A stretch of 58,668 bases of DNA from Propionibacteriaceae bacterium (lineage in GTDB: Bacteria > Actinomycetota > Actinomycetes > Propionibacteriales > Propionibacteriaceae): positions 1 through 58,668 of the forward strand of contig JAUNKV010000016.1 in the NCBI GenBank assembly GCA_030532575.1. Direction: 5' to 3'. The translations under genes and the position numbers were made by a program. The notes below the pieces were generated by a model. The model was not told the DNA's origin, ran no database searches, and saw only the letters and a program-made list of their open reading frames with translations. This document shows positions 1 to 58,668 of the stretch, in pieces (position 1 is the first letter of the stretch; each line of letters opens with the position of its first letter).

Positions 1-375
1 TTTCACCGACCACTGCGCCAACTTGAGACACTCATACCCCGAGAGCATCACTTCCCGAGAGTCCAATACATAGCCTCCCAAGAATCGACGAACTGACCCT
101 TCAAGTTGACTCATCCATCCATTATTGCATGCAGCGCACACACTCGCCGTCAACTCAGGGACCCAGCGATTCACACTGACACGCACCCTCTCAGGGATCA
201 TCTTTCCCCCCGAAAAGAAGAACTCATCAAATTCCGTCTTGTCACGCTCCCCTTTCATACCCCAAGCGTCGACCATTAACGGATAGATATCCGATCTACG
301 CAGCCACTTTGGCCACACATGCTCCTTTGTCCGCTTACCGCTCTTTCCACAGAACGAGCAAGCCCACTCTGCCAC
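1..375 (-). CDS. HNH-like zinc protein, 3' part outside window
   Basis: The reading frame is open on the minus strand from about 438 to base 1, so the C-terminus is cut off. The visible protein has a CSFCG pair, then KEHVWPKWL, and further on a CAACNNGWMSQLE block. This CxxC / EHxxP / CxxCNNGW pattern is typical of HNH-fold nuclease-like proteins of unassigned function that often occur in defence or mobile regions. I prefer the GTG start at 375 (or 378), because AGAAGGGAG lies 3-6 bases upstream. The ATG at 438 has no well-placed ribosome site. Base composition is clearly lower in G+C than the rest of the window, which suggests transfer. The catalytic role is inferred from motifs only. Confidence 0.6.
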   Translation of the reverse strand, partial: MAEWACSFCGKSGKRTKEHVWPKWLRRSDIYPLMVDAWGMKGERDKTEFDEFFFSGGKMIPERVRVSVNRWVPELTASVCAACNNGWMSQLEGSVRRFLGGYVLDSREVMLSGYECLKLAQWSVK

Positions 376-438
376 CACCGACTCCCTTCTGCTTCGCCAA
401 ACAACCCGACCAGGTAGCTCCAGCGACTTGGTTTTCAT

Positions 439-745
439 ACCCTTCTTTGCCAAGCGTCAACCACTTAGACTGAAACCAAGACCATCAGCACACCCCGACA
501 CCAAACAAACATCCAATATCTACAAGTATAACATTTGACTTGAACCATGAGCAAAGAGACACAACAGGCGAGAGATCAGGATGTTGCCGCAATCTTGTTT
601 TCCACTACTCACAGCAGCTCGCGATCGGATCGAAGCGTGGATTGAGACCACTGCTATGCACCCGCACAAAGACTACCGAAGTCACGGCAGCCGATGGCAC
701 ACACTGAAGAGTAATTAGAAAACTGAAATCCCCTTTCTCCTCGGG
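439..745. other. Low-G+C intergenic stretch
   Basis: No convincing gene is present. A 45-codon plus-strand frame (581-718) and a 31-codon minus-strand frame (654-749) are open but resemble no family I know. The minus-strand frame begins at an ATG that overlaps the stop of the AbiEi-like gene and may mark the lost start of its partner. I see no terminator or repeat. Confidence 0.5.
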
Positions 746-1300
746 TCATGCCAGCACCTCCAGCGCTTGCAGAACCGGCGTTCTTGCTCTCGGAAGCCGA
801 GTTGCCACTGCCATCAGGTCAGCTGGCTTGCCACCACGCCGCAGCCACTCCTTGAGCGCGTCACGTGCTGTCTCGTACCCGAACTGGCCGCGCAACCGGA
901 AGGCATCCGCGATGCACCGCTCAGGGGAGTAGAGACCTATTGACAGGTCCACACCGGGGATCACCATGTCAACGCGCCCGAGCTCGAAGCTGGCCACATC
1001 GAAGTGATGCCAGGCGATGGCGGCCCCGGTCGCTGGAGGTCGGGCGCCACGGGGGATCGCCACGTCAAGGCTCTCAGGGATGGCATCACTCAGGTCGTGA
1101 TGCACGAGCGCCGAGGTGAGGCAGATCGTCGCATCTGGACGCCGCGCCGCCGCCTCGACGAGGTCCCAGTCCGCAACAGCTGTCGAGGGCAGATAGACAC
1201 CTCGAGCGATCCGGTCATACCTCCCTGCCCGCGCAGCGCGGTAGAGGCCGCTGCGAGACAGGCCGCTCTTTGCCGACGAGGCTGGAGTCACCACACTCAT
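746..1300 (-). CDS. AbiEi-type antitoxin / transcriptional regulator (orphan)
   Basis: This 184-residue protein matches the AbiEi family, the antitoxin of type IV AbiE toxin-antitoxin systems. The family has an N-terminal winged helix (here SRSGLYRAARAGRYDRIARG) and a C-terminal domain containing LYSPERCIADAFRLR and LPRARTPVLQALE. In AbiE systems it represses its own promoter and counters the nucleotidyltransferase toxin AbiEii. The ATG at 1300 is chosen over 1306 because AGGGAG lies six bases upstream of it. The gene ends in ATGA, the overlap normally used to start abiEii, but the frame that follows closes after 31 codons and resembles no toxin. The antitoxin therefore appears orphaned. Confidence 0.75.
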   Translation of the reverse strand: MSVVTPASSAKSGLSRSGLYRAARAGRYDRIARGVYLPSTAVADWDLVEAAARRPDATICLTSALVHHDLSDAIPESLDVAIPRGARPPATGAAIAWHHFDVASFELGRVDMVIPGVDLSIGLYSPERCIADAFRLRGQFGYETARDALKEWLRRGGKPADLMAVATRLPRARTPVLQALEVLA

Positions 1301-1359
1301 GACCATCTCCCTGGTGAAACGAATTGCACATAGACAACTATATCTGACAACGTTTCATC

Positions 1360-3795
1360 TCAGGATTCTTCCGTCTCCTCCCTCATCTGCACCGCGTTGG
1401 CAACCAGGCGCGCTGTCCTGATCGCCTTCGAGCTGCCCTTGCGTTCGGCCAGGGCGGCGACGTTCGGGAGATCGACCGTCACGTGTCCGGGTACCTCCGG
1501 TAGGAAGCGCAGCACCGCCTCCAGGACCTGCCCGGCGCTGCTCGGTGGACGCTCTGAGGACGCGACGCCCTCGGCCAGGGCCACCAGTGCAGGCCAGGCC
1601 AGAGCCAGCCCCGTCGCCTCCGCCAGCGCGACGAGCAGGGCCACCTGCCGCTGGTGCGAGCCGAGACGCAGCTCCTCGGCCCAGCCGCACCGCCACGGGG
1701 CTGCCAGGTCCTCCGGGTTGAGCCGTCCCTCATCCCAGGCCGCCAGCAACGCGCCCGCGATCCGGTCCCGGTGGGTCGGGCCTGCCACATCGACGGCGGC
1801 CACCGCAGCGAGCGCCGTCACCGAGTCACACCGGAGCGCGGCCCCGAGCAGCAGCTCCAGGTGAACAGTGGCCGCCTGAGGTCCCGAGGCAGGAAGCCGG
1901 GTCAACACCTCAGCTGCCGGGCGTGAGGGATGGGCGGGCAGGAAGACCATCACTGCTGCGTGTTCACCACGCTCCCCGGGCGCGGGTCGGAAGACACGGC
2001 TCCACGCGCTGCCGTTGCCCAACAGGTCTGCACCCCGCAGGTCGTCCTCCTCGATCTCGACTCCTCGCTGCAGCCCCTGCCTCCCGGCCCCCACCGTCAC
2101 ATCCCGGAACCGCAGCTCAGCGGGCGGGCTGGGCTGCTGCCAGAACTCCAGCACCTCCCCCAGCCTGATCCCCTGCTCGCCAACGGGGACCTCGGCCAGG
2201 TCAGCCCAGTCCCCGATCTCCTCCAGCCGGGCGAGCCCGACGAGCAGATCGGTTGGCAGCAGCGGTTGGCCGCAGTCGACGAAGCGCCCCACCCGCTGCC
2301 GGAACTTCTGCCAGGACACGCGGCTCCCGGCATGGGTGGGGATGGACAGCAGGCACGGCACCTGCCCGATGGCCGTCAGGGCCTCGCGGACACGCCAGCT
2401 GACGAACTCGCTGAGCGGGGCCCGATCCACCCACATGCGGAACTCTCCGGTGCAGGCCTCGTGCCAGATGCTGGCGACCTGGTCGGCCAGGATGCTGGGG
2501 TGGCAGCACTCGCGCCGACAGCCCTCACCGTCCGGGTCGTCGTCGAAAGCCGCTTCCTCGGCAGCTGCGATCAGGGCATCCCACCTGACCAACACAGCAT
2601 CGCGCCCCTGCTCCCAGCCGACGGCGACGAGCCCGGCCAGGAGCTGTTCCTGAAGCAGCGGGTCGTCCTCGTCGGACTCGTCGAGAAGGTCCTTCAGCTC
2701 GGCCCACAGCTCCGGCTCCGCGAGTGGGACCACCGGCGTCGCCCGGGCACTCCCGGCTGGCTCCCGCCACAGCCCGAGCGACCCCGTCGTCGCTGCTTGA
2801 CCCCAGCCCTCCAGCAGCTTCGCTGCCCGGGTCGCCACCGTGGAGTCCTGGTCATGGACACTGGCCGCCACCACCTCCACCAGCTGGGCCGACGGCGCCG
2901 TCACCTGTTGCAGGGCCTTGGTCACCGCGCGTTTCGGTGGCTTCTGTGGGCGGGCCAGCACCTCAGCGGCCAGTATCGCGAGCTGGTCGTCGTCAAGGCC
3001 GAGGTCGGGCAGCTGCGCCACGATGCGTGTGATGACTGCGGCCTCTGCGGCTGGCAGGGCGGGTAGCCACAGCTCGGCCCGCTCCCAGAACAGCTGATCG
3101 AGCCCCAAGCCCTCGACCCAGATCAGCGCCATCTGCTGCGGGCCACGCTCATCGCCGCGAGCGATGACCTCGATCAGCATCCGCAGCAGCGTCTCGTCGT
3201 CCACCGGTTCCGCTGCCCTGAGCTCGGCCATACCCTCGCGCAGTCGACACAGGAAGTCCGAGGGGTCGGGATCGGGCCAGCCGAGCGCGTTCGGCACGGC
3301 GCAGGAGGCCACGAAGTGCTCCTGCCAGCGTCGCCCAGGCCTCGGGAGCACGTCGCCGCGCTGCCATTCCTGCCAGAACCCGGGATGCTCCGGCAGCGGC
3401 AGGTCGTGGGCGAGGATCAGCTCATCGAGCAGCCAGACGTGGAACCAGTCCACGTCTCGGCCTGGCAGCCTGCGCTGCAGCTCCAACGCCCACTCAGGCC
3501 CCAGCGCCGCGAAAGACTCCAGGACGAAACCCAGGTGCGCGGGGTCGTCGTTGAGGTGGCCGAGCAGGCCCAGCTCGATGATCGAGACGACCTCAGTGGT
3601 CTTGGCCCCGATACCAGCCGCCACCACCATGAGCACGGCGGGTTCGATGTCCTCGACGAGCCGGGGCAGCGCCCTCCTCAGTCCCTTGGCGGCAGCCACA
3701 CGGTCGGCCTCGGGGAGCTGACGGACAGCACGGATGGCCTCATCGACCCCCGTCCCACCGACGAGGGCGAGGAACTCATCTGGACCCCAGGACAT
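1360..3795 (-). CDS. Large helical-repeat protein of unknown function (DUF6493-like)
   Basis: A soluble 811-residue protein with no signal peptide or membrane segment. The sequence is leucine/alanine-rich and predicts as helical repeats almost throughout. The middle part (LARPQKPPKRAVTKALQQV, then a DSTVATRAAKLLEGWG stretch) resembles the HEAT-like core of actinobacterial DUF6493 proteins, but I am not certain of that family. The ATG at 3795 is preceded by AAGGAGG at ideal spacing, so longer upstream frames are rejected. It is divergent from the Clp_N-SRPBCC gene. The shared intergenic region contains a 66-bp palindrome. No catalytic motif was recognised; a scaffold or protein-binding role is a guess. 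Confidence 0.6.
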   Translation of the reverse strand: MSWGPDEFLALVGGTGVDEAIRAVRQLPEADRVAAAKGLRRALPRLVEDIEPAVLMVVAAGIGAKTTEVVSIIELGLLGHLNDDPAHLGFVLESFAALGPEWALELQRRLPGRDVDWFHVWLLDELILAHDLPLPEHPGFWQEWQRGDVLPRPGRRWQEHFVASCAVPNALGWPDPDPSDFLCRLREGMAELRAAEPVDDETLLRMLIEVIARGDERGPQQMALIWVEGLGLDQLFWERAELWLPALPAAEAAVITRIVAQLPDLGLDDDQLAILAAEVLARPQKPPKRAVTKALQQVTAPSAQLVEVVAASVHDQDSTVATRAAKLLEGWGQAATTGSLGLWREPAGSARATPVVPLAEPELWAELKDLLDESDEDDPLLQEQLLAGLVAVGWEQGRDAVLVRWDALIAAAEEAAFDDDPDGEGCRRECCHPSILADQVASIWHEACTGEFRMWVDRAPLSEFVSWRVREALTAIGQVPCLLSIPTHAGSRVSWQKFRQRVGRFVDCGQPLLPTDLLVGLARLEEIGDWADLAEVPVGEQGIRLGEVLEFWQQPSPPAELRFRDVTVGAGRQGLQRGVEIEEDDLRGADLLGNGSAWSRVFRPAPGERGEHAAVMVFLPAHPSRPAAEVLTRLPASGPQAATVHLELLLGAALRCDSVTALAAVAAVDVAGPTHRDRIAGALLAAWDEGRLNPEDLAAPWRCGWAEELRLGSHQRQVALLVALAEATGLALAWPALVALAEGVASSERPPSSAGQVLEAVLRFLPEVPGHVTVDLPNVAALAERKGSSKAIRTARLVANAVQMREETEES

Positions 3796-3867
3796 CGGGT
3801 ACCTCCTTGTGGACTGCACCAGATGATGCCAGCTCGCCCTGACATTTTCCGTCCCAGCCCGAGAGCG

Positions 3868-3933
3868 CGGTATTTTCTGCCATTCTTGGGCCACACGGGG
3901 CCTCCCCGGCACGAAGAATGGCAGAAAACACCG
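3868..3933. repeat. 66-bp palindromic element, copy 1
   Basis: Perfect 15-base arms (TTTTCTGCCATTCTT, 3873-3887, and its complement, 3914-3928) extend outward to CGGT/ACCG with one mismatch. A second element of the same total length and the same arms lies at 43401-43466, with a different loop. The right arm ends about 11 bases before the ATG of the next gene. It could be a REP-like or small mobile element, or a hairpin in the 5' leader. Confidence 0.8.
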
Positions 3934-3944
3934 GAAGGCAGCGG

Positions 3945-5013
3945 ATGAACACGGAGTGGACGCAGCAGGTCAGCGCCTTGGCCGAGGAGGAACAGCGGCG
4001 ATCCCACTGCCCGCAGGTCGAGGCCGAGCATCTGCTGCTTGCGATGCTCCACCTCGACGACGCGGTGGGTGATGCGCTACGACAGCAGGGAGTCAGCCTC
4101 GAGGTCGCTCGACAGGCCTGTGAGCACGTCCACCCCGTCGAAGAGAAAGAGGCAGGAACACCGGGCGAGACCAGATTTCGGGAAGGGGTCCAGGCCACCC
4201 TGGAGCGAGCCGCCAACCAACCACTCCCCGATGTCGCCCTGCTCCAGCTCCTGCTCCAGGACCCATCCGAGCGGACCACGAAGGTGCTGCAGGAGCTTCG
4301 CATCGCCTACGAGAACCTGCGCCTGCCCACCCAGAAGAAGCTTCCCCCCCCCGACTTGCAGATCACCCACCAGAGCGTCGTACCAGCCCCGTCCAAGGCA
4401 GTGTGGGCCGTGGTCTCCGACCCCTCCCGCCTGCACGAGTGGGCAAGCTTCGTCTTCGATCACTGCGAGCTGGACCCGACGGGTGTGCCGATCACCTGGA
4501 GCGATCCCGGCACCAAACGCCACGGGCTGCTCACCGTCGTCACGGACGGCAGCAGGAGCGAGAACCTGATCCTTGTCGAGAGACCGTTGAAAGAGCTGCG
4601 CTGGGACATCGTGGAGCCGGAGAACCGCACGACACCCCCGGCCGCCTGCGTGTCACCCTCGAACCTCACGAACAGGGAACCAACCTGACCCTGACGCTGG
4701 AGCTCACCGATTTCGACGAATCCGAACTGCCGACGAACTTCGCCTTCCGCAAGATCTTGCTTCCCGTCGGGATGTGGTACGTGCGCCGGGTGGTGACCAA
4801 GAGGGTGCGCGGTGAGGTGGGGTCGTCACGAGGATCGTCATGGTGGGCACCTGGCAAGGGATGCGACGAAGATCGCACTGGAGCGTGCGTTCGAGGAGGA
4901 CAACGCAGCCAGGGGGTCACCAGGGCGACCGCAGTAGATTCCGCCCTCACCGCGCACCCTCCAAGTTCCTGAAGACCTTCGCCACCGATATCGCCCGGGC
5001 TGCTCAATCCTGA
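3945..5013 (+). pseudogene. Clp_N-SRPBCC fusion, frameshifted and interrupted by a MITE
   Basis: Residues 1 to about 130 form a Clp repeat (N) domain (VEAEHLLLAMLHLDD, then ALLQLLLQDP) without any AAA+ ATPase. An SRPBCC/START-like domain follows (QITHQSVVPAPSKAVWAVV). The start at 3945 has GGAAGG six bases upstream. The frame is lost at a run of five C (4635-4639). One extra C would continue it as PPGRLRVTLEPHEQ and on to WYVRRVVTK. The gene is then cut by a 161-bp mobile element at 4801-4961. Removing that element plus one CAA target copy joins VVTK directly to FLKTFATDIARAAQS and a stop at 5011-5013. The gene was therefore intact before the insertion. The C-run change could also be a sequencing error. 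Confidence 0.85.
4801..4961 (+). mobile_element. MITE copy 1 (161 bp), target duplication CAA
   Basis: Terminal inverted repeats are perfect over 17 bases (GAGGGTGCGCGGTGAGG at the left end, its complement at the right). CAA lies on both sides (4798-4800 and 4962-4964). The interior is the same as in the copies at 36555 and 56315. It keeps a short frame ending RGSPGRPQ and TAG close to the right end, which looks like the tail of a deleted transposase. It lies inside the Clp_N-SRPBCC gene. Confidence 0.92.
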
Positions 5014-5039
5014 GGACGCCCCGAGCCGACGCTCAAACC

Positions 5040-5408
5040 TCAGGACAGCAGCCACCATGCCGAGGCGAGGTGGATCACGGTTGCCACGAAGGGCGGGATC
5101 GCCTGCATCCTGGCTCGGCGGAACACGATCAGGGCATCGAACAGCTCAACCACCCCTGCCACCAGGAACCAGGTAGCGGCCTGGGTCGGCAGCAGCAGCG
5201 CCACCGCAGCGGTTCCCAGACCGAAGGGCACCGCTCTGGCCGCATACATCTGGGCGAAGTAGGTGGTCGCCGTACCGGGAGTTGCTTCGCCGTCGAGTGG
5301 GTTTCCCGGCATAGCGCGCGGAGCCACCAGGGCCACCACCCCGAACGCCGCCGAACCCAGCGCGACAAGGGCATTGAGAACCATCAACCAGGCCATCACT
5401 CCATCCAT
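5040..5408 (-). CDS. Small four-helix membrane protein (DUF4267-like)
   Basis: 122 residues with four predicted membrane segments: WLMVLNALVALGSAAFGVVA near the start, AVPFGLGTAAVALLL and TWFLVAGVVELFDALIVF in the middle, and VATVIHLASAWWLL at the end. The layout resembles small DUF4267-type proteins, but no function is known. There is no clear Shine-Dalgarno site before the ATG at 5408. An internal ATG at 5396 has GGAG only two bases upstream, so the start is uncertain. It lies 67 bases downstream of the DUF418 gene and may be read with it. Confidence 0.6.
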   Translation of the reverse strand: MDGVMAWLMVLNALVALGSAAFGVVALVAPRAMPGNPLDGEATPGTATTYFAQMYAARAVPFGLGTAAVALLLPTQAATWFLVAGVVELFDALIVFRRARMQAIPPFVATVIHLASAWWLLS

Positions 5409-5475
5409 AAATGAAGCATATCGTATTTGAAAGAGATCATTTTTGGAGGCGATTTGCCCAATTCTTCAGTGCTCT

Positions 5476-6669
5476 TCAGGCCCTCGGGGCACCCCAGCCA
5501 GGCGTCAGGCGCATGGCCGCCCGGTAGCTCACCGCCCAAAGTCGTTCCAGCGGCCCCTGGCCGAGGAACCGTCGCCAGAGGTGGGCGAAGACCAGCAGGA
5601 CCAGGGCCACCAGCAGGTAGCAGGACACGATGGTGCCCGCCCCGAAGGAGGCCGGGAATCGGCCGTCGAGGTTGAGCGCCCAGTCACTGAACAGGAACAT
5701 GCACACCACGTTCTGGCCCACGTAGCAGCTGAGCGCCATCCGCCCCACGTCCTCCAAGCGACGACCCGCCCAGCCCGGCTCCCGGGTCAGGTAGAACTGC
5801 CCTGCGGCGGCTGCGATCCCCAACGCCACGAACACCGGCAGCAGGTAGCGGTGGCTCAACTGCGGGGCGAAGGGCAGCGGGGTGACGACGGGAGCCACAG
5901 TCAGGAACAGATCGAGGGCGAACACCACGGCCCCGACCCACATGAGCCAACGCCTCATCCTGGCCCCCACCGGGCGGAACAGGCCACGTTGGAGCAGGTA
6001 CGCCCCGAGCAGGAACGTCGCGAAGGTCATCGGCAGGATCATCAACGCCTCCATCCGGTTGTAGACCAGATTCGTGGCCCGCTCCACCACCCCATCCCAC
6101 CAGGTGGCAGGGTCGTCTCTCCCCGCATCCGCCTCGGCTCCGAAGATCGCCTCGATGATGTCCCGGCGGAAGTAGTTCAGGAAGTCATAGGTCACGACGA
6201 TGGCCAGGTGGATGGAGGTTGCCATGATCCACACCACACGTTGGGTGCGCGGGCTGGTCAGCAGCAGGTAGGCGACGATCATGCCGGTCAGCGAGTAGGA
6301 CATCAGTACGTCGAACTGGAAGACCAGCACGTAATGGAGCACCCCGTCCAGGAACAGCAACACCGCACGCCAGATGTAAACCTCGGGCCAGCACCTGCCG
6401 CGACTTCGTGCCGAGTCGTGCTGGATCAGCAGCCCCATGCCGAACATCAAGGTGAGCAACGCCAGGAACTTCCCGTTGCTGAGCTGCCTCAGCACCGCCC
6501 GGAGCGGGTCCACGGTGACCATCTCCACGTTCTCAGCGGACAGGACTTCGTCCCCGGGCAACGCCACCCAGACGAAGATGTTGCTGGCCAGGGTGCCGAG
6601 GATCGCAAGCCCCCGGAGCACGTCCAGGACCCTGATCCGCTCCTGGGCCGTCGTTGTCGTCTGCTGCAT
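5476..6669 (-). CDS. DUF418 / YeiB-family integral membrane protein
   Basis: A 397-residue polytopic protein. It opens with RIRVLDVLRGLAILGTLASN, the N-terminal signature of the YeiB/DUF418 family, followed by about nine or ten hydrophobic segments. It ends with the DUF418 pattern LGQGPLERLWAVSYR. Members are inner-membrane proteins of uncertain role, sometimes suggested to be acyltransferase-like or transporters. The upstream region holds a near-palindrome at 6768-6785 that could be an operator. The NarL-type two-component genes lie just upstream on the same strand, but a ~250-base gap argues for a separate promoter. Confidence 0.8.
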   Translation of the reverse strand: MQQTTTTAQERIRVLDVLRGLAILGTLASNIFVWVALPGDEVLSAENVEMVTVDPLRAVLRQLSNGKFLALLTLMFGMGLLIQHDSARSRGRCWPEVYIWRAVLLFLDGVLHYVLVFQFDVLMSYSLTGMIVAYLLLTSPRTQRVVWIMATSIHLAIVVTYDFLNYFRRDIIEAIFGAEADAGRDDPATWWDGVVERATNLVYNRMEALMILPMTFATFLLGAYLLQRGLFRPVGARMRRWLMWVGAVVFALDLFLTVAPVVTPLPFAPQLSHRYLLPVFVALGIAAAAGQFYLTREPGWAGRRLEDVGRMALSCYVGQNVVCMFLFSDWALNLDGRFPASFGAGTIVSCYLLVALVLLVFAHLWRRFLGQGPLERLWAVSYRAAMRLTPGWGAPRA

Positions 6670-6767
6670 GGGCTGGCTGTCCTTTCGTCAGAACTCCATC
6701 CCAGCAGCGACGACGCAGGCGTACAGTCCCCGAGGAGCGACAAAACCAGTTGTCAGAAACCGATCTC

Positions 6768-6785
6768 TGTCGTCAGATGATGACA
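6768..6785. promoter_or_regulatory. Candidate operator upstream of DUF418 gene
   Basis: TGTCGTCA-GA-TGATGACA is an inverted repeat with seven of eight positions matching. It lies about 100 bases upstream of the DUF418 start. A further GTCA half-site is close by at about 6751. The binding protein is unknown; the adjacent NarL-type regulator is one candidate. Confidence 0.3.
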
Positions 6786-6850
6786 TGGCTCAGGTACCTG
6801 CACTGGATGCCAGGGGTCTCGAGGTGGACTGCTCGCTGGCGCTCGCGGTC

Positions 6851-6892
6851 CGGCTCGACCAGCGGGGGTAGGGACTCCCGGCCCGACCAGCG
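6851..6892 (+). repeat. Intergenic short motif, two copies
   Basis: GGCTCGACCAGCGG at 6851-6864 and the variant GGCCCGACCAGCGG at 6879-6892. The same motif recurs in other gaps at 36418, 36463, 36512, 8802 and 52208 (the last two are diverged). It is never inside a called gene here. Confidence 0.6.
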
Positions 6893-6918
6893 GAAAAGGG
6901 AGCCGCCCAACGGGGCGA

Positions 6919-7563
6919 CTACATCAGCCCGCCCTCGTAGGCGACCACCACCAGCTGGGCGCGATCCCTGACCCTCAGCTTGCCGAGCAGCCGCGCCACA
7001 TAGGTACGGGCCGTTGCGGGGGTGACACTGAGCCCCGCCGCCAGCTCGTCGTTGGACAGGCCCTGCGCGACGAGCCGGAGCGCCTCGCGCTCCCGGAGGG
7101 TCAGCCCGGCGATCCGCTCCGCCGCCCTTGGATCGCGCGGTGCCATCCGACCGATGAGTCGTCGCGTCACCTCCGGAGCCAGCAGCGCGTTCCCGGCGTG
7201 GACCACCCGGATGGCGTGCAGGATTTCCACCGGCGGGCTGTTCTTCAGCAGGAACCCCGCCACCCCAGCCCCGAGCGCGGCCTGGACGTACTCATCCAGA
7301 TCGAACACCGTGAGCATGATGATCCGTGGCCCCTGCGGCAGGGCCCCCAGTCGGCGGGCCACCTCCAGGCCGTCCATGCCCGGCATCTGCACATCCACCA
7401 GCAGTACGTCCGGCCGCTCCTCCCGCGCCAGCACCAGGGCAGCTGCCCCATCAGCGGCCTCCCCAACGACCACCATGCCGGGATCGCTGTCCACCAGCAT
7501 CCGCATCGCCCCACGCAGGGCCGCTTCGTCATCCACCAACCCGACCCGAATCCTCAGGCTCAT
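6919..7563 (-). CDS. NarL/LuxR-family response regulator
   Basis: A 214-residue two-domain regulator. The receiver domain has acidic residues at VDDE (10-13), the phosphorylated Asp57 in LLVDVQMPG, and Lys in FLLKNSPP. The C-terminal LuxR-type helix-turn-helix contains LTLREREALRLVAQGLSNDE. The start at 7563 overlaps the stop of the sensor kinase gene by ATGA, so the two are translationally coupled. It should be phosphorylated by that kinase and bind DNA as a dimer. The target genes are not shown by the sequence; the neighbouring DUF418 gene is a candidate. Confidence 0.92.
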   Translation of the reverse strand: MSLRIRVGLVDDEAALRGAMRMLVDSDPGMVVVGEAADGAAALVLAREERPDVLLVDVQMPGMDGLEVARRLGALPQGPRIIMLTVFDLDEYVQAALGAGVAGFLLKNSPPVEILHAIRVVHAGNALLAPEVTRRLIGRMAPRDPRAAERIAGLTLREREALRLVAQGLSNDELAAGLSVTPATARTYVARLLGKLRVRDRAQLVVVAYEGGLM

Positions 7564-8747
7564 CCCTGCCTCCTCGTCGGGATGTGGGCTGCCACCTGGA
7601 ACCCCGACCCCGTGGTGTCGAAGCTCACCTTCCCGCCGCACTGTTCGACGCGTTCCCGAATCCCCGTGATGCCATGCCCCGGCCGCAGCTCCGTCACCCC
7701 GTCGCCATCATCGACGACCCGGACGGTGATCCCGTCCGGGTCCTGCTCCAGGGTGATCCGGCAACATCGGGCGCGGGCATGGCGCACGACATTGGTCAGT
7801 GCCTCCTGGATGAGCCGCTGCACGGTGAGGAGGACGGCGTTCGGCAGCAATTGCTCGGCCACCTCGTCATCATCCTTGAGGACGACCTCCACACCCGTTG
7901 CCCTCACCCGCCCCATCGCCTGCTCGAGTGCTGGCCACAACGTGCCACCGGCAGCGGCACCGTCGGCGTCAAGAACTTCCCGCAACTGTCTCAGACCTTC
8001 CCTGGAATCGCGCTCGATCTCCCCGAGCAGCCCCAGCAGCGCCTCCTCGGACTGACCACCCACCTGCACCGCGACCCCGGCCCGCACCCCGATGGTGCTG
8101 AGCGAATGAGACAGCACGTCGTGAATCTCCCGCCTGATCCGCAACCGCTCGGCCAGCTCCGCCTCACGCGCGGCCTGCTCCGTCAGCGCGCGCGACCGCG
8201 CCCCCAGCTCCCACGAGCCGACCAGCACCAGGACCGCAAGCATGAGGTCGTCGGAGGCGAACCACAGGTACACATCCCCCCAGCGCACGGTCCAGGCCGG
8301 GAAGCGGTGAGGTGCCTGGAGCATGTGGGTGGTCTGCGCCACGCACAGCAGCAGCCCCGCGACGCATCCGGCGACGACCCAGCGTGACATGCCGCGACGC
8401 CCTCTGCGCTCGGCCACCGCCGCGAAGCACAGGCCGAACAGCACCCCGACATCGGAGGACAGCCACAGCACCCCGGCCAGGAGGGTCGCGGTCAGGGCGA
8501 CGGCGAAGCACGGGATCGGGAAGCGTCGCCGCAACAAGGTGGCGACGGTGGCCGCTGCGGCCAGGAGCACCCCGAGCCAGAACAGCCACTGTGGGGTCGG
8601 CACCGGTTCCACCCCCGGATCGCCGAGGTGGAGCTGCCAGGACGAGCCGGTCAGGCGGGCCGACAGCAGCGGCAGGACCCACAGCACCAGCACCGTCGGC
8701 ACCACGATGAGCAGGTCGCGGGCCTCGGCCCCACGTCTTCGGAACAT
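7560..8747 (-). CDS. NarL-system sensor histidine kinase (HisKA_3 type)
   Basis: 395 residues. The N-terminal half has several membrane segments (about 12-30, 52-72, 80-115, 122-140, 168-182). The dimerisation/phosphoacceptor motif follows as RREIHDVLSHSLS with His209. The ATPase part shows IQEALTNVVRHA (N box) and GHGITGIRERV (G box). ATG 8747 is chosen because GGGAGGAGA lies immediately upstream at good spacing. The gene overlaps the response-regulator start by four bases. There is no large extracellular sensor domain, so the signal is probably sensed within the membrane. Confidence 0.92.
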   Translation of the reverse strand: MFRRRGAEARDLLIVVPTVLVLWVLPLLSARLTGSSWQLHLGDPGVEPVPTPQWLFWLGVLLAAAATVATLLRRRFPIPCFAVALTATLLAGVLWLSSDVGVLFGLCFAAVAERRGRRGMSRWVVAGCVAGLLLCVAQTTHMLQAPHRFPAWTVRWGDVYLWFASDDLMLAVLVLVGSWELGARSRALTEQAAREAELAERLRIRREIHDVLSHSLSTIGVRAGVAVQVGGQSEEALLGLLGEIERDSREGLRQLREVLDADGAAAGGTLWPALEQAMGRVRATGVEVVLKDDDEVAEQLLPNAVLLTVQRLIQEALTNVVRHARARCCRITLEQDPDGITVRVVDDGDGVTELRPGHGITGIRERVEQCGGKVSFDTTGSGFQVAAHIPTRRQG

Positions 8748-8795
8748 GTCTCCTCCCGATCCCCAGTCTGTCCCGCATCCCAAAACCGGGTGAGA

Positions 8796-8838
8796 GCGCC
8801 CGGCTCGACCAAGGGGCACAGGGAGTCGAGCCGGGCGC
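8796..8838 (-). terminator. Terminator of the ABC/GH1/epimerase operon
   Basis: Perfect 14-bp stem GCGCCCGGCTCGAC (8796-8809) with its complement at 8825-8838. It sits 12 bases past the stop of the epimerase gene and has no strong U tract. The stem contains a variant of the dispersed GGCTCGACC motif. Confidence 0.7.
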
Positions 8839-8849
8839 AGTCTGGAGGC

Positions 8850-9875
8850 TCAGACCTGCGACAACAGGCTGGAGCGCAGATCATCGAAGCCCGCCAGCCA
8901 GGCGTCGACGATGCGGTCCTCGAAGCCCGGCGGAATCGGCTCCGCGAAGGCCCCGAGCGATTCCTGGTGGGCGATGTGGTCGCGGGCCGCATCCACCAGC
9001 GAGTACTCCCAGCAGAAGTCCGGGAACTCCTCCTTGAACCGGTCCACCGCGAAGTACAGGTGGTGGCTGGTCAGGTCCCGCAGCAGGCTCTGCTCCACCT
9101 CCGGGCGGTCCAGCGCGTAGAGCACCTCACTCGGGATGTGGATGATCCTCGGCTCCACCCCGACGGCCTCGCCGAAGACCCGCAGGTAGTCGTCATAGGT
9201 GAGCGTGCCGTTGTGGGCGCAGTTGTAGGCCAGCGCGCGCGGCTCCGCCTCGCAGAGCCTGGCCACCATCAACCCCGTGTTGTGGGCCGCCCCGGCGTCG
9301 ATCAGCGTCGTGCCGTCCCCCGGCGAGAACACCGGGCGCCCCTGCCGCAGCCGGAAGATGAGCCCCGTCGCCTTGAGGCTGAAGGCCGTCAGCGCGAACG
9401 ACTTGCCCATCGAGTAGCCCGGCCGCACGATGGTCAGCCGGGTCCCGGTGGCCTCGCAGGCCCGCTCGTACAGCTCCTCGATGGCCTTCTTCGACGCCGC
9501 GTACTCGCTGGTCGGGGGCCGCCACGGGTCCTCCTCCCGCATCGGCAGCTGGCTCAGCGGATAGCCGTAGACATCCGCCGTGCTGATGAACACCAGCCGC
9601 GCGACGGGGTGCACACCGAGCGCCCGGATCACCGTCGCCGCCTGCTCCACGGTGAAGCAGGTGCAGTCCACCACCAGGTCCGGGCGATACGACGCCAGGG
9701 CCTTCGTCAGCGTCGCCTCGTCGTCGCGGTCGCCCTGGAAGACCCGGACGTCCAGCCCCAGCAGCCCGCCCTGGCTCCGCTTGAGCACCGCGACCTCCCA
9801 GCCGCGCTCCAGCAGCCGAGAAATGGTGGATTCGGAGATGTTCCCGGGACCGCCCAGGAACAGCGCGCGCCTCAC
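8850..9875 (-). CDS. NAD-dependent epimerase/dehydratase-family protein
   Basis: 341 residues. The extended-SDR nucleotide site is ALFLGGPGNISESTISRLL at the N-terminus. The middle has FISTADVYGYP and SEYAASKKAIEEL, giving the YxxxK pair. The GTG at 9875 overlaps the stop of the beta-glucosidase gene as GTGA, so the two are co-translated. It is the last gene of a sugar-uptake operon. A role in oxidising or epimerising the imported sugar or aglycone is inferred; the substrate is unknown. The GGPGNIS form is that of atypical SDRs related to isoflavone-reductase or CSP41-like proteins. Confidence 0.8.
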   Translation of the reverse strand: MRRALFLGGPGNISESTISRLLERGWEVAVLKRSQGGLLGLDVRVFQGDRDDEATLTKALASYRPDLVVDCTCFTVEQAATVIRALGVHPVARLVFISTADVYGYPLSQLPMREEDPWRPPTSEYAASKKAIEELYERACEATGTRLTIVRPGYSMGKSFALTAFSLKATGLIFRLRQGRPVFSPGDGTTLIDAGAAHNTGLMVARLCEAEPRALAYNCAHNGTLTYDDYLRVFGEAVGVEPRIIHIPSEVLYALDRPEVEQSLLRDLTSHHLYFAVDRFKEEFPDFCWEYSLVDAARDHIAHQESLGAFAEPIPPGFEDRIVDAWLAGFDDLRSSLLSQV

Positions 9876-11284
9876 GGCACCTCGAACCGGTGGGTGCGGG
9901 CGACGTCGGCGTACCACAGGGCGCTGGCCTTCGGGGTGCGCGTGAAGGTGTCGTAGTCGACACGCACGATCCCGAACCGCTCCGTGTAGCCCATCGCCCA
10001 CTCGAAGTTGTCGAGGAAGGACCACACCAGGTAGCCGCGCACATCCGCCCCGTTCTCGCGGGCCTGGTGCAGCGCGACGAGGTGGTCGCGGATGTAGGCC
10101 AGCCGGTCCTCGGTGTCGTCGACGAAACCGTCATCGTCCGCGACGTCCCGGTACGCGGCCCCGTTCTCCGTCACGACGATGGGGATTCCGGCCGGGCCGG
10201 TGTAGTCGTTGTGGATGCGCTCCAGCATCAGCCGGAAGTCCTCGGCCAGGACCTCCCAGCCCATCGAGGTCTGCGGCAGGTCGCGGAGCTTCGGCTGCAC
10301 CGTCTCGCTGCCGACCATCGGGGAGGAGTGCTCATGGCCGTGCTCATCGACGGTGACCTCGCGGGTCGCACCGGGGGCGGCCCCGGCGTGGACCGAGCCG
10401 TTGTAGAAGTTGACCCCCAACACGTCGATGGGCTGGTGGATGATCGCCAGGTCCTCGGGCGTGGCCAGCTCCTTCAGCCCGGCCCCGGCCATGTCCTCCA
10501 GCACATCGGCCGGGTAGGAACCGCGGAAGATCGGGTCGAGGAAGAACCGCATGAATCCACCGTCGACACGACGGGCGGCGTCCACGTCGGCCGGGTTGTC
10601 GGGGTCGTGCGGGTGCGAGTAGGTGGTGTTGACGGTGATGCCGACCTGGAAGTCACCGGCGGCCCGCAGTGCCTTGACCCCCAACCCGTGCGCGAGCAGC
10701 AGGTGATGGGCGGCTGCGACGGCGGCGCGCGGCTCCACCCGGCCGGGCGCGTGGACCCCGCCCGCGTAGGACAGGAAGGAGGCGCACCAGGCCTCGTTGA
10801 GGGTGGTGAAGGTGTCCACCCGGTCGCCGAGGGCCTCAGCCATGACGGCTGCGAACTCGGCGAACCGGTACGCCGTCTCCCGGTTGGTCCAGCCGCCCTG
10901 CAGCTCCAGCGCCTCCGGGGTCTCCCAGTGGAACAGCGTCACCCAGGGCTTGATGCCTGCGGCGAGCAGCTCATCGACCAGCCGGGAGTAGAAGTCCACT
11001 CCTTTGGGGTTGACGGTCACGCCGTCGGGGCAGACCCTGGCCCAGGAGGTGGAGAAGCGGTAGGCGTTCAGCCCCAGCTCCTTCATCAGGGCGACGTCCT
11101 CGGGCATCCGGTTGTAGTGGTCGCAGGCCATCAGCCCGTTGCTGCCGTCGAGGATGCGGCCCGGCTGCTCGCAGAACGCATCCCACACGGAGCGGCCGCG
11201 CCCGTCGACGTCCCCGCCCTCGATCTGGAAGGCGGCGGTGGCGGCCCCGAAGAGGAAATCGGGGGGAAATTCGTAGGTGGTCAT
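9872..11284 (-). CDS. GH1 beta-glucosidase
   Basis: 470 residues, normal for glycoside hydrolase family 1. The N-terminal signature is FPPDFLFGAATAAFQIEGG. The acid/base is Glu164 in TLNEAW and the nucleophile is Glu373 in VVTENGAAY, both intact. No signal peptide, so the enzyme is cytoplasmic and acts on beta-glucosides taken up by the ABC transporter. Start 11284 overlaps the permease stop (ATGA). It shares the operon with an epimerase and a nucleoside hydrolase-like protein. Substrate could be cellobiose or a plant or host glycoside. Confidence 0.93.
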   Translation of the reverse strand: MTTYEFPPDFLFGAATAAFQIEGGDVDGRGRSVWDAFCEQPGRILDGSNGLMACDHYNRMPEDVALMKELGLNAYRFSTSWARVCPDGVTVNPKGVDFYSRLVDELLAAGIKPWVTLFHWETPEALELQGGWTNRETAYRFAEFAAVMAEALGDRVDTFTTLNEAWCASFLSYAGGVHAPGRVEPRAAVAAAHHLLLAHGLGVKALRAAGDFQVGITVNTTYSHPHDPDNPADVDAARRVDGGFMRFFLDPIFRGSYPADVLEDMAGAGLKELATPEDLAIIHQPIDVLGVNFYNGSVHAGAAPGATREVTVDEHGHEHSSPMVGSETVQPKLRDLPQTSMGWEVLAEDFRLMLERIHNDYTGPAGIPIVVTENGAAYRDVADDDGFVDDTEDRLAYIRDHLVALHQARENGADVRGYLVWSFLDNFEWAMGYTERFGIVRVDYDTFTRTPKASALWYADVARTHRFEVP

Positions 11285-12231
11285 CCCTTGACGGCTCCTT
11301 GCATGACACCGGCGACGAGTTGCCGTCCGGCGAAGATGAACAGGATCATGAGCGGAATGGTGGTGACGACCACGCCGGTCATGACGAGTGAGTAGTCGGT
11401 GAAATAGCGGCCCTGCAGCAGGGTCAGGGCGACGGGCAGGGTCGGGTTCTTCGAGCCCAGGACCACGAAGGGCCAGAAGAAGCTGGTCCACGAGCCCACG
11501 AAGGTGAACATGCCGAGCATCGCCATGGCGGGGCGCGCGGCAGGCAGGGCCACGTGCCAGAAGGTGCGGATCATGGAACAGCCGTCCACCCGGGCGGCCT
11601 CGACCAGCTCGTAGGGCAGGGCGCCGCGCAGGTACTGGGTCATCCAGAACACCCCGAAGGCCGAGGCCAGGCCGGGCACGATGACGGCCTGCAGCTCACC
11701 GGTCCAGCCGAGCTTGGCCATGATCATGAACAGCGGCACCACGCCCAGCTGGGCGGGCACGGCCATCGTCGCGATGATGAAGACCAGCATCCCGTTGCTG
11801 CCCTTGAAGCGCAGCTTGGAGAAGGCGAAACCGGCCAGGGTGGAGGTGAGCATCACCGAGACGGCGGTGACCACCGCGACGATGACGGAATTCCAGATCG
11901 CCTGCCAGATCTTGATGTCCGATTCGAAGACCCGCTGCAGGTTCGCCAGCAGTTCCCCTCCCGGCAGCCAGGAAGGCAGCGGCTTCTGGGCGACCTCGGC
12001 TCCGGTGTGGGAGGCCAGGATGATGGCGTAGTAGAGCGGGGCGAAGCAGGCCAGCACCACCAGGACCAGGAAGAGATAGGTGAAGACACCCGGGCGGCGA
12101 TCCACCCCGAAGGAGGCACCCCTCGACTTCGGTACCTCGCCGTTGCGAATGGCGCGACGGCGCGCGGCGCGGGCCGCGCCTTTCCCGGCGAACTGCTCGA
12201 TGGCCGGGGCTGACATCTGATCGCGGCTCAT
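11281..12231 (-). CDS. ABC sugar transporter permease (MalG type)
   Basis: 316 residues with six membrane segments after a basic cytoplasmic N-terminus (about 45 residues). The EAA loop, EAARVDGCSMIRTFWHVALP, marks contact with the ATPase. The C-terminus GVMQGAVKG is typical of the MalG/UgpE group. The gene overlaps both the other permease (upstream) and the GH1 gene (downstream) by four bases. No ATPase gene is present in the operon, so a shared MsiK-like ATPase elsewhere is likely, as is common in Actinobacteria. Confidence 0.93.
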   Translation of the reverse strand: MSRDQMSAPAIEQFAGKGAARAARRRAIRNGEVPKSRGASFGVDRRPGVFTYLFLVLVVLACFAPLYYAIILASHTGAEVAQKPLPSWLPGGELLANLQRVFESDIKIWQAIWNSVIVAVVTAVSVMLTSTLAGFAFSKLRFKGSNGMLVFIIATMAVPAQLGVVPLFMIMAKLGWTGELQAVIVPGLASAFGVFWMTQYLRGALPYELVEAARVDGCSMIRTFWHVALPAARPAMAMLGMFTFVGSWTSFFWPFVVLGSKNPTLPVALTLLQGRYFTDYSLVMTGVVVTTIPLMILFIFAGRQLVAGVMQGAVKG

Positions 12232-13250
12232 GCGGAGACCTCCTTGGTGCGACGGTTCTTCCTGCGCTTCTTCGTGCCCGGGTCATCCGAGGAGATCAGC
12301 CGAACGATGAGGTAGTTGACGGCCGCCAGGGCGATGACGATGAGGAACAGCAGCCAGGCGATGGCCGCGGCCCGTCCGAAATCACGGGTCGCACCCCAAC
12401 CCATGTCGTGGAGGTACATCGTCATTGTCATCCACTGCTGATCCGGTCCGCCTCGACCGTCGGAGTCGAAGGTCTTGGGCTCGTCGAAGATCTGCAGGCC
12501 ACCGATGGTGGAGGTGAGCACCATGAAGATCAGGGTGGGGCGGATCATCGGGATGGTGACGAAGAAGAAGCGCCTGACCCGGCTGGCGCCGTCGATGATG
12601 GCGGCCTCATAGAGGTCACGGGGGATGGCCTGCATGGCGGCCAGGATGATGAGGGTGTTGTAGCCGGTCCAGCGGAAGTTGACCATCGTGGCGATGGCGA
12701 AGTGCGCGGCCAGCGGGTCCACGTGCCAGCCGACGGGGTTCTGGCTGAGAGCGGTCAGCAGACCATTGACCAGACCGCTCTGGTCGGCGAACAGTTTGCC
12801 GAAGATCAGCGACACCGCGACGGGGGTGACGACATAGGGCATGAGCACACCCAGCCGCCAGAAGGTCTTGGCCCGCAGGTTGGCATCCAGTGCGGCGGCG
12901 ATGAGCACCGCCGCAATGAGCTGGGGAATCGAGGACAGGACGAAGATGGAGAAGGTGTTGCCGAGCGATTTCCAGAAGTTGGGCTGTCCCAGAACCGAAG
13001 CAAAGTTCTCGAATCCGACGAAGCCCTGGTTTCCCTTGATGAGATGCCATTCATGGACGGAGATGAAGGCGGTGTAGAGCATCGGGAAGAGCCCGGTGAG
13101 ACCGAAGACGATGAAGAACGGAGCCACGTAGAGATAGGGGCTCGCCTTCATGTCCAGGCGGTTCAGCCGCTCGCTGCGGGTCATGCGCGGTTTTTGGGGC
13201 GGGAGTTCTTCGGTAGCCGACTCCAGCTGTTCCTTGAATGTCACTGTCAT
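12228..13250 (-). CDS. ABC sugar transporter permease (MalF/UgpA type)
   Basis: 340 residues, six membrane segments, EAA loop EAAIIDGASRVRRFFFVTIP. It pairs with the MalG-type permease with which it overlaps by ATGA. The start at 13250 has AAGGGG six bases upstream. Between it and the binding-protein gene is a strong hairpin that probably lowers permease expression relative to the binding protein. Confidence 0.93.
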   Translation of the reverse strand: MTVTFKEQLESATEELPPQKPRMTRSERLNRLDMKASPYLYVAPFFIVFGLTGLFPMLYTAFISVHEWHLIKGNQGFVGFENFASVLGQPNFWKSLGNTFSIFVLSSIPQLIAAVLIAAALDANLRAKTFWRLGVLMPYVVTPVAVSLIFGKLFADQSGLVNGLLTALSQNPVGWHVDPLAAHFAIATMVNFRWTGYNTLIILAAMQAIPRDLYEAAIIDGASRVRRFFFVTIPMIRPTLIFMVLTSTIGGLQIFDEPKTFDSDGRGGPDQQWMTMTMYLHDMGWGATRDFGRAAAIAWLLFLIVIALAAVNYLIVRLISSDDPGTKKRRKNRRTKEVSA

Positions 13251-13262
13251 GTCATTCCCCTT

Positions 13263-13294
13263 GCTGAGGGCACCCCGGGCGGGGTGCCCTCAGC
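13263..13294 (-). terminator. Intercistronic hairpin between binding protein and permease genes
   Basis: 14-bp perfect stem (core CTGAGGGCACCCC) with a GGGC loop. It lies 18 bases past the binding-protein stop and just before the permease ribosome site. It has no U tract, so partial termination or mRNA stabilisation of the upstream message is likelier than a full stop. Confidence 0.75.
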
Positions 13295-13312
13295 CGTGTT
13301 GGTGGACGAAGG

Positions 13313-14596
13313 TCACTTGACTTCGTTCTTGTACTGCTCCACAGCCTGCTGCCAGGAGTCCTCAGCGCTGGCAGCGCCGGTGTCGACGCGACCCAGGGCG
13401 TCACCGACGATGCCCCGGATCTGGGCGTAGCGCTTGCCAGTGTAGGGATCGACGGTGATCTTCGCCGCCATGGAACCGTAGATCTTGCCGATCGGAGCGT
13501 TGTTGTAGAACTCGCTCTTGGCGTCGGTGATCTCGGGGGCCTCAACCGCCTTCTTCTGGCTCGGGAAGGTGTTCTTGACCTTGTAGGCCTCGAGCTGCTG
13601 CTCGGGGGCGGTCAGCCATGCGGCGAGCTTCTTGGCCTCCTCCTGGTGCTTCGACTGGGTGGGCACCATGAGGTAGGAACCACCGGAGTTGCTGGCCCCA
13701 CCGGGGAAGACCGGGGCGATGTCCCAGCCCGTGACTCCCTGGGCCTGCTCCATGAGGGTGCCTGCCATCCAGCTGGGGCACATCGTGGTGGCGAACTTCG
13801 CCGGTCCCTGGAAGGCAGCGGTCCAGTCCTCGGTCCAGGCGACGAGGTGGGCCGACTGATCCATGTTGGCGGTGATGAGGTCGTAGGCCTTCTTCATCTC
13901 CGTGTTCTGGTCCAGCGGGATGGGGGTGTCGTCGCTGTTCTCGAAGGGGTTGGGCATCTGCGAGATCACGCCCTGGAACACCGGGGTGCTGGAATCGAAC
14001 CAAGCCACTCCGTTGCTCTTGGCCATGAACTCCTTGCCGACCTCGAAGTACTTCTCCCAGCCACCCTCGAGCAGCTTGGCGACCTCCTCACGGTCGGTCG
14101 GCAGACCCGCATCAGCGAAGACATCGGCGCGGTAGCAGATGGCGTTGGGAGCGGAGTCAGTACCGTAACCGAGCAGCTTGCCGTCGGCGGTGGTGGCCTT
14201 CTTGGACTTCCAGTCGAACCAGCGGTCCTTCAGCGAGTCGTCGGTGAGGTCCACCCACTGATCGTCGTACTGGACCAGCTCGGGCATCCAGTCGCCTTCG
14301 GCCGCCACGACGTCCGCCAGCCCGGAACCGGCAGCGATCTTGGTGTTCAGGTCATCGCGGGCGCTGGTCGCCTTGGCAGTGCGCTGCTCCTCGATCTTGA
14401 TGTTCGGGTTCTCCTCCATGTACTTCTTGTACAGCTCCTCGTACCCGAAGTCGCTGAAGACGGAGACGGTGAGGGTGATCTGCTCGCCGTTGCCGCCGCC
14501 TCCCTGGTTGGAGTTGTTCGCTCCGCCGCAGGCGGTCATCGCCAGCAGCACCCCGGTGGTTGCGGCCAGTGCGACCGCCTTCTTCCTGATTGTCAT
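13313..14596 (-). CDS. Extracellular sugar-binding lipoprotein
   Basis: 427 residues. It has a lipoprotein signal: MTIRKKAVALAATTGVLLAM followed by the lipobox TAC-G, then a glycine/asparagine linker. The mature part is a family-1 solute-binding protein (TLTVSVFSDFGYEELYKKYM near the N-terminus, WMAGTLMEQAQGVTGWDIAP and KLAAWLTAPEQQLEAY later). ATG 14596 has AAGGGAG five bases upstream. It is the substrate-capture component for the two permeases downstream. Confidence 0.93.
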   Translation of the reverse strand: MTIRKKAVALAATTGVLLAMTACGGANNSNQGGGGNGEQITLTVSVFSDFGYEELYKKYMEENPNIKIEEQRTAKATSARDDLNTKIAAGSGLADVVAAEGDWMPELVQYDDQWVDLTDDSLKDRWFDWKSKKATTADGKLLGYGTDSAPNAICYRADVFADAGLPTDREEVAKLLEGGWEKYFEVGKEFMAKSNGVAWFDSSTPVFQGVISQMPNPFENSDDTPIPLDQNTEMKKAYDLITANMDQSAHLVAWTEDWTAAFQGPAKFATTMCPSWMAGTLMEQAQGVTGWDIAPVFPGGASNSGGSYLMVPTQSKHQEEAKKLAAWLTAPEQQLEAYKVKNTFPSQKKAVEAPEITDAKSEFYNNAPIGKIYGSMAAKITVDPYTGKRYAQIRGIVGDALGRVDTGAASAEDSWQQAVEQYKNEVK

Positions 14597-14706
14597 GGGA
14601 ACTCCCTTGTTCAGTGGATTTTGCTCCGCTGTTTTCCTTGGTGAGTGACCTCCCGATGAGGGCCATCGGAGGGCCTTGGATTCATCCCGGTGCCGGGGCC
14701 GTCGCC

Positions 14707-15744
14707 TCAGACGTCGGCCTGCCACCTGGCGAATTCCTCGATCTTGAGGCACAGGTCCTCAACGATCAGGCGCATGTCGATGCTGGTGTAGACCCGCATG
14801 GGGCGGGTGCCGTGCATCGGTCGGTAGTCCCCGGATGCCATGATCCGAGGGGTTGGTTTGACGATCCAGCTCGACGACGAGGTGTCGGCCTCGTAGACGG
14901 TCTGGAGCGCGGTGAGCAGCACGAGTGCGTTGTCGCCGATGTCGTAGCCGCCCGTGATGGGCTGCCCGGCGGCGGCGCAGTCGTCGAGGAGCTGCTTGAT
15001 CTCGCGGTACATGTAGGCGCCCAGTGGGCCGCTCTGGCCCAGCCTGATCCGCAGCACCGACTCGGAGATGATGGCCTGCCGGTAGGTGTCGCGCGGCACC
15101 TGCCAGATGGTCAGGTCCTGGGCATCGAAGCAGACGCGGCCGGAATCGACGTCGATCATCAGGTTGTACTCGATCGGCATGGCCCCGGGCGGCGGATCGC
15201 CCAGCCCGACGTATTCCGGGCCACCCACCCACACCAGGGTCAACCGCTTGGCCACCTCGGGCTCAATGAGGATCGCCGAGGCCAGGTCGGTGAGTCCACC
15301 ACCGGCTGCGTAGTAGAGCGGGCGGGGGTCGTCCTTCAGCGCCTCGGCGATGATGTTGCGGGCGGCGGGCGAGTCCTGCGGGGTCTCGCAGTCCACCAGG
15401 GCCTGCTCCGCACCCCGCCAGATCAGCTCGGTGGACTCGCAGCCCATGCGGGCCAGCAGGTCCAGGGCGATGAGCTCGGCATCGGTGGCGGTGTGGGGAG
15501 AGTCGGTCATGGGGTCGCCGTCGCGCAGGTGGGAGGCGACGACGCCGACGATCTCCACGCTCGGCGAGAGCAGGTGGTGGGCGAGCTGGTACAGGTCGTC
15601 CGGGTCGCCTGCGAAGTCGTTGTCCACGATGACGCGGGCTGCGGGCGGGCACGGCGGGATGTCACGCCACGGTGTTTCGCCGTAGCGCCACCGCTTGCTG
15701 GCCGGGATGCCGTGGTCGACGCCCGGGGCGGGAACTCTGGTCAT
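14707..15744 (-). CDS. Nucleoside hydrolase-like protein
   Basis: 345 residues. The segment RVIVDNDFAGDPDDLYQLAH corresponds to the metal-binding DxDxGxDD motif of IU nucleoside hydrolases. The first residues differ (DNDFAGDPDD instead of DTDPGIDD), as in divergent members. VWVGGPEY and EYNLMIDVD further on also fit the family. It is first in the leftward operon, ahead of the sugar transporter. It probably cleaves a ribosyl or related glycosidic bond in the cytoplasm, but activity on true nucleosides is uncertain. It lies directly behind the CebR-like operator. Confidence 0.78.
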   Translation of the reverse strand: MTRVPAPGVDHGIPASKRWRYGETPWRDIPPCPPAARVIVDNDFAGDPDDLYQLAHHLLSPSVEIVGVVASHLRDGDPMTDSPHTATDAELIALDLLARMGCESTELIWRGAEQALVDCETPQDSPAARNIIAEALKDDPRPLYYAAGGGLTDLASAILIEPEVAKRLTLVWVGGPEYVGLGDPPPGAMPIEYNLMIDVDSGRVCFDAQDLTIWQVPRDTYRQAIISESVLRIRLGQSGPLGAYMYREIKQLLDDCAAAGQPITGGYDIGDNALVLLTALQTVYEADTSSSSWIVKPTPRIMASGDYRPMHGTRPMRVYTSIDMRLIVEDLCLKIEEFARWQADV

Positions 15745-16056
15745 GCCACCTCCTCGTGTGTGTGCGTGAGGAGACAGTACCGCACTTTTCGTCAGGATGG
15801 AAGCGCTCTCACACCCTGGTCCGAGAACCCATGAAACACAGCATCTGCGCTGGTCAGAGCCCGATTGAAGGCCGCCGAACCGGCCAGAAAACGTTACGCA
15901 TTCGAGACCTTGCCCGGCCCACCCGGAGGCTCGAACCCTTCAGCCATGCACGAATCGCCGCTCTGTTTCCTCGAAACTTCGTTGAAACGTTCAAATTTGA
16001 AGCAGGACGGCGGTTCGTGATCGCCCTCCTGCACCCCGAACAAACGGCGACGCGAA
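15745..16056. other. Intergenic region upstream of the ABC/GH1 operon
   Basis: About 310 bases between the nucleoside hydrolase start and the mmsA terminator. It contains the CebR/LacI-like operator at 15798-15811. No gene or repeat was recognised. Confidence 0.6.
15798..15811. promoter_or_regulatory. CebR/LacI-like operator
   Basis: TGGAAGCGCTCTCA matches 12 of 14 positions of the actinobacterial CebR operator TGGGAGCGCTCCCA (known for cellobiose repressors). It is itself an imperfect palindrome centred on CG. It lies about 55 bases upstream of the first gene of a beta-glucoside-type ABC/GH1 operon. A LacI-family repressor encoded elsewhere would bind here. Confidence 0.65.
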
Positions 16057-16088
16057 AGCGCCGGGGAGGCCTCAACCTCCCCGGCGCT
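16057..16088 (-). terminator. Terminator of mmsA
   Basis: Perfect 13-bp stem AGCGCCGGGGAGG (16057-16069) with its complement at 16076-16088 and a 6-base loop. It is followed on the minus strand by TTTCG and begins 12 bases past the mmsA stop. Confidence 0.88.
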
Positions 16089-16100
16089 CTCAACCCTGGA

Positions 16101-17597
16101 TCACTCCTCGCGCTGGAAGCTCATCGTCGCGGCGTAGGCGCCGGACTCCGAGGGCCACCGGCTGGTGATGGCCTTGGCCCGCGTGTAGAAGTGGACACCC
16201 TCCGGGCCGTGGATGTGGGTGTCACCCAGCAGCGACTCCTTCCACCCACCGAAGGAGTAGTACGCCACCGGCGTCGGGATCGGCACGTTGACACCCACCA
16301 TGCCGGCCTCCACGTCCAGCTGGAACCGACGCGCGTAGCCACCGTCGTTGGTGAAGATGGCCGCACCGTTGCCGAACTCGGAGGCGTTGACGATCTCGAT
16401 GGCCTCGGCGTAGTTCTCCGCCTCGACGATGCACAGCACCGGCCCGAACACCTCATCCTTGTAGACCGGAGCATCCAGCGGCACCTTCGTCAGCACCGTC
16501 GGGCCGACCCAGAAGCCGTCCTCGTAACCCTCGACCTTGCATCCGCGGCCATCCAGGACCACCTTCGCGCCGCGCGCCTCGCCGTCGTCGATGAGGCCGA
16601 CGATGCGGTCACGGTCCTTGGCGGTGATGACGGGACCCATCTGGACCCCCTCGTCCATGCCGTAACCGACCTTGATCTTCGCACCGTTCGCGGCCACCAG
16701 CTCGGCCAGCTGGTCGCCGACCCCACCGACGGCAACCACCACGGGCAGCGCCATGCAGCGCTCACCGGCGGCCCCGAAGGCAGCGGCGGAGATGTGCTGC
16801 GCGGCGAACTCCAGGTCCGCATCGGGCATCACGATGGCGTGGTTGTTGGCCCCGCCCAGCGCGTGGACCCGCTTGCCGTGGGCCACACCGGTGTCCTGCA
16901 CGATGTGCGCCACCGGGGTGGAGCCGACGAAGGAGATCGCGTCGATGCCGGAGTGGGTGAGGATGTCGGAGACCAGCTGGCGGTCACCGGCCAGCACGTT
17001 GAACACGCCGTCGGGCAGCCCCGCCTCCTTGTAGAGGCGCGCGATGATGAGCGACGCGGTGGGGGTCGGCGAGGCGGGCTTGAGCAGGAACGCGTTGCCG
17101 GTGGCGATGGCGATGGGGTGCATCCACATCGGCACCATCACGGGGAAGTTGAACGGGCAGATGCCTGCCACCACACCGACGGGCTGGCGGATGGTGTGGA
17201 TGTCCACCCCGCTGGAGATGTCGAAGGAGTACTCACCCTTGAGCGCTGAGGCGATGCCGCAGGCGAAGTCCAGGGTCTCACGGCCGCGCTGGATCTCACC
17301 GATGGCATCGGAGTAGTCCTTGCCGTGCTCATCGACGATGGCGCGGGCCAGCTCGTCCTGGTTGGCCAGAACCAGCTCGCGCATCTTGAACATGATGGCG
17401 GTGCGCTTGGCCAGCGAGTACTTCGCCCAGGCCTTCTGGGCGGCGCGGGAGGAGGCGACGGCGTGGTCGAGGTCGGCCTTGCTGGCCGACAGCAGCTCGG
17501 CGGTCACCTTGCCGGTGGCGGGGTTCTCGACGGGGATCGTGTGGTCGGGCTGGCCCTCGTACGGAGCGCCGTCGATCCAGTGGGAGATGGTGGGCAT
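16101..17597 (-). CDS. mmsA: CoA-acylating methylmalonate-semialdehyde dehydrogenase
   Basis: 498 residues, matching MmsA/IolA along its whole length. It oxidises malonate or methylmalonate semialdehyde with NAD and CoA to acetyl- or propionyl-CoA. Asn150 (CPFNFPVM) and the catalytic Cys281 in AAGERCMALP are intact, as is KDEVFGPVL. GAGAGG lies upstream of the start. It is divergent from a Gfo/Idh/MocA oxidoreductase and a sugar isomerase, a setting typical of inositol or sugar-acid breakdown (iolA), although iolB/C/D are not in this window. Two inverted-repeat sites lie in the shared promoter region. Confidence 0.93.
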   Translation of the reverse strand: MPTISHWIDGAPYEGQPDHTIPVENPATGKVTAELLSASKADLDHAVASSRAAQKAWAKYSLAKRTAIMFKMRELVLANQDELARAIVDEHGKDYSDAIGEIQRGRETLDFACGIASALKGEYSFDISSGVDIHTIRQPVGVVAGICPFNFPVMVPMWMHPIAIATGNAFLLKPASPTPTASLIIARLYKEAGLPDGVFNVLAGDRQLVSDILTHSGIDAISFVGSTPVAHIVQDTGVAHGKRVHALGGANNHAIVMPDADLEFAAQHISAAAFGAAGERCMALPVVVAVGGVGDQLAELVAANGAKIKVGYGMDEGVQMGPVITAKDRDRIVGLIDDGEARGAKVVLDGRGCKVEGYEDGFWVGPTVLTKVPLDAPVYKDEVFGPVLCIVEAENYAEAIEIVNASEFGNGAAIFTNDGGYARRFQLDVEAGMVGVNVPIPTPVAYYSFGGWKESLLGDTHIHGPEGVHFYTRAKAITSRWPSESGAYAATMSFQREE

Positions 17598-17665
17598 GGG
17601 TTTCCTCTCGAAGGTGGTTCAGCCTGGGGTGCCCCGGCATCGGGGTGCACCTCACACCTGAAGCT

Positions 17666-17677
17666 TTGTTCATACAA
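17666..17677. promoter_or_regulatory. Candidate operator site 1 (TTGT-N4-ACAA)
   Basis: TTGTTCATACAA is a perfect inverted repeat of 4-base arms in the mmsA / oxidoreductase divergent region. A second site with the same layout lies 102 bases away at 17768-17779. The spacing of about ten helical turns would suit looping by a GntR- or LacI-type regulator. The binding protein is unknown. Confidence 0.4.
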
Positions 17678-17767
17678 TACCACTCGTTTGCTGACATGGC
17701 ATCCCCCGGACTGCTTCCCAACCCCTCCCCAAGAGCCACTTGAGATGCGCGGCAAGCATCTCAAAGT

Positions 17768-17779
17768 TTGTCCGAACAT
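17768..17779. promoter_or_regulatory. Candidate operator site 2 (TTGT-N4-ACAt)
   Basis: TTGTCCGAACAT repeats the half-site pattern of site 1 with one mismatch. It lies about 70 bases upstream of the oxidoreductase start. Confidence 0.35.
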
Positions 17780-17847
17780 CGTTTGCTTTTTGGTCACGGC
17801 AGGAGCAGGATGGGGACAGCCCACCGCTCACCGCCGAGGGAGAAACC

Positions 17848-19035
17848 ATGTCCTCAACACTCTCAGTCGCCGTCATCGGAGCTGGCATGGCCGGTCGCAC
17901 CCATGCCAACGCCTGGCGGCAGGTCAACACCATCTACTCCTCCGACCTGCCCCGGCTACGGCTGGCCACCATCGCCGACCAGCACCTGCCCTTCGCTGAG
18001 TCGGCGGCGAAGGCCTACGGCTACGAACAGGCCACGGCCGACTGGCGCGACATCGTCGCCGACGACAGCATCGACATCGTCTCCATCGTGGTGGCGAACG
18101 CACTGCACAAGGAGATGGCCGAGGCTCTGGTGAAGGCCGGGAAACACGTGCTGTGCGAGAAGCCGCTCGCCGACACCCTGGCCGACGCCGCCGCGATGGC
18201 GGAGCTGGAGGTCAGCCACGACGTCGTGACCGGGCTCGGCTACTGCTACCGGCGCAACCCGGGTATCGCGAAGATCGCGGAGCTGGCCCGGGCCGGGGAG
18301 CTCGGCACCGTGAGCCACTTCAACGGCTCCTACTTCTGCGACTACGGGGCCGATCCGCTGACCCCCATCGCGTGGCGCTACACCGGCCCGATGGGCTCCG
18401 GCGCGCTGGGGGACGTCGGCTCCCACCTGATCGACGTCGCCGAGCTGGTCTGCGGCCCCATCGAATCGGTCAGTGGGGCGATCCTCAACACCGTCATCAC
18501 CGAACGCCCCGCCCCGTCCGGGGTGGTGATGGGCGGCCGTGGGGTCACCGCCGATGCGGGGGCCGAGCTGGTAGCGGTCACCAACGACGACGTGGCCACG
18601 TTCACCGCCCGCTTCGCCTCCGGGGTGGTGGGGACCTTCTCCGTCTCCCGCGTGGCCCACGGCACCCCCAATTCGCTGCGCCTCGAGGTGATCGGCACCC
18701 GGGGTCGGGCCGATTTCGACATGGCCCGGGCCGGGGAGATCACCCTCACCGACTCCTCCTCCCCCGCCGGACTCGGCGGACCGCGCCAGGTGCTGGTGGG
18801 GCCGTCGTTCCCGTACTTCGCCGACGGCTCGTCGATGGCCTTCCAAGGGGTGGGGTTCACCCAGATCGAACAGTTCACCTACCAGGCCCACGCCTTCCTG
18901 CAGCAGGTGGCGGGGGTCACCGAGGGCGCGCTGCCGCCCTGCGCATCATTCGCTGACGGCTACCGCGAGCTGCGGATCGCCGACGCCATCACCCGCAGTG
19001 CCGCCGCCGGTGGTGCTGCCATCACCATCGACTGA
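17848..19035 (+). CDS. Gfo/Idh/MocA-family sugar oxidoreductase
   Basis: 395 residues. Rossmann signature VAVIGAGMAGRTHANAW at the N-terminus, the family CEKPLADTLADA motif with the catalytic Lys, and a C-terminal GFO_IDH_MocA_C domain (GDVGSHLIDVAELVCG). ATG 17848 is used because GAGGGAGA lies just upstream. It is followed after 22 bases by a TIM-barrel isomerase in the same direction. Likely an NAD(P)-dependent dehydrogenase of inositol or a related sugar; the exact substrate cannot be read from sequence. Confidence 0.92.
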   Translation: MSSTLSVAVIGAGMAGRTHANAWRQVNTIYSSDLPRLRLATIADQHLPFAESAAKAYGYEQATADWRDIVADDSIDIVSIVVANALHKEMAEALVKAGKHVLCEKPLADTLADAAAMAELEVSHDVVTGLGYCYRRNPGIAKIAELARAGELGTVSHFNGSYFCDYGADPLTPIAWRYTGPMGSGALGDVGSHLIDVAELVCGPIESVSGAILNTVITERPAPSGVVMGGRGVTADAGAELVAVTNDDVATFTARFASGVVGTFSVSRVAHGTPNSLRLEVIGTRGRADFDMARAGEITLTDSSSPAGLGGPRQVLVGPSFPYFADGSSMAFQGVGFTQIEQFTYQAHAFLQQVAGVTEGALPPCASFADGYRELRIADAITRSAAAGGAAITID

Positions 19036-19057
19036 GAACACACCCAGGAGCTTCATC

Positions 19058-20056
19058 ATGGCCTTCACCTATGGCGCCTACACCGCCTGTCTCCAGGACC
19101 GGAACCTCGACGAGGTGCTGGACATCCTCTCCGCCAACGGCTTGACCGGGGCCGAGGTCAACGTCGGGGGCTTCATCCCCAGCCCGCACGCCCACGTCGA
19201 TCTGCTGCTCGGCAACGAGCAGGCCCGGCAGGAGTACCTGGCGAAGTTCGCCTCCCGGGGGATGACCCTGTCCGGGCTGAACGCCTCCGGCAATCCGCTG
19301 TCCCCGCTGCCGGGGGTCGGCCCGAAGCACGCCGAGGACGTGTACAAGGCCATCGACCTGGCGGCGAAGCTGGGGGTGGCGGAGATCGTCACCATGTCCG
19401 GCTGCCCGGGCTCCGACCCGGATGCGAAGTACCCGTCGTGGGTGGTCAACCCGTGGAACGGCGTGGACCTGGACATCCTCGACTACCAGTGGTCGGTGCT
19501 GATCCCGTTCTGGCAGCGGGTGGATCGGTTCGCGGCCGAGCGGGGGGTGAAGGTGTGCTGGGAGCTGCACCCGCACAACGTGGTGTTCAACACCCCGACC
19601 TTCGAGCGCTTCGTCGCCGAGGCAGGGACGACGAACATCTGTGTCAACCTCGACCCGTCGCACCTGTTCTGGCAGCAGATGGAACCCCTCGACGTGATCG
19701 AACGGCTGGGCTCCCACATCGGGCACGTCCACGCCAAGGACACCAAGATCTTCCCCGGGGCCAGCCACCGGGGCGTGCTGGACACCTCCTTCACCCGGGT
19801 TCCCGCCGACGACCCGGGCAAGGTCCCCACCGGCATCGGTTTCTGGTGCAGCGCCTGGCCGGAAGACCCGGCGTGGCGCTTCGTCGCCGTCGGCAACGGC
19901 CACGACGTGGACTACTGGACCCGTTTCCTGCGCGCCCTGCAGCAGGTCAACCCGGACCTGAACATCAACATCGAGCACGAGGACGCCTCACTCGGCCAGG
20001 AGGAGGGCCTGGCGGTCAGCGCCAAAACCCTGCTGGCGGCGGCAGCGAATCTCTGA
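19058..20056 (+). CDS. Sugar phosphate isomerase/epimerase (xylose isomerase-like TIM barrel)
   Basis: 332 residues with AP_endonuc_2-type metal ligands: CWELHPHNVVF, CVNLDPSHLFWQQMEPLDVI, IGHVHAKDTKIF and NINIEHED. CAGGAG precedes the ATG at 19058. It forms a two-gene unit with the Gfo/Idh/MocA gene, a common pairing in inositol or sugar-acid catabolism (IolE/IolI/IolH relatives). An isomerase or dehydratase of the oxidised sugar is inferred. Confidence 0.88.
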   Translation: MAFTYGAYTACLQDRNLDEVLDILSANGLTGAEVNVGGFIPSPHAHVDLLLGNEQARQEYLAKFASRGMTLSGLNASGNPLSPLPGVGPKHAEDVYKAIDLAAKLGVAEIVTMSGCPGSDPDAKYPSWVVNPWNGVDLDILDYQWSVLIPFWQRVDRFAAERGVKVCWELHPHNVVFNTPTFERFVAEAGTTNICVNLDPSHLFWQQMEPLDVIERLGSHIGHVHAKDTKIFPGASHRGVLDTSFTRVPADDPGKVPTGIGFWCSAWPEDPAWRFVAVGNGHDVDYWTRFLRALQQVNPDLNINIEHEDASLGQEEGLAVSAKTLLAAAANL

Positions 20057-20090
20057 TCGCCCCGGTCCTCCTTCCACCGGGCCTTTCCGG

Positions 20091-20441
20091 GCACGAACCG
20101 CCGAAAACCGACGGTCCGCCGTCACCATGTGACGCGCCAGCGACTTTCACCAGCGATTCGTGCACGCACGGGACCTTGGGCACGAACCGCCGAGAACCGA
20201 CGATCCACCGTCGCCATGTGACGCGCCAGCGACTTTCACCAGCGATTCGTGCACGCACGGGACCTTGGGCACGAACCGCCGAAAACCGACGATCCACCGT
20301 CACCATGTGACGCGCCAACGTCTTTCACCAGCGATTCGTGCCCGGACCCGACCGACGGGGAGAGACGAGCAGGAATCGCTGAAGAAAGACGGCCCGTCGT
20401 CGCCATGTGACGCGCCAACGTCTTTCACCAGCGATTCGTGC
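20091..20441. repeat. Tandem cluster of 73-bp palindrome-ended elements (four copies)
   Basis: Each unit begins GCACGAA and ends TTCGTGC. Units lie at 20091-20163, 20180-20252 and 20269-20341 (period 89), joined by the 16-base spacer ACGCACGGGACCTTGG. The fourth, with a diverged left end, ends at 20441 (100 bases on). The core CATGTGACGCGCCA is in all four. They fill the ~430-base gap between the isomerase and pocR, and no gene is present there. A single related 73-bp unit is at 36285-36357. Confidence 0.88.
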
Positions 20442-20489
20442 TCGCCCGGGTGGGCTGATCGAGGGTCCGCCCGGGTGACCTGGTCGGGC

Positions 20490-21809
20490 TCAGGCCGCCT
20501 GGGTCGCGTACTCGCGACGGTACTGCGACGGCGTGAGGCCGACGTGCTTCTTGAAGGCCCGGGAGAAGTAGTTGGGCGGCGTGAACTCCAGCTCCGCCGC
20601 GATCCGCAGCACCGGCTTGTCGGTGTGCCGCAGCACGAATTTCGCCCGCTCCAGCCGCTTCACCGTGACATAGGTGATGAAGCTGCTGCCCGTGGCCTCC
20701 TTGAACTTCCTGGCGAAGTGCGACTGTGACCACCTCACGTAGGCCGCTGCCTGGCCCAGGGTGAGGAACGCCGTCGGATTCTTCTCGATCTCCCCCAGCA
20801 GCCTCGTCAAGTTCCGCTCCTCACCCAGGCAGACCGGCTCCAGCAGATCGTGCAGCCTGATGAGCAGCCGCTCACAGTAGACCTGGCACTCGTAACGGTT
20901 CATCGGTCCACGACGCCGTCCCCGATGCCGGATCACCTCCTGGGAGATGTCCCTGCCGTAGCGCTCCCCCGAAGCAGCGGCAATCCCGATCAACATGTCC
21001 TCATAGGCACCCAACTCCTTCGGCGCCACCTTCTGGCTCCAACGCGGCAACAGCTGATCCAGGAACTCCCCCAGCAACCCCAGGTTCGCCGCGATGTCCC
21101 CCCGCTGGACGTTGTGGGCCACCTCTTCAGCCCCCAACACCGCCTGCGGCTGCGCCGTCGCCCCCTCGGGCATCGTGAACTCCGCCTGGCCCACCGGCGA
21201 CCCCAACCGGGAACTGACCAGCGCGGCGATCTCGTTGGCCGCCGCCTGCAGCTTCCCAAGCTCCACCACCCCCACCTGTTTCAGCAACGGCGCCGCCTCC
21301 GGGACCTCCAACACCCCCGACGACGCGACGACCTGCTGCAACTGCTCCTGCCCTTCGGCCAACATCACCTGCCCCGCCAGCACCGCCCCGAGATACTGCG
21401 TGCCCCACATGATCGACACTGACAGATCCACCAGTCCGGCATGACACCGATACACCACCGGCCTGCCCTCAATGGCGCTCTGCAACCCCCCGTGGGCGTC
21501 ACAGCCATGGCACAACGCCCGGATCGCCGGGTCACGCCGCAGCAGCCGACACAACCCGGTGAACCGCGACGCCTCGGTCACCGGACGTCCCGTCGCATCG
21601 ACGGTGATCATCGCCAGCCCGGTGTCGGCGGCGAACTCATCCTGGATGCGTTGCAACTCCTTGACATCGACCAGCGTGCGCAGATCCAGCAACGTGACGG
21701 CCGGAGACACGATCATGCCCGGTGCCCCCGGCACACCGGGGGCACCGGTTGGAGGTGGATTCGTGCTGTTCGGTTCACCCATCGGGCCACTCCATCCCTG
21801 AGACCACAT
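20490..21809 (-). CDS. pocR: PocR-domain AraC-family regulator of the pdu locus
   Basis: 439 residues. The middle holds a PocR sensory domain (about 45-190), which in the family is predicted to bind small diols. It has the cysteine pattern ALCHGCDAHGG and YRCHAG. The last 100 residues are a double AraC helix-turn-helix (YVRWSQSHFARKFKEATGSS, and FTPPNYFSRAFKKHVGLTPS). GGGAGG lies five bases before the ATG at 21809. It is divergent from the pdu operon, the position of the activator PocR in Salmonella. It therefore probably turns on pduB-P in response to 1,2-propanediol or glycerol. Confidence 0.9.
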   Translation of the reverse strand: MWSQGWSGPMGEPNSTNPPPTGAPGVPGAPGMIVSPAVTLLDLRTLVDVKELQRIQDEFAADTGLAMITVDATGRPVTEASRFTGLCRLLRRDPAIRALCHGCDAHGGLQSAIEGRPVVYRCHAGLVDLSVSIMWGTQYLGAVLAGQVMLAEGQEQLQQVVASSGVLEVPEAAPLLKQVGVVELGKLQAAANEIAALVSSRLGSPVGQAEFTMPEGATAQPQAVLGAEEVAHNVQRGDIAANLGLLGEFLDQLLPRWSQKVAPKELGAYEDMLIGIAAASGERYGRDISQEVIRHRGRRRGPMNRYECQVYCERLLIRLHDLLEPVCLGEERNLTRLLGEIEKNPTAFLTLGQAAAYVRWSQSHFARKFKEATGSSFITYVTVKRLERAKFVLRHTDKPVLRIAAELEFTPPNYFSRAFKKHVGLTPSQYRREYATQAA

Positions 21810-21968
21810 CGTCGCCTCCCACCACCATAGATGCCCCTGCTCCGCCGCTCAACCACCCGAGAGCAAGAACATGTAACAACGAGGCCGATCCATGTATCCC
21901 GATCCGGCTACGGTCACTAGAGAGCAGCCCGCGACAGCCCGTCGTGGGATCAGGACGAAGGAGTCACC

Positions 21969-22010
21969 ATGCACATCCCCCCACGCCCGGCAGGGCATCC
22001 CAGGAGCTGA
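21969..22010 (+). CDS. Putative 13-residue leader peptide before pduB
   Basis: An ATG preceded by GAAGGAG at ideal spacing opens a short frame, MHIPPRPAGHPRS. It stops at 22008-22010, five bases before the pduB ATG. The pduB ribosome site (CAGGAG) lies inside its last codons, so translating the leader would affect pduB initiation. The PPRP run could slow ribosomes. This may be a coupling device or chance; there is no conservation evidence here. Confidence 0.4.
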   Translation: MHIPPRPAGHPRS

Positions 22011-22015
22011 GCCCC

Positions 22016-22792
22016 ATGTCCGAGGAACTCATCAGCAAGGTCGTGGCCGAGGTCGTCCAGAAACTGGGCGACGCCCCCACCCCGCCAGTGCCGCCCTGCA
22101 CCCCGGAGTGCACCGAGTTCGTGGGCATCAACCCGCTGGGTGACACCATCGGCCTGGTCATCGCAAACGTCGATCAGCAGCTCAGCGGAGGTATGAAACT
22201 CGACGGCAAGTACCGCTCCATCGGCATCCTCGGTGCCCGCACCGGGGCAGGCCCCCACATCTTTGCCGCCGACGAGGCCGTCAAGGCCACCAACGCCGAG
22301 GTGCTGACCATCGAACTCCCCCGTGACACCAAGGGTGGGGCCGGGCACGGCTCCCTCATCGTCTTCGGTTCGCAGGACGTCTCGGATGCCCGCCGCGCCG
22401 TCGAGGTGGCCCTCTCTGAACTGGACCGCACCTTCGGCGATGTCTACGCCAACGACGCCGGACACCTCGAGTTCCAGTACACCGCTCGCGCCTCCCACGC
22501 CCTGGCCAAGGCCTTCAACGCCCCCCAGGGCAAGGCCTTCGGGATCACCGTCGGCGGCCCCGCCGCCATCGGCGTCGTCCTGGCGGACACCGCCGTCAAG
22601 GCTGCGAACGTCCAGCTGATCGGCTACGCCAGTCCAGCAGGAGGAACCAGCCTGTCCAACGAGGCCATCGCCTTCCTCAGCGGCGACTCCGGGGCGGTCC
22701 GGCAGGCCATCATCGCCGCCCGAGACGTCGGCCTCCCCCTGCTCGGTGCCCTCGGCGGCACCGCCGACTCCCTCTCCACCCCATACATCTGA
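22016..22792 (+). CDS. pduB: Trimeric microcompartment shell protein PduB
   Basis: 258 residues with two BMC domains in tandem. The sequence closely follows PduB: TEFVGINPLGDTIGLVIANV, then KYRSIGILGARTGAGPHI, ELPRDTKGGAGHGS and FGDVYANDAGHLEFQYTARA. The N-terminal helix SEELISKVVAEVVQKLGD is amphipathic, as in PduB where it links the shell to cargo. The ATG at 22016 is the start that supplies this helix. It heads the operon and is followed after 21 bases by pduC. It would form pseudohexameric tiles with a gated pore. Confidence 0.95.
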   Translation: MSEELISKVVAEVVQKLGDAPTPPVPPCTPECTEFVGINPLGDTIGLVIANVDQQLSGGMKLDGKYRSIGILGARTGAGPHIFAADEAVKATNAEVLTIELPRDTKGGAGHGSLIVFGSQDVSDARRAVEVALSELDRTFGDVYANDAGHLEFQYTARASHALAKAFNAPQGKAFGITVGGPAAIGVVLADTAVKAANVQLIGYASPAGGTSLSNEAIAFLSGDSGAVRQAIIAARDVGLPLLGALGGTADSLSTPYI

Positions 22793-22813
22793 TGACATCT
22801 GAGGACTGATCCG

Positions 22814-24475
22814 ATGCGTTCCAAGAGATTTGAGGCGCTGGATGCGCGCCCCGTCAACCAGGACGGATTCGTCAGCGAATGGCCCGAGGTGGGGCTCATC
22901 GCGATGGACTCCCCGGGAGACCCCTCCCCCTCCATCAGGGTGGAGAACGGTCGGGTGGTCGAACTCGACGGCCGAACCCGCGACCAGTTCGACATGATCG
23001 ACACCTTCATCGCCGACCACGGCATCAACGTGGACAAGGCGGAGCAGGCGATGGCCATCGACTCGCTGGAGATCGCCCGGATGCTGTGTGACATCAACGT
23101 GCCCCGCTCCACGATCATCCCACTCACCACCGCCATGACCCCGGCCAAACTCACCGACGTGGTGGGCCGCATGAACGTGCTGGAGATGATGATGGCGGTC
23201 ACCAAGATGCGGGCCCGCAAACAGCCCGCCAACCAGTGCCACGTCACCAACGTCCTCGACCACCCCGTCCAGATCGCCGCCGACGCCGCCGAGGCCGCCC
23301 TGCGGGGCTTCGCCGAACAGGAGACCACCGTCGGCATCGTGCGCTACGCCCCGTTCAACGCGCTGGCCCTGCTGGTCGGTGCACAGACCGGCCGCCCCGG
23401 CATCCTCACCCAGTGCGCCGTCGAGGAGGCCACCGAGCTGCAGCTCGGGATGCGGGGGCTCACCGCATATGCCGAGACCGTCTCCGTCTACGGCACCGAA
23501 GCCGTGTTCATGGACGGCGACGACACCCCGTGGTCGAAGGCCTTCCTCGCCTCCAGCTACGCCTCCCGTGGCCTGAAGATGCGCTTCACCTCCGGCACCG
23601 GCTCCGAGGTGCAGATGGGATTCGCCGAGGGCCGTTCCATGCTCTACCTGGAGGCCCGCTGCCAGCTCGTGACGAAGGCCGCCGGCTCCCAGGGAACCCA
23701 GAACGGCTCCGTCAGCTGTGTCGGCGTCCCCGCCGGGGTCCCCGGCGGCATCCGCGCCATCCTGGCTGAGAACCTCATCGCGATGATGCTGGACCTGGAG
23801 TGTGCCTCGAGCAACGACCAGACCTTCACCCACTCCGATCTCAGAAGGGTCTCGCGTTCCCTGATGCAGTTCGTCCCCGGCACCGACTTCATCTGCTCCG
23901 GATACTCCTCCACCCCGAACAGCGACAACATGTTCGCCGGCTCCAACTGGGACGCCGAGGACTTCGACGACTGGAACATCATCCAGCGCGACCTCAAGAT
24001 CGACGGCGGCCTCAGCCCGGTGCTGGAGGAGGACGTGATCGCGGTGCGACGCAAGGCCGCCCGCGCCCTGCAGGCAGTCTTCACCGAGCTGGGTCTGCCC
24101 GCCATCAGCGACGGCGAGGTCGAGGCCGCCACCTACGCCCACTCCTCCCAGGACATGCCGAAACGCAACGTCGTCGAGGACCTGAAGGCCGCCGAGGACA
24201 TGATGAGCCGCGAGATCACCGGTGTGGACGTGGCCAAGGCCCTGTCCCGCGGCGGGTTCGAGGACGTCGCCCAAGCGGTGTTCAACCTGCTGAAGCGCCG
24301 CGTCGCCGGGGACTACCTGCACACCTCGGCCATCTTCGACGCCGACTTCAACGTCATCTCCGCCGTCAACCACCCCAACGACTACACCGGCCCACAGACC
24401 GGGTACCAGATCAGCGATGAGCGGTGGGACCGGATCAAGACCATCCGCCAGGCCATCAGCCCGGAAAGCATCTGA
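22814..24475 (+). CDS. pduC: B12-dependent propanediol/glycerol dehydratase large subunit
   Basis: 553 residues, aligned from end to end with PduC (MRSKRFEALDARPVNQDGFV at the start; VYGTEAVFMDGDDTPWSKAF, GSVSCVGVP and ECASSNDQTFTHSDLRR inside). It is the catalytic TIM-barrel subunit that converts 1,2-propanediol to propionaldehyde, or glycerol to 3-hydroxypropionaldehyde, with adenosylcobalamin and a radical mechanism. Diol and glycerol dehydratases cannot be told apart with confidence by eye. The microcompartment context favours the diol form. The pduD start follows 9 bases on. Confidence 0.96.
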   Translation: MRSKRFEALDARPVNQDGFVSEWPEVGLIAMDSPGDPSPSIRVENGRVVELDGRTRDQFDMIDTFIADHGINVDKAEQAMAIDSLEIARMLCDINVPRSTIIPLTTAMTPAKLTDVVGRMNVLEMMMAVTKMRARKQPANQCHVTNVLDHPVQIAADAAEAALRGFAEQETTVGIVRYAPFNALALLVGAQTGRPGILTQCAVEEATELQLGMRGLTAYAETVSVYGTEAVFMDGDDTPWSKAFLASSYASRGLKMRFTSGTGSEVQMGFAEGRSMLYLEARCQLVTKAAGSQGTQNGSVSCVGVPAGVPGGIRAILAENLIAMMLDLECASSNDQTFTHSDLRRVSRSLMQFVPGTDFICSGYSSTPNSDNMFAGSNWDAEDFDDWNIIQRDLKIDGGLSPVLEEDVIAVRRKAARALQAVFTELGLPAISDGEVEAATYAHSSQDMPKRNVVEDLKAAEDMMSREITGVDVAKALSRGGFEDVAQAVFNLLKRRVAGDYLHTSAIFDADFNVISAVNHPNDYTGPQTGYQISDERWDRIKTIRQAISPESI

Positions 24476-24484
24476 GGTCACGCC

Positions 24485-25168
24485 ATGAACATTGATGTCA
24501 ACACCTTGAAGCAGATCATCTCCCAGGTGATCCAGGAGATGGCCCCGGACGAAACCGCCTCACCCACAGCCTCGTCCCCGTCACGTGGAGGCACCACGAC
24601 GATGGTTGCCACCGCCGCGGGGAAACTCACGCTGGCGGAGAACGGCGAGGCTGAGCGCGGCACCGACCCGAAGGAGGTGGTGATCGCGTTGTCACCGGCC
24701 TTCAGCACCCTGATCCACGAAACCATCATCGGCCTGCCGCACGCCGCTGTCATCAAAGAGATCGCCGCAGGCATCGAGGAGGAGGGCTGCACCCACCGTT
24801 TCGTCAAGATCTATCGCAGCGCCGATGTCGGCTTCATCGCCCACCACGCGGCGAAGCTGTCCGGCTCCGGCATCGGGATCGGCATCCAGTCGCGTGGCAC
24901 GACGGTGATCCACCAGAAGGATCTGCCACCACTGAGCAACGTGGAGCTGTTCAGCCAGTCGCCCTTGATCGACCTGGCGACGTTCCGAGCCATCGGGAAG
25001 AACGCCGCCAAGTACGCCAAGGGAGAATCACCACAACCGGTGCCGATCCGCAACGACCAGATGGCCCGCCCCAAGTACCAGGCCATCGCAGCCCTGCTGC
25101 ACAACAAGGAAACCGCCCAGTGCGACCCGGCGAGGAAAGCCCAGTCGCTCACCGTGAGCACCGCGTAG
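24485..25168 (+). CDS. pduD: Diol dehydratase medium subunit
   Basis: 227 residues. The N-terminal ~18 residues, NIDVNTLKQIISQVIQEM, form an amphipathic helix joined to the core by a Ser/Thr/Pro-rich linker. In Pdu systems this kind of extension targets the enzyme into the shell. The core (EVVIALSPAFSTLIHETIIG, GSGIGIGIQSRGTTVIHQKD, LPPLSNVELFSQSPL) is the cobalamin-binding beta subunit. It forms the (alpha-beta-gamma)2 enzyme with PduC and PduE. Confidence 0.95.
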   Translation: MNIDVNTLKQIISQVIQEMAPDETASPTASSPSRGGTTTMVATAAGKLTLAENGEAERGTDPKEVVIALSPAFSTLIHETIIGLPHAAVIKEIAAGIEEEGCTHRFVKIYRSADVGFIAHHAAKLSGSGIGIGIQSRGTTVIHQKDLPPLSNVELFSQSPLIDLATFRAIGKNAAKYAKGESPQPVPIRNDQMARPKYQAIAALLHNKETAQCDPARKAQSLTVSTA

Positions 25169-25177
25169 GAGAGCACG

Positions 25178-25738
25178 ATGGATCAGGAAGAACTCGTCCA
25201 CCAGATCATGGCCGAGGTCATGAAGTCGCTCGGCGACGACTCGGTCTCGTTCACCAAGGCCGACCCGGCCCCCGCCCAGCCCCAGGGCCAGGCCCCCACC
25301 CAGGCTGCCCCCGCAGCGCCCGAAGGCCGGATCGGCACGGCGCAGTACCCGCTGGCGGAGAAGCACCCTGAGCTGGTACGCACCAACACCGGCAGGACCC
25401 TGCAGGAGCTCACCTTCGAGCGGGTGAAGTCGGGTGAGCTCAGCCCGCTGGACTTCCGCATCTCGGCCGAGACCTTGGAGCTGCAGGCCCAGGTGGCCGA
25501 GGCCGACGGCCGCAGCACCCTGGCCCGGAACCTACGCCGCGCCGCCGAACTGGTGGCGGTGCCCGATGACCGGCTGCTGGAGATCTACAACGCGCTGCGC
25601 CCATACCGCTCCACCAAGCAGGAGCTCCACGACATCGCCACCGAACTGGAGGACCGGTATCGGGCCAGGATCAGCGCGGGGTTCATCCGGGAGGCAGCCG
25701 AGGTCTACGAGGCGCGCGGCCGCCTCCGGCAGGACTGA
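25178..25738 (+). CDS. pduE: Diol dehydratase small subunit
   Basis: 186 residues. An N-terminal helix (DQEELVHQIMAEVMKSLGD) and a Pro/Ala/Gln linker precede the gamma-subunit core. The core runs from YPLAEKHPELVRTNTGRTL through NLRRAAELVAVPDDRLLEIY to LRPYRSTKQEL. The helix resembles that of PduB and PduD, so this subunit too may carry a shell-targeting tag. It is spaced 9 bases after pduD and 12 before pduG. Confidence 0.94.
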   Translation: MDQEELVHQIMAEVMKSLGDDSVSFTKADPAPAQPQGQAPTQAAPAAPEGRIGTAQYPLAEKHPELVRTNTGRTLQELTFERVKSGELSPLDFRISAETLELQAQVAEADGRSTLARNLRRAAELVAVPDDRLLEIYNALRPYRSTKQELHDIATELEDRYRARISAGFIREAAEVYEARGRLRQD

Positions 25739-25750
25739 CCGGGCGCGACG

Positions 25751-27562
25751 ATGGCGCAGCTCATCGCAGGGATCGACATCGGCAACGCCACCACCGAGGT
25801 GGCGCTCGCCGAGGTCGTCGCCTCCCCTGAGCGGGTGCGGTTCCTGGCCAGCGCCATCGTCCCCACCACTGGCATCAAGGGCACCAGCGCCAACGTCAAG
25901 GGGCTGTTCCACTGCCTGAGCCAGGCACTGCGCACCGCCGGGCGTCGCCTCGAGGAGGTGACCACGATCCGCATCAACGAGGCAGCTCCGGTGATCGGGG
26001 ATGTCGCGATGGAGACCATCACCGAGACCATCATCACCGAGTCCACGATGATCGGCCACAACCCGTCCACTCCTGGCGGGCTCGGCATCGGGGTGGGCAC
26101 CACCGTCGCCATCGACGACCTCGCCACGGCTGAGCCCGGACCCTGCATCGTCGTGGTACCCGAGAGCGTCCCCTACGACGAGGTGGCGGCCCGGTTGAAC
26201 GCCGCCCCGGCCCACCTGGAGGTCACCGGGGCGATCCTGCAGGCTGATGACGGGGTGTTGGTGAACAACAGGCTGCAGCGCAGGATTCCCATCGTCGATG
26301 AGGTACGACTCATCGGGAAGGTGCCGCTGGGGATGCTGGCCGCCATCGAGGTGGCCGAGGCCGGGCGGATCGTGGAGACCCTGTCCAACCCGTTCGGCAT
26401 CGCGACCCTGTTCGGTCTGGATGCCGAGGACACCCGGCACGTGGTGCCGGTGGCCCGCTCCCTGGTGGGCAACCGCTCCGCCGTCGTGATCCGTACCCCC
26501 AGCGGCGACGTGCAGGAGCGTCGCATCCCCGCCGGGACCCTCACCTTCCGGGGAGCGAGCAGTCTGGATGTCGATGTGGATCGTGGGGCCGAGGCGATCA
26601 TGGCGACGGCCTCGCGGGTGCGGGAGCTGACCGACATCACCGGGGAGTCCGGCACCAACATCGGCGGGATGATGGAGCAGGTGCGGGTGACAATGGCGCA
26701 GCTGACCGGGCAGCATCCCGGTGACATCCGCATCACCGACCTGCTGGCCGTGGACACCCGGGTGCCGCAGCAGGTGGCGGGTGGGATCGCCGATGAGTTC
26801 TCGATGGAGGCCGCCGTGGGTATCGCGGTGATGGTGCGCGCCGACCGGCTGCAGATGGAGCGGATCGCCGAGGAGCTGGGTCGGGAGCTGAATGTTGGTG
26901 TCGAGGTCGGTGGGGTGGAGGCCGACATGGCCATCCGGGGTGCGCTCACCACCCCCGGAACCGCCGCCCCCGTCGCGATCCTGGACATGGGGGCGGGCTC
27001 CACCGACGCCTCGTTGATGCGTGCCGACGGCAGCGTGACCTCCATCCACCTGGCAGGGGCTGGCAACATGGTCACCCTGATGATCCAGTCGGAGCTGGGG
27101 CTGGACTCCTTCGAGCTGGCCGAGGACCTCAAACGCCATCCGTTGGCGAAGGTGGAATCGGTGTTCCACATCCGCCACGAGGACGGCAGCGTCCAGTTCT
27201 TCGACGACCCCCTGCCGGGCAAGGTCTTCGCCCGCACCGTCGTGCTGAAACCCGACGGGATGGTGCCGCTGGACCTGGACCTGCCGGTGGAGGCGATCCG
27301 CCGGGTCCGCATCCGGGCGAAGGAGCAGGTCTTCGTGACCAATGCGCTGCGGGCGCTGCAGCGGGTCTCCCCGACCGCAGAGGTGCGAGACATCGACTTC
27401 GTGGTGCTGGTGGGGGGCTCCGCCCTGGACTTCGAGATTCCGCAGCTGGTCACCAAGGCCTTGGCCGAGTACCGGGTGGTTGCGGGCCGGGCCAACATCC
27501 GGGGCAGCGAGGGGCCGCGCAACGCCGTCGCGACGGGGCTGGTGCTGGGGGGTGTGCCGTGA
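25751..27562 (+). CDS. pduG: Diol dehydratase reactivase large subunit
   Basis: 603 residues, the expected PduG/DdrA length. The actin-like ATPase motifs are present: AGIDIGNATTEVAL (phosphate 1) and LDMGAGSTDASLM (phosphate 2). It uses ATP to release damaged cobalamin from the inactivated dehydratase so that fresh adenosylcobalamin can bind. Its stop overlaps the GTG start of pduH (GTGA). Confidence 0.95.
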   Translation: MAQLIAGIDIGNATTEVALAEVVASPERVRFLASAIVPTTGIKGTSANVKGLFHCLSQALRTAGRRLEEVTTIRINEAAPVIGDVAMETITETIITESTMIGHNPSTPGGLGIGVGTTVAIDDLATAEPGPCIVVVPESVPYDEVAARLNAAPAHLEVTGAILQADDGVLVNNRLQRRIPIVDEVRLIGKVPLGMLAAIEVAEAGRIVETLSNPFGIATLFGLDAEDTRHVVPVARSLVGNRSAVVIRTPSGDVQERRIPAGTLTFRGASSLDVDVDRGAEAIMATASRVRELTDITGESGTNIGGMMEQVRVTMAQLTGQHPGDIRITDLLAVDTRVPQQVAGGIADEFSMEAAVGIAVMVRADRLQMERIAEELGRELNVGVEVGGVEADMAIRGALTTPGTAAPVAILDMGAGSTDASLMRADGSVTSIHLAGAGNMVTLMIQSELGLDSFELAEDLKRHPLAKVESVFHIRHEDGSVQFFDDPLPGKVFARTVVLKPDGMVPLDLDLPVEAIRRVRIRAKEQVFVTNALRALQRVSPTAEVRDIDFVVLVGGSALDFEIPQLVTKALAEYRVVAGRANIRGSEGPRNAVATGLVLGGVP

Positions 27563-27903
27563 GTGAGCGTCCCGCCGTGATCGTCGCCAGCCACGACGGT
27601 GTTCCCGATACCCAGCTGGAGCTGCTGCTGCTGGGTCTGGAGGAGGAGGGGGTTCCCGGCCTTGTGGAACGCAGCGGGGAGCTGAACCCGCTGGTGCTGG
27701 CCCGCTCGGCCGCCTCGTCGTCGCGGCTGGGGGTCGGGGTGGGGGTGGCATTGGGGTACGTGGTGGTGACCTTGGAGAAGCTGCCGGAGCGGCGCCCCTA
27801 CCTGGCGCACCGGCTGGGGAACAGCCCCCGGGCGGATCGGATCATCGGGTCCAACGCGGCTCGTCTGGTGAAACGTCTTCCGTTGCGGGACGTGGATGAG
27901 TGA
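27559..27903 (+). CDS. pduH: Diol dehydratase reactivase small subunit
   Basis: 114 residues starting at GTG 27559, coupled to pduG by a 4-base overlap. The sequence (DTQLELLLLGLEEEGVPG, then LARSAASSSRLGVGVGVAL and APYLAHRLGNSPRADRIIGS-like tail) matches PduH/DdrB, which swaps places with the dehydratase medium subunit during reactivation. There are ten bases to the shell gene downstream. Confidence 0.92.
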   Translation: MSERPAVIVASHDGVPDTQLELLLLGLEEEGVPGLVERSGELNPLVLARSAASSSRLGVGVGVALGYVVVTLEKLPERRPYLAHRLGNSPRADRIIGSNAARLVKRLPLRDVDE

Positions 27904-27913
27904 GGAGTAGGTG

Positions 27914-28231
27914 ATGAAGGCACTGGGAAGCATCGAGGTGGTCGGCCTCGTCGCAGGCGTCGAGGCGGCGGATGTGGCCTGCAAGGCCGCCGACGTGCAG
28001 CTCGTCGGCTACGAGCTGGCCAAGGGCGGCGGGTACGTCGCGGTGAAGGTGCTGGGCGAGGTGGCGGCGGTGAAGGCGGCCATCGATGCGGCTGAGGTGG
28101 CGGCGGCCAGGATCAGCCGTGTGGTCGGCACGCTGGTGATCCCTCGGCCGAGTGAACAGTTGGAGCCGCTGATCTGCTCCCCCACCACCGTCGGTCTGGC
28201 GGCCCCGAGCGACGACGAGTCGGGGAGCTGA
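27914..28231 (+). CDS. Hexameric microcompartment shell protein (single BMC domain)
   Basis: 105 residues with one BMC domain (ALGSIEVVGLVAGVEAADVA, then VQLVGYEL and VKVLGEVAAVKAAIDAAEVA, ending TLVIPRPSEQLEP) and a short acidic tail. The pore-loop segment is AKGGGYV rather than the KIGSG of Salmonella PduA, so pore size or charge may differ. It is a PduA/J-type hexamer by position, but I avoid a precise symbol because of the loop. Start ATG 27914 has GGAG nine bases upstream. It is the only single-BMC shell gene in the locus. Confidence 0.9.
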   Translation: MKALGSIEVVGLVAGVEAADVACKAADVQLVGYELAKGGGYVAVKVLGEVAAVKAAIDAAEVAAARISRVVGTLVIPRPSEQLEPLICSPTTVGLAAPSDDESGS

Positions 28232-28234
28232 GCC

Positions 28235-29227
28235 GTGCCGAACATCTACACGCGCACCGGGGACAAGGGGGACACGGGCCTGTTCGGCGGGTCCCGGGTG
28301 CCGAAGCAGAGCCTGCGCGTGGAGGTTTACGGCACCGTCGACGAGGCCAACGCGGCGTTGGGCGCGGCGAAGGCGACGCTGCCGCCGGGGCCGTGGCGGC
28401 TGCGCGTCCACCAGGTGCAGCAGCGGCTGTTCGTGCTGGCTGCGGAGCTGGCCAGCGATGCCCGGGGCGCGACGATGCTGGCGGACCGGATCGGGGCTGA
28501 GGACATCACCGCGCTGGAACACCTGATCGACGACTGCCTGGCGGTCACGGGGCCGCAGCGGGAGTTCGTGGTGCCGGGGCGCGATGAGCGTTCGGGGGCG
28601 TTCCACCATGCCCGCACGGTGGTGCGTCGGGCGGAGCGGCGGGTGCTGGAGCTGGCGTCCTCCGAGCCGGTGCGTCCGGAGGTCGTGACCTATCTCAACC
28701 GGCTCTCCGACGCCGTGTACGCGGTGGCCCGGATCGCCGAGACGTGGCGGGACCAGCGGGTGGAACAGGTGGTGCGCGAGGCCGTGCAGCGGGTGCTGGG
28801 CAGCCAGGCCTCGGGGCGCTGTTTCGACCTGGCGGAGGCCAAGCGGGTCGCGGAGCGGGCGGAGGCCAGGGCTTCGCAGCTGGGGGTTCCGGTGGTCATT
28901 GCCGCCGTGGATTCCAGCGGCGGCCTGGTGCTGCTGCACCGGATGGAGCAGGCCCTGCCCGCCAGCACCGATCTAGCCGCTGACAAGGCCTGGAGTGCTG
29001 CAGCCTTCAGGATGACCACCGCCCGGCTGGGGGTTCTTGCCGCCGACGGTGGCGCGCTGCCCGGGTTGGGGGACACCAGCGGTGGCCGGGTGGTGCTGTT
29101 CGGTGGTGGGGTGCCGGTGTTCACCGACGGGCGATGCGTCGGCGCGCTGGGGGTCTCCGGTGGCACCGTCGAACAGGATGTCGAGATCGCGGCCTTCGCT
29201 CTCGAGGGCTGGAGCACGAAACGTTGA
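28235..29227 (+). CDS. pduO: ATP:cob(I)alamin adenosyltransferase with GlcG-type domain
   Basis: 330 residues, two domains. Residues 1 to about 185 are the PduO-type adenosyltransferase (YTRTGDKGDTGLFGGSRVPK ATP-binding signature; RRAERRVLELA and VVTYLNRLSDAVYAVAR at the C-terminal side). Residues from about 200 are the PduO_C/GlcG heme-binding-type domain (VIAAVDSSGGLVLLHRMEQA). The two-domain form is that of classical Pdu PduO. It makes the coenzyme B12 needed by PduCDE. GTG start 28235 lies 3 bases after the shell gene stop, with GGGGAG upstream. Confidence 0.94.
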   Translation: MPNIYTRTGDKGDTGLFGGSRVPKQSLRVEVYGTVDEANAALGAAKATLPPGPWRLRVHQVQQRLFVLAAELASDARGATMLADRIGAEDITALEHLIDDCLAVTGPQREFVVPGRDERSGAFHHARTVVRRAERRVLELASSEPVRPEVVTYLNRLSDAVYAVARIAETWRDQRVEQVVREAVQRVLGSQASGRCFDLAEAKRVAERAEARASQLGVPVVIAAVDSSGGLVLLHRMEQALPASTDLAADKAWSAAAFRMTTARLGVLAADGGALPGLGDTSGGRVVLFGGGVPVFTDGRCVGALGVSGGTVEQDVEIAAFALEGWSTKR

Positions 29228-29237
29228 GGGAACCAGG

Positions 29238-30635
29238 ATGAGGATCGACCGGGACAGGTTGGAGGCCACGGTGCGCGAGGTCGTGGCGGCGATGCTCCCG
29301 CCCGTGGCGGGGGCGCGAACCGGCGACGGGGTGTTCACCGACGTGGACTCGGCGGTGGCGGCCGCCGCCCGGGCGCACCGCGAGTACATGTCCTGCTCAC
29401 TGGCGGATCGACGGCGCTTCGTCGCTGCGATCCGTGAGGTGATGCTGAAGCCTGCGAACCTGAGTCACATGGCGGAGCAGGCGGTGGCTGAGACCGGGAT
29501 GGGCAATGCGGCGGACAAGTACCTGAAGAACGAGGTGGCGGCAACGGCGACCCCGGGGGTGGAGGACCTGGTGACCGAGGCCTGGTCAGGCGATGACGGC
29601 CTGACCACCGTCGAGTACTCGCCCTACGGAGTGATCGGGGCGATCACCCCGGCGACCAACCCCACCGAGACCATCACCTGCAATGCCATCGGGATGGTGG
29701 CGGCGGGGAACACGGTGGTGTTCAGCCCGCATCCGAGGGCGGCGGCGTTGGCCTGTTGGCAGGTGCAACAGCTGAACCGGGCACTCGTCGAGGTGGGGGC
29801 ACCGGAGAACTTGGTGGTCACCGTCGCGTCACCGTCGAGGCAGAGCACCGCCGAGCTGATCGCCCACCCCGGGGTCGCAATGCTGGTGGCCACGGGCGGC
29901 CCGGGGCTGGTGCAGGCGGTGCTGGCCTCGGGGAAGAAGGCCATCGGGGCGGGGGCGGGGAATCCGCCGGTGGTGGTGGATGCGACGGCGGACCTCGACC
30001 ATGCCGCGAAGTGCATCGTGGATGGGGCGAGTTTCGACAACAACCTGCCGTGCATCGCGGAGAAGGAGATCATCGCGGTTGATGCGATTGCCGATCTGTT
30101 GAAGTTCAAGATGTTGGCCCATGGTGCGTACGAGGCGACGGGGCCACAGGTCCAGGCGCTGGAGCGGCTGCTGCTGGATGACCGGGGCAGGCCCCGCACC
30201 GAATGGGTGGGGCAGTCGGCGGCCCACATCCTGACCGGTATCGGGGTCACGCCTCCGGCGGGGGTGCGGCTGGTGGTGTGCGAGGCGACGGCGTCGCATC
30301 CGTTCGTGGTGCACGAGTTGATGATGCCGGTGATCGGTCTGGTGCGGGTGGCGGATGTGGATGCCGCCATCGATCTGGCGGTGGAGTTGGAACATGGTAG
30401 GCGTCACACCGCGATCATGCACAGCCTCGATGTGAGCAGGTTGACCCGGATGGGGAAGCTGATGCAGACCACGATCTTCGTCAAGAACGGCCCGTCCTAT
30501 GCCGGGATCGGGATCGGCGGGGAGGGTCACACGACGTTCACCATTGCAGGCCCCACCGGTGAGGGTCTGACCTCGGCCAGGTCCTTCACCCGTCGTCGTC
30601 GCTGCGTGCTGGTGGGGGATCTGAACATCCGCTGA
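29238..30635 (+). CDS. pduP: CoA-acylating propionaldehyde dehydrogenase
   Basis: 465 residues. It turns propionaldehyde into propionyl-CoA with NAD and CoA. The catalytic Cys272 sits in SFDNNLPCIAEKE, and SPYGVIGAITPATNP forms the cofactor pocket. The first 20 residues (RIDRDRLEATVREVVAAML) form an amphipathic helix like the PduP targeting peptide, followed by a linker. GAGGG lies 7 bases before ATG 29238. It is the last operon gene; the jetD-like gene converges on it after 10 bases. No alcohol dehydrogenase (PduQ) or phosphotransacylase (PduL) follows. Confidence 0.95.
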   Translation: MRIDRDRLEATVREVVAAMLPPVAGARTGDGVFTDVDSAVAAAARAHREYMSCSLADRRRFVAAIREVMLKPANLSHMAEQAVAETGMGNAADKYLKNEVAATATPGVEDLVTEAWSGDDGLTTVEYSPYGVIGAITPATNPTETITCNAIGMVAAGNTVVFSPHPRAAALACWQVQQLNRALVEVGAPENLVVTVASPSRQSTAELIAHPGVAMLVATGGPGLVQAVLASGKKAIGAGAGNPPVVVDATADLDHAAKCIVDGASFDNNLPCIAEKEIIAVDAIADLLKFKMLAHGAYEATGPQVQALERLLLDDRGRPRTEWVGQSAAHILTGIGVTPPAGVRLVVCEATASHPFVVHELMMPVIGLVRVADVDAAIDLAVELEHGRRHTAIMHSLDVSRLTRMGKLMQTTIFVKNGPSYAGIGIGGEGHTTFTIAGPTGEGLTSARSFTRRRRCVLVGDLNIR

Positions 30636-30645
30636 GAGGATGGGC

Positions 30646-31797
30646 TCACTCGTGCGTCCCCCATCCCTCGAGATGTTCCAGGACCCACGGCCAGCTGATG
30701 AATTCCTGTTCCAACCGAACTTTCAGGCCGAGGCGGTCCTGGCCGAGTTCCCGGTACAGCCGGGCCTCGTCCGGAGTCAGTCGGGCGCACGCCGTCGTCG
30801 TCGGTTGGCTCTCGTGGCCCCACCGTTGCCGGTGGGCCAGCAGGGTCTCGCGGTCCATCAGCACGGAGCGCACCTCGGGCAGCCAGCCACGCAGCCGGTC
30901 GAGGATCACGAAGGCGTGGGTGTCGATGTCTCCCCAGTAGGCCACCTCGGCCTCGGCCAGCCAGGGCAGCGGCCCCACCCGGTCCTGGTCGAGCCCCCGG
31001 CCCAGCAGCACCACCCCGTCGTTCGGGGGCGGGACGCTCAGGTAGGTGACCTCGTGTTCCACGATGAGCACCCGCTTGGGGGCCAGTGCCAGCCGGGCCA
31101 GTTCCTCGGGACGCACCGCCAGCTCGCTCAGCCCGAGCAGGCCGTGGCCCGGGGCGAAGCGCAGCCGCACCAGTTCCTGATGCCCCAAGCCCAGGTCGTC
31201 GAGGAACCCGGCTGCCGATCCCCGCACCTGCAGCAGCTCCGCCAGCACCCCTCGGTGCCTCGTGGTGAACCTCGCGTCGGTTCCCGGGGTGCTCATCTCC
31301 CTGAGGTGGCGGCCGGAGCCGCGGTGTTCCTCCAGCCATGCGACGGTGGCCAGCAGTCTCGGCCAGTCGTCGATCCGCAGCGCCCGCATCGGGTTCGCCA
31401 CCACCCAGTCGCGCACCGTCGGGATGTCGGCCACCACGGCCAGCACCTCGTCGAAGCGGTTCACCTCCGCCTGCAGGTCGAGCAGCTGCCAGGCCTGTTC
31501 CAGCCGGGTGAGAACGGCGTGGCTGGGCAGTTGGTTGCGTTGGCCGCGTCGCGCGCCGATCGGTTTCCACAGCAGCTCGAAGCAGGCCCCGTCCCGGGAG
31601 GCCTTCTCCAGCTTGCTGATCCACGCCTCGATCCAGGCCAGCTGGTTCCCGATGTCCGCGGCCCGTGGTCCTTTCAGCAGCACCCGGATCGGGGCCATCT
31701 CCTGCCCGGTGGCGTGGGCACGCAGCAGCTCGCCGCTGTTCCAGCGACGCTGCACCGCTGTCCGCACCGCATCCGGCCCGGACCATGTCGTCCTCAT
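30646..31797 (-). CDS. jetD: JetD-like Wadjet nuclease subunit (orphan)
   Basis: 383 residues. The N-terminal part fits DUF3322 (SGELLRAHATGQEM, LLKGPRAADIGNQLAWIEAW). The C-terminal part is the DUF2220/Toprim domain with VLIVEHEVTYLSVP (Glu247) and YWGDIDTHAFVILDRLR (Asp290, Asp292). It ends with RLEQEFISWPWVLEHL. In Wadjet plasmid-defence systems JetD cuts DNA loaded by the JetABC SMC complex. No jetA, jetB or jetC is present in the window. The start codon still shows an ATGA overlap with a short upstream frame, possibly the relic of jetC. Convergent with pduP. Confidence 0.85.
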   Translation of the reverse strand: MRTTWSGPDAVRTAVQRRWNSGELLRAHATGQEMAPIRVLLKGPRAADIGNQLAWIEAWISKLEKASRDGACFELLWKPIGARRGQRNQLPSHAVLTRLEQAWQLLDLQAEVNRFDEVLAVVADIPTVRDWVVANPMRALRIDDWPRLLATVAWLEEHRGSGRHLREMSTPGTDARFTTRHRGVLAELLQVRGSAAGFLDDLGLGHQELVRLRFAPGHGLLGLSELAVRPEELARLALAPKRVLIVEHEVTYLSVPPPNDGVVLLGRGLDQDRVGPLPWLAEAEVAYWGDIDTHAFVILDRLRGWLPEVRSVLMDRETLLAHRQRWGHESQPTTTACARLTPDEARLYRELGQDRLGLKVRLEQEFISWPWVLEHLEGWGTHE

Positions 31798-31847
31798 CGC
31801 GCCTGCCTCGTGTACTGCCGGTGTTCCTCCATGATCGCGGAGACCTG
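31794..31847 (-). pseudogene. Possible relic of the jetC 3' end
   Basis: A 17-codon minus-strand tail, ending SAIMEEHRQYTRQAR and TGA, overlaps the jetD start as ATGA. An in-frame stop lies directly upstream, so no gene precedes it now. Complete Wadjet operons place jetC immediately before jetD. This is inferred from position and overlap only, not from recognised sequence similarity. Confidence 0.3.
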
Positions 31848-31908
31848 TCAGGACAAATCCTATCCCGCTGCACATGTGCGGCGCGCACTCTCTTGGGAGG
31901 GGGAACGA

Positions 31909-31938
31909 CGAAACCCCCGGGACTTCCCGGGGGTTTCG
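31909..31938 (-). terminator. Terminator of tRNA-Leu
   Basis: Perfect 13-bp stem CGAAACCCCCGGG (31909-31921) with its complement at 31926-31938 and a 4-base loop. It begins 7 bases beyond the tRNA 3' end. Confidence 0.9.
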
Positions 31939-31944
31939 GTGTTG

Positions 31945-32027
31945 TGCGCGAGAGAGGAGTTGAACCTCCACGCCCTTGCGGGCACCGGCACCTGAAGCCG
32001 GCGCGTCTGCCATTCCGCCACTCGCGC
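31945..32027 (-). tRNA. tRNA-Leu (anticodon CAG)
   Basis: The minus-strand sequence folds as a class II tRNA. The acceptor is GCGCGAG/CTCGCGC. The anticodon arm reads CCGGCTTCAGGTGCCGG with CAG in the loop. There is a long variable arm, and the T arm contains GGTTCAACTCC. 83 nt, CCA not encoded. The overall layout parallels E. coli tRNA-Leu(CAG). Confidence 0.95.
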
Positions 32028-32155
32028 ATCGGACCGCTGATCCGAGGATGAACATTAGCACGTCCCACCCGCGATGCACCAATCCTGTCTGCTTCACCCC
32101 CCCACCGGGGTGCCCAGTCCTCCTCAGTCCGTAGCATTGGGCGAAGGAGGTACTC

Positions 32156-33025
32156 ATGAGCAACAACCAGTGGCCGGGACAGCAGAACGGCCCGATGAGC
32201 AATCAGCCCCCGCAGGGACAGCCCTATCCCCCGCAGGGTGGTCACCCCCAGCAGGGGCAGCCCTTTCCCCCTCAGGGGCAGCAGTCCCATCCCCCGCTGG
32301 GAGGCCACCCACAGCCGCCCTACGAGCAGCCGCCGCAGCAGCCCTACGCTCAGCAACAGCCCGGATACCCTCCGCAGGGCCAGGGCATGTACGAGCCCGC
32401 CACTGCGCCTCAGAAGCGCGGCGTCAATCCCCTCCTGATCGCCCTGATCGTTGTGCTGGTCCTCCTGATCGCTGGGGGTGGCATCTACCTGGCCACCAGG
32501 GGCAAGGACACGGAGGAGCCGACAGCCGCCCCGACCGTCCAGCAGAGCACCTCCACACCCGCCGAGAGCTCACCGGCACCGTCGGAGACCACCGAGGAGA
32601 CCAAGTCACCGACTCCGACGGAGACCACCGAGACAACCAGCACGCAACCGACATCCGGGACGGATTCCGACGCTCCGGCATTCCCGGACTCGTTCGGCGA
32701 GTTCACCGATCCCTCCAGCGGCTCCGGGGAGAGCGGCAAGAGCACCACGCTGAGGGCCTACGTCCGCAGCAGCGACTTCAAGGCCTTCAGCGTCGTGTTC
32801 CTCAAGATTTCCGGTGGGAAGGAGGCTGCGGCCTCAACTCTTGAGAACCCGGAAACACACGGCGATTCCCTCTGCGGCACGATGCCGGAAAGCACCGAGG
32901 ACAAGAAGTTCATCACCTGCTACACCGAGGTCCACGGTGGCCTGTTGACCAGCACGATGGTCCCGGCTGGCACCGCTGAAGAGGTGGCTGCCACCACCCA
33001 GGAGTTCATCGCCGCCTGGAAGTGA
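32156..33025 (+). CDS. Proline/glutamine-rich single-pass membrane protein
   Basis: 289 residues in four parts. The first is a cytoplasmic Pro/Gln/Gly-rich N-terminus of about 85 residues (repeats such as QPYPPQGGHPQQGQPFPPQG). The second is one membrane helix (NPLLIALIVVLVLLIAGGGI). The third is a Thr/Ser/Pro/Glu-rich stalk of about 70 residues. The fourth is a small outer domain with two Cys (SLCGTMPE, ITCYTEVHGG) that may form a disulfide. This is a common actinobacterial cell-envelope architecture with no assigned role. GGAGG lies upstream of the ATG. Convergent with the next gene. Confidence 0.8.
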   Translation: MSNNQWPGQQNGPMSNQPPQGQPYPPQGGHPQQGQPFPPQGQQSHPPLGGHPQPPYEQPPQQPYAQQQPGYPPQGQGMYEPATAPQKRGVNPLLIALIVVLVLLIAGGGIYLATRGKDTEEPTAAPTVQQSTSTPAESSPAPSETTEETKSPTPTETTETTSTQPTSGTDSDAPAFPDSFGEFTDPSSGSGESGKSTTLRAYVRSSDFKAFSVVFLKISGGKEAAASTLENPETHGDSLCGTMPESTEDKKFITCYTEVHGGLLTSTMVPAGTAEEVAATTQEFIAAWK

Positions 33026-33035
33026 CCCATCCCGT

Positions 33036-34238
33036 TCAGCCGCCCCGGTGGTCGTGCATCGTCGATTTCTCGACGGTTCGCGACCACCGGGCTGCGTTTC
33101 GGGTGGCTGCCAGGGTCAGCAGCAGGACCGCCAGGCACAGCGCCACCGAAGGGATGCGGAACATCTCGTGTGGGTACAGCAGGGTGCGCCAGCCCAGCGT
33201 CGAGACCAGGACGGTCTGCAGCAGCACCACGAAACCCAGCGGGCTGCGCTGCACCAGACCGATCACCGAGGCGACCACCAGCACAGCGGCGATGGCGAGC
33301 AGCCCCGGCACCGCCGTCGAGCCGATCTGTGAGGCCAGGAAGTCCCCGGCGCGCAGCTGGTTGGCCAGGCCGAAGGTCTCCAGCCAGCCTGCGACGGGGG
33401 AGCCGACGTTGCCATCGTCGTAGGTGCTCTGCTCGGCGGTGAACCGGGAACGCACGTACAGCAGCCAGGCCGCCAACGCCAGGGGACCGGCCAGCAGGGC
33501 CGGGACGGGGCGCCAGTCGATGGAGCGGGTGCGCCACCAACGCAGCAACTCCGCCATACCGAGGGCGACCGGGACCAGCACGAGCTGCTCCTTCATCAGG
33601 CACACCGCCACACCGAGCCCGGCGATGAGCGCCCAGTTGCGCTGCTCCCGGTGCCAGGCCAGCAGCAACGCGCAGATGAGTGCCACCTGCCCGGGCTCGG
33701 TCAGGGCGGTGCTGGCGCTGAACAGCAGCCCGGGGGTGAAGCACACCAGCAGCCCCAGCCAGGGCGAGCCGCCCAGCCGCCTGGCCAGCAGCGACATCAG
33801 CACCGCCGCCGCCACCATCCACGCGATGCTGAGCGCCCAGAACACCCACGGCAGCGCCCCCGGCTGCCCGAGGGACAGCAATCCGCCCAGCCAGCCGTGG
33901 AGCGGATGCCCGTAGCGGTAAGCCGCCAGATCGATCAGGTCGTGCGGCTGCCCCGTCGCGAAGGGGTCGAGGGCCACCGCCACGTAGTAGATGCCGTCGT
34001 AGTGGTCGGCGGGGGTGGTGAACACGAAGGAGGGGTCCCGCTCCGCCAGGTACGCGGCCAACGGGTCGGTGGCGGCGACGCTCAGCAGTCGGCTGGGATG
34101 GAACGGCGACGGGTGCGCCAGCAGCTGGCACAGCACCGTGACGACGGCCACCACCACCCCGCAGAACACCGGGACAGCCCAGCGGCTCCCTGTCACAGCA
34201 GCGAGTTCGTGAAGATGCCGCCGAAATCCATCACCCAT
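33036..34238 (-). CDS. Polytopic membrane protein, GT-C glycosyltransferase-like
   Basis: 400 residues with about ten to eleven membrane segments and a large first outside loop containing DHYDGIYYVAVA and DLAAYRYGHPLHGWLG. An acidic loop motif after the first helix followed by many hydrophobic spans is the GT-C plan (polyprenyl-sugar-dependent mannosyltransferases). STALTEPGQVALICALLLAW also fits. No specific family is recognised. A role in envelope glycan assembly is inferred. No neighbour helps to narrow the substrate. Confidence 0.6.
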   Translation of the reverse strand: MGDGFRRHLHELAAVTGSRWAVPVFCGVVVAVVTVLCQLLAHPSPFHPSRLLSVAATDPLAAYLAERDPSFVFTTPADHYDGIYYVAVALDPFATGQPHDLIDLAAYRYGHPLHGWLGGLLSLGQPGALPWVFWALSIAWMVAAAVLMSLLARRLGGSPWLGLLVCFTPGLLFSASTALTEPGQVALICALLLAWHREQRNWALIAGLGVAVCLMKEQLVLVPVALGMAELLRWWRTRSIDWRPVPALLAGPLALAAWLLYVRSRFTAEQSTYDDGNVGSPVAGWLETFGLANQLRAGDFLASQIGSTAVPGLLAIAAVLVVASVIGLVQRSPLGFVVLLQTVLVSTLGWRTLLYPHEMFRIPSVALCLAVLLLTLAATRNAARWSRTVEKSTMHDHRGG

Positions 34239-34247
34239 CCCCGGGAG

Positions 34248-35266
34248 TCACCCCCCAGCCAGCACGATCTCGGCCTTGAGCAACGCATCGTTGATCCTCA
34301 AGCGCTCAGTCGTGAGTACCAGCCGATGTTCATCGACAACCGTTTGCTGCAGACCGACCTCGACCTCATATGCCGTTGCGGCATACCCCACCTCGTTGTT
34401 GCACTCCGCATCCGCAACGGCGAACTGAATCTCCCGAGCCGTGGGGCGCTCGTCCTCCGGCAGACCTTCCTTGACCTTGTCCGGCTCACTCTCATCCCAC
34501 ACCCCCACTGCGTTCTGCCCTCGACCCGTCATGCAGGAGACCCACTGCTGTTCAACCGCGAGCACACGCGGATCCGCGATGGCGTCGTCGTGAGTACCAT
34601 TCTCCAGATCATCCGCCAGCACGAAGTGCGTCACCGGTGCGTTCGTTCCGTAGATCTGCCGCCGCGCCTGGCCGAGACAGCCGTTCGGAGGAATCGGTTT
34701 GCCGTTCACCTCCCCCGGGGAATCAGTCTCCTCCTCCCAGGATGGGGACTCTCCATCCCGCCACCCCAGTTCCGGGAAGTTACGAGAGTCATCGAATGGA
34801 AGATCATCCCGATGGCGATCCGCCACCCGAAAAGCCGGGAGCAGCCCTGTGGCCTTGACCTGTTCCACATCAATGATCCCGTATCGGCGGTTTCGAGCCT
34901 CACGCTCGTCGACCACGAGGTCCTCGATGGAGGACAACTCACTGCCAGGACCGAACCCAAGGTCTGCCATGCAGCGATCCGTCAGCAGTTTGACCGCGTG
35001 GTCGATCCGGTGCCGCTCCATCACGCTCGGCATGTAGGCCTCGAGCGGCAGAGGACCGAAGGCATCTGGTGCGGTGCGCTGGATGGCGCGAGGGTCTGCA
35101 TCCAGCGTCTCCGGTTGCACCTCTGAAGGAGAGGACCTGACCGCTGGAGAGGAGGTCTCAGGCGAGATCGGATCGGGAAGCGGGCGCTGCAACCGGCGAG
35201 AACAAACACACCAGCACACGCTGTCGCCGTGAGCTTCAAGGACAGGGAAAACAACTGACACCCCAC
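34248..35266 (-). pseudogene. Lipoprotein gene with a probable one-base frameshift
   Basis: The minus strand opens at GTG 35266 with a clear lipoprotein signal (GCQLFSLSLKLTATACAGVF then VLAGC-S). That frame soon runs into unlikely sequence. The main body, about 310 codons from PLPDPISPETSSP onward to the end (DALLKAEIVLAGG), continues in the -1 frame and on its own has no credible signal. Adding one base at the GGG run 35182-35184 fuses them as LAGCSAPLPDPISPE. The body is acidic and hydrophilic with no recognised domain. It is either a real pseudogene or a sequencing error. Confidence 0.7.
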
Positions 35267-35352
35267 TGGTCCAGTCCATTCTGTGTTGCGCTGTGCGGTG
35301 GATCATAGCAGGGTCACCCAAACAGCCAGGTCGCCCCGTCAGGAAACCCCGA

Positions 35353-36216
35353 TCAGCCCTTGGCTCGGGGCGGCCAGACCACCCGGCCCTTGGCGCCGGG
35401 GGTGACCAGCGCGTGGATGCGCCACGGGATGATCGGGTGGCCACCGGCCAGGTTCGTCCACCACAGGAAGAAGCCCACCCGCTTCGTGGCCTCCTCCTTC
35501 ATCGTCTCAGCCTCCACGTAGGGGAAGTTGTCCTTGCCCGTCGCGACCGCCGCCACCGCACGCAGCCCGCCTTCCGGGTGCAGTCGCCTGGCGTAGGCAT
35601 CCGCCGTGTACTCCTGCGGCCGGGTGATGACACCACCCAGCACCGGAACATCAACCAGCATCGCCGTCAGCATCATCCGCAGATAGCTGCCGTGTCCTGC
35701 TGCAATGTGACCCACCTCGTGGGCCACCATGAAACGCATCGCCTCCCACTGGTCGTTCTCCCGGCACCCGGCGAAGAAATCCGTGCCGATCACCACCACA
35801 CTGCGCATCCCGTAATCCTTGCGGCACGGCTCGATTGACGGATCGGCCACCAGATACGCCTTCGGCACCCGCTTGAGTCCCATCGCCTTGCTGGCCGCCA
35901 CGATCATCTCGTGCAACTGCGGGTACTGCTCCGCCGTGATCGCGGCCCCCCGCGCCCGGGGCTCGGCCCGCCGCATCCCCCGGATGAAGATGAGGCTGAT
36001 CGGCAGCAGCAGGGCCAGCCCCACCTCGTCGAGCAGCGCCGTGACGTCCTCACCCTGCTCACCGCCAATGGGCAACGCCACCAGGACCAACACCACCAGG
36101 AGGAACGTCAGCACCATCAGCACCCCGGCGATCACCAGGGCTGGCCGCTCCCCCGGGTGCCGCAGGGTACGACGCTCGGCAGCGGTGATCGGGGACCCGG
36201 TCAAGACATCAGACAT
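35353..36216 (-). CDS. M48-family membrane metalloprotease
   Basis: 287 residues from ATG 36216 (36228 is also possible; neither has a clear ribosome site). Two membrane segments (about 27-50 and 65-80) precede the protease domain. The zinc motif is HEVGH (His166, Glu167, His170), and the third ligand is Glu202 in RPQEYTADAYARRL. Similar to HtpX/YggG-type peptidases with the active site probably in the cytoplasm; substrates unknown. Monocistronic by appearance. Confidence 0.85.
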   Translation of the reverse strand: MSDVLTGSPITAAERRTLRHPGERPALVIAGVLMVLTFLLVVLVLVALPIGGEQGEDVTALLDEVGLALLLPISLIFIRGMRRAEPRARGAAITAEQYPQLHEMIVAASKAMGLKRVPKAYLVADPSIEPCRKDYGMRSVVVIGTDFFAGCRENDQWEAMRFMVAHEVGHIAAGHGSYLRMMLTAMLVDVPVLGGVITRPQEYTADAYARRLHPEGGLRAVAAVATGKDNFPYVEAETMKEEATKRVGFFLWWTNLAGGHPIIPWRIHALVTPGAKGRVVWPPRAKG

Positions 36217-36284
36217 GCCGCCGAGCATAGAGCTTCAGCCCCAGTTCCAGCACCACGACCACCCGTCCCGACCGCCTTCCCCGA

Positions 36285-36357
36285 GCACGAATCGCAGGTG
36301 AAAAACGCTGGGCCGTCGATATCCGACGGTGAACCGTCTTTTCTCCGCGGTTCCTGC
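36285..36357. repeat. Solo 73-bp element with GCACGAA/TTCcTGC ends
   Basis: Same length and similar ends and left third (in the reverse orientation) as the tandem units at 20091-20441. It lies in the gap after the M48 gene start, with three copies of the GGCTCGACCAGCGG motif just beyond it. Confidence 0.65.
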
Positions 36358-36417
36358 CCGGCTCGAGTCCCTGCACCGGGCGCCAGGAGTCTCGACTGTC
36401 GGGCGCTGAGCGCCCTC

Positions 36418-36525
36418 GGCTCGACCAGCGGAAAAGGGGCAGTCTCGACAATTGGGCGCTGAAGCTTGACCAGCGGAACAAGGGCGGTCTCGGCACTCGC
36501 CACCGCATCGCGGCTCGACCAGCGG
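36418..36525 (+). repeat. Three intergenic GGCTCGACCAGCGG motifs
   Basis: Copies at 36418-36431, 36463-36476 (as AGCTTGACCAGCGG) and 36512-36525, each followed by a short GGAA-rich stretch. The ~330-base gap from 36229 to 36554 is made up of this, the 73-bp element and a MITE; no gene was seen. Confidence 0.6.
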
Positions 36526-36554
36526 AACGGCCCCAGCGGAGAGGGACGGACTCA

Positions 36555-36714
36555 GAGGGTGCGCGGTGAGGTGGGGTCGTCACGAGGATCGTCATGGTGG
36601 GCACTTGGCAAGGTAGTACGACGAAGATCGCACTGGGGGTGCGTTCGAGGAGTTCAACGCAGTCAGGGGGTCACCAGGGCGACCGCAGTAGATTCCGCCT
36701 ATTCGCGGACCCTC
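36555..36714 (+). mobile_element. MITE copy 2 (160 bp), target duplication TCA
   Basis: Same element and orientation as copy 1. Left end GAGGGTGCGCGG, right end CGCGGACCCTC. TCA lies at 36552-36554 and 36715-36717. The right-hand TCA is the complement of the TGA stop codon of the next gene, so the insertion fell exactly at that stop and left the protein whole. The internal frame has lost one base relative to the other copies. Confidence 0.92.
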
Positions 36715-37206
36715 TCAGTGGTCCTGAGGCTGCTCCGGCTCCTCGGGCTGCGGCTGTTCCCCGGGCTTCGGCTGCGGATCGTCCTGGGAGGTGCGACCCA
36801 CCACGTCGCGGCCCTTCTCGCTCAGCTCACGGAAGCCCCGGTTGATCTCCTCGACGAACTTGTTCAGGTGCACCCCCAGCTGCTCGACGAACTGTCGCGC
36901 CCCGGGGGCGTCGCTGTCCGGATGGGTCCTGGCGTACTCGGCCTTCTGCTCGTCGTAGAACGCCCGGGCCTTCTCACCCACCAGCCCCGCGAATCCCGCG
37001 ATCGCATAGCCCGCATCGGCGACGAACCTCGCCGCCTCCTCGCCGAAGGGCTTGCGCTCCTCCTCCACCCCGGGCGCTGCGTGCGGCTCGATCACCTCAC
37101 CATCGACGGTCTCCGCCGCCTGCTCCGCCTCCTCACCGAAGACCTGCTCGGCGTGGACCTCGTCCTGGCCGGGCTGCTGCGTGTCGTCGTGGTTCCAGTC
37201 GTTCAT
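36715..37206 (-). CDS. Acidic protein of unknown function
   Basis: 163 residues, hydrophilic and strongly acidic, ending in a Pro/Gln/Glu tail (QPKPGEQPQPEEPEQPQDH). The middle (FVADAGYAIAGFAGLVGEKA, then FVEQLGVHLNKFVEEINRGF) is helical and amphipathic. No known domain. ATG 37206 has GGGAGG before it. Its stop codon is also the target duplication of MITE copy 2. Confidence 0.65.
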   Translation of the reverse strand: MNDWNHDDTQQPGQDEVHAEQVFGEEAEQAAETVDGEVIEPHAAPGVEEERKPFGEEAARFVADAGYAIAGFAGLVGEKARAFYDEQKAEYARTHPDSDAPGARQFVEQLGVHLNKFVEEINRGFRELSEKGRDVVGRTSQDDPQPKPGEQPQPEEPEQPQDH

Positions 37207-37301
37207 GTTTCCTCCCTCAGGGTCGCAACTCCTCCAGTGTGCTCCCACCCCGAGGCGACAAAAGCGGGACTTCCCCTGAGTCTTCCCTGGGTTTTCGCAG
37301 C

Positions 37302-37781
37302 TCAACGGGAGAGGGCGACGGCCTCAGCCACCAGCTCGCCGTCCCGGTACGGCATCACCGCGTGGAACGGACGCGGATCATCGTCCAGCACCAGCGGCAC
37401 GAAGTACCGGTCCCCCTCCCACATCGGCAGCTCCATCATCTGCTCGATCAGCACCCAGGCCAGCGGGCCGTCGTCGTTGCGCTCCGGCGGGTCACCGTCG
37501 AAGTCATCAATCACGAACACCAGCCCGAACCAGTCCGCCCCATCCGAGCCGAACCCCGGCCAGGAGATCGTGCCACGCAGTGTGGCCGAACGCACTGTGA
37601 TCCCGGCCTCCTCCATCAGCTCCCGCCTCAGGCAGGTCAGCACGTCCTCGTCCGGCTCCAGCTTCCCGCCCAGCCCGTTCCACTTGCCCTGGTGGTCGTC
37701 GCCGTCGCGGCTGCGGTGCACCAGCAGTACCTTCCCGCCCCGCCGCACATAGCCGAGCACCCCGACCACGGAGCGGATCAT
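37302..37781 (-). CDS. Nudix hydrolase (MutT-like)
   Basis: 159 residues. The Nudix box is complete: GGKLEPDEDVLTCLRRELME followed by EAG. The N-terminus (SVVGVLGYVRRGGKVLLVHR) and the 8-oxo-dGTP-type GKWNGLGGK segment suggest a nucleotide-cleansing diphosphatase, but Nudix substrates cannot be assigned by eye. One base separates its ATG from the ilvE stop, so it is co-transcribed with ilvE. Confidence 0.9.
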   Translation of the reverse strand: MIRSVVGVLGYVRRGGKVLLVHRSRDGDDHQGKWNGLGGKLEPDEDVLTCLRRELMEEAGITVRSATLRGTISWPGFGSDGADWFGLVFVIDDFDGDPPERNDDGPLAWVLIEQMMELPMWEGDRYFVPLVLDDDPRPFHAVMPYRDGELVAEAVALSR

Positions 37782-37782
37782 C

Positions 37783-38859
37783 TCAGCAGATCTTCCGCAT
37801 CCAGCCGTGGACGTCCTCCGCCCGACCGTACTGGATGTCCAGCAGGTGCGCCCGCAGCTTCCGGGTCACCGGGCCGGGCTCCCCATCGGCCACCTGCTGC
37901 TCCCCGTACTCCGGCGAGTTGAACCCGACGATGGGCGTGATGACCGCCGCCGTACCACACGCGAAGGTCTCGACGATCCTCCCGGAGGCCACGCCGTCGC
38001 GCAGCTCATCGATGGAGATCTGCCGCTCGACGGGGGTCAGCCCGTGATCGACGGCGAGACGCAGCAGCGAGTCACGGGTCACGCCCTCCAGGATCGACCC
38101 CAGAGCCGGGGTCACCAGTTCGCCGTCGCTGGTCAGCATCATGAAGTTCATGGTGCCGCACTCCTCCAGCCACCTGTGCTCCGCGCCGTCGAGGTAGAGC
38201 ACCTGGCCGCAGCCGTGCGCGGCCGCCTCGTTCGCCGCCGCCAGCGAGGCCGCGTAGTTGCCGCCACACTTCGCGGTCCCTGTGCCGCCGGGCGCGGCGC
38301 GCGTGAAGTTCTTCGTCACCCACAGCTTCACCGGAGCCGGGTAGTACGCGCCGACGGGGGTCGCGAGCAGCCCGTAGATGTAGTTCTTCGCCTCCCGCAC
38401 CCCCAGATACGGCTCGTTGGCGATCTGGAAGGGACGCAGGTACAGCGACTGCTCGCCGTCGGCCTGCGGCACCCATGCCTGCTCCAGTTCCACCAGCTCG
38501 TACAGCGACGCCAGGAACGCCTCCTCGGGGAAAGGCGCCATCTCCAGCCGGTTCGCCGAGGAGACGAAGCGGGCGGCGTTGCGCTCCGGGCGGAACAGCC
38601 ACACCGACCCGTCGGCGTGCCGGTAGGCCTTCAGCCCCTCGAAGATCTCCTGCCCGTAGTGCAGCACCGCAGCCGCCGGGTGCAGCCGGAAGTCGTCGGT
38701 GGCGACGATCCTGAGATCATGCCAGCCGCGCCCCTCCGTGTAGTCGGCCACGGCCATGTGATCGGTGAAGTGCTTCCCGAACACCGGGTCGGCGACGACG
38801 GCCTCACGCTCGGCGTCGGGGGCGGGGTGATCGGTCCGGTGCAGCTGGAAGGTGGCCAT
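37783..38859 (-). CDS. ilvE: Branched-chain amino acid aminotransferase
   Basis: 358 residues, full length. PLP-dependent fold IV: VLHYGQEIFEGLKAYRHADG, the lysine in GGTGTAKCGGNYAASL, and LEECGTMNFMML with GVTRDSLLRLA. It catalyses the last step of Leu, Ile and Val synthesis and the first of their breakdown. ATG 38859 begins MATFQLHRTDHPAPDAE; longer frames upstream lie over the ROK gene and are rejected. Divergent from the ROK regulator. Confidence 0.94.
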   Translation of the reverse strand: MATFQLHRTDHPAPDAEREAVVADPVFGKHFTDHMAVADYTEGRGWHDLRIVATDDFRLHPAAAVLHYGQEIFEGLKAYRHADGSVWLFRPERNAARFVSSANRLEMAPFPEEAFLASLYELVELEQAWVPQADGEQSLYLRPFQIANEPYLGVREAKNYIYGLLATPVGAYYPAPVKLWVTKNFTRAAPGGTGTAKCGGNYAASLAAANEAAAHGCGQVLYLDGAEHRWLEECGTMNFMMLTSDGELVTPALGSILEGVTRDSLLRLAVDHGLTPVERQISIDELRDGVASGRIVETFACGTAAVITPIVGFNSPEYGEQQVADGEPGPVTRKLRAHLLDIQYGRAEDVHGWMRKIC

Positions 38860-38920
38860 GCCGCAGAGACTATCCCGACTCCGCTGATCCGGCACAGCCG
38901 TCCCATGATTCAATGGCCAC

Positions 38921-40156
38921 ATGTACCAGGGGGTCAATCTGCCACGGCTCGGGGGATACAACCTGAGCGTCGTCCTCGACTGCATCCGACGCTCCCCCGA
39001 CGGGCTGAGCCGTGTCGAGATCAGCGATCTGACCCGGCTCTCCCCGCAGACCATCTCGAACGTCACCCGTCGCCTGCTGGACGAGGGGTTGGTGCAAGAG
39101 ACCGGCACCCGCAACATCGGGATGGGCAAACCCCGCACGATACTGACCACCACCCCGCTGGCGATGCTGGCGGTGGGCATCCACATCGATCCGGTGATGG
39201 TGCAGGGCGTGGTGGTCGATCTGACCTGCCAACCCCGGGCGGAGAGCAGCATCGCGACCCCGCACGACTTCAGCCCGACCGACGCCGTCGCCCAGGTCGA
39301 GGGTGTGGTGCGCGAGCTGCTGGCCGATCCGCTGCTGGCCCGCTCCCGGATGGTCGGGGTGGGGGTGGCCGTGCCGGGACCCCTGCAGGACGGCGTTATC
39401 ATCGATCCGCCGACGATGCCGAGCTGGCGTGACATCGACCTCGGCACCCCGCTGTCGGAGCGGCTGGAATGTCCGGTGTTCGTGGAGAAGGACGTGATCT
39501 GCTCCGCGACGGGCGAGAAGTGGCTGCGGCGGACCTCCGGCGACTTCGGCTACCTGTATCTCGGCACCGGTGTCGGCTTCGGGCTGGTCGCAGGCGGTGA
39601 GGTGCAGCTGGGAACCACCGGCAACATCGGGGAGATCGGGCACCTTCGGGTGGCTTCCTCCGGGGCGCCGTGCCCGTGCTGCGGCACCCCCGGCACGTTG
39701 GGGCAGCTCACCCTGCCCGAGAGCCTGGTGCGTGAGGCCCGCGCGCTCGGGGTCTCCACGGAGCCGGAGCCGAGGAATCAGGGTGACGTCGGGGAGCAGT
39801 TCCGCAGGCTCTGTGCCCGGGCCGACGAGCCTGCGGTGACCCCTCTCTTCGAGCGCATGGGGGAGCATCTTGGGGCAGCCGCTGCGACGCTGAGCGACCT
39901 GCTGGACCTGCGCGAGATGGTGCTGGGCGGACCGTACGGACCACTGCTGCCCGAGGTCATCCTGCCCCGCCTGGGCCAGGTGGCCAATTCACGTGCGGTG
40001 CTGCGCACGGTCCGGCAGGTGACGGTCTCTCCCGCCGCCTCCCCGCAGGCCTCGGAGAGCGTAGGGGCAGCCTCCCTGGTGTTCGACCGCCTGCTGTCAG
40101 CCAACACCCGGCAGCTGGTCGAGCCGGGAGCCCGACCGGGCGTCCTGCTGCGCTGA
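38921..40156 (+). CDS. ROK-family transcriptional repressor
   Basis: 411 residues. The N-terminal winged helix (SRVEISDLTRLSPQTISNVT) is joined to a ROK sugar-kinase-like domain. The latter has YLGTGVGFGLVAGGEV and the zinc site GHLRVASSGAPCPCCGTPG. No kinase activity can be assumed. It probably represses a sugar-uptake gene set in response to a sugar or sugar phosphate; the nearby GH13/GPH pair or the ABC/GH1 operon are possible targets. A perfect 16-bp terminator follows. Confidence 0.9.
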   Translation: MYQGVNLPRLGGYNLSVVLDCIRRSPDGLSRVEISDLTRLSPQTISNVTRRLLDEGLVQETGTRNIGMGKPRTILTTTPLAMLAVGIHIDPVMVQGVVVDLTCQPRAESSIATPHDFSPTDAVAQVEGVVRELLADPLLARSRMVGVGVAVPGPLQDGVIIDPPTMPSWRDIDLGTPLSERLECPVFVEKDVICSATGEKWLRRTSGDFGYLYLGTGVGFGLVAGGEVQLGTTGNIGEIGHLRVASSGAPCPCCGTPGTLGQLTLPESLVREARALGVSTEPEPRNQGDVGEQFRRLCARADEPAVTPLFERMGEHLGAAAATLSDLLDLREMVLGGPYGPLLPEVILPRLGQVANSRAVLRTVRQVTVSPAASPQASESVGAASLVFDRLLSANTRQLVEPGARPGVLLR

Positions 40157-40173
40157 TCCCGCCCAGGACGAGG

Positions 40174-40208
40174 ACGAGGCCCGCACGGATCATCCGTGCG
40201 GGCCTCGT
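40174..40208. terminator. Bidirectional terminator
   Basis: Perfect 16-bp stem ACGAGGCCCGCACGGA (40174-40189) with its complement at 40193-40208 and a 3-base loop. It lies between the converging ROK and surface-protein genes. Confidence 0.92.
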
Positions 40209-40222
40209 GTGAGGGGAGGGGA

Positions 40223-41371
40223 TCAGAAGCCGGTCTTGGGGAGTCCGGGCTTCATCGGGGTCGGCTTCGGCACGTTCGGCGTCGGCATGCTCGGAGCAGG
40301 CGTGCTGGGGGCCGGGGTGCTCGGCGACGGAGTCGGAGCCGGGGTGCTCGGAGCAGGAGTGCTCGGCGACGGAGTCGGGGCCGGAGCGGGCTTGGCCGTC
40401 CACATCAGCTTGGCATTCGCATCCACCTTCTTCGGGGTGGAGCTGACCAGGATGATGGTCTGGGTGCGCTTGCCCTTGCCGACCAGCAGCTGCCCGGCGT
40501 TCGCCTGGCCGAACAGCGAGGAGCTGACCATGGCCTCACCGGTCGGCGCATCGGCCGGGACGTCCAGGAACAGGTCCTGCCCCGTCGGGGCAGCAGCCAT
40601 GTCAACGGCCTTGCCCTCAGCAGTCACCAGCGGGTAGGGCAGGTCACCGGCCAGGGCGACGGTGGCAGCGGTGGACTCGATACGGATCGGGCCAACCTTG
40701 GTCCCGGCCTCGCCGGCCTGCTCCGGGGCCTTGATGCTCAAGGCCGGTCCAGCGGACTCCTGCATCCCCGTGTTGGCCGGGCCGAGCAGGTGGTCGTACA
40801 GCTTCTTCACGCGCTGCGTACGGGCGGCATCGGTGTCCACGGCCTGGCCGTAGTGATCCCACAGCACACCGTTCCACTCGAAGCCGTTGGTCAGGTGCCA
40901 GATGGCGGACTGGGTGGCGGCGACGGCCTCCTTCTCGGTCAGTCCCTCGACGCCAGCGGCCTTCGCGACCTCAGCGAGTGGGGTCTGCGGGTAGCTGCGC
41001 TGGACGATCCAGCCGACCTTCGCGCGCACCGTCGCATCGGTCTTGAAGCGGTTCTCGCCGGGGAACTGGTCCCAGCCCACCTGCTCCAGGTCGGTGCCCC
41101 ACAGGGCGTGCACGTCCAGCTCGATGCAGTAGGCGTAGAACGGGTCGGCGCCCGGCTTCGAGTGGACCGCGAGGAGCTGGGTGGACATCGGCTTGCCGTC
41201 GCGCTCGACGTAGTGGCCGTAGAACAGCTCCTGGGACGTCCCGAGCTTCGGGTAGCCGTCGGCGTACTCTTCGGCGCGTGCCTGCGGGGAGACGAAGGCG
41301 CTGAACAGCATGGCAGCGGCCATCATCGCGGCGAGGACATACCGAGGAACGGCGCGGTTGGGGGTGCGCAT
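40223..41371 (-). CDS. Thioester-domain surface protein ending in LPKTGF
   Basis: 382 residues. Signal peptide (about 1-33, VSPQARA cleavage). Then a TQXA/thioester domain with Cys82 in YAYCIELD and Gln154 in AATQSAIWHLTNGFEW, the pair that forms the internal Cys-Gln thioester used by Gram-positive adhesins to bond covalently to host amines. A second beta domain (about 215-320) precedes a Pro/Ser/Thr stalk (about 335-375). The protein ends in LPKTGF: the sortase motif is present, but the usual hydrophobic helix and basic tail are missing. Either the signal is truncated or anchoring is unusual. Confidence 0.85.
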   Translation of the reverse strand: MRTPNRAVPRYVLAAMMAAAMLFSAFVSPQARAEEYADGYPKLGTSQELFYGHYVERDGKPMSTQLLAVHSKPGADPFYAYCIELDVHALWGTDLEQVGWDQFPGENRFKTDATVRAKVGWIVQRSYPQTPLAEVAKAAGVEGLTEKEAVAATQSAIWHLTNGFEWNGVLWDHYGQAVDTDAARTQRVKKLYDHLLGPANTGMQESAGPALSIKAPEQAGEAGTKVGPIRIESTAATVALAGDLPYPLVTAEGKAVDMAAAPTGQDLFLDVPADAPTGEAMVSSSLFGQANAGQLLVGKGKRTQTIILVSSTPKKVDANAKLMWTAKPAPAPTPSPSTPAPSTPAPTPSPSTPAPSTPAPSMPTPNVPKPTPMKPGLPKTGF

Positions 41372-41482
41372 CTGTCTTCCTCCGAAAGTCAGTGAGAGGT
41401 TGGGGATGGCCTACTGAACTTTCGGCCAGGGACAACATAACCTTTCGGAGGCTGCAAGGGAAATTCGCGAGTGTCGCGACTG

Positions 41483-43384
41483 TCAACCTTCGGACATCAC
41501 CCGACACACCAGGGCCTCGTAGGGGCGCATCGGGAGACTGCGATCCGCAGCGGTGCCGAGCACCACCTCCACCGGGCGCCCCCGGTGCCTGCGCCTGAGC
41601 GCCCGGGGCGAGAGGTTCACCTCGACGAACCAACGCTCACCGTCGAGCTCCCGGAACCACGCGAAGTAGTCGCGGACATGGGCGTCGATGAACCGGATGG
41701 AACCCAGCCTGAGCGCCCGGTGCGCACGACGCAGCCGGATCAGGTCCTGGTGGAAACGCAGCACCGAGGCAGGGTCCTGCTCCTGCTCGGCGACGCTGTA
41801 CCCGACGGAGTTCTCGAAACCGGCGATCCACGGGGTGCCGGAGGTGAACCCCAGCCCCGGGTCGTGACGCCACCGCATCGGGGTCCGCGCGTGGTCGCGG
41901 GAGCCGGCCAGTACTTTCGGCCAGGCTGCGGGCCCCTCGGCGTCGAGCAGGTTCAACGACTCGACGTCGCGCAGGGCCGAGGCGTCGGGGAAGGCCTGGT
42001 TCACCGCACCGATCTCCTGGCCCTGAAAGATGAACGGGGTGCCACGCATGGTGAGCAACAGCGTCGCGAGGGCCTTGCCCAGGGCGGTACGGAACCGCGG
42101 ATCGGGGTTGACCTTCGAGATCATGCGGGGGTTGTCGTGGTTCTCGAAGAACAGCGCCTGCCAGTCCCCGGCGTCCAGGCGGGACTGGTAGTCGATCCAG
42201 TAGCGCTTGAGGAAGTTGAGATCGTAGGCGTAGTCGTTCCAACGGGTGTGCCCGGGGGTCTCCAGGTGGTCGAAGCTGAACACGAGATCCAACTCGTCGC
42301 GGGAGGAGTGGGTGAGCAGCCGGGCGGTCTCGACGCCAACCCCCGGCCCCTCGCCGATCATCACCGGGCGGGCGTCACCTCCCGGCGTCTCGGTGCCGGG
42401 CGCGACGTCGTCGCGGATGAAGGCGGCCTGCCGCAGCTCCGCCAGGTGGTCGTGCAGGCGGGGGCCGTGGAAGTAGTGCTCCACCCCGGTGAACCCCATG
42501 AGCTGCCCGACGGTGGAGTTGCCGTCGGGCAGGCCGTCGCGCTTGGAGATGTAGTTGATGACATCCAGACGGAAACCGTCGATGCCCTTGTCCAGCCAGA
42601 ACCGGACGATGTCGGCGACCTCCCTGCGCACCGCCGGGTGCTCCCAGTTGAGGTCGGGCTGCTCGGGGGTGAACAGGTGCAGCGCCCAGGTTTCGCCGAT
42701 CCGTCGCCACGCCGGGCCGGAGAAGAAGGAGGTCCAGTTGTTCGGGGGGTTCTCGCCGTCGCGGAGGAAGTAGAAGTCACGGTGGTCGCCCCCGGCCAGG
42801 GCGTCACGGAACCATGGGTGCTCATCGGAGGTGTGGTTGACCACCAGGTCGAGGATGAGACGCATCCCGCGCCGGTGGCAGTCGTCGATGAGCTCCTCGA
42901 GATCGTGCATGGTGCCCATCTCGGTCATGATCGCCCGGTAGTCGGAGATGTCGTAGCCCATGTCCTTGTTCGGGGAGGCGAAGATGGGCGAGAGCCACAG
43001 GCAGTCGACGCCGAGGCGCTGCAGGTGCTCGAGGTGATCGATGATGCCGCGCAGATCACCGACGCCGTCGCCGTCGCTGTCGGCGAAGGAGCGCGGGTAG
43101 ATCTGGTAGAACACGGCCTGCTTCCACCAGGTGGCCTGGACCTCACCGTCGCTGTGGGGTGGTGTCGCGGGGCAGTCGGCGAGGAGGTTGAGCAGGGTCG
43201 CGGTGAAGTCGTTGCCGAGGAACCGGTCGAGCCAGGACACCCTGAAGCGCGAGACCAGCGGATTGGTCACCCAGGCTCGACTCCGGCCCACCTGCAGCAG
43301 GACCTTGTCGATGATGTCACGCCCGAGCGGATGGGCCAGGATGTCGGCGACGGTGGCGGTGCGATCCAGTTTCACGAGGACCAT
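41483..43384 (-). CDS. GH13 alpha-glucosidase (oligo-1,6-glucosidase/trehalose-type)
   Basis: 633 residues. After an 85-residue N-terminal extension of unknown role comes a standard GH13 barrel: WWKQAVFYQIYPRSFADSDG, LVVNHTSDEHPWF, the nucleophile Asp in GIDGFRLDVIN, the acid Glu in MIGEGPGVG and FFENHDNPR. It splits alpha-glucosides in the cytoplasm (no signal). The start is uncertain: ATG 43384 has no ribosome site, and an upstream in-frame ATG lies within the 66-bp palindrome. It is paired with the GPH transporter just upstream, which probably imports its disaccharide. Confidence 0.88.
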   Translation of the reverse strand: MVLVKLDRTATVADILAHPLGRDIIDKVLLQVGRSRAWVTNPLVSRFRVSWLDRFLGNDFTATLLNLLADCPATPPHSDGEVQATWWKQAVFYQIYPRSFADSDGDGVGDLRGIIDHLEHLQRLGVDCLWLSPIFASPNKDMGYDISDYRAIMTEMGTMHDLEELIDDCHRRGMRLILDLVVNHTSDEHPWFRDALAGGDHRDFYFLRDGENPPNNWTSFFSGPAWRRIGETWALHLFTPEQPDLNWEHPAVRREVADIVRFWLDKGIDGFRLDVINYISKRDGLPDGNSTVGQLMGFTGVEHYFHGPRLHDHLAELRQAAFIRDDVAPGTETPGGDARPVMIGEGPGVGVETARLLTHSSRDELDLVFSFDHLETPGHTRWNDYAYDLNFLKRYWIDYQSRLDAGDWQALFFENHDNPRMISKVNPDPRFRTALGKALATLLLTMRGTPFIFQGQEIGAVNQAFPDASALRDVESLNLLDAEGPAAWPKVLAGSRDHARTPMRWRHDPGLGFTSGTPWIAGFENSVGYSVAEQEQDPASVLRFHQDLIRLRRAHRALRLGSIRFIDAHVRDYFAWFRELDGERWFVEVNLSPRALRRRHRGRPVEVVLGTAADRSLPMRPYEALVCRVMSEG

Positions 43385-43400
43385 CGTGCCGGAGGTACGG

Positions 43401-43466
43401 CGGTGTTTTCTGCCATTCTTGGACATTGAACCGGCCTCGGAGCCCAAGGAATGGCAGAAAACACCG
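43401..43466. repeat. 66-bp palindromic element, copy 2
   Basis: Arms CGGTGTTTTCTGCCATTC (43401-43418) and its complement ending at 43466 pair over 18 bases. Total length 66, as in copy 1, but with an unrelated loop. It lies exactly between the stop of the transporter (43467) and the GH13 start, so it would form a hairpin in the two-gene message. Confidence 0.82.
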
Positions 43467-44789
43467 TCACCGCTGCTCCAGCTCCGCGACGATCTCGGCG
43501 AAGCGGGCCTCGTCCAGGCGGTAGCCCCGCAGGATGAACCAGGAGGCCACGGTGAGCAGCATCGGGACGCCCAGCATCACCGCCTGGAGGACGGTGCCAT
43601 CCACCTCGGAGTCGCCGCTGATCCCCGACAGCAGCAGGGCGATCCCGACGAAACCAGTTCCCAGGCCGTTCGAGGCCTTGTAGATGAAGGGCTGCACGGC
43701 CAGGGTGATGGACTCGTTTCGGCGGCCGAGCCTCCACTGGCCGTACTCCACGCAGTCGGTGATGAACATGAGCATGAGCAGCTGGATGAACGCCTGCCCT
43801 CCGAACAGCAGCACCCCGGACAGCACCACCAGCGGGATCGAGGAGGCCGCGAACCAGAACACCAGCAGCCCGGCCAGACACAGCACCGTCGCCAGGGTGT
43901 GGATCTGGCGACGACGCAGCCTGCGGCGCAGCAGCGGGAAGACCGCGAGCCCCGCCAGCTGCGCGACGGCCAGGACCACGGCGAAGATCGAGTACGCGCC
44001 CTCGTCGCCGTGGACGTACTTGAACCAATAGATGCCGAGGCTGGTCACCGTCATGTACCCGGCCATGAAGCACAGCATCGCGGCGGTGACCCACAGCAGC
44101 TGGTCGTTGCGGCCGATCACCGAGACCACCTCGCGCCAGGTGGTGCGCTCCCGCTCGAGCTCGACCTGCTGGTGGGTGAAGATCAGCGTCAACAGCTGGA
44201 AGGCCAGCTTCAGCGCCACGAGGATCGCGGCGAAGGCCAGCCAGCCCAGCTGCTCGTCCCCGAGAACCGCCCCCAGGGCCGTGGTCGCGGGCAGCACCGC
44301 CACCACGACGCTGAACAGCCCGAGGTTCGCGACGATCCGGGCGGCGGCCCCGATCCGCTCCCGCTCCTTCAGGTCCTGCGACAGCGCGGGCAGCATCGAC
44401 CAGAACGAGATGTCGTTGATGGTGTAGGCCACCGACCAGATCAGGTAGACCGCCGTGAACCACGCGATGAAGGCCCACCCCGTCAGCCCGGTGTCGATGA
44501 ACAACCCCAGGGTGGCCACCGCCCACAGCGCCCCACCGAACGCGATCCACGGCTTGAACTTCCCCCACCGCGAGCGGGTGTTGTCCACGATCAGCCCCAT
44601 CACGGGATCGTTGAGTGCGTCGAAGATGCGCATCACCACCAGCACGACGGTGACCGCCGCGGTCGCCGTCGCCGGGATGCGGGCCACATCGGTGAGGTAG
44701 TACATGAGGTAGAGGCTCACCAGCGCCGCCGACATGTCGCGCCCGAGCGTTCCCAACCCGAAGCTGAGACGGTTGCGCCAAGGACTCAT
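43467..44789 (-). CDS. GPH/MelB-type sugar transporter
   Basis: 440 residues, twelve membrane segments, glycoside-pentoside-hexuronide:cation symporter family. It has RLSFGLGTLGRDM near the start and the family motif DALNDPVMGLIVDNTRSRWG in the first loop. A cation-coupled uptake of a di- or oligosaccharide is likely, supplying the GH13 enzyme immediately downstream. ATG 44789 (MSPWRNRLSFG) is preferred to a longer frame whose extra residues are not membrane-like. Confidence 0.9.
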   Translation of the reverse strand: MSPWRNRLSFGLGTLGRDMSAALVSLYLMYYLTDVARIPATATAAVTVVLVVMRIFDALNDPVMGLIVDNTRSRWGKFKPWIAFGGALWAVATLGLFIDTGLTGWAFIAWFTAVYLIWSVAYTINDISFWSMLPALSQDLKERERIGAAARIVANLGLFSVVVAVLPATTALGAVLGDEQLGWLAFAAILVALKLAFQLLTLIFTHQQVELERERTTWREVVSVIGRNDQLLWVTAAMLCFMAGYMTVTSLGIYWFKYVHGDEGAYSIFAVVLAVAQLAGLAVFPLLRRRLRRRQIHTLATVLCLAGLLVFWFAASSIPLVVLSGVLLFGGQAFIQLLMLMFITDCVEYGQWRLGRRNESITLAVQPFIYKASNGLGTGFVGIALLLSGISGDSEVDGTVLQAVMLGVPMLLTVASWFILRGYRLDEARFAEIVAELEQR

Positions 44790-44835
44790 GGCGCAACCGT
44801 ACCGGGCAGAGCCCGGCCGCGGTTCCCGGGGCGGT

Positions 44836-44879
44836 CTGCAAACCTGCACCTTGAAGTCCTGCAAACCCATGCCTTGAAG
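44836..44879. promoter_or_regulatory. Direct repeat in the transporter/merR divergent region
   Basis: CTGCAAACCTGCACCTTGAAG at 44836-44856 is repeated with three changes at 44859-44879 (period 23). It lies about 50 bases upstream of the transporter start and upstream of the merR promoter. A regulator binding two adjacent sites on one face of the helix would fit. Confidence 0.4.
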
Positions 44880-44896
44880 ACCATTTGCCCCGACTC

Positions 44897-44927
44897 TTGA
44901 CTCTCACACGGTGGCAGGGTCCACAGT
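44897..44927 (+). promoter_or_regulatory. MerR-type promoter with 19-bp spacer
   Basis: -35 TTGACT (44897-44902), spacer 19, -10 CACAGT (44922-44927). The long spacer holds an imperfect palindrome (GACTCTCACAC against GGTGGCAGGGTC), the arrangement MerR proteins untwist. The -10 ends 7 bases before the merR ATG, so the mRNA is expected to be leaderless. Confidence 0.75.
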
Positions 44928-44933
44928 GGAGTC

Positions 44934-45752
44934 ATGGCCGAGACCAGACTGCTCCGCATCGGGGAGTTCTCCACCCTCACCCGGTTGTCCGTGCGAATGC
45001 TCAGGCACTACGACGCCCACGGCGTCCTGAGCCCGGCGAACGTCGACGAGTTCACCGGGTACCGGTTCTACGCGCCGGGCCAGGTGGCCGAGGCGTTGCT
45101 GATCCGTCAGCTGCGCGACGTGGGCTTCTCCGTCTCCGCCATCGCCGCGCTGCTCCCACTGCGCCGGGAACCGGAACTGCTCCGGCGGGCGCTGAAGGTG
45201 CAGCGTGAGCACCTTGTGACCGAGGCCCGCAACGCTGAGCTGCGCCTCGCTCGGATCGACCAACTCATCTCCACCACACACGGGAGGGCCATCATGGCCG
45301 AAATCACCACCACCACCCATCCCGCGCACCGCGTCGTCGCCCTGCGCACCGTCATCCCCACCTACCAGGACGAGGGACGGGCCTGGGACCAGCTCATGCC
45401 CGAGGTGATGAAGCAGCACCTGCCGCTGGCCGACGGGCCGTGCGGAGCCACCTTCCACGACCCCGAGTACAAGGAGGCCGACGTGGACGTCGAGGTCTGG
45501 GTCCCGGTCCAGCCCGACGCGACGGCCACGGCCCCGCTCACCACCCGCGACGTGCCGGAGCAGCGGGTCGCCGTCGCCCTGGTGAAGGGACCCTACGACC
45601 TCATCGGCGACGCGATCGATGAGCTGGGCTCCCACCTCGAGGCCGAGGGGCTGACCATCGCCGGGCCGATGTACAACCGCTACCTCGTCGACCCCACACA
45701 GACCGACGATCCGTCCCAGTACGTGACCGAGGTCTGCATCCCGGTCTCGTGA
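44934..45752 (+). CDS. MerR-family regulator with GyrI-like effector domain
   Basis: 272 residues. N-terminal MerR helix-turn-helix (RIGEFSTLTRLSVRMLRHYD, then TGYRFYAPGQVAEALLIRQL), a coiled-coil dimer helix, and from about 125 a GyrI/BmrR-type small-molecule domain (HRVVALRTVIPTYQDEG; DVEVWVPV; YVTEVCIPVS). BmrR/TipA-like proteins sense cationic drugs. It is predicted to control its own leaderless promoter. A weak hairpin terminator follows. Confidence 0.9.
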   Translation: MAETRLLRIGEFSTLTRLSVRMLRHYDAHGVLSPANVDEFTGYRFYAPGQVAEALLIRQLRDVGFSVSAIAALLPLRREPELLRRALKVQREHLVTEARNAELRLARIDQLISTTHGRAIMAEITTTTHPAHRVVALRTVIPTYQDEGRAWDQLMPEVMKQHLPLADGPCGATFHDPEYKEADVDVEVWVPVQPDATATAPLTTRDVPEQRVAVALVKGPYDLIGDAIDELGSHLEAEGLTIAGPMYNRYLVDPTQTDDPSQYVTEVCIPVS

Positions 45753-45766
45753 CCCCTGCCGGTTGT

Positions 45767-45795
45767 CGCCATCCGTCATTCCCCGACGGGTGGCG
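45767..45795 (+). terminator. Terminator after merR gene
   Basis: 11-bp stem with one G.U pair (CGCCATCCGTC with GACGGGTGGCG) and a 7-base loop, located 14 bases after the stop. Confidence 0.55.
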
Positions 45796-45838
45796 GACAC
45801 CGACGCGGACGACCACCGTCGCACTACCTACGGTCGCG

Positions 45839-45844
45839 TAAACT
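45839..45844 (+). promoter_or_regulatory. Candidate -10 element of the acyl-CoA ligase gene
   Basis: TAAACT lies eight bases before the ATG at 45853, so the start of transcription would fall at or next to the start codon (leaderless or nearly so). No clear -35 was recognised. Confidence 0.45.
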
Positions 45845-45852
45845 AAGGGTTC

Positions 45853-47634
45853 ATGATCGATCATCTCGCCGTGCAGCTGCGCCACACCATCGTGGAGCAC
45901 CGCGGCCGCCCCGCCACCCGCATCAGGACCGACAAGGGCTGGCGCGTCCACAGCTTCGAGCAGTTCGGCCGCCGCATCGACCAGATCGCCCAGGGGCTGC
46001 TGGACCGGGGCATCCAGCCCGGCGACCGCATCGGTCTGTTCGCCGCCAACTGTCCCGAATGGTCCGAGATCGACTTCGGCGCCACGACGGTGCGCGCCGT
46101 GCCCGTACCGCTCTACTCCACCTCCACCCCCGAGCAGATCCGCCACATCGCCGCCGACTCGGGGCTGCGCATCATGGTGGTCGGCGGCCGCAGCGAGGGC
46201 GAGCGGGTCCTTCAGGTGGCAGACGAGCTGAAGGAACTGGAGCTCATCGTCGCCATCACGCCGTGGCAGGGGATGCCGGAGACGGTGATCCCCCTCGAGG
46301 AGCTGCGCGCCACCCCCGACCCCGAGGCCATCGGGCGACGCCTCGCCGCCGCCACCCCCGACGATCTCGCCTCGATCATCTACACCTCCGGCACCACCGG
46401 CGACCCCAAGGGCGTGATGCTGCGCCACGGCGCCTTCCTGGCGCAGAAACGTGCCATCGACCAGATGTTCACCTTCGACGGCGACGACCACTCGCTGTGC
46501 TTCCTGCCGCTGTCGCACGCCCTGGAACGCGCCTGGACCGCGATCATCCTGCTCAAGGGCTGCATGAACACCTACGTGCCGGATGCCCGCACCGTCGCCC
46601 AGGCGATGATCGATGCGAAACCGACGCTGCTGGTCAGCGTGCCGAAGCTGTACGAGAAGGTCTTCGCGACGGCGCACGCGAAGGTGGCCTCCTCCAAGCT
46701 CAAGCGCGCGATCTTCACCTGGGCCCTCAGGGTCGGTGCGAAGAACCAGCGCGCCTACCGCAAGGGACGAAGGCCCGCGCTGTGGTGGCGGGCTCAGCTG
46801 GGCCTGGCCGACCGCCTCGTGCTGTCCAACATCCGTGCCGCCATCGGTGGTCGCAAATCCGTGCTGGCTTGTGGTGGAGCCCCGATCCGCAAGGAGGTCG
46901 AGGAGTTCTTCTCCGCCGTCGGGCAGCCCATCCACACCGGCTACGGCCTGACCGAGGCCTCCCCGCTGGTGACCTTCAACTCGCCGGGCGGATTCAAGAT
47001 CGGCACCACGGGGCGGGTGCTCGACGGCGGACAGCTCCACATCGGCGAGCACGGCGAGGTGTTGTTCCGCGGCCCCAACGTCATGGCCGGGTACTGGAAC
47101 GACGAGGAGGCCACCCGCGCCGCCATCGACGAGGACGGTTGGCTCCACACCGGGGACGCCGGGTACGTCGATGTGGACGGGTTCCTCGTCATCACCGACC
47201 GGATCAAGGACATCATCGTCACCCTCGGCGGCAAGAACGTCGCCCCGCAGCCAATCGAGGGGATGATCCTGGCCGACCCGCTGTTCGAGCACGCGGTACT
47301 GCTGGGCGACAACCGGCCCTGCCTGACACTGCTGGTCAAGCCGTCGCTGCCCCAGGTGGAGGAGCTGGGCAAGCTGATGCAGTGGCCGGGCGAGGTGGCC
47401 GACTGGGTGAAATCCGGGGAGCTCGCGGAGGAGCTGCGACGGCGCGTCGCCGACCTCACCGCGAAGCTGCCCTCCCAGGAACGCCCCCGCGCCACCGAGG
47501 TGATGGACGAGGACCTGACCCCCGACAACGGCCTGCTCACCCCGACGTTGAAGGTGCGACGACGTCAGGTGGAGGAGCGTTTCAAGGAACTCATCGACGG
47601 CATGTACGAGGCCCTGGAGCGTCGCCGCCGGTGA
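45853..47634 (+). CDS. Long-chain fatty acid-CoA ligase (FadD15-like)
   Basis: 593 residues, adenylate-forming superfamily. AMP motif IIYTSGTTGDPKGVML, TGYGLTEASPLVTFN, and GWLHTGDAGYVDVDGFLVIT with ITDRIKDIIVTLGGKNVAPQ. Activates fatty acids with ATP and CoA for lipid synthesis or breakdown. It resembles the FadD15/AAE-type ligases common in Actinobacteria. bluB follows 22 bases on in the same direction. Confidence 0.92.
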   Translation: MIDHLAVQLRHTIVEHRGRPATRIRTDKGWRVHSFEQFGRRIDQIAQGLLDRGIQPGDRIGLFAANCPEWSEIDFGATTVRAVPVPLYSTSTPEQIRHIAADSGLRIMVVGGRSEGERVLQVADELKELELIVAITPWQGMPETVIPLEELRATPDPEAIGRRLAAATPDDLASIIYTSGTTGDPKGVMLRHGAFLAQKRAIDQMFTFDGDDHSLCFLPLSHALERAWTAIILLKGCMNTYVPDARTVAQAMIDAKPTLLVSVPKLYEKVFATAHAKVASSKLKRAIFTWALRVGAKNQRAYRKGRRPALWWRAQLGLADRLVLSNIRAAIGGRKSVLACGGAPIRKEVEEFFSAVGQPIHTGYGLTEASPLVTFNSPGGFKIGTTGRVLDGGQLHIGEHGEVLFRGPNVMAGYWNDEEATRAAIDEDGWLHTGDAGYVDVDGFLVITDRIKDIIVTLGGKNVAPQPIEGMILADPLFEHAVLLGDNRPCLTLLVKPSLPQVEELGKLMQWPGEVADWVKSGELAEELRRRVADLTAKLPSQERPRATEVMDEDLTPDNGLLTPTLKVRRRQVEERFKELIDGMYEALERRRR

Positions 47635-47656
47635 GGGCCCGGTAGGGTTTCGACCC

Positions 47657-48289
47657 ATGGACGACTCCCTTTCCCAAGCGCTGAAGCAGATCATCGCTCG
47701 CCGCCGTGACGTGCGGGCCGAGTTCACCGGAGAGCCCCTCGGCGACGACGAGCTGCGGTGTCTGCTGGAGGCGGCCCACGCCGCCCCGAGTGTGGGGAAC
47801 AGCCAGCCGTGGGACTTCGTGGTGGTGCGGGACCGTGACCTGCTGGAACGGTTCGCGGCCCATGTCGCGCAGTGCAGGCTGGACTACGCCGACTCCCTCG
47901 ACGACGAGCGTCGGGCCACGTTCAACCCGATCAAGATCGAGGGCATCAAGGAGTCCGGCCTCGGCATCGTCGCCACCTACGACCCGACCCGCTCGGGGCC
48001 GAACGTGCTGGGCCGCCACACCATCAGCGACGCCGGGGTGTTCTCGGTGGTGTGCGCCATCCAGAACCTGTGGCTGATGGCGGCGGCCCGGGGCATCGGG
48101 GTGGGCTGGGTGTCGTTCTACAAGGAGCCCTTCCTCAAGGAGCTGCTCGGCATCCCGGAGCATGTGCGCCCCGTCGGCTGGCTGTGCGTGGGCCACGTGA
48201 GTTGCCTGCAGGAGGTCCCGGACCTGATCCGCTTCGGCTGGAACGACCGCATTGCTCTCGACGAGGTCATCCACGACGACCGCTGGTGA
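47657..48289 (+). CDS. bluB: 5,6-dimethylbenzimidazole synthase
   Basis: 210 residues, nitroreductase fold. It matches BluB: RRRDVRAEFTGEPL, LLEAAHAAPSVGNSQPWDFV, GRHTISDAGVFSVVCAIQN and RGIGVGWVSFYKEPFL. BluB uses oxygen to break up reduced flavin and yields dimethylbenzimidazole, the lower ligand of vitamin B12. This ties to the B12-dependent diol dehydratase locus in the same window, though it is 17 kb away and not co-transcribed. It follows the acyl-CoA ligase and ends before a strong terminator. Confidence 0.85.
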   Translation: MDDSLSQALKQIIARRRDVRAEFTGEPLGDDELRCLLEAAHAAPSVGNSQPWDFVVVRDRDLLERFAAHVAQCRLDYADSLDDERRATFNPIKIEGIKESGLGIVATYDPTRSGPNVLGRHTISDAGVFSVVCAIQNLWLMAAARGIGVGWVSFYKEPFLKELLGIPEHVRPVGWLCVGHVSCLQEVPDLIRFGWNDRIALDEVIHDDRW

Positions 48290-48320
48290 ACCGCCCGGCG
48301 TGACCAACGGGACACGCGAG

Positions 48321-48353
48321 AACCCCGGCCCCGGATGATCCGGGGCCGGGGTT
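48321..48353. terminator. Bidirectional terminator
   Basis: Perfect 15-bp stem AACCCCGGCCCCGGA (48321-48335) with its complement at 48339-48353 and a TGA loop. It lies between converging bluB and the sigma-partner gene. Confidence 0.92.
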
Positions 48354-48360
48354 GTTCACA

Positions 48361-49659
48361 TCACTTGCAGGTGAAGTCCTCCTCAGGCAGTTCCGACAGC
48401 GGGATGGACCTGACCTTGACGTCATCGGAGAAATTCTCGCCGGAGATGGACTGATTGAGCATCACCCGGCCCTGGGCCAGCACCGTGAACTGGTAGGTGT
48501 GCCTGGGGTTGCCGTCCTCGACCGCGGCCTGGGTGTACAGGTTGTACAGCCGGTTGTCCGAGGCCAGCCACTGCTCCGCGACGCCGCCGTAGCTGCCGGT
48601 TCCCTCGTCGACCATCATGACGGGCTCGCCCCATCCCAGATGGTGGAGCCATATCCCGCTGGCCTCGCTGCCGTCGCTCAGCGCGAGGATCTGCCCGATG
48701 CGGCCCTCCACGTTGTACTCCGTGGAGCCCTCGAACACCGGGGTCATCGTGCCGTTGGGATCGACGAACATGGCTCCCTTGTCCAGGAACCGGACCTGAC
48801 CCCGGCCGTCCAGCGCAGTCAGCGGCTCGAACTTCTGGTTCTCCAGGACCGACTCCGCCTTGGTGCCGGAGTGCAGGTCCACGACGTGGAGACTCGCCTT
48901 GGTGAAGACCGGGTCCCCGCTGTTCGGGGTGATCTCCCCGCTGCTGATCCACAGCTTCCCGTTGGAGATGCTCAGGCTGCGGCCTGCACCGTCGGCGGGC
49001 AGGAAATCAATGGGCTGGCTCTCCGCACCGTTGGTGCGATCCCACACCATCAATCGGCCGTTGGTGTCGGGATAGACCACGAAGCGGCCATCGGTGACGG
49101 GCAGACTCTGGGCGGTGTCCACGTGGTCGTCGATCAGGGTCTCCTTGCCGTCGGCGGAAACCAGGCTGAGGGTTCCGGTGTCATCCTTCCCCTGCTTCAG
49201 CTTCACCCGGGTACCGCGATCCACGAAGGAGATCGTCTCCTCAGCGGACACCGCGGTCTCGGCCTCGAAGGCGCTGACCCAGGACTGCGGCATCGTGATG
49301 ACGCACTTCGGTTCCGCGCTGGGTTTCGGCGGGGTCTCGTCGGCGTGCTCCTCCTGGGACGGGGCCGTGGTGGGTTCCTCGCTGGGAGCGGCACTCGGGG
49401 CCTGCTCACTCGACGGTGTCGGAGTCACCTCCGGGGTGCTCGGCACGGTCAGGATTTCAGGGTGCTGTGCGTTGGACAGCGAATTCAGGTACACCGCCCC
49501 CGCACCCACACCGACGGTGAGCGCGGCGACGACGGTCACCGTCGCCATGCGCTGCCGGGCGCGCTTACGGCCCTGGGCGTGGTTCCACACACTCTGCGGG
49601 GTGAGGGAGGTGTCACCGGACTGGCTCTGGAGCAGGTTCTTCAGATCCTTGGTGTCCAT
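48361..49659 (-). CDS. Membrane partner of ECF sigma factor, pair 1
   Basis: 432 residues. It begins MDTKDLKNLLQSQSGDTSLT, then SVWNHAQGRKRARQR, one membrane helix (about 40-60), a Pro/Ser/Thr/Glu linker and a large outer domain. The outer domain has repeated short beta-strand units (LMVWDRTNG; LWISSGEITP; VVDLHSGTKA) like a beta-propeller. One base separates its ATG from the sigma stop, and GGAG lies six bases before. By position it should be the anti-sigma factor, with the conserved cytoplasmic N-terminus binding sigma. It has no zinc anti-sigma motif. A paralogue is at 50323-51492. Confidence 0.75.
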   Translation of the reverse strand: MDTKDLKNLLQSQSGDTSLTPQSVWNHAQGRKRARQRMATVTVVAALTVGVGAGAVYLNSLSNAQHPEILTVPSTPEVTPTPSSEQAPSAAPSEEPTTAPSQEEHADETPPKPSAEPKCVITMPQSWVSAFEAETAVSAEETISFVDRGTRVKLKQGKDDTGTLSLVSADGKETLIDDHVDTAQSLPVTDGRFVVYPDTNGRLMVWDRTNGAESQPIDFLPADGAGRSLSISNGKLWISSGEITPNSGDPVFTKASLHVVDLHSGTKAESVLENQKFEPLTALDGRGQVRFLDKGAMFVDPNGTMTPVFEGSTEYNVEGRIGQILALSDGSEASGIWLHHLGWGEPVMMVDEGTGSYGGVAEQWLASDNRLYNLYTQAAVEDGNPRHTYQFTVLAQGRVMLNQSISGENFSDDVKVRSIPLSELPEEDFTCK

Positions 49660-49660
49660 C

Positions 49661-50185
49661 TCAGGCTCCAATCGTCTCGACGTCGACCACGCGCATCTTG
49701 TTCAGCGCGCGGGCGGTGGTGGACTTGACGGTGCCGACCGCGATGCCCAGCTCGTAGGCGGTGGCGGCTTCGGTGAGGTCGGCCAGGAAACGCAGTGTGA
49801 TGACCGCTCTCTCCCGTGGTGACAGGGGGCGCATCAGTTCCTCGATCATGGCGCTGCGCTCCAGGTTGTGTTGCGGGTCCCCCCACGACGTGCGGGATGC
49901 GGGTTCCGCCGGGTCATCGGTGGGCTGGAAGATCTGCGTGAAACGTCGTTTGCGACGCCATGAGTCATAGGCCGAGTTCACCAGGATTCGGCGCACGTAG
50001 GACAGCTGATCCGTCGCCCGCATCACCTTGGACCAGGAACGGCAGGCCTTCTCCATGGCGGTCTGCACCAGTTCATCAGCGGCATCCGGGCTTCCAGTCA
50101 GCGAGCGTGCGATCCTCACCAGGTAGCCCAGGTTCGCGCTGGCGAACTCCTGGAAACTCTCCTGAAGCTCGATGGTGGTTGGCAT
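49661..50185 (-). CDS. ECF sigma factor, SigE family, pair 1
   Basis: 174 residues. Region 2: FASANLGYLVRIARSLTGSP with DAADELVQTAMEKACRSW and YVRRILVNSAYDSWRRKRRF. Region 4: LSPRERAVITLRFLADLTEA followed by AYELGIAVGTVKSTTARAL. The form is that of the SigE-type subfamily abundant in Actinobacteria. Upstream is a GAACC-N17-CGTC promoter that it may recognise itself. Closely related to the sigma at 51494-52018. Confidence 0.93.
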   Translation of the reverse strand: MPTTIELQESFQEFASANLGYLVRIARSLTGSPDAADELVQTAMEKACRSWSKVMRATDQLSYVRRILVNSAYDSWRRKRRFTQIFQPTDDPAEPASRTSWGDPQHNLERSAMIEELMRPLSPRERAVITLRFLADLTEAATAYELGIAVGTVKSTTARALNKMRVVDVETIGA

Positions 50186-50208
50186 CTCGTCCTCCTTTCA
50201 CTTCTGCA

Positions 50209-50234
50209 GACGAATCTTCCTGTGTGAAAGGTTC
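50209..50234 (-). promoter_or_regulatory. ECF-type promoter of sigma pair 1
   Basis: On the minus strand: -35 GAACC (50230-50234), 17-base spacer, -10 CGTC (50209-50212). The -35 lies in a small palindrome, TGTGAAAGGTTCACA (50223-50237 on the plus strand). A matching GAACCTTT element precedes the second sigma gene. This suggests that the sigmas autoregulate. Confidence 0.55.
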
Positions 50235-50322
50235 ACATCGGTCGCAAGAATTTTTGCCGCAGGCTCCGCGAACGGCGGGGCAACCCTTCGTCGAGTGACG
50301 GTGGACGACGGCGAGGGCCGGG

Positions 50323-58668: not shown

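Follow-up and report, generated by a model that had tools for sequence, protein, structure and literature searches.

A MITE family of Arachnia with a conserved hairpin core that recurs with other ends across Actinomycetota

The window analysed in this study, by which we mean the whole stretch of 58,668 nucleotides, is contig C34 of a draft genome of the genus Arachnia (Propionibacteriales, Actinomycetes, Actinomycetota) that comprises 3.19 Mb in 75 contigs and is referred to here as G000. Inverted ends and 3-bp flanking duplications delimit three elements of 160-161 bp in the window, none of which has a transposase gene. Their features are as follows, L096 being the insertion sequence (IS) discussed below.

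4798..4800, no strand: left target duplication CAA of copy 1 (flank comparison)
4801..4961, + strand: MITE copy 1, 161 bp (157 bits with covariance model R2)
4801..4817, + strand: left terminal inverted repeat of copy 1, GAGGGTGCGCGGTGAGG (15/17 bases identical to the end of IS L096)
4853..4910, + strand: conserved apical hairpin core of copy 1, from GGCAAGG to AACGCAGCC
4945..4961, - strand: right terminal inverted repeat of copy 1 (complementary to its left counterpart at 17/17 positions)
4962..4964, no strand: right target duplication CAA of copy 1 (flank comparison)
36552..36554, no strand: left target duplication TCA of copy 2
36555..36714, + strand: MITE copy 2, 160 bp (144 bits with model R2)
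36607..36664, + strand: apical core of copy 2
36715..36717, no strand: right target duplication TCA of copy 2
56312..56314, no strand: left target duplication TTA of copy 3
56315..56474, - strand: MITE copy 3, 160 bp, in the orientation opposite to copies 1 and 2 (168.5 bits with model R2)
56365..56422, - strand: apical core of copy 3
56475..56477, no strand: right target duplication TTA of copy 3

An earlier, sequence-only reading of the window had placed three copies at these coordinates, between perfect CAA/CAA, TCA/TCA and TTA/TTA duplications, and both the coordinates and the flanks were found as it described. The inverted ends that it quoted are indeed present in all three copies, but the right end of copy 2, GAGGGTCCGCG, has one mismatch within the quoted 11-mer. 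Over 17 bp the left and right arms match at 17/17 positions in copy 1, 13/17 in copy 2 and 16/17 in copy 3. With at most one mismatch, GAGGGTGCGCG occurs 14 times in the window against 5.3 occurrences expected, and a count of 14 was reached in 0/100 shuffles.

Copy 1 is inserted in a gene that encodes Clp_N and polyketide cyclase-like domains (Pfam), within its 3′ part. The comparison of empty sites suggested in the earlier reading was made for copy 1, in the relative G034, taken as Arachnia propionica OH887_COT-365, whose sequence aligns ungapped with the two flanks of copy 1 joined at one CAA (82% identity, query 3-407). The interrupted gene (window 3918-4972) changes frame before position 4688 and then enters the MITE, and it therefore looks broken twice, by the frame change and by copy 1. 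The right TCA duplication of copy 2 is the stop codon (TGA) of a minus-strand ORF at 36715-37305, and copy 3 has an ORF without a Pfam match on one side and an MFS transporter ORF on the other.

That the family would prove numerous in the genome was also proposed in the earlier reading, and a genome-wide search for further copies bore this out, as a profile search to which places found by end motif were added yielded at least 41 full and 4 partial copies. A first search, in which 40 of 106 candidates were scored, gave 41 matches, namely 40 copies and one reverse-strand match within a copy, and the covariance model gives 62 matches, some of which are a single palindromic copy counted on both strands. 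Perfect 3-bp duplications flank 21/41 full copies (9 TAA, 8 TTA, 2 CAA, 1 TGA and 1 TCA), two of the three bases are alike in 14/41 and one in 6/41; in a control that paired left and right flanks of different copies, 17% were perfect. All three copies in the window have perfect duplications, whereas genome-wide only about half do. A C precedes the duplication in 27/41 copies and a G follows it in 22/41, giving a target of the form C-TNA-G. In G023, a second Arachnia genome, perfect 3-bp duplications were found in 23/43 copies.

The copies within one genome are strongly mosaic. Every copy sequence is distinct, 41/41 in G000 and 44/44 in G023, and among the G000 copies the four-gamete test is failed by 227 of the 253 pairs of two-allele sites, with r2 values of 0.03-0.04 between sites more than 10 bp apart. 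When variation was reduced to eight variable blocks, a count that took in 36/41 copies of G000 and 40/44 of G023, all 36 representatives from G000 differed in their combination of blocks, and three pairs of blocks were linked (p < 0.02). In alignment A1, which holds 81 of the 91 full Arachnia copies after near-identical ones were omitted at 0.975 similarity, the G000 copies are almost entirely patchworks of a small number of block variants, and within a single copy the two arms often fail to match each other. Shared multi-base blocks argue for exchange between copies over repeated mutation, and gene conversion or template switching is a possible route of such exchange. Two further arrangements were noted. 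On contig C45 of G000 (L016, about 1480-1500) an intact copy adjoins a truncated MITE end across a TAA, as though a new copy had landed next to an earlier one that has since been deleted. A decayed copy with imperfect ends has similar flanks in L201 (G002) and L202 (G004) and is probably a single old inherited insertion.

A candidate for the source of the ends was found when IS5-type transposases were searched for with PF13340 in 39 Arachnia genomes and the ends of 30 loci were examined by script. IS L096, in genome G023 (taken as Arachnia propionica OH2822_COT-296), is 961 bp long (positions 603-1563), has inverted ends GAGGGTGCGCGGATAGG that match at 17/17 positions, and is flanked by TAA on both sides. 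Its transposase is a single open ORF of 283 aa that scores 158.9 bits with NF033580 (cut-off 110), 56.7 bits with PF01609 (cut-off 23) and 34.0 bits with PF13340, just under the cut-off of 34.3, and by these profile matches it is an IS5-family transposase. The IS5-type assignment that had been drawn from GAG ends and 3-bp TNA duplications is thus supported by an actual IS with such ends. Compared with the L096 end, the six ends of the window copies have 15, 15, 15, 15, 16 and 17 of 17 bases alike, the identical one being the right end of copy 3, and one MITE copy of G023 equals the L096 end at 20/20 positions. The likeness stops there: MITE and L096 are alike over the terminal 17-20 bp only, with no similarity further in, and at six IS loci the hairpin model scored at most 14.7 bits. 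The earlier reading had taken a short frame ending RGSPGRPQ near one end of the element for the tail of a deleted transposase and had proposed a search for a full IS with the same ends and that peptide. An IS with such ends exists in G023 (15-17 of 17 bases), but its transposase ends in TRPTRRP and none was found in the MITE's own genome. The peptide's frame is not conserved among relatives, and the interior proved to be a conserved hairpin. An origin of the interior from a deleted transposase was therefore rejected, as the interior is not homologous to the IS and the hairpin model finds nothing above that low score at the six IS loci.

No L096-type transposase was found in the draft of G000, where the best matches are 39% identical and belong to a different IS of 913 bp, present in two copies, with ends GAGGTGGTTTC and TAA or TTA duplications. 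Because the matches reach only this level and come from a different IS, the MITE family may be stranded in its own genome, or its transposase may have been missed in the draft assembly. One copy of the 913-bp element (L072, G000:C66, 1287-2366) directly adjoins a MITE copy, with one TTA common to both; two overlapping ORFs (137 and 138 aa) make up its transposase, an arrangement like that of programmed frameshifting, and the second copy, in L071, has TAA. A further IS5-type element of G000 (L099, contig C31, 1346-2358) has a CTAG duplication and the ends GTCGTGTTTCG / GTCGTGTTACG.

The Arachnia covariance model has matches, including copies with other ends, in 13 of the 39 Arachnia genomes, and the five genomes that have an L096-type IS or pieces of one at 61% identity or more, a cut of our own choosing (G023, G030, G032, G011 and G034), all lie among these 13 (P = 0.002); if a broken 43-aa piece in G006 is added (49% identity, in a genome without the hairpin), 5 of 6 IS genomes have the hairpin. 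In G023, in G011 (IS GAGATTCCGCAGGTAGG) and in G032 (IS GAGATTGCACGGATAGG, one end only, the other lying at a contig end), the ends of the MITE are similar to those of the IS in that genome. This agreement is broken by G030, where the IS has GAGATCGC[AG]CGGATAGG and the MITE copies have TGTCCTGCG[CT]CAG with CTAG.

Copy 1 is predicted to fold over its full length into one hairpin, at -95.9 kcal/mol (z -7.7) against -80.7 (z -6.2) for the opposite strand. Of the 43 pairs predicted in the 81 Arachnia copies, from which the Arachnia covariance model was built, 17 vary at both partners, as do 37 of 41 pairs in alignment A2, whose 31 rows, like the 47 rows of alignment A3 that are spread over the phylum, were picked by hand for spread. 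Rfam 15, searched with 3 + 16 loci up to E = 1, gave no credible family: the 2 + 3 matches did not reach the gathering score and lay elsewhere than the element.

With the A2 model the core was found in 121/293 genomes and 13/37 genera of the order (E <= 1e-4), in 65/394 genomes and 24/138 genera of the class (E <= 1e-5), and in 15/396 genomes of a phylum sample, 11 of which belong to other classes. No more than 7 to 10 candidates were scored in each genome, which makes the copy numbers lower bounds, and a covariance model that includes the paired ends favours matches having them. The 59 extracted sequences have, with substitutions, apical strands GGCAAGGCSGAGGAGGRAG and GACGASAACGC and variable inverted ends, and many of them have middle arms like CCGTCGCGAGCG / GGCGCGCAGCAGG. 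Plasmid p1 of Streptomyces angustmyceticus carries an element of 74.1 bits. An element of 210 bp (L280, G573:C42:95327-95536) has about 50 extra apical bases, which by eye look like a further hairpin. Carriage by phages was considered and set aside: one element compared with 50,697 phage records gave no match, and two viral contigs with a core-like 19-mer had no match to model R2. Outside Arachnia, 4 of 55 stretches gave matches (two from Nannocystis and one each from Aquabacterium and Sandarakinorhabdus); these were put down to chance, since the profile found no element there.

A structure model of this kind could in principle pick up any long GC-rich hairpin, and the phylum-wide matches would then be an artefact. 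The E-values are rough because of short model calibration; the best match in the window that is not a copy reaches 24 bits (E 0.0016), inside an ORF, and matches of 33 and 38 bits occur in 400 kb of two carrier genomes. Such an artefact is nevertheless very improbable. Both apical motifs fit a simple pattern in 46 of the 47 A3 sequences, the listed matches that were extracted from the phylum sample score at least 44.6 bits, the end duplications were counted independently of the model, and most genomes have no match at threshold (172/293, 329/394 and 381/396).

In A3, standard pairs fill 87.0% of the pair cells against 59.6% after shuffling, 437 cells are changed on both sides against 155, and covariation reaches a score of 0.694, which falls to 0.216 on shuffling and to 0.116-0.172 when partners are slid. 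The comparison with slid versions favours the structure, which was itself derived from this alignment. For 47/47 A3 sequences (means -107.8 and -86.2), and likewise for the 91 full copies from Arachnia, the more stable fold is that of the + strand; the A3 consensus fold is -28.8 against -9.0 on the opposite strand. DNA energies prefer the same strand, again in 47/47, by a smaller difference. One strand test was dropped because, with G-U pairing forbidden, the union retained 23 pairs and many of these did not belong to the hairpin; strand-symmetric counts took its place. These give 268 G-U against 149 A-C opposites in A3, with a G-U excess in 36/47 sequences and an A-C excess in 5/47, and 583 purine-purine against 108 pyrimidine-pyrimidine opposites, with a purine-purine excess in 47/47; as the A3 sequences are related to each other, none of these counts represents independent trials. 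In the Arachnia set alone, G-U and A-C are equal among the fixed mismatches (5 each), and among segregating columns with three or more copies there are 25 G-U and 12 A-C.

Could the core instead be a small protein-coding gene that includes the RGSPGRPQ frame? By eye, some copies have an open frame whose last residues ahead of a stop are RGSPGRPQ or GVAQ. Relatives do not keep the frame, however: the spacing of the two best-conserved motifs is spread over the three phases as 15, 15 and 16 sequences (46/47, one lacking the second motif), and in 11 of the 47 sequences no frame is open throughout. A peptide-coding core was rejected on this ground, and we regard a coding function as scarcely credible. 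The interior is a conserved long-hairpin module and not a transposase remnant.

These observations also bear on the account that we are dealing with an ordinary MITE, in which internal deletion of an IS5-type element left a neutral interior. The ends, size, duplications and copy number all fit this account, as does the existence of L096. It would, however, have to accommodate both the restriction of IS likeness to the extreme ends and the low hairpin scores at the six IS loci, and a neutral interior would not be expected to retain its pairing and its core across a phylum, which makes the account improbable.

A more serious alternative dispenses with RNA and has the palindrome maintained as DNA, either through cruciform or single-strand folding during transposition or replication or through quasi-palindrome template switching, in which one arm serves to correct the other. 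Compensatory changes can arise by quasi-palindrome template switching, and the strand preferred by DNA folding is the same one. The copies are also inserted in both orientations relative to genes: with a home-made gene caller, and with 38 and 39 copies having enough flank, orientation to the neighbouring genes was balanced in G023 (11 vs 10) and reversed in G000 (5 vs 20). A benefit to the host through + strand transcripts, which we had considered, is unsupported by these orientations. In six genomes with a DnaA motif at a contig start (G065, G421, G225, G647, G417 and G004), 23 of 28 copies, among those listed, have the + strand in one replication orientation, a post hoc count. The motif was absent from the first 2.6 kb in 14 of 20 genomes, and 20 stretches did not place the origin in G290 and G462. 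Template switching would be expected to perfect the arms, yet purine-purine mismatches and the apical core persist phylum-wide, and the outer arms within one copy are often unmatched. We consider a purely DNA-level explanation rather unlikely. We infer that the core is selected as a folded strand, and RNA is more likely than DNA in this role because the loops are purine-rich and G-U opposites exceed A-C phylum-wide.

The ends of the element are variable where the core is not. Two duplication classes can be distinguished, GAG ends with TNA and other ends with CTAG. Copies in G011 mostly have GAG[AG]T[TC]CCGC..GTAGG, with perfect TTA, TAA or ATA duplications in 10 of the 20 fetched, and those of G032 have GAG or CAG ends. 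In G030, G018 and G008 the ends are TGTCCTGCG[CT]CAG or GTGTTTCGTGTCAG, and CTAG stands on both sides of 7 of the 8 distinct fetched copies with TGTCCTGCG/GTGTTTCGTGTCAG-type ends. In a set of three genomes from a single genus, 8/19 fetched copies lie between two CTAG sequences, most of them with ends GG[TC]GTGTCTCCC. On a tree of the core (A3 columns 27-150, arms excluded), the distinction between GAG/GTG and other ends, assigned by eye from the terminal letters, requires 7 changes against 15.8 for shuffled labels; bootstrap trees give 6-8, and at least 3 are forced by well-supported branches. A 3-bp duplication flanks 10 of the 23 GAG/GTG rows (5 TAA, 2 TTA and 1 each CAA, ATA and TTC), and CTAG is found on both sides in 8 of the 24 other rows. 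Among 17 PF13340 loci of G426 and G462, 4 of which received full end searches, no IS had the ends of the CTAG-type elements within two mismatches; the nearest, in one of the three genomes just mentioned, has GGAGTGTCTGACGGAT with CTAG, similar but not identical to the MITE end GGTGTGTCTCCCAAAT. It appears that ends have been exchanged, either by recombination (with IS ends or between copies) or by template switching, and the strong mosaicism of the G000 copies lends indirect support to this.

Taken together, the results suggest that these are probably non-autonomous elements moved in trans by an IS5-family transposase, and that their interior is a conserved hairpin module with exchangeable ends. 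The transposase would recognise the inverted ends of the MITE, act on them in trans, and duplicate the TNA inside its C-TNA-G target. The hairpin module recurs across Actinomycetota in MITE-like elements whose end type differs by genome and, on the tree of the core, has changed repeatedly; new IS ends would be picked up by recombination or template switching. The + strand hairpin would act as a folded RNA or a folded single DNA strand, and its most likely contribution, as we read the conservation, is to help the element persist or be copied. Tentatively, one may go further and regard the structured hairpin, as RNA or DNA strand, as a selfish unit that gains the ends of active IS transposases, switches between IS systems and reshuffles its copies by template switching; this we hold to be possible without favouring it. 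If it is true, a single mobile structured module lives off several transposition systems throughout the phylum. MITEs are usually regarded as dead leftovers of IS elements. Here the folded core outlives its ends across the phylum, which makes the core, and not the IS, look like the unit that lasts, in what would be a concrete case of end exchange between transposition systems. The structured element, several copies of which are present in many of the sampled actinobacterial genomes, is apparently undescribed: in the open-access literature searched, we found no description of a core common to several genera with exchanged ends.

GAG ends and TNA duplications are features of the IS1031 group of the IS5 family, and L096, with its 961 bp and its IS5-family transposase, is like that group in both respects; as the name is based on ends and duplications, it denotes a resemblance of the MITE/L096 system. 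Unlike a derivative of an IS1031-like IS, the MITE has just 17-20 terminal bp in common with it, and the same core also occurs in elements with CTAG duplications and other ends. Among small repeats, the Correia/NEMIS elements of Neisseria and the ERIC elements of enterobacteria share with the present MITE a small size, inverted ends and transcripts predicted as long stem-loops, and Correia transcripts are reported to be RNase III substrates; the parts of these accounts consulted describe no cross-genus core with different ends (PMC10969869, PMC2229807). The RUP element of pneumococcus is, like the present MITE, attributed to an IS transposase through similar ends, although its partner is the resident IS630-Spn1, and such a core is unmentioned in the sections consulted (PMC2229807). 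QMITE2 of Coxiella burnetii is similar in its predicted full-length folded transcript but differs in its duplications of 7-9 bp, and the portion of the source consulted makes no mention of a cross-genus core (PMC10969869). Set beside these systems, the element described here is a MITE by the features tested, yet one whose conserved structured module is not bound to a single IS.
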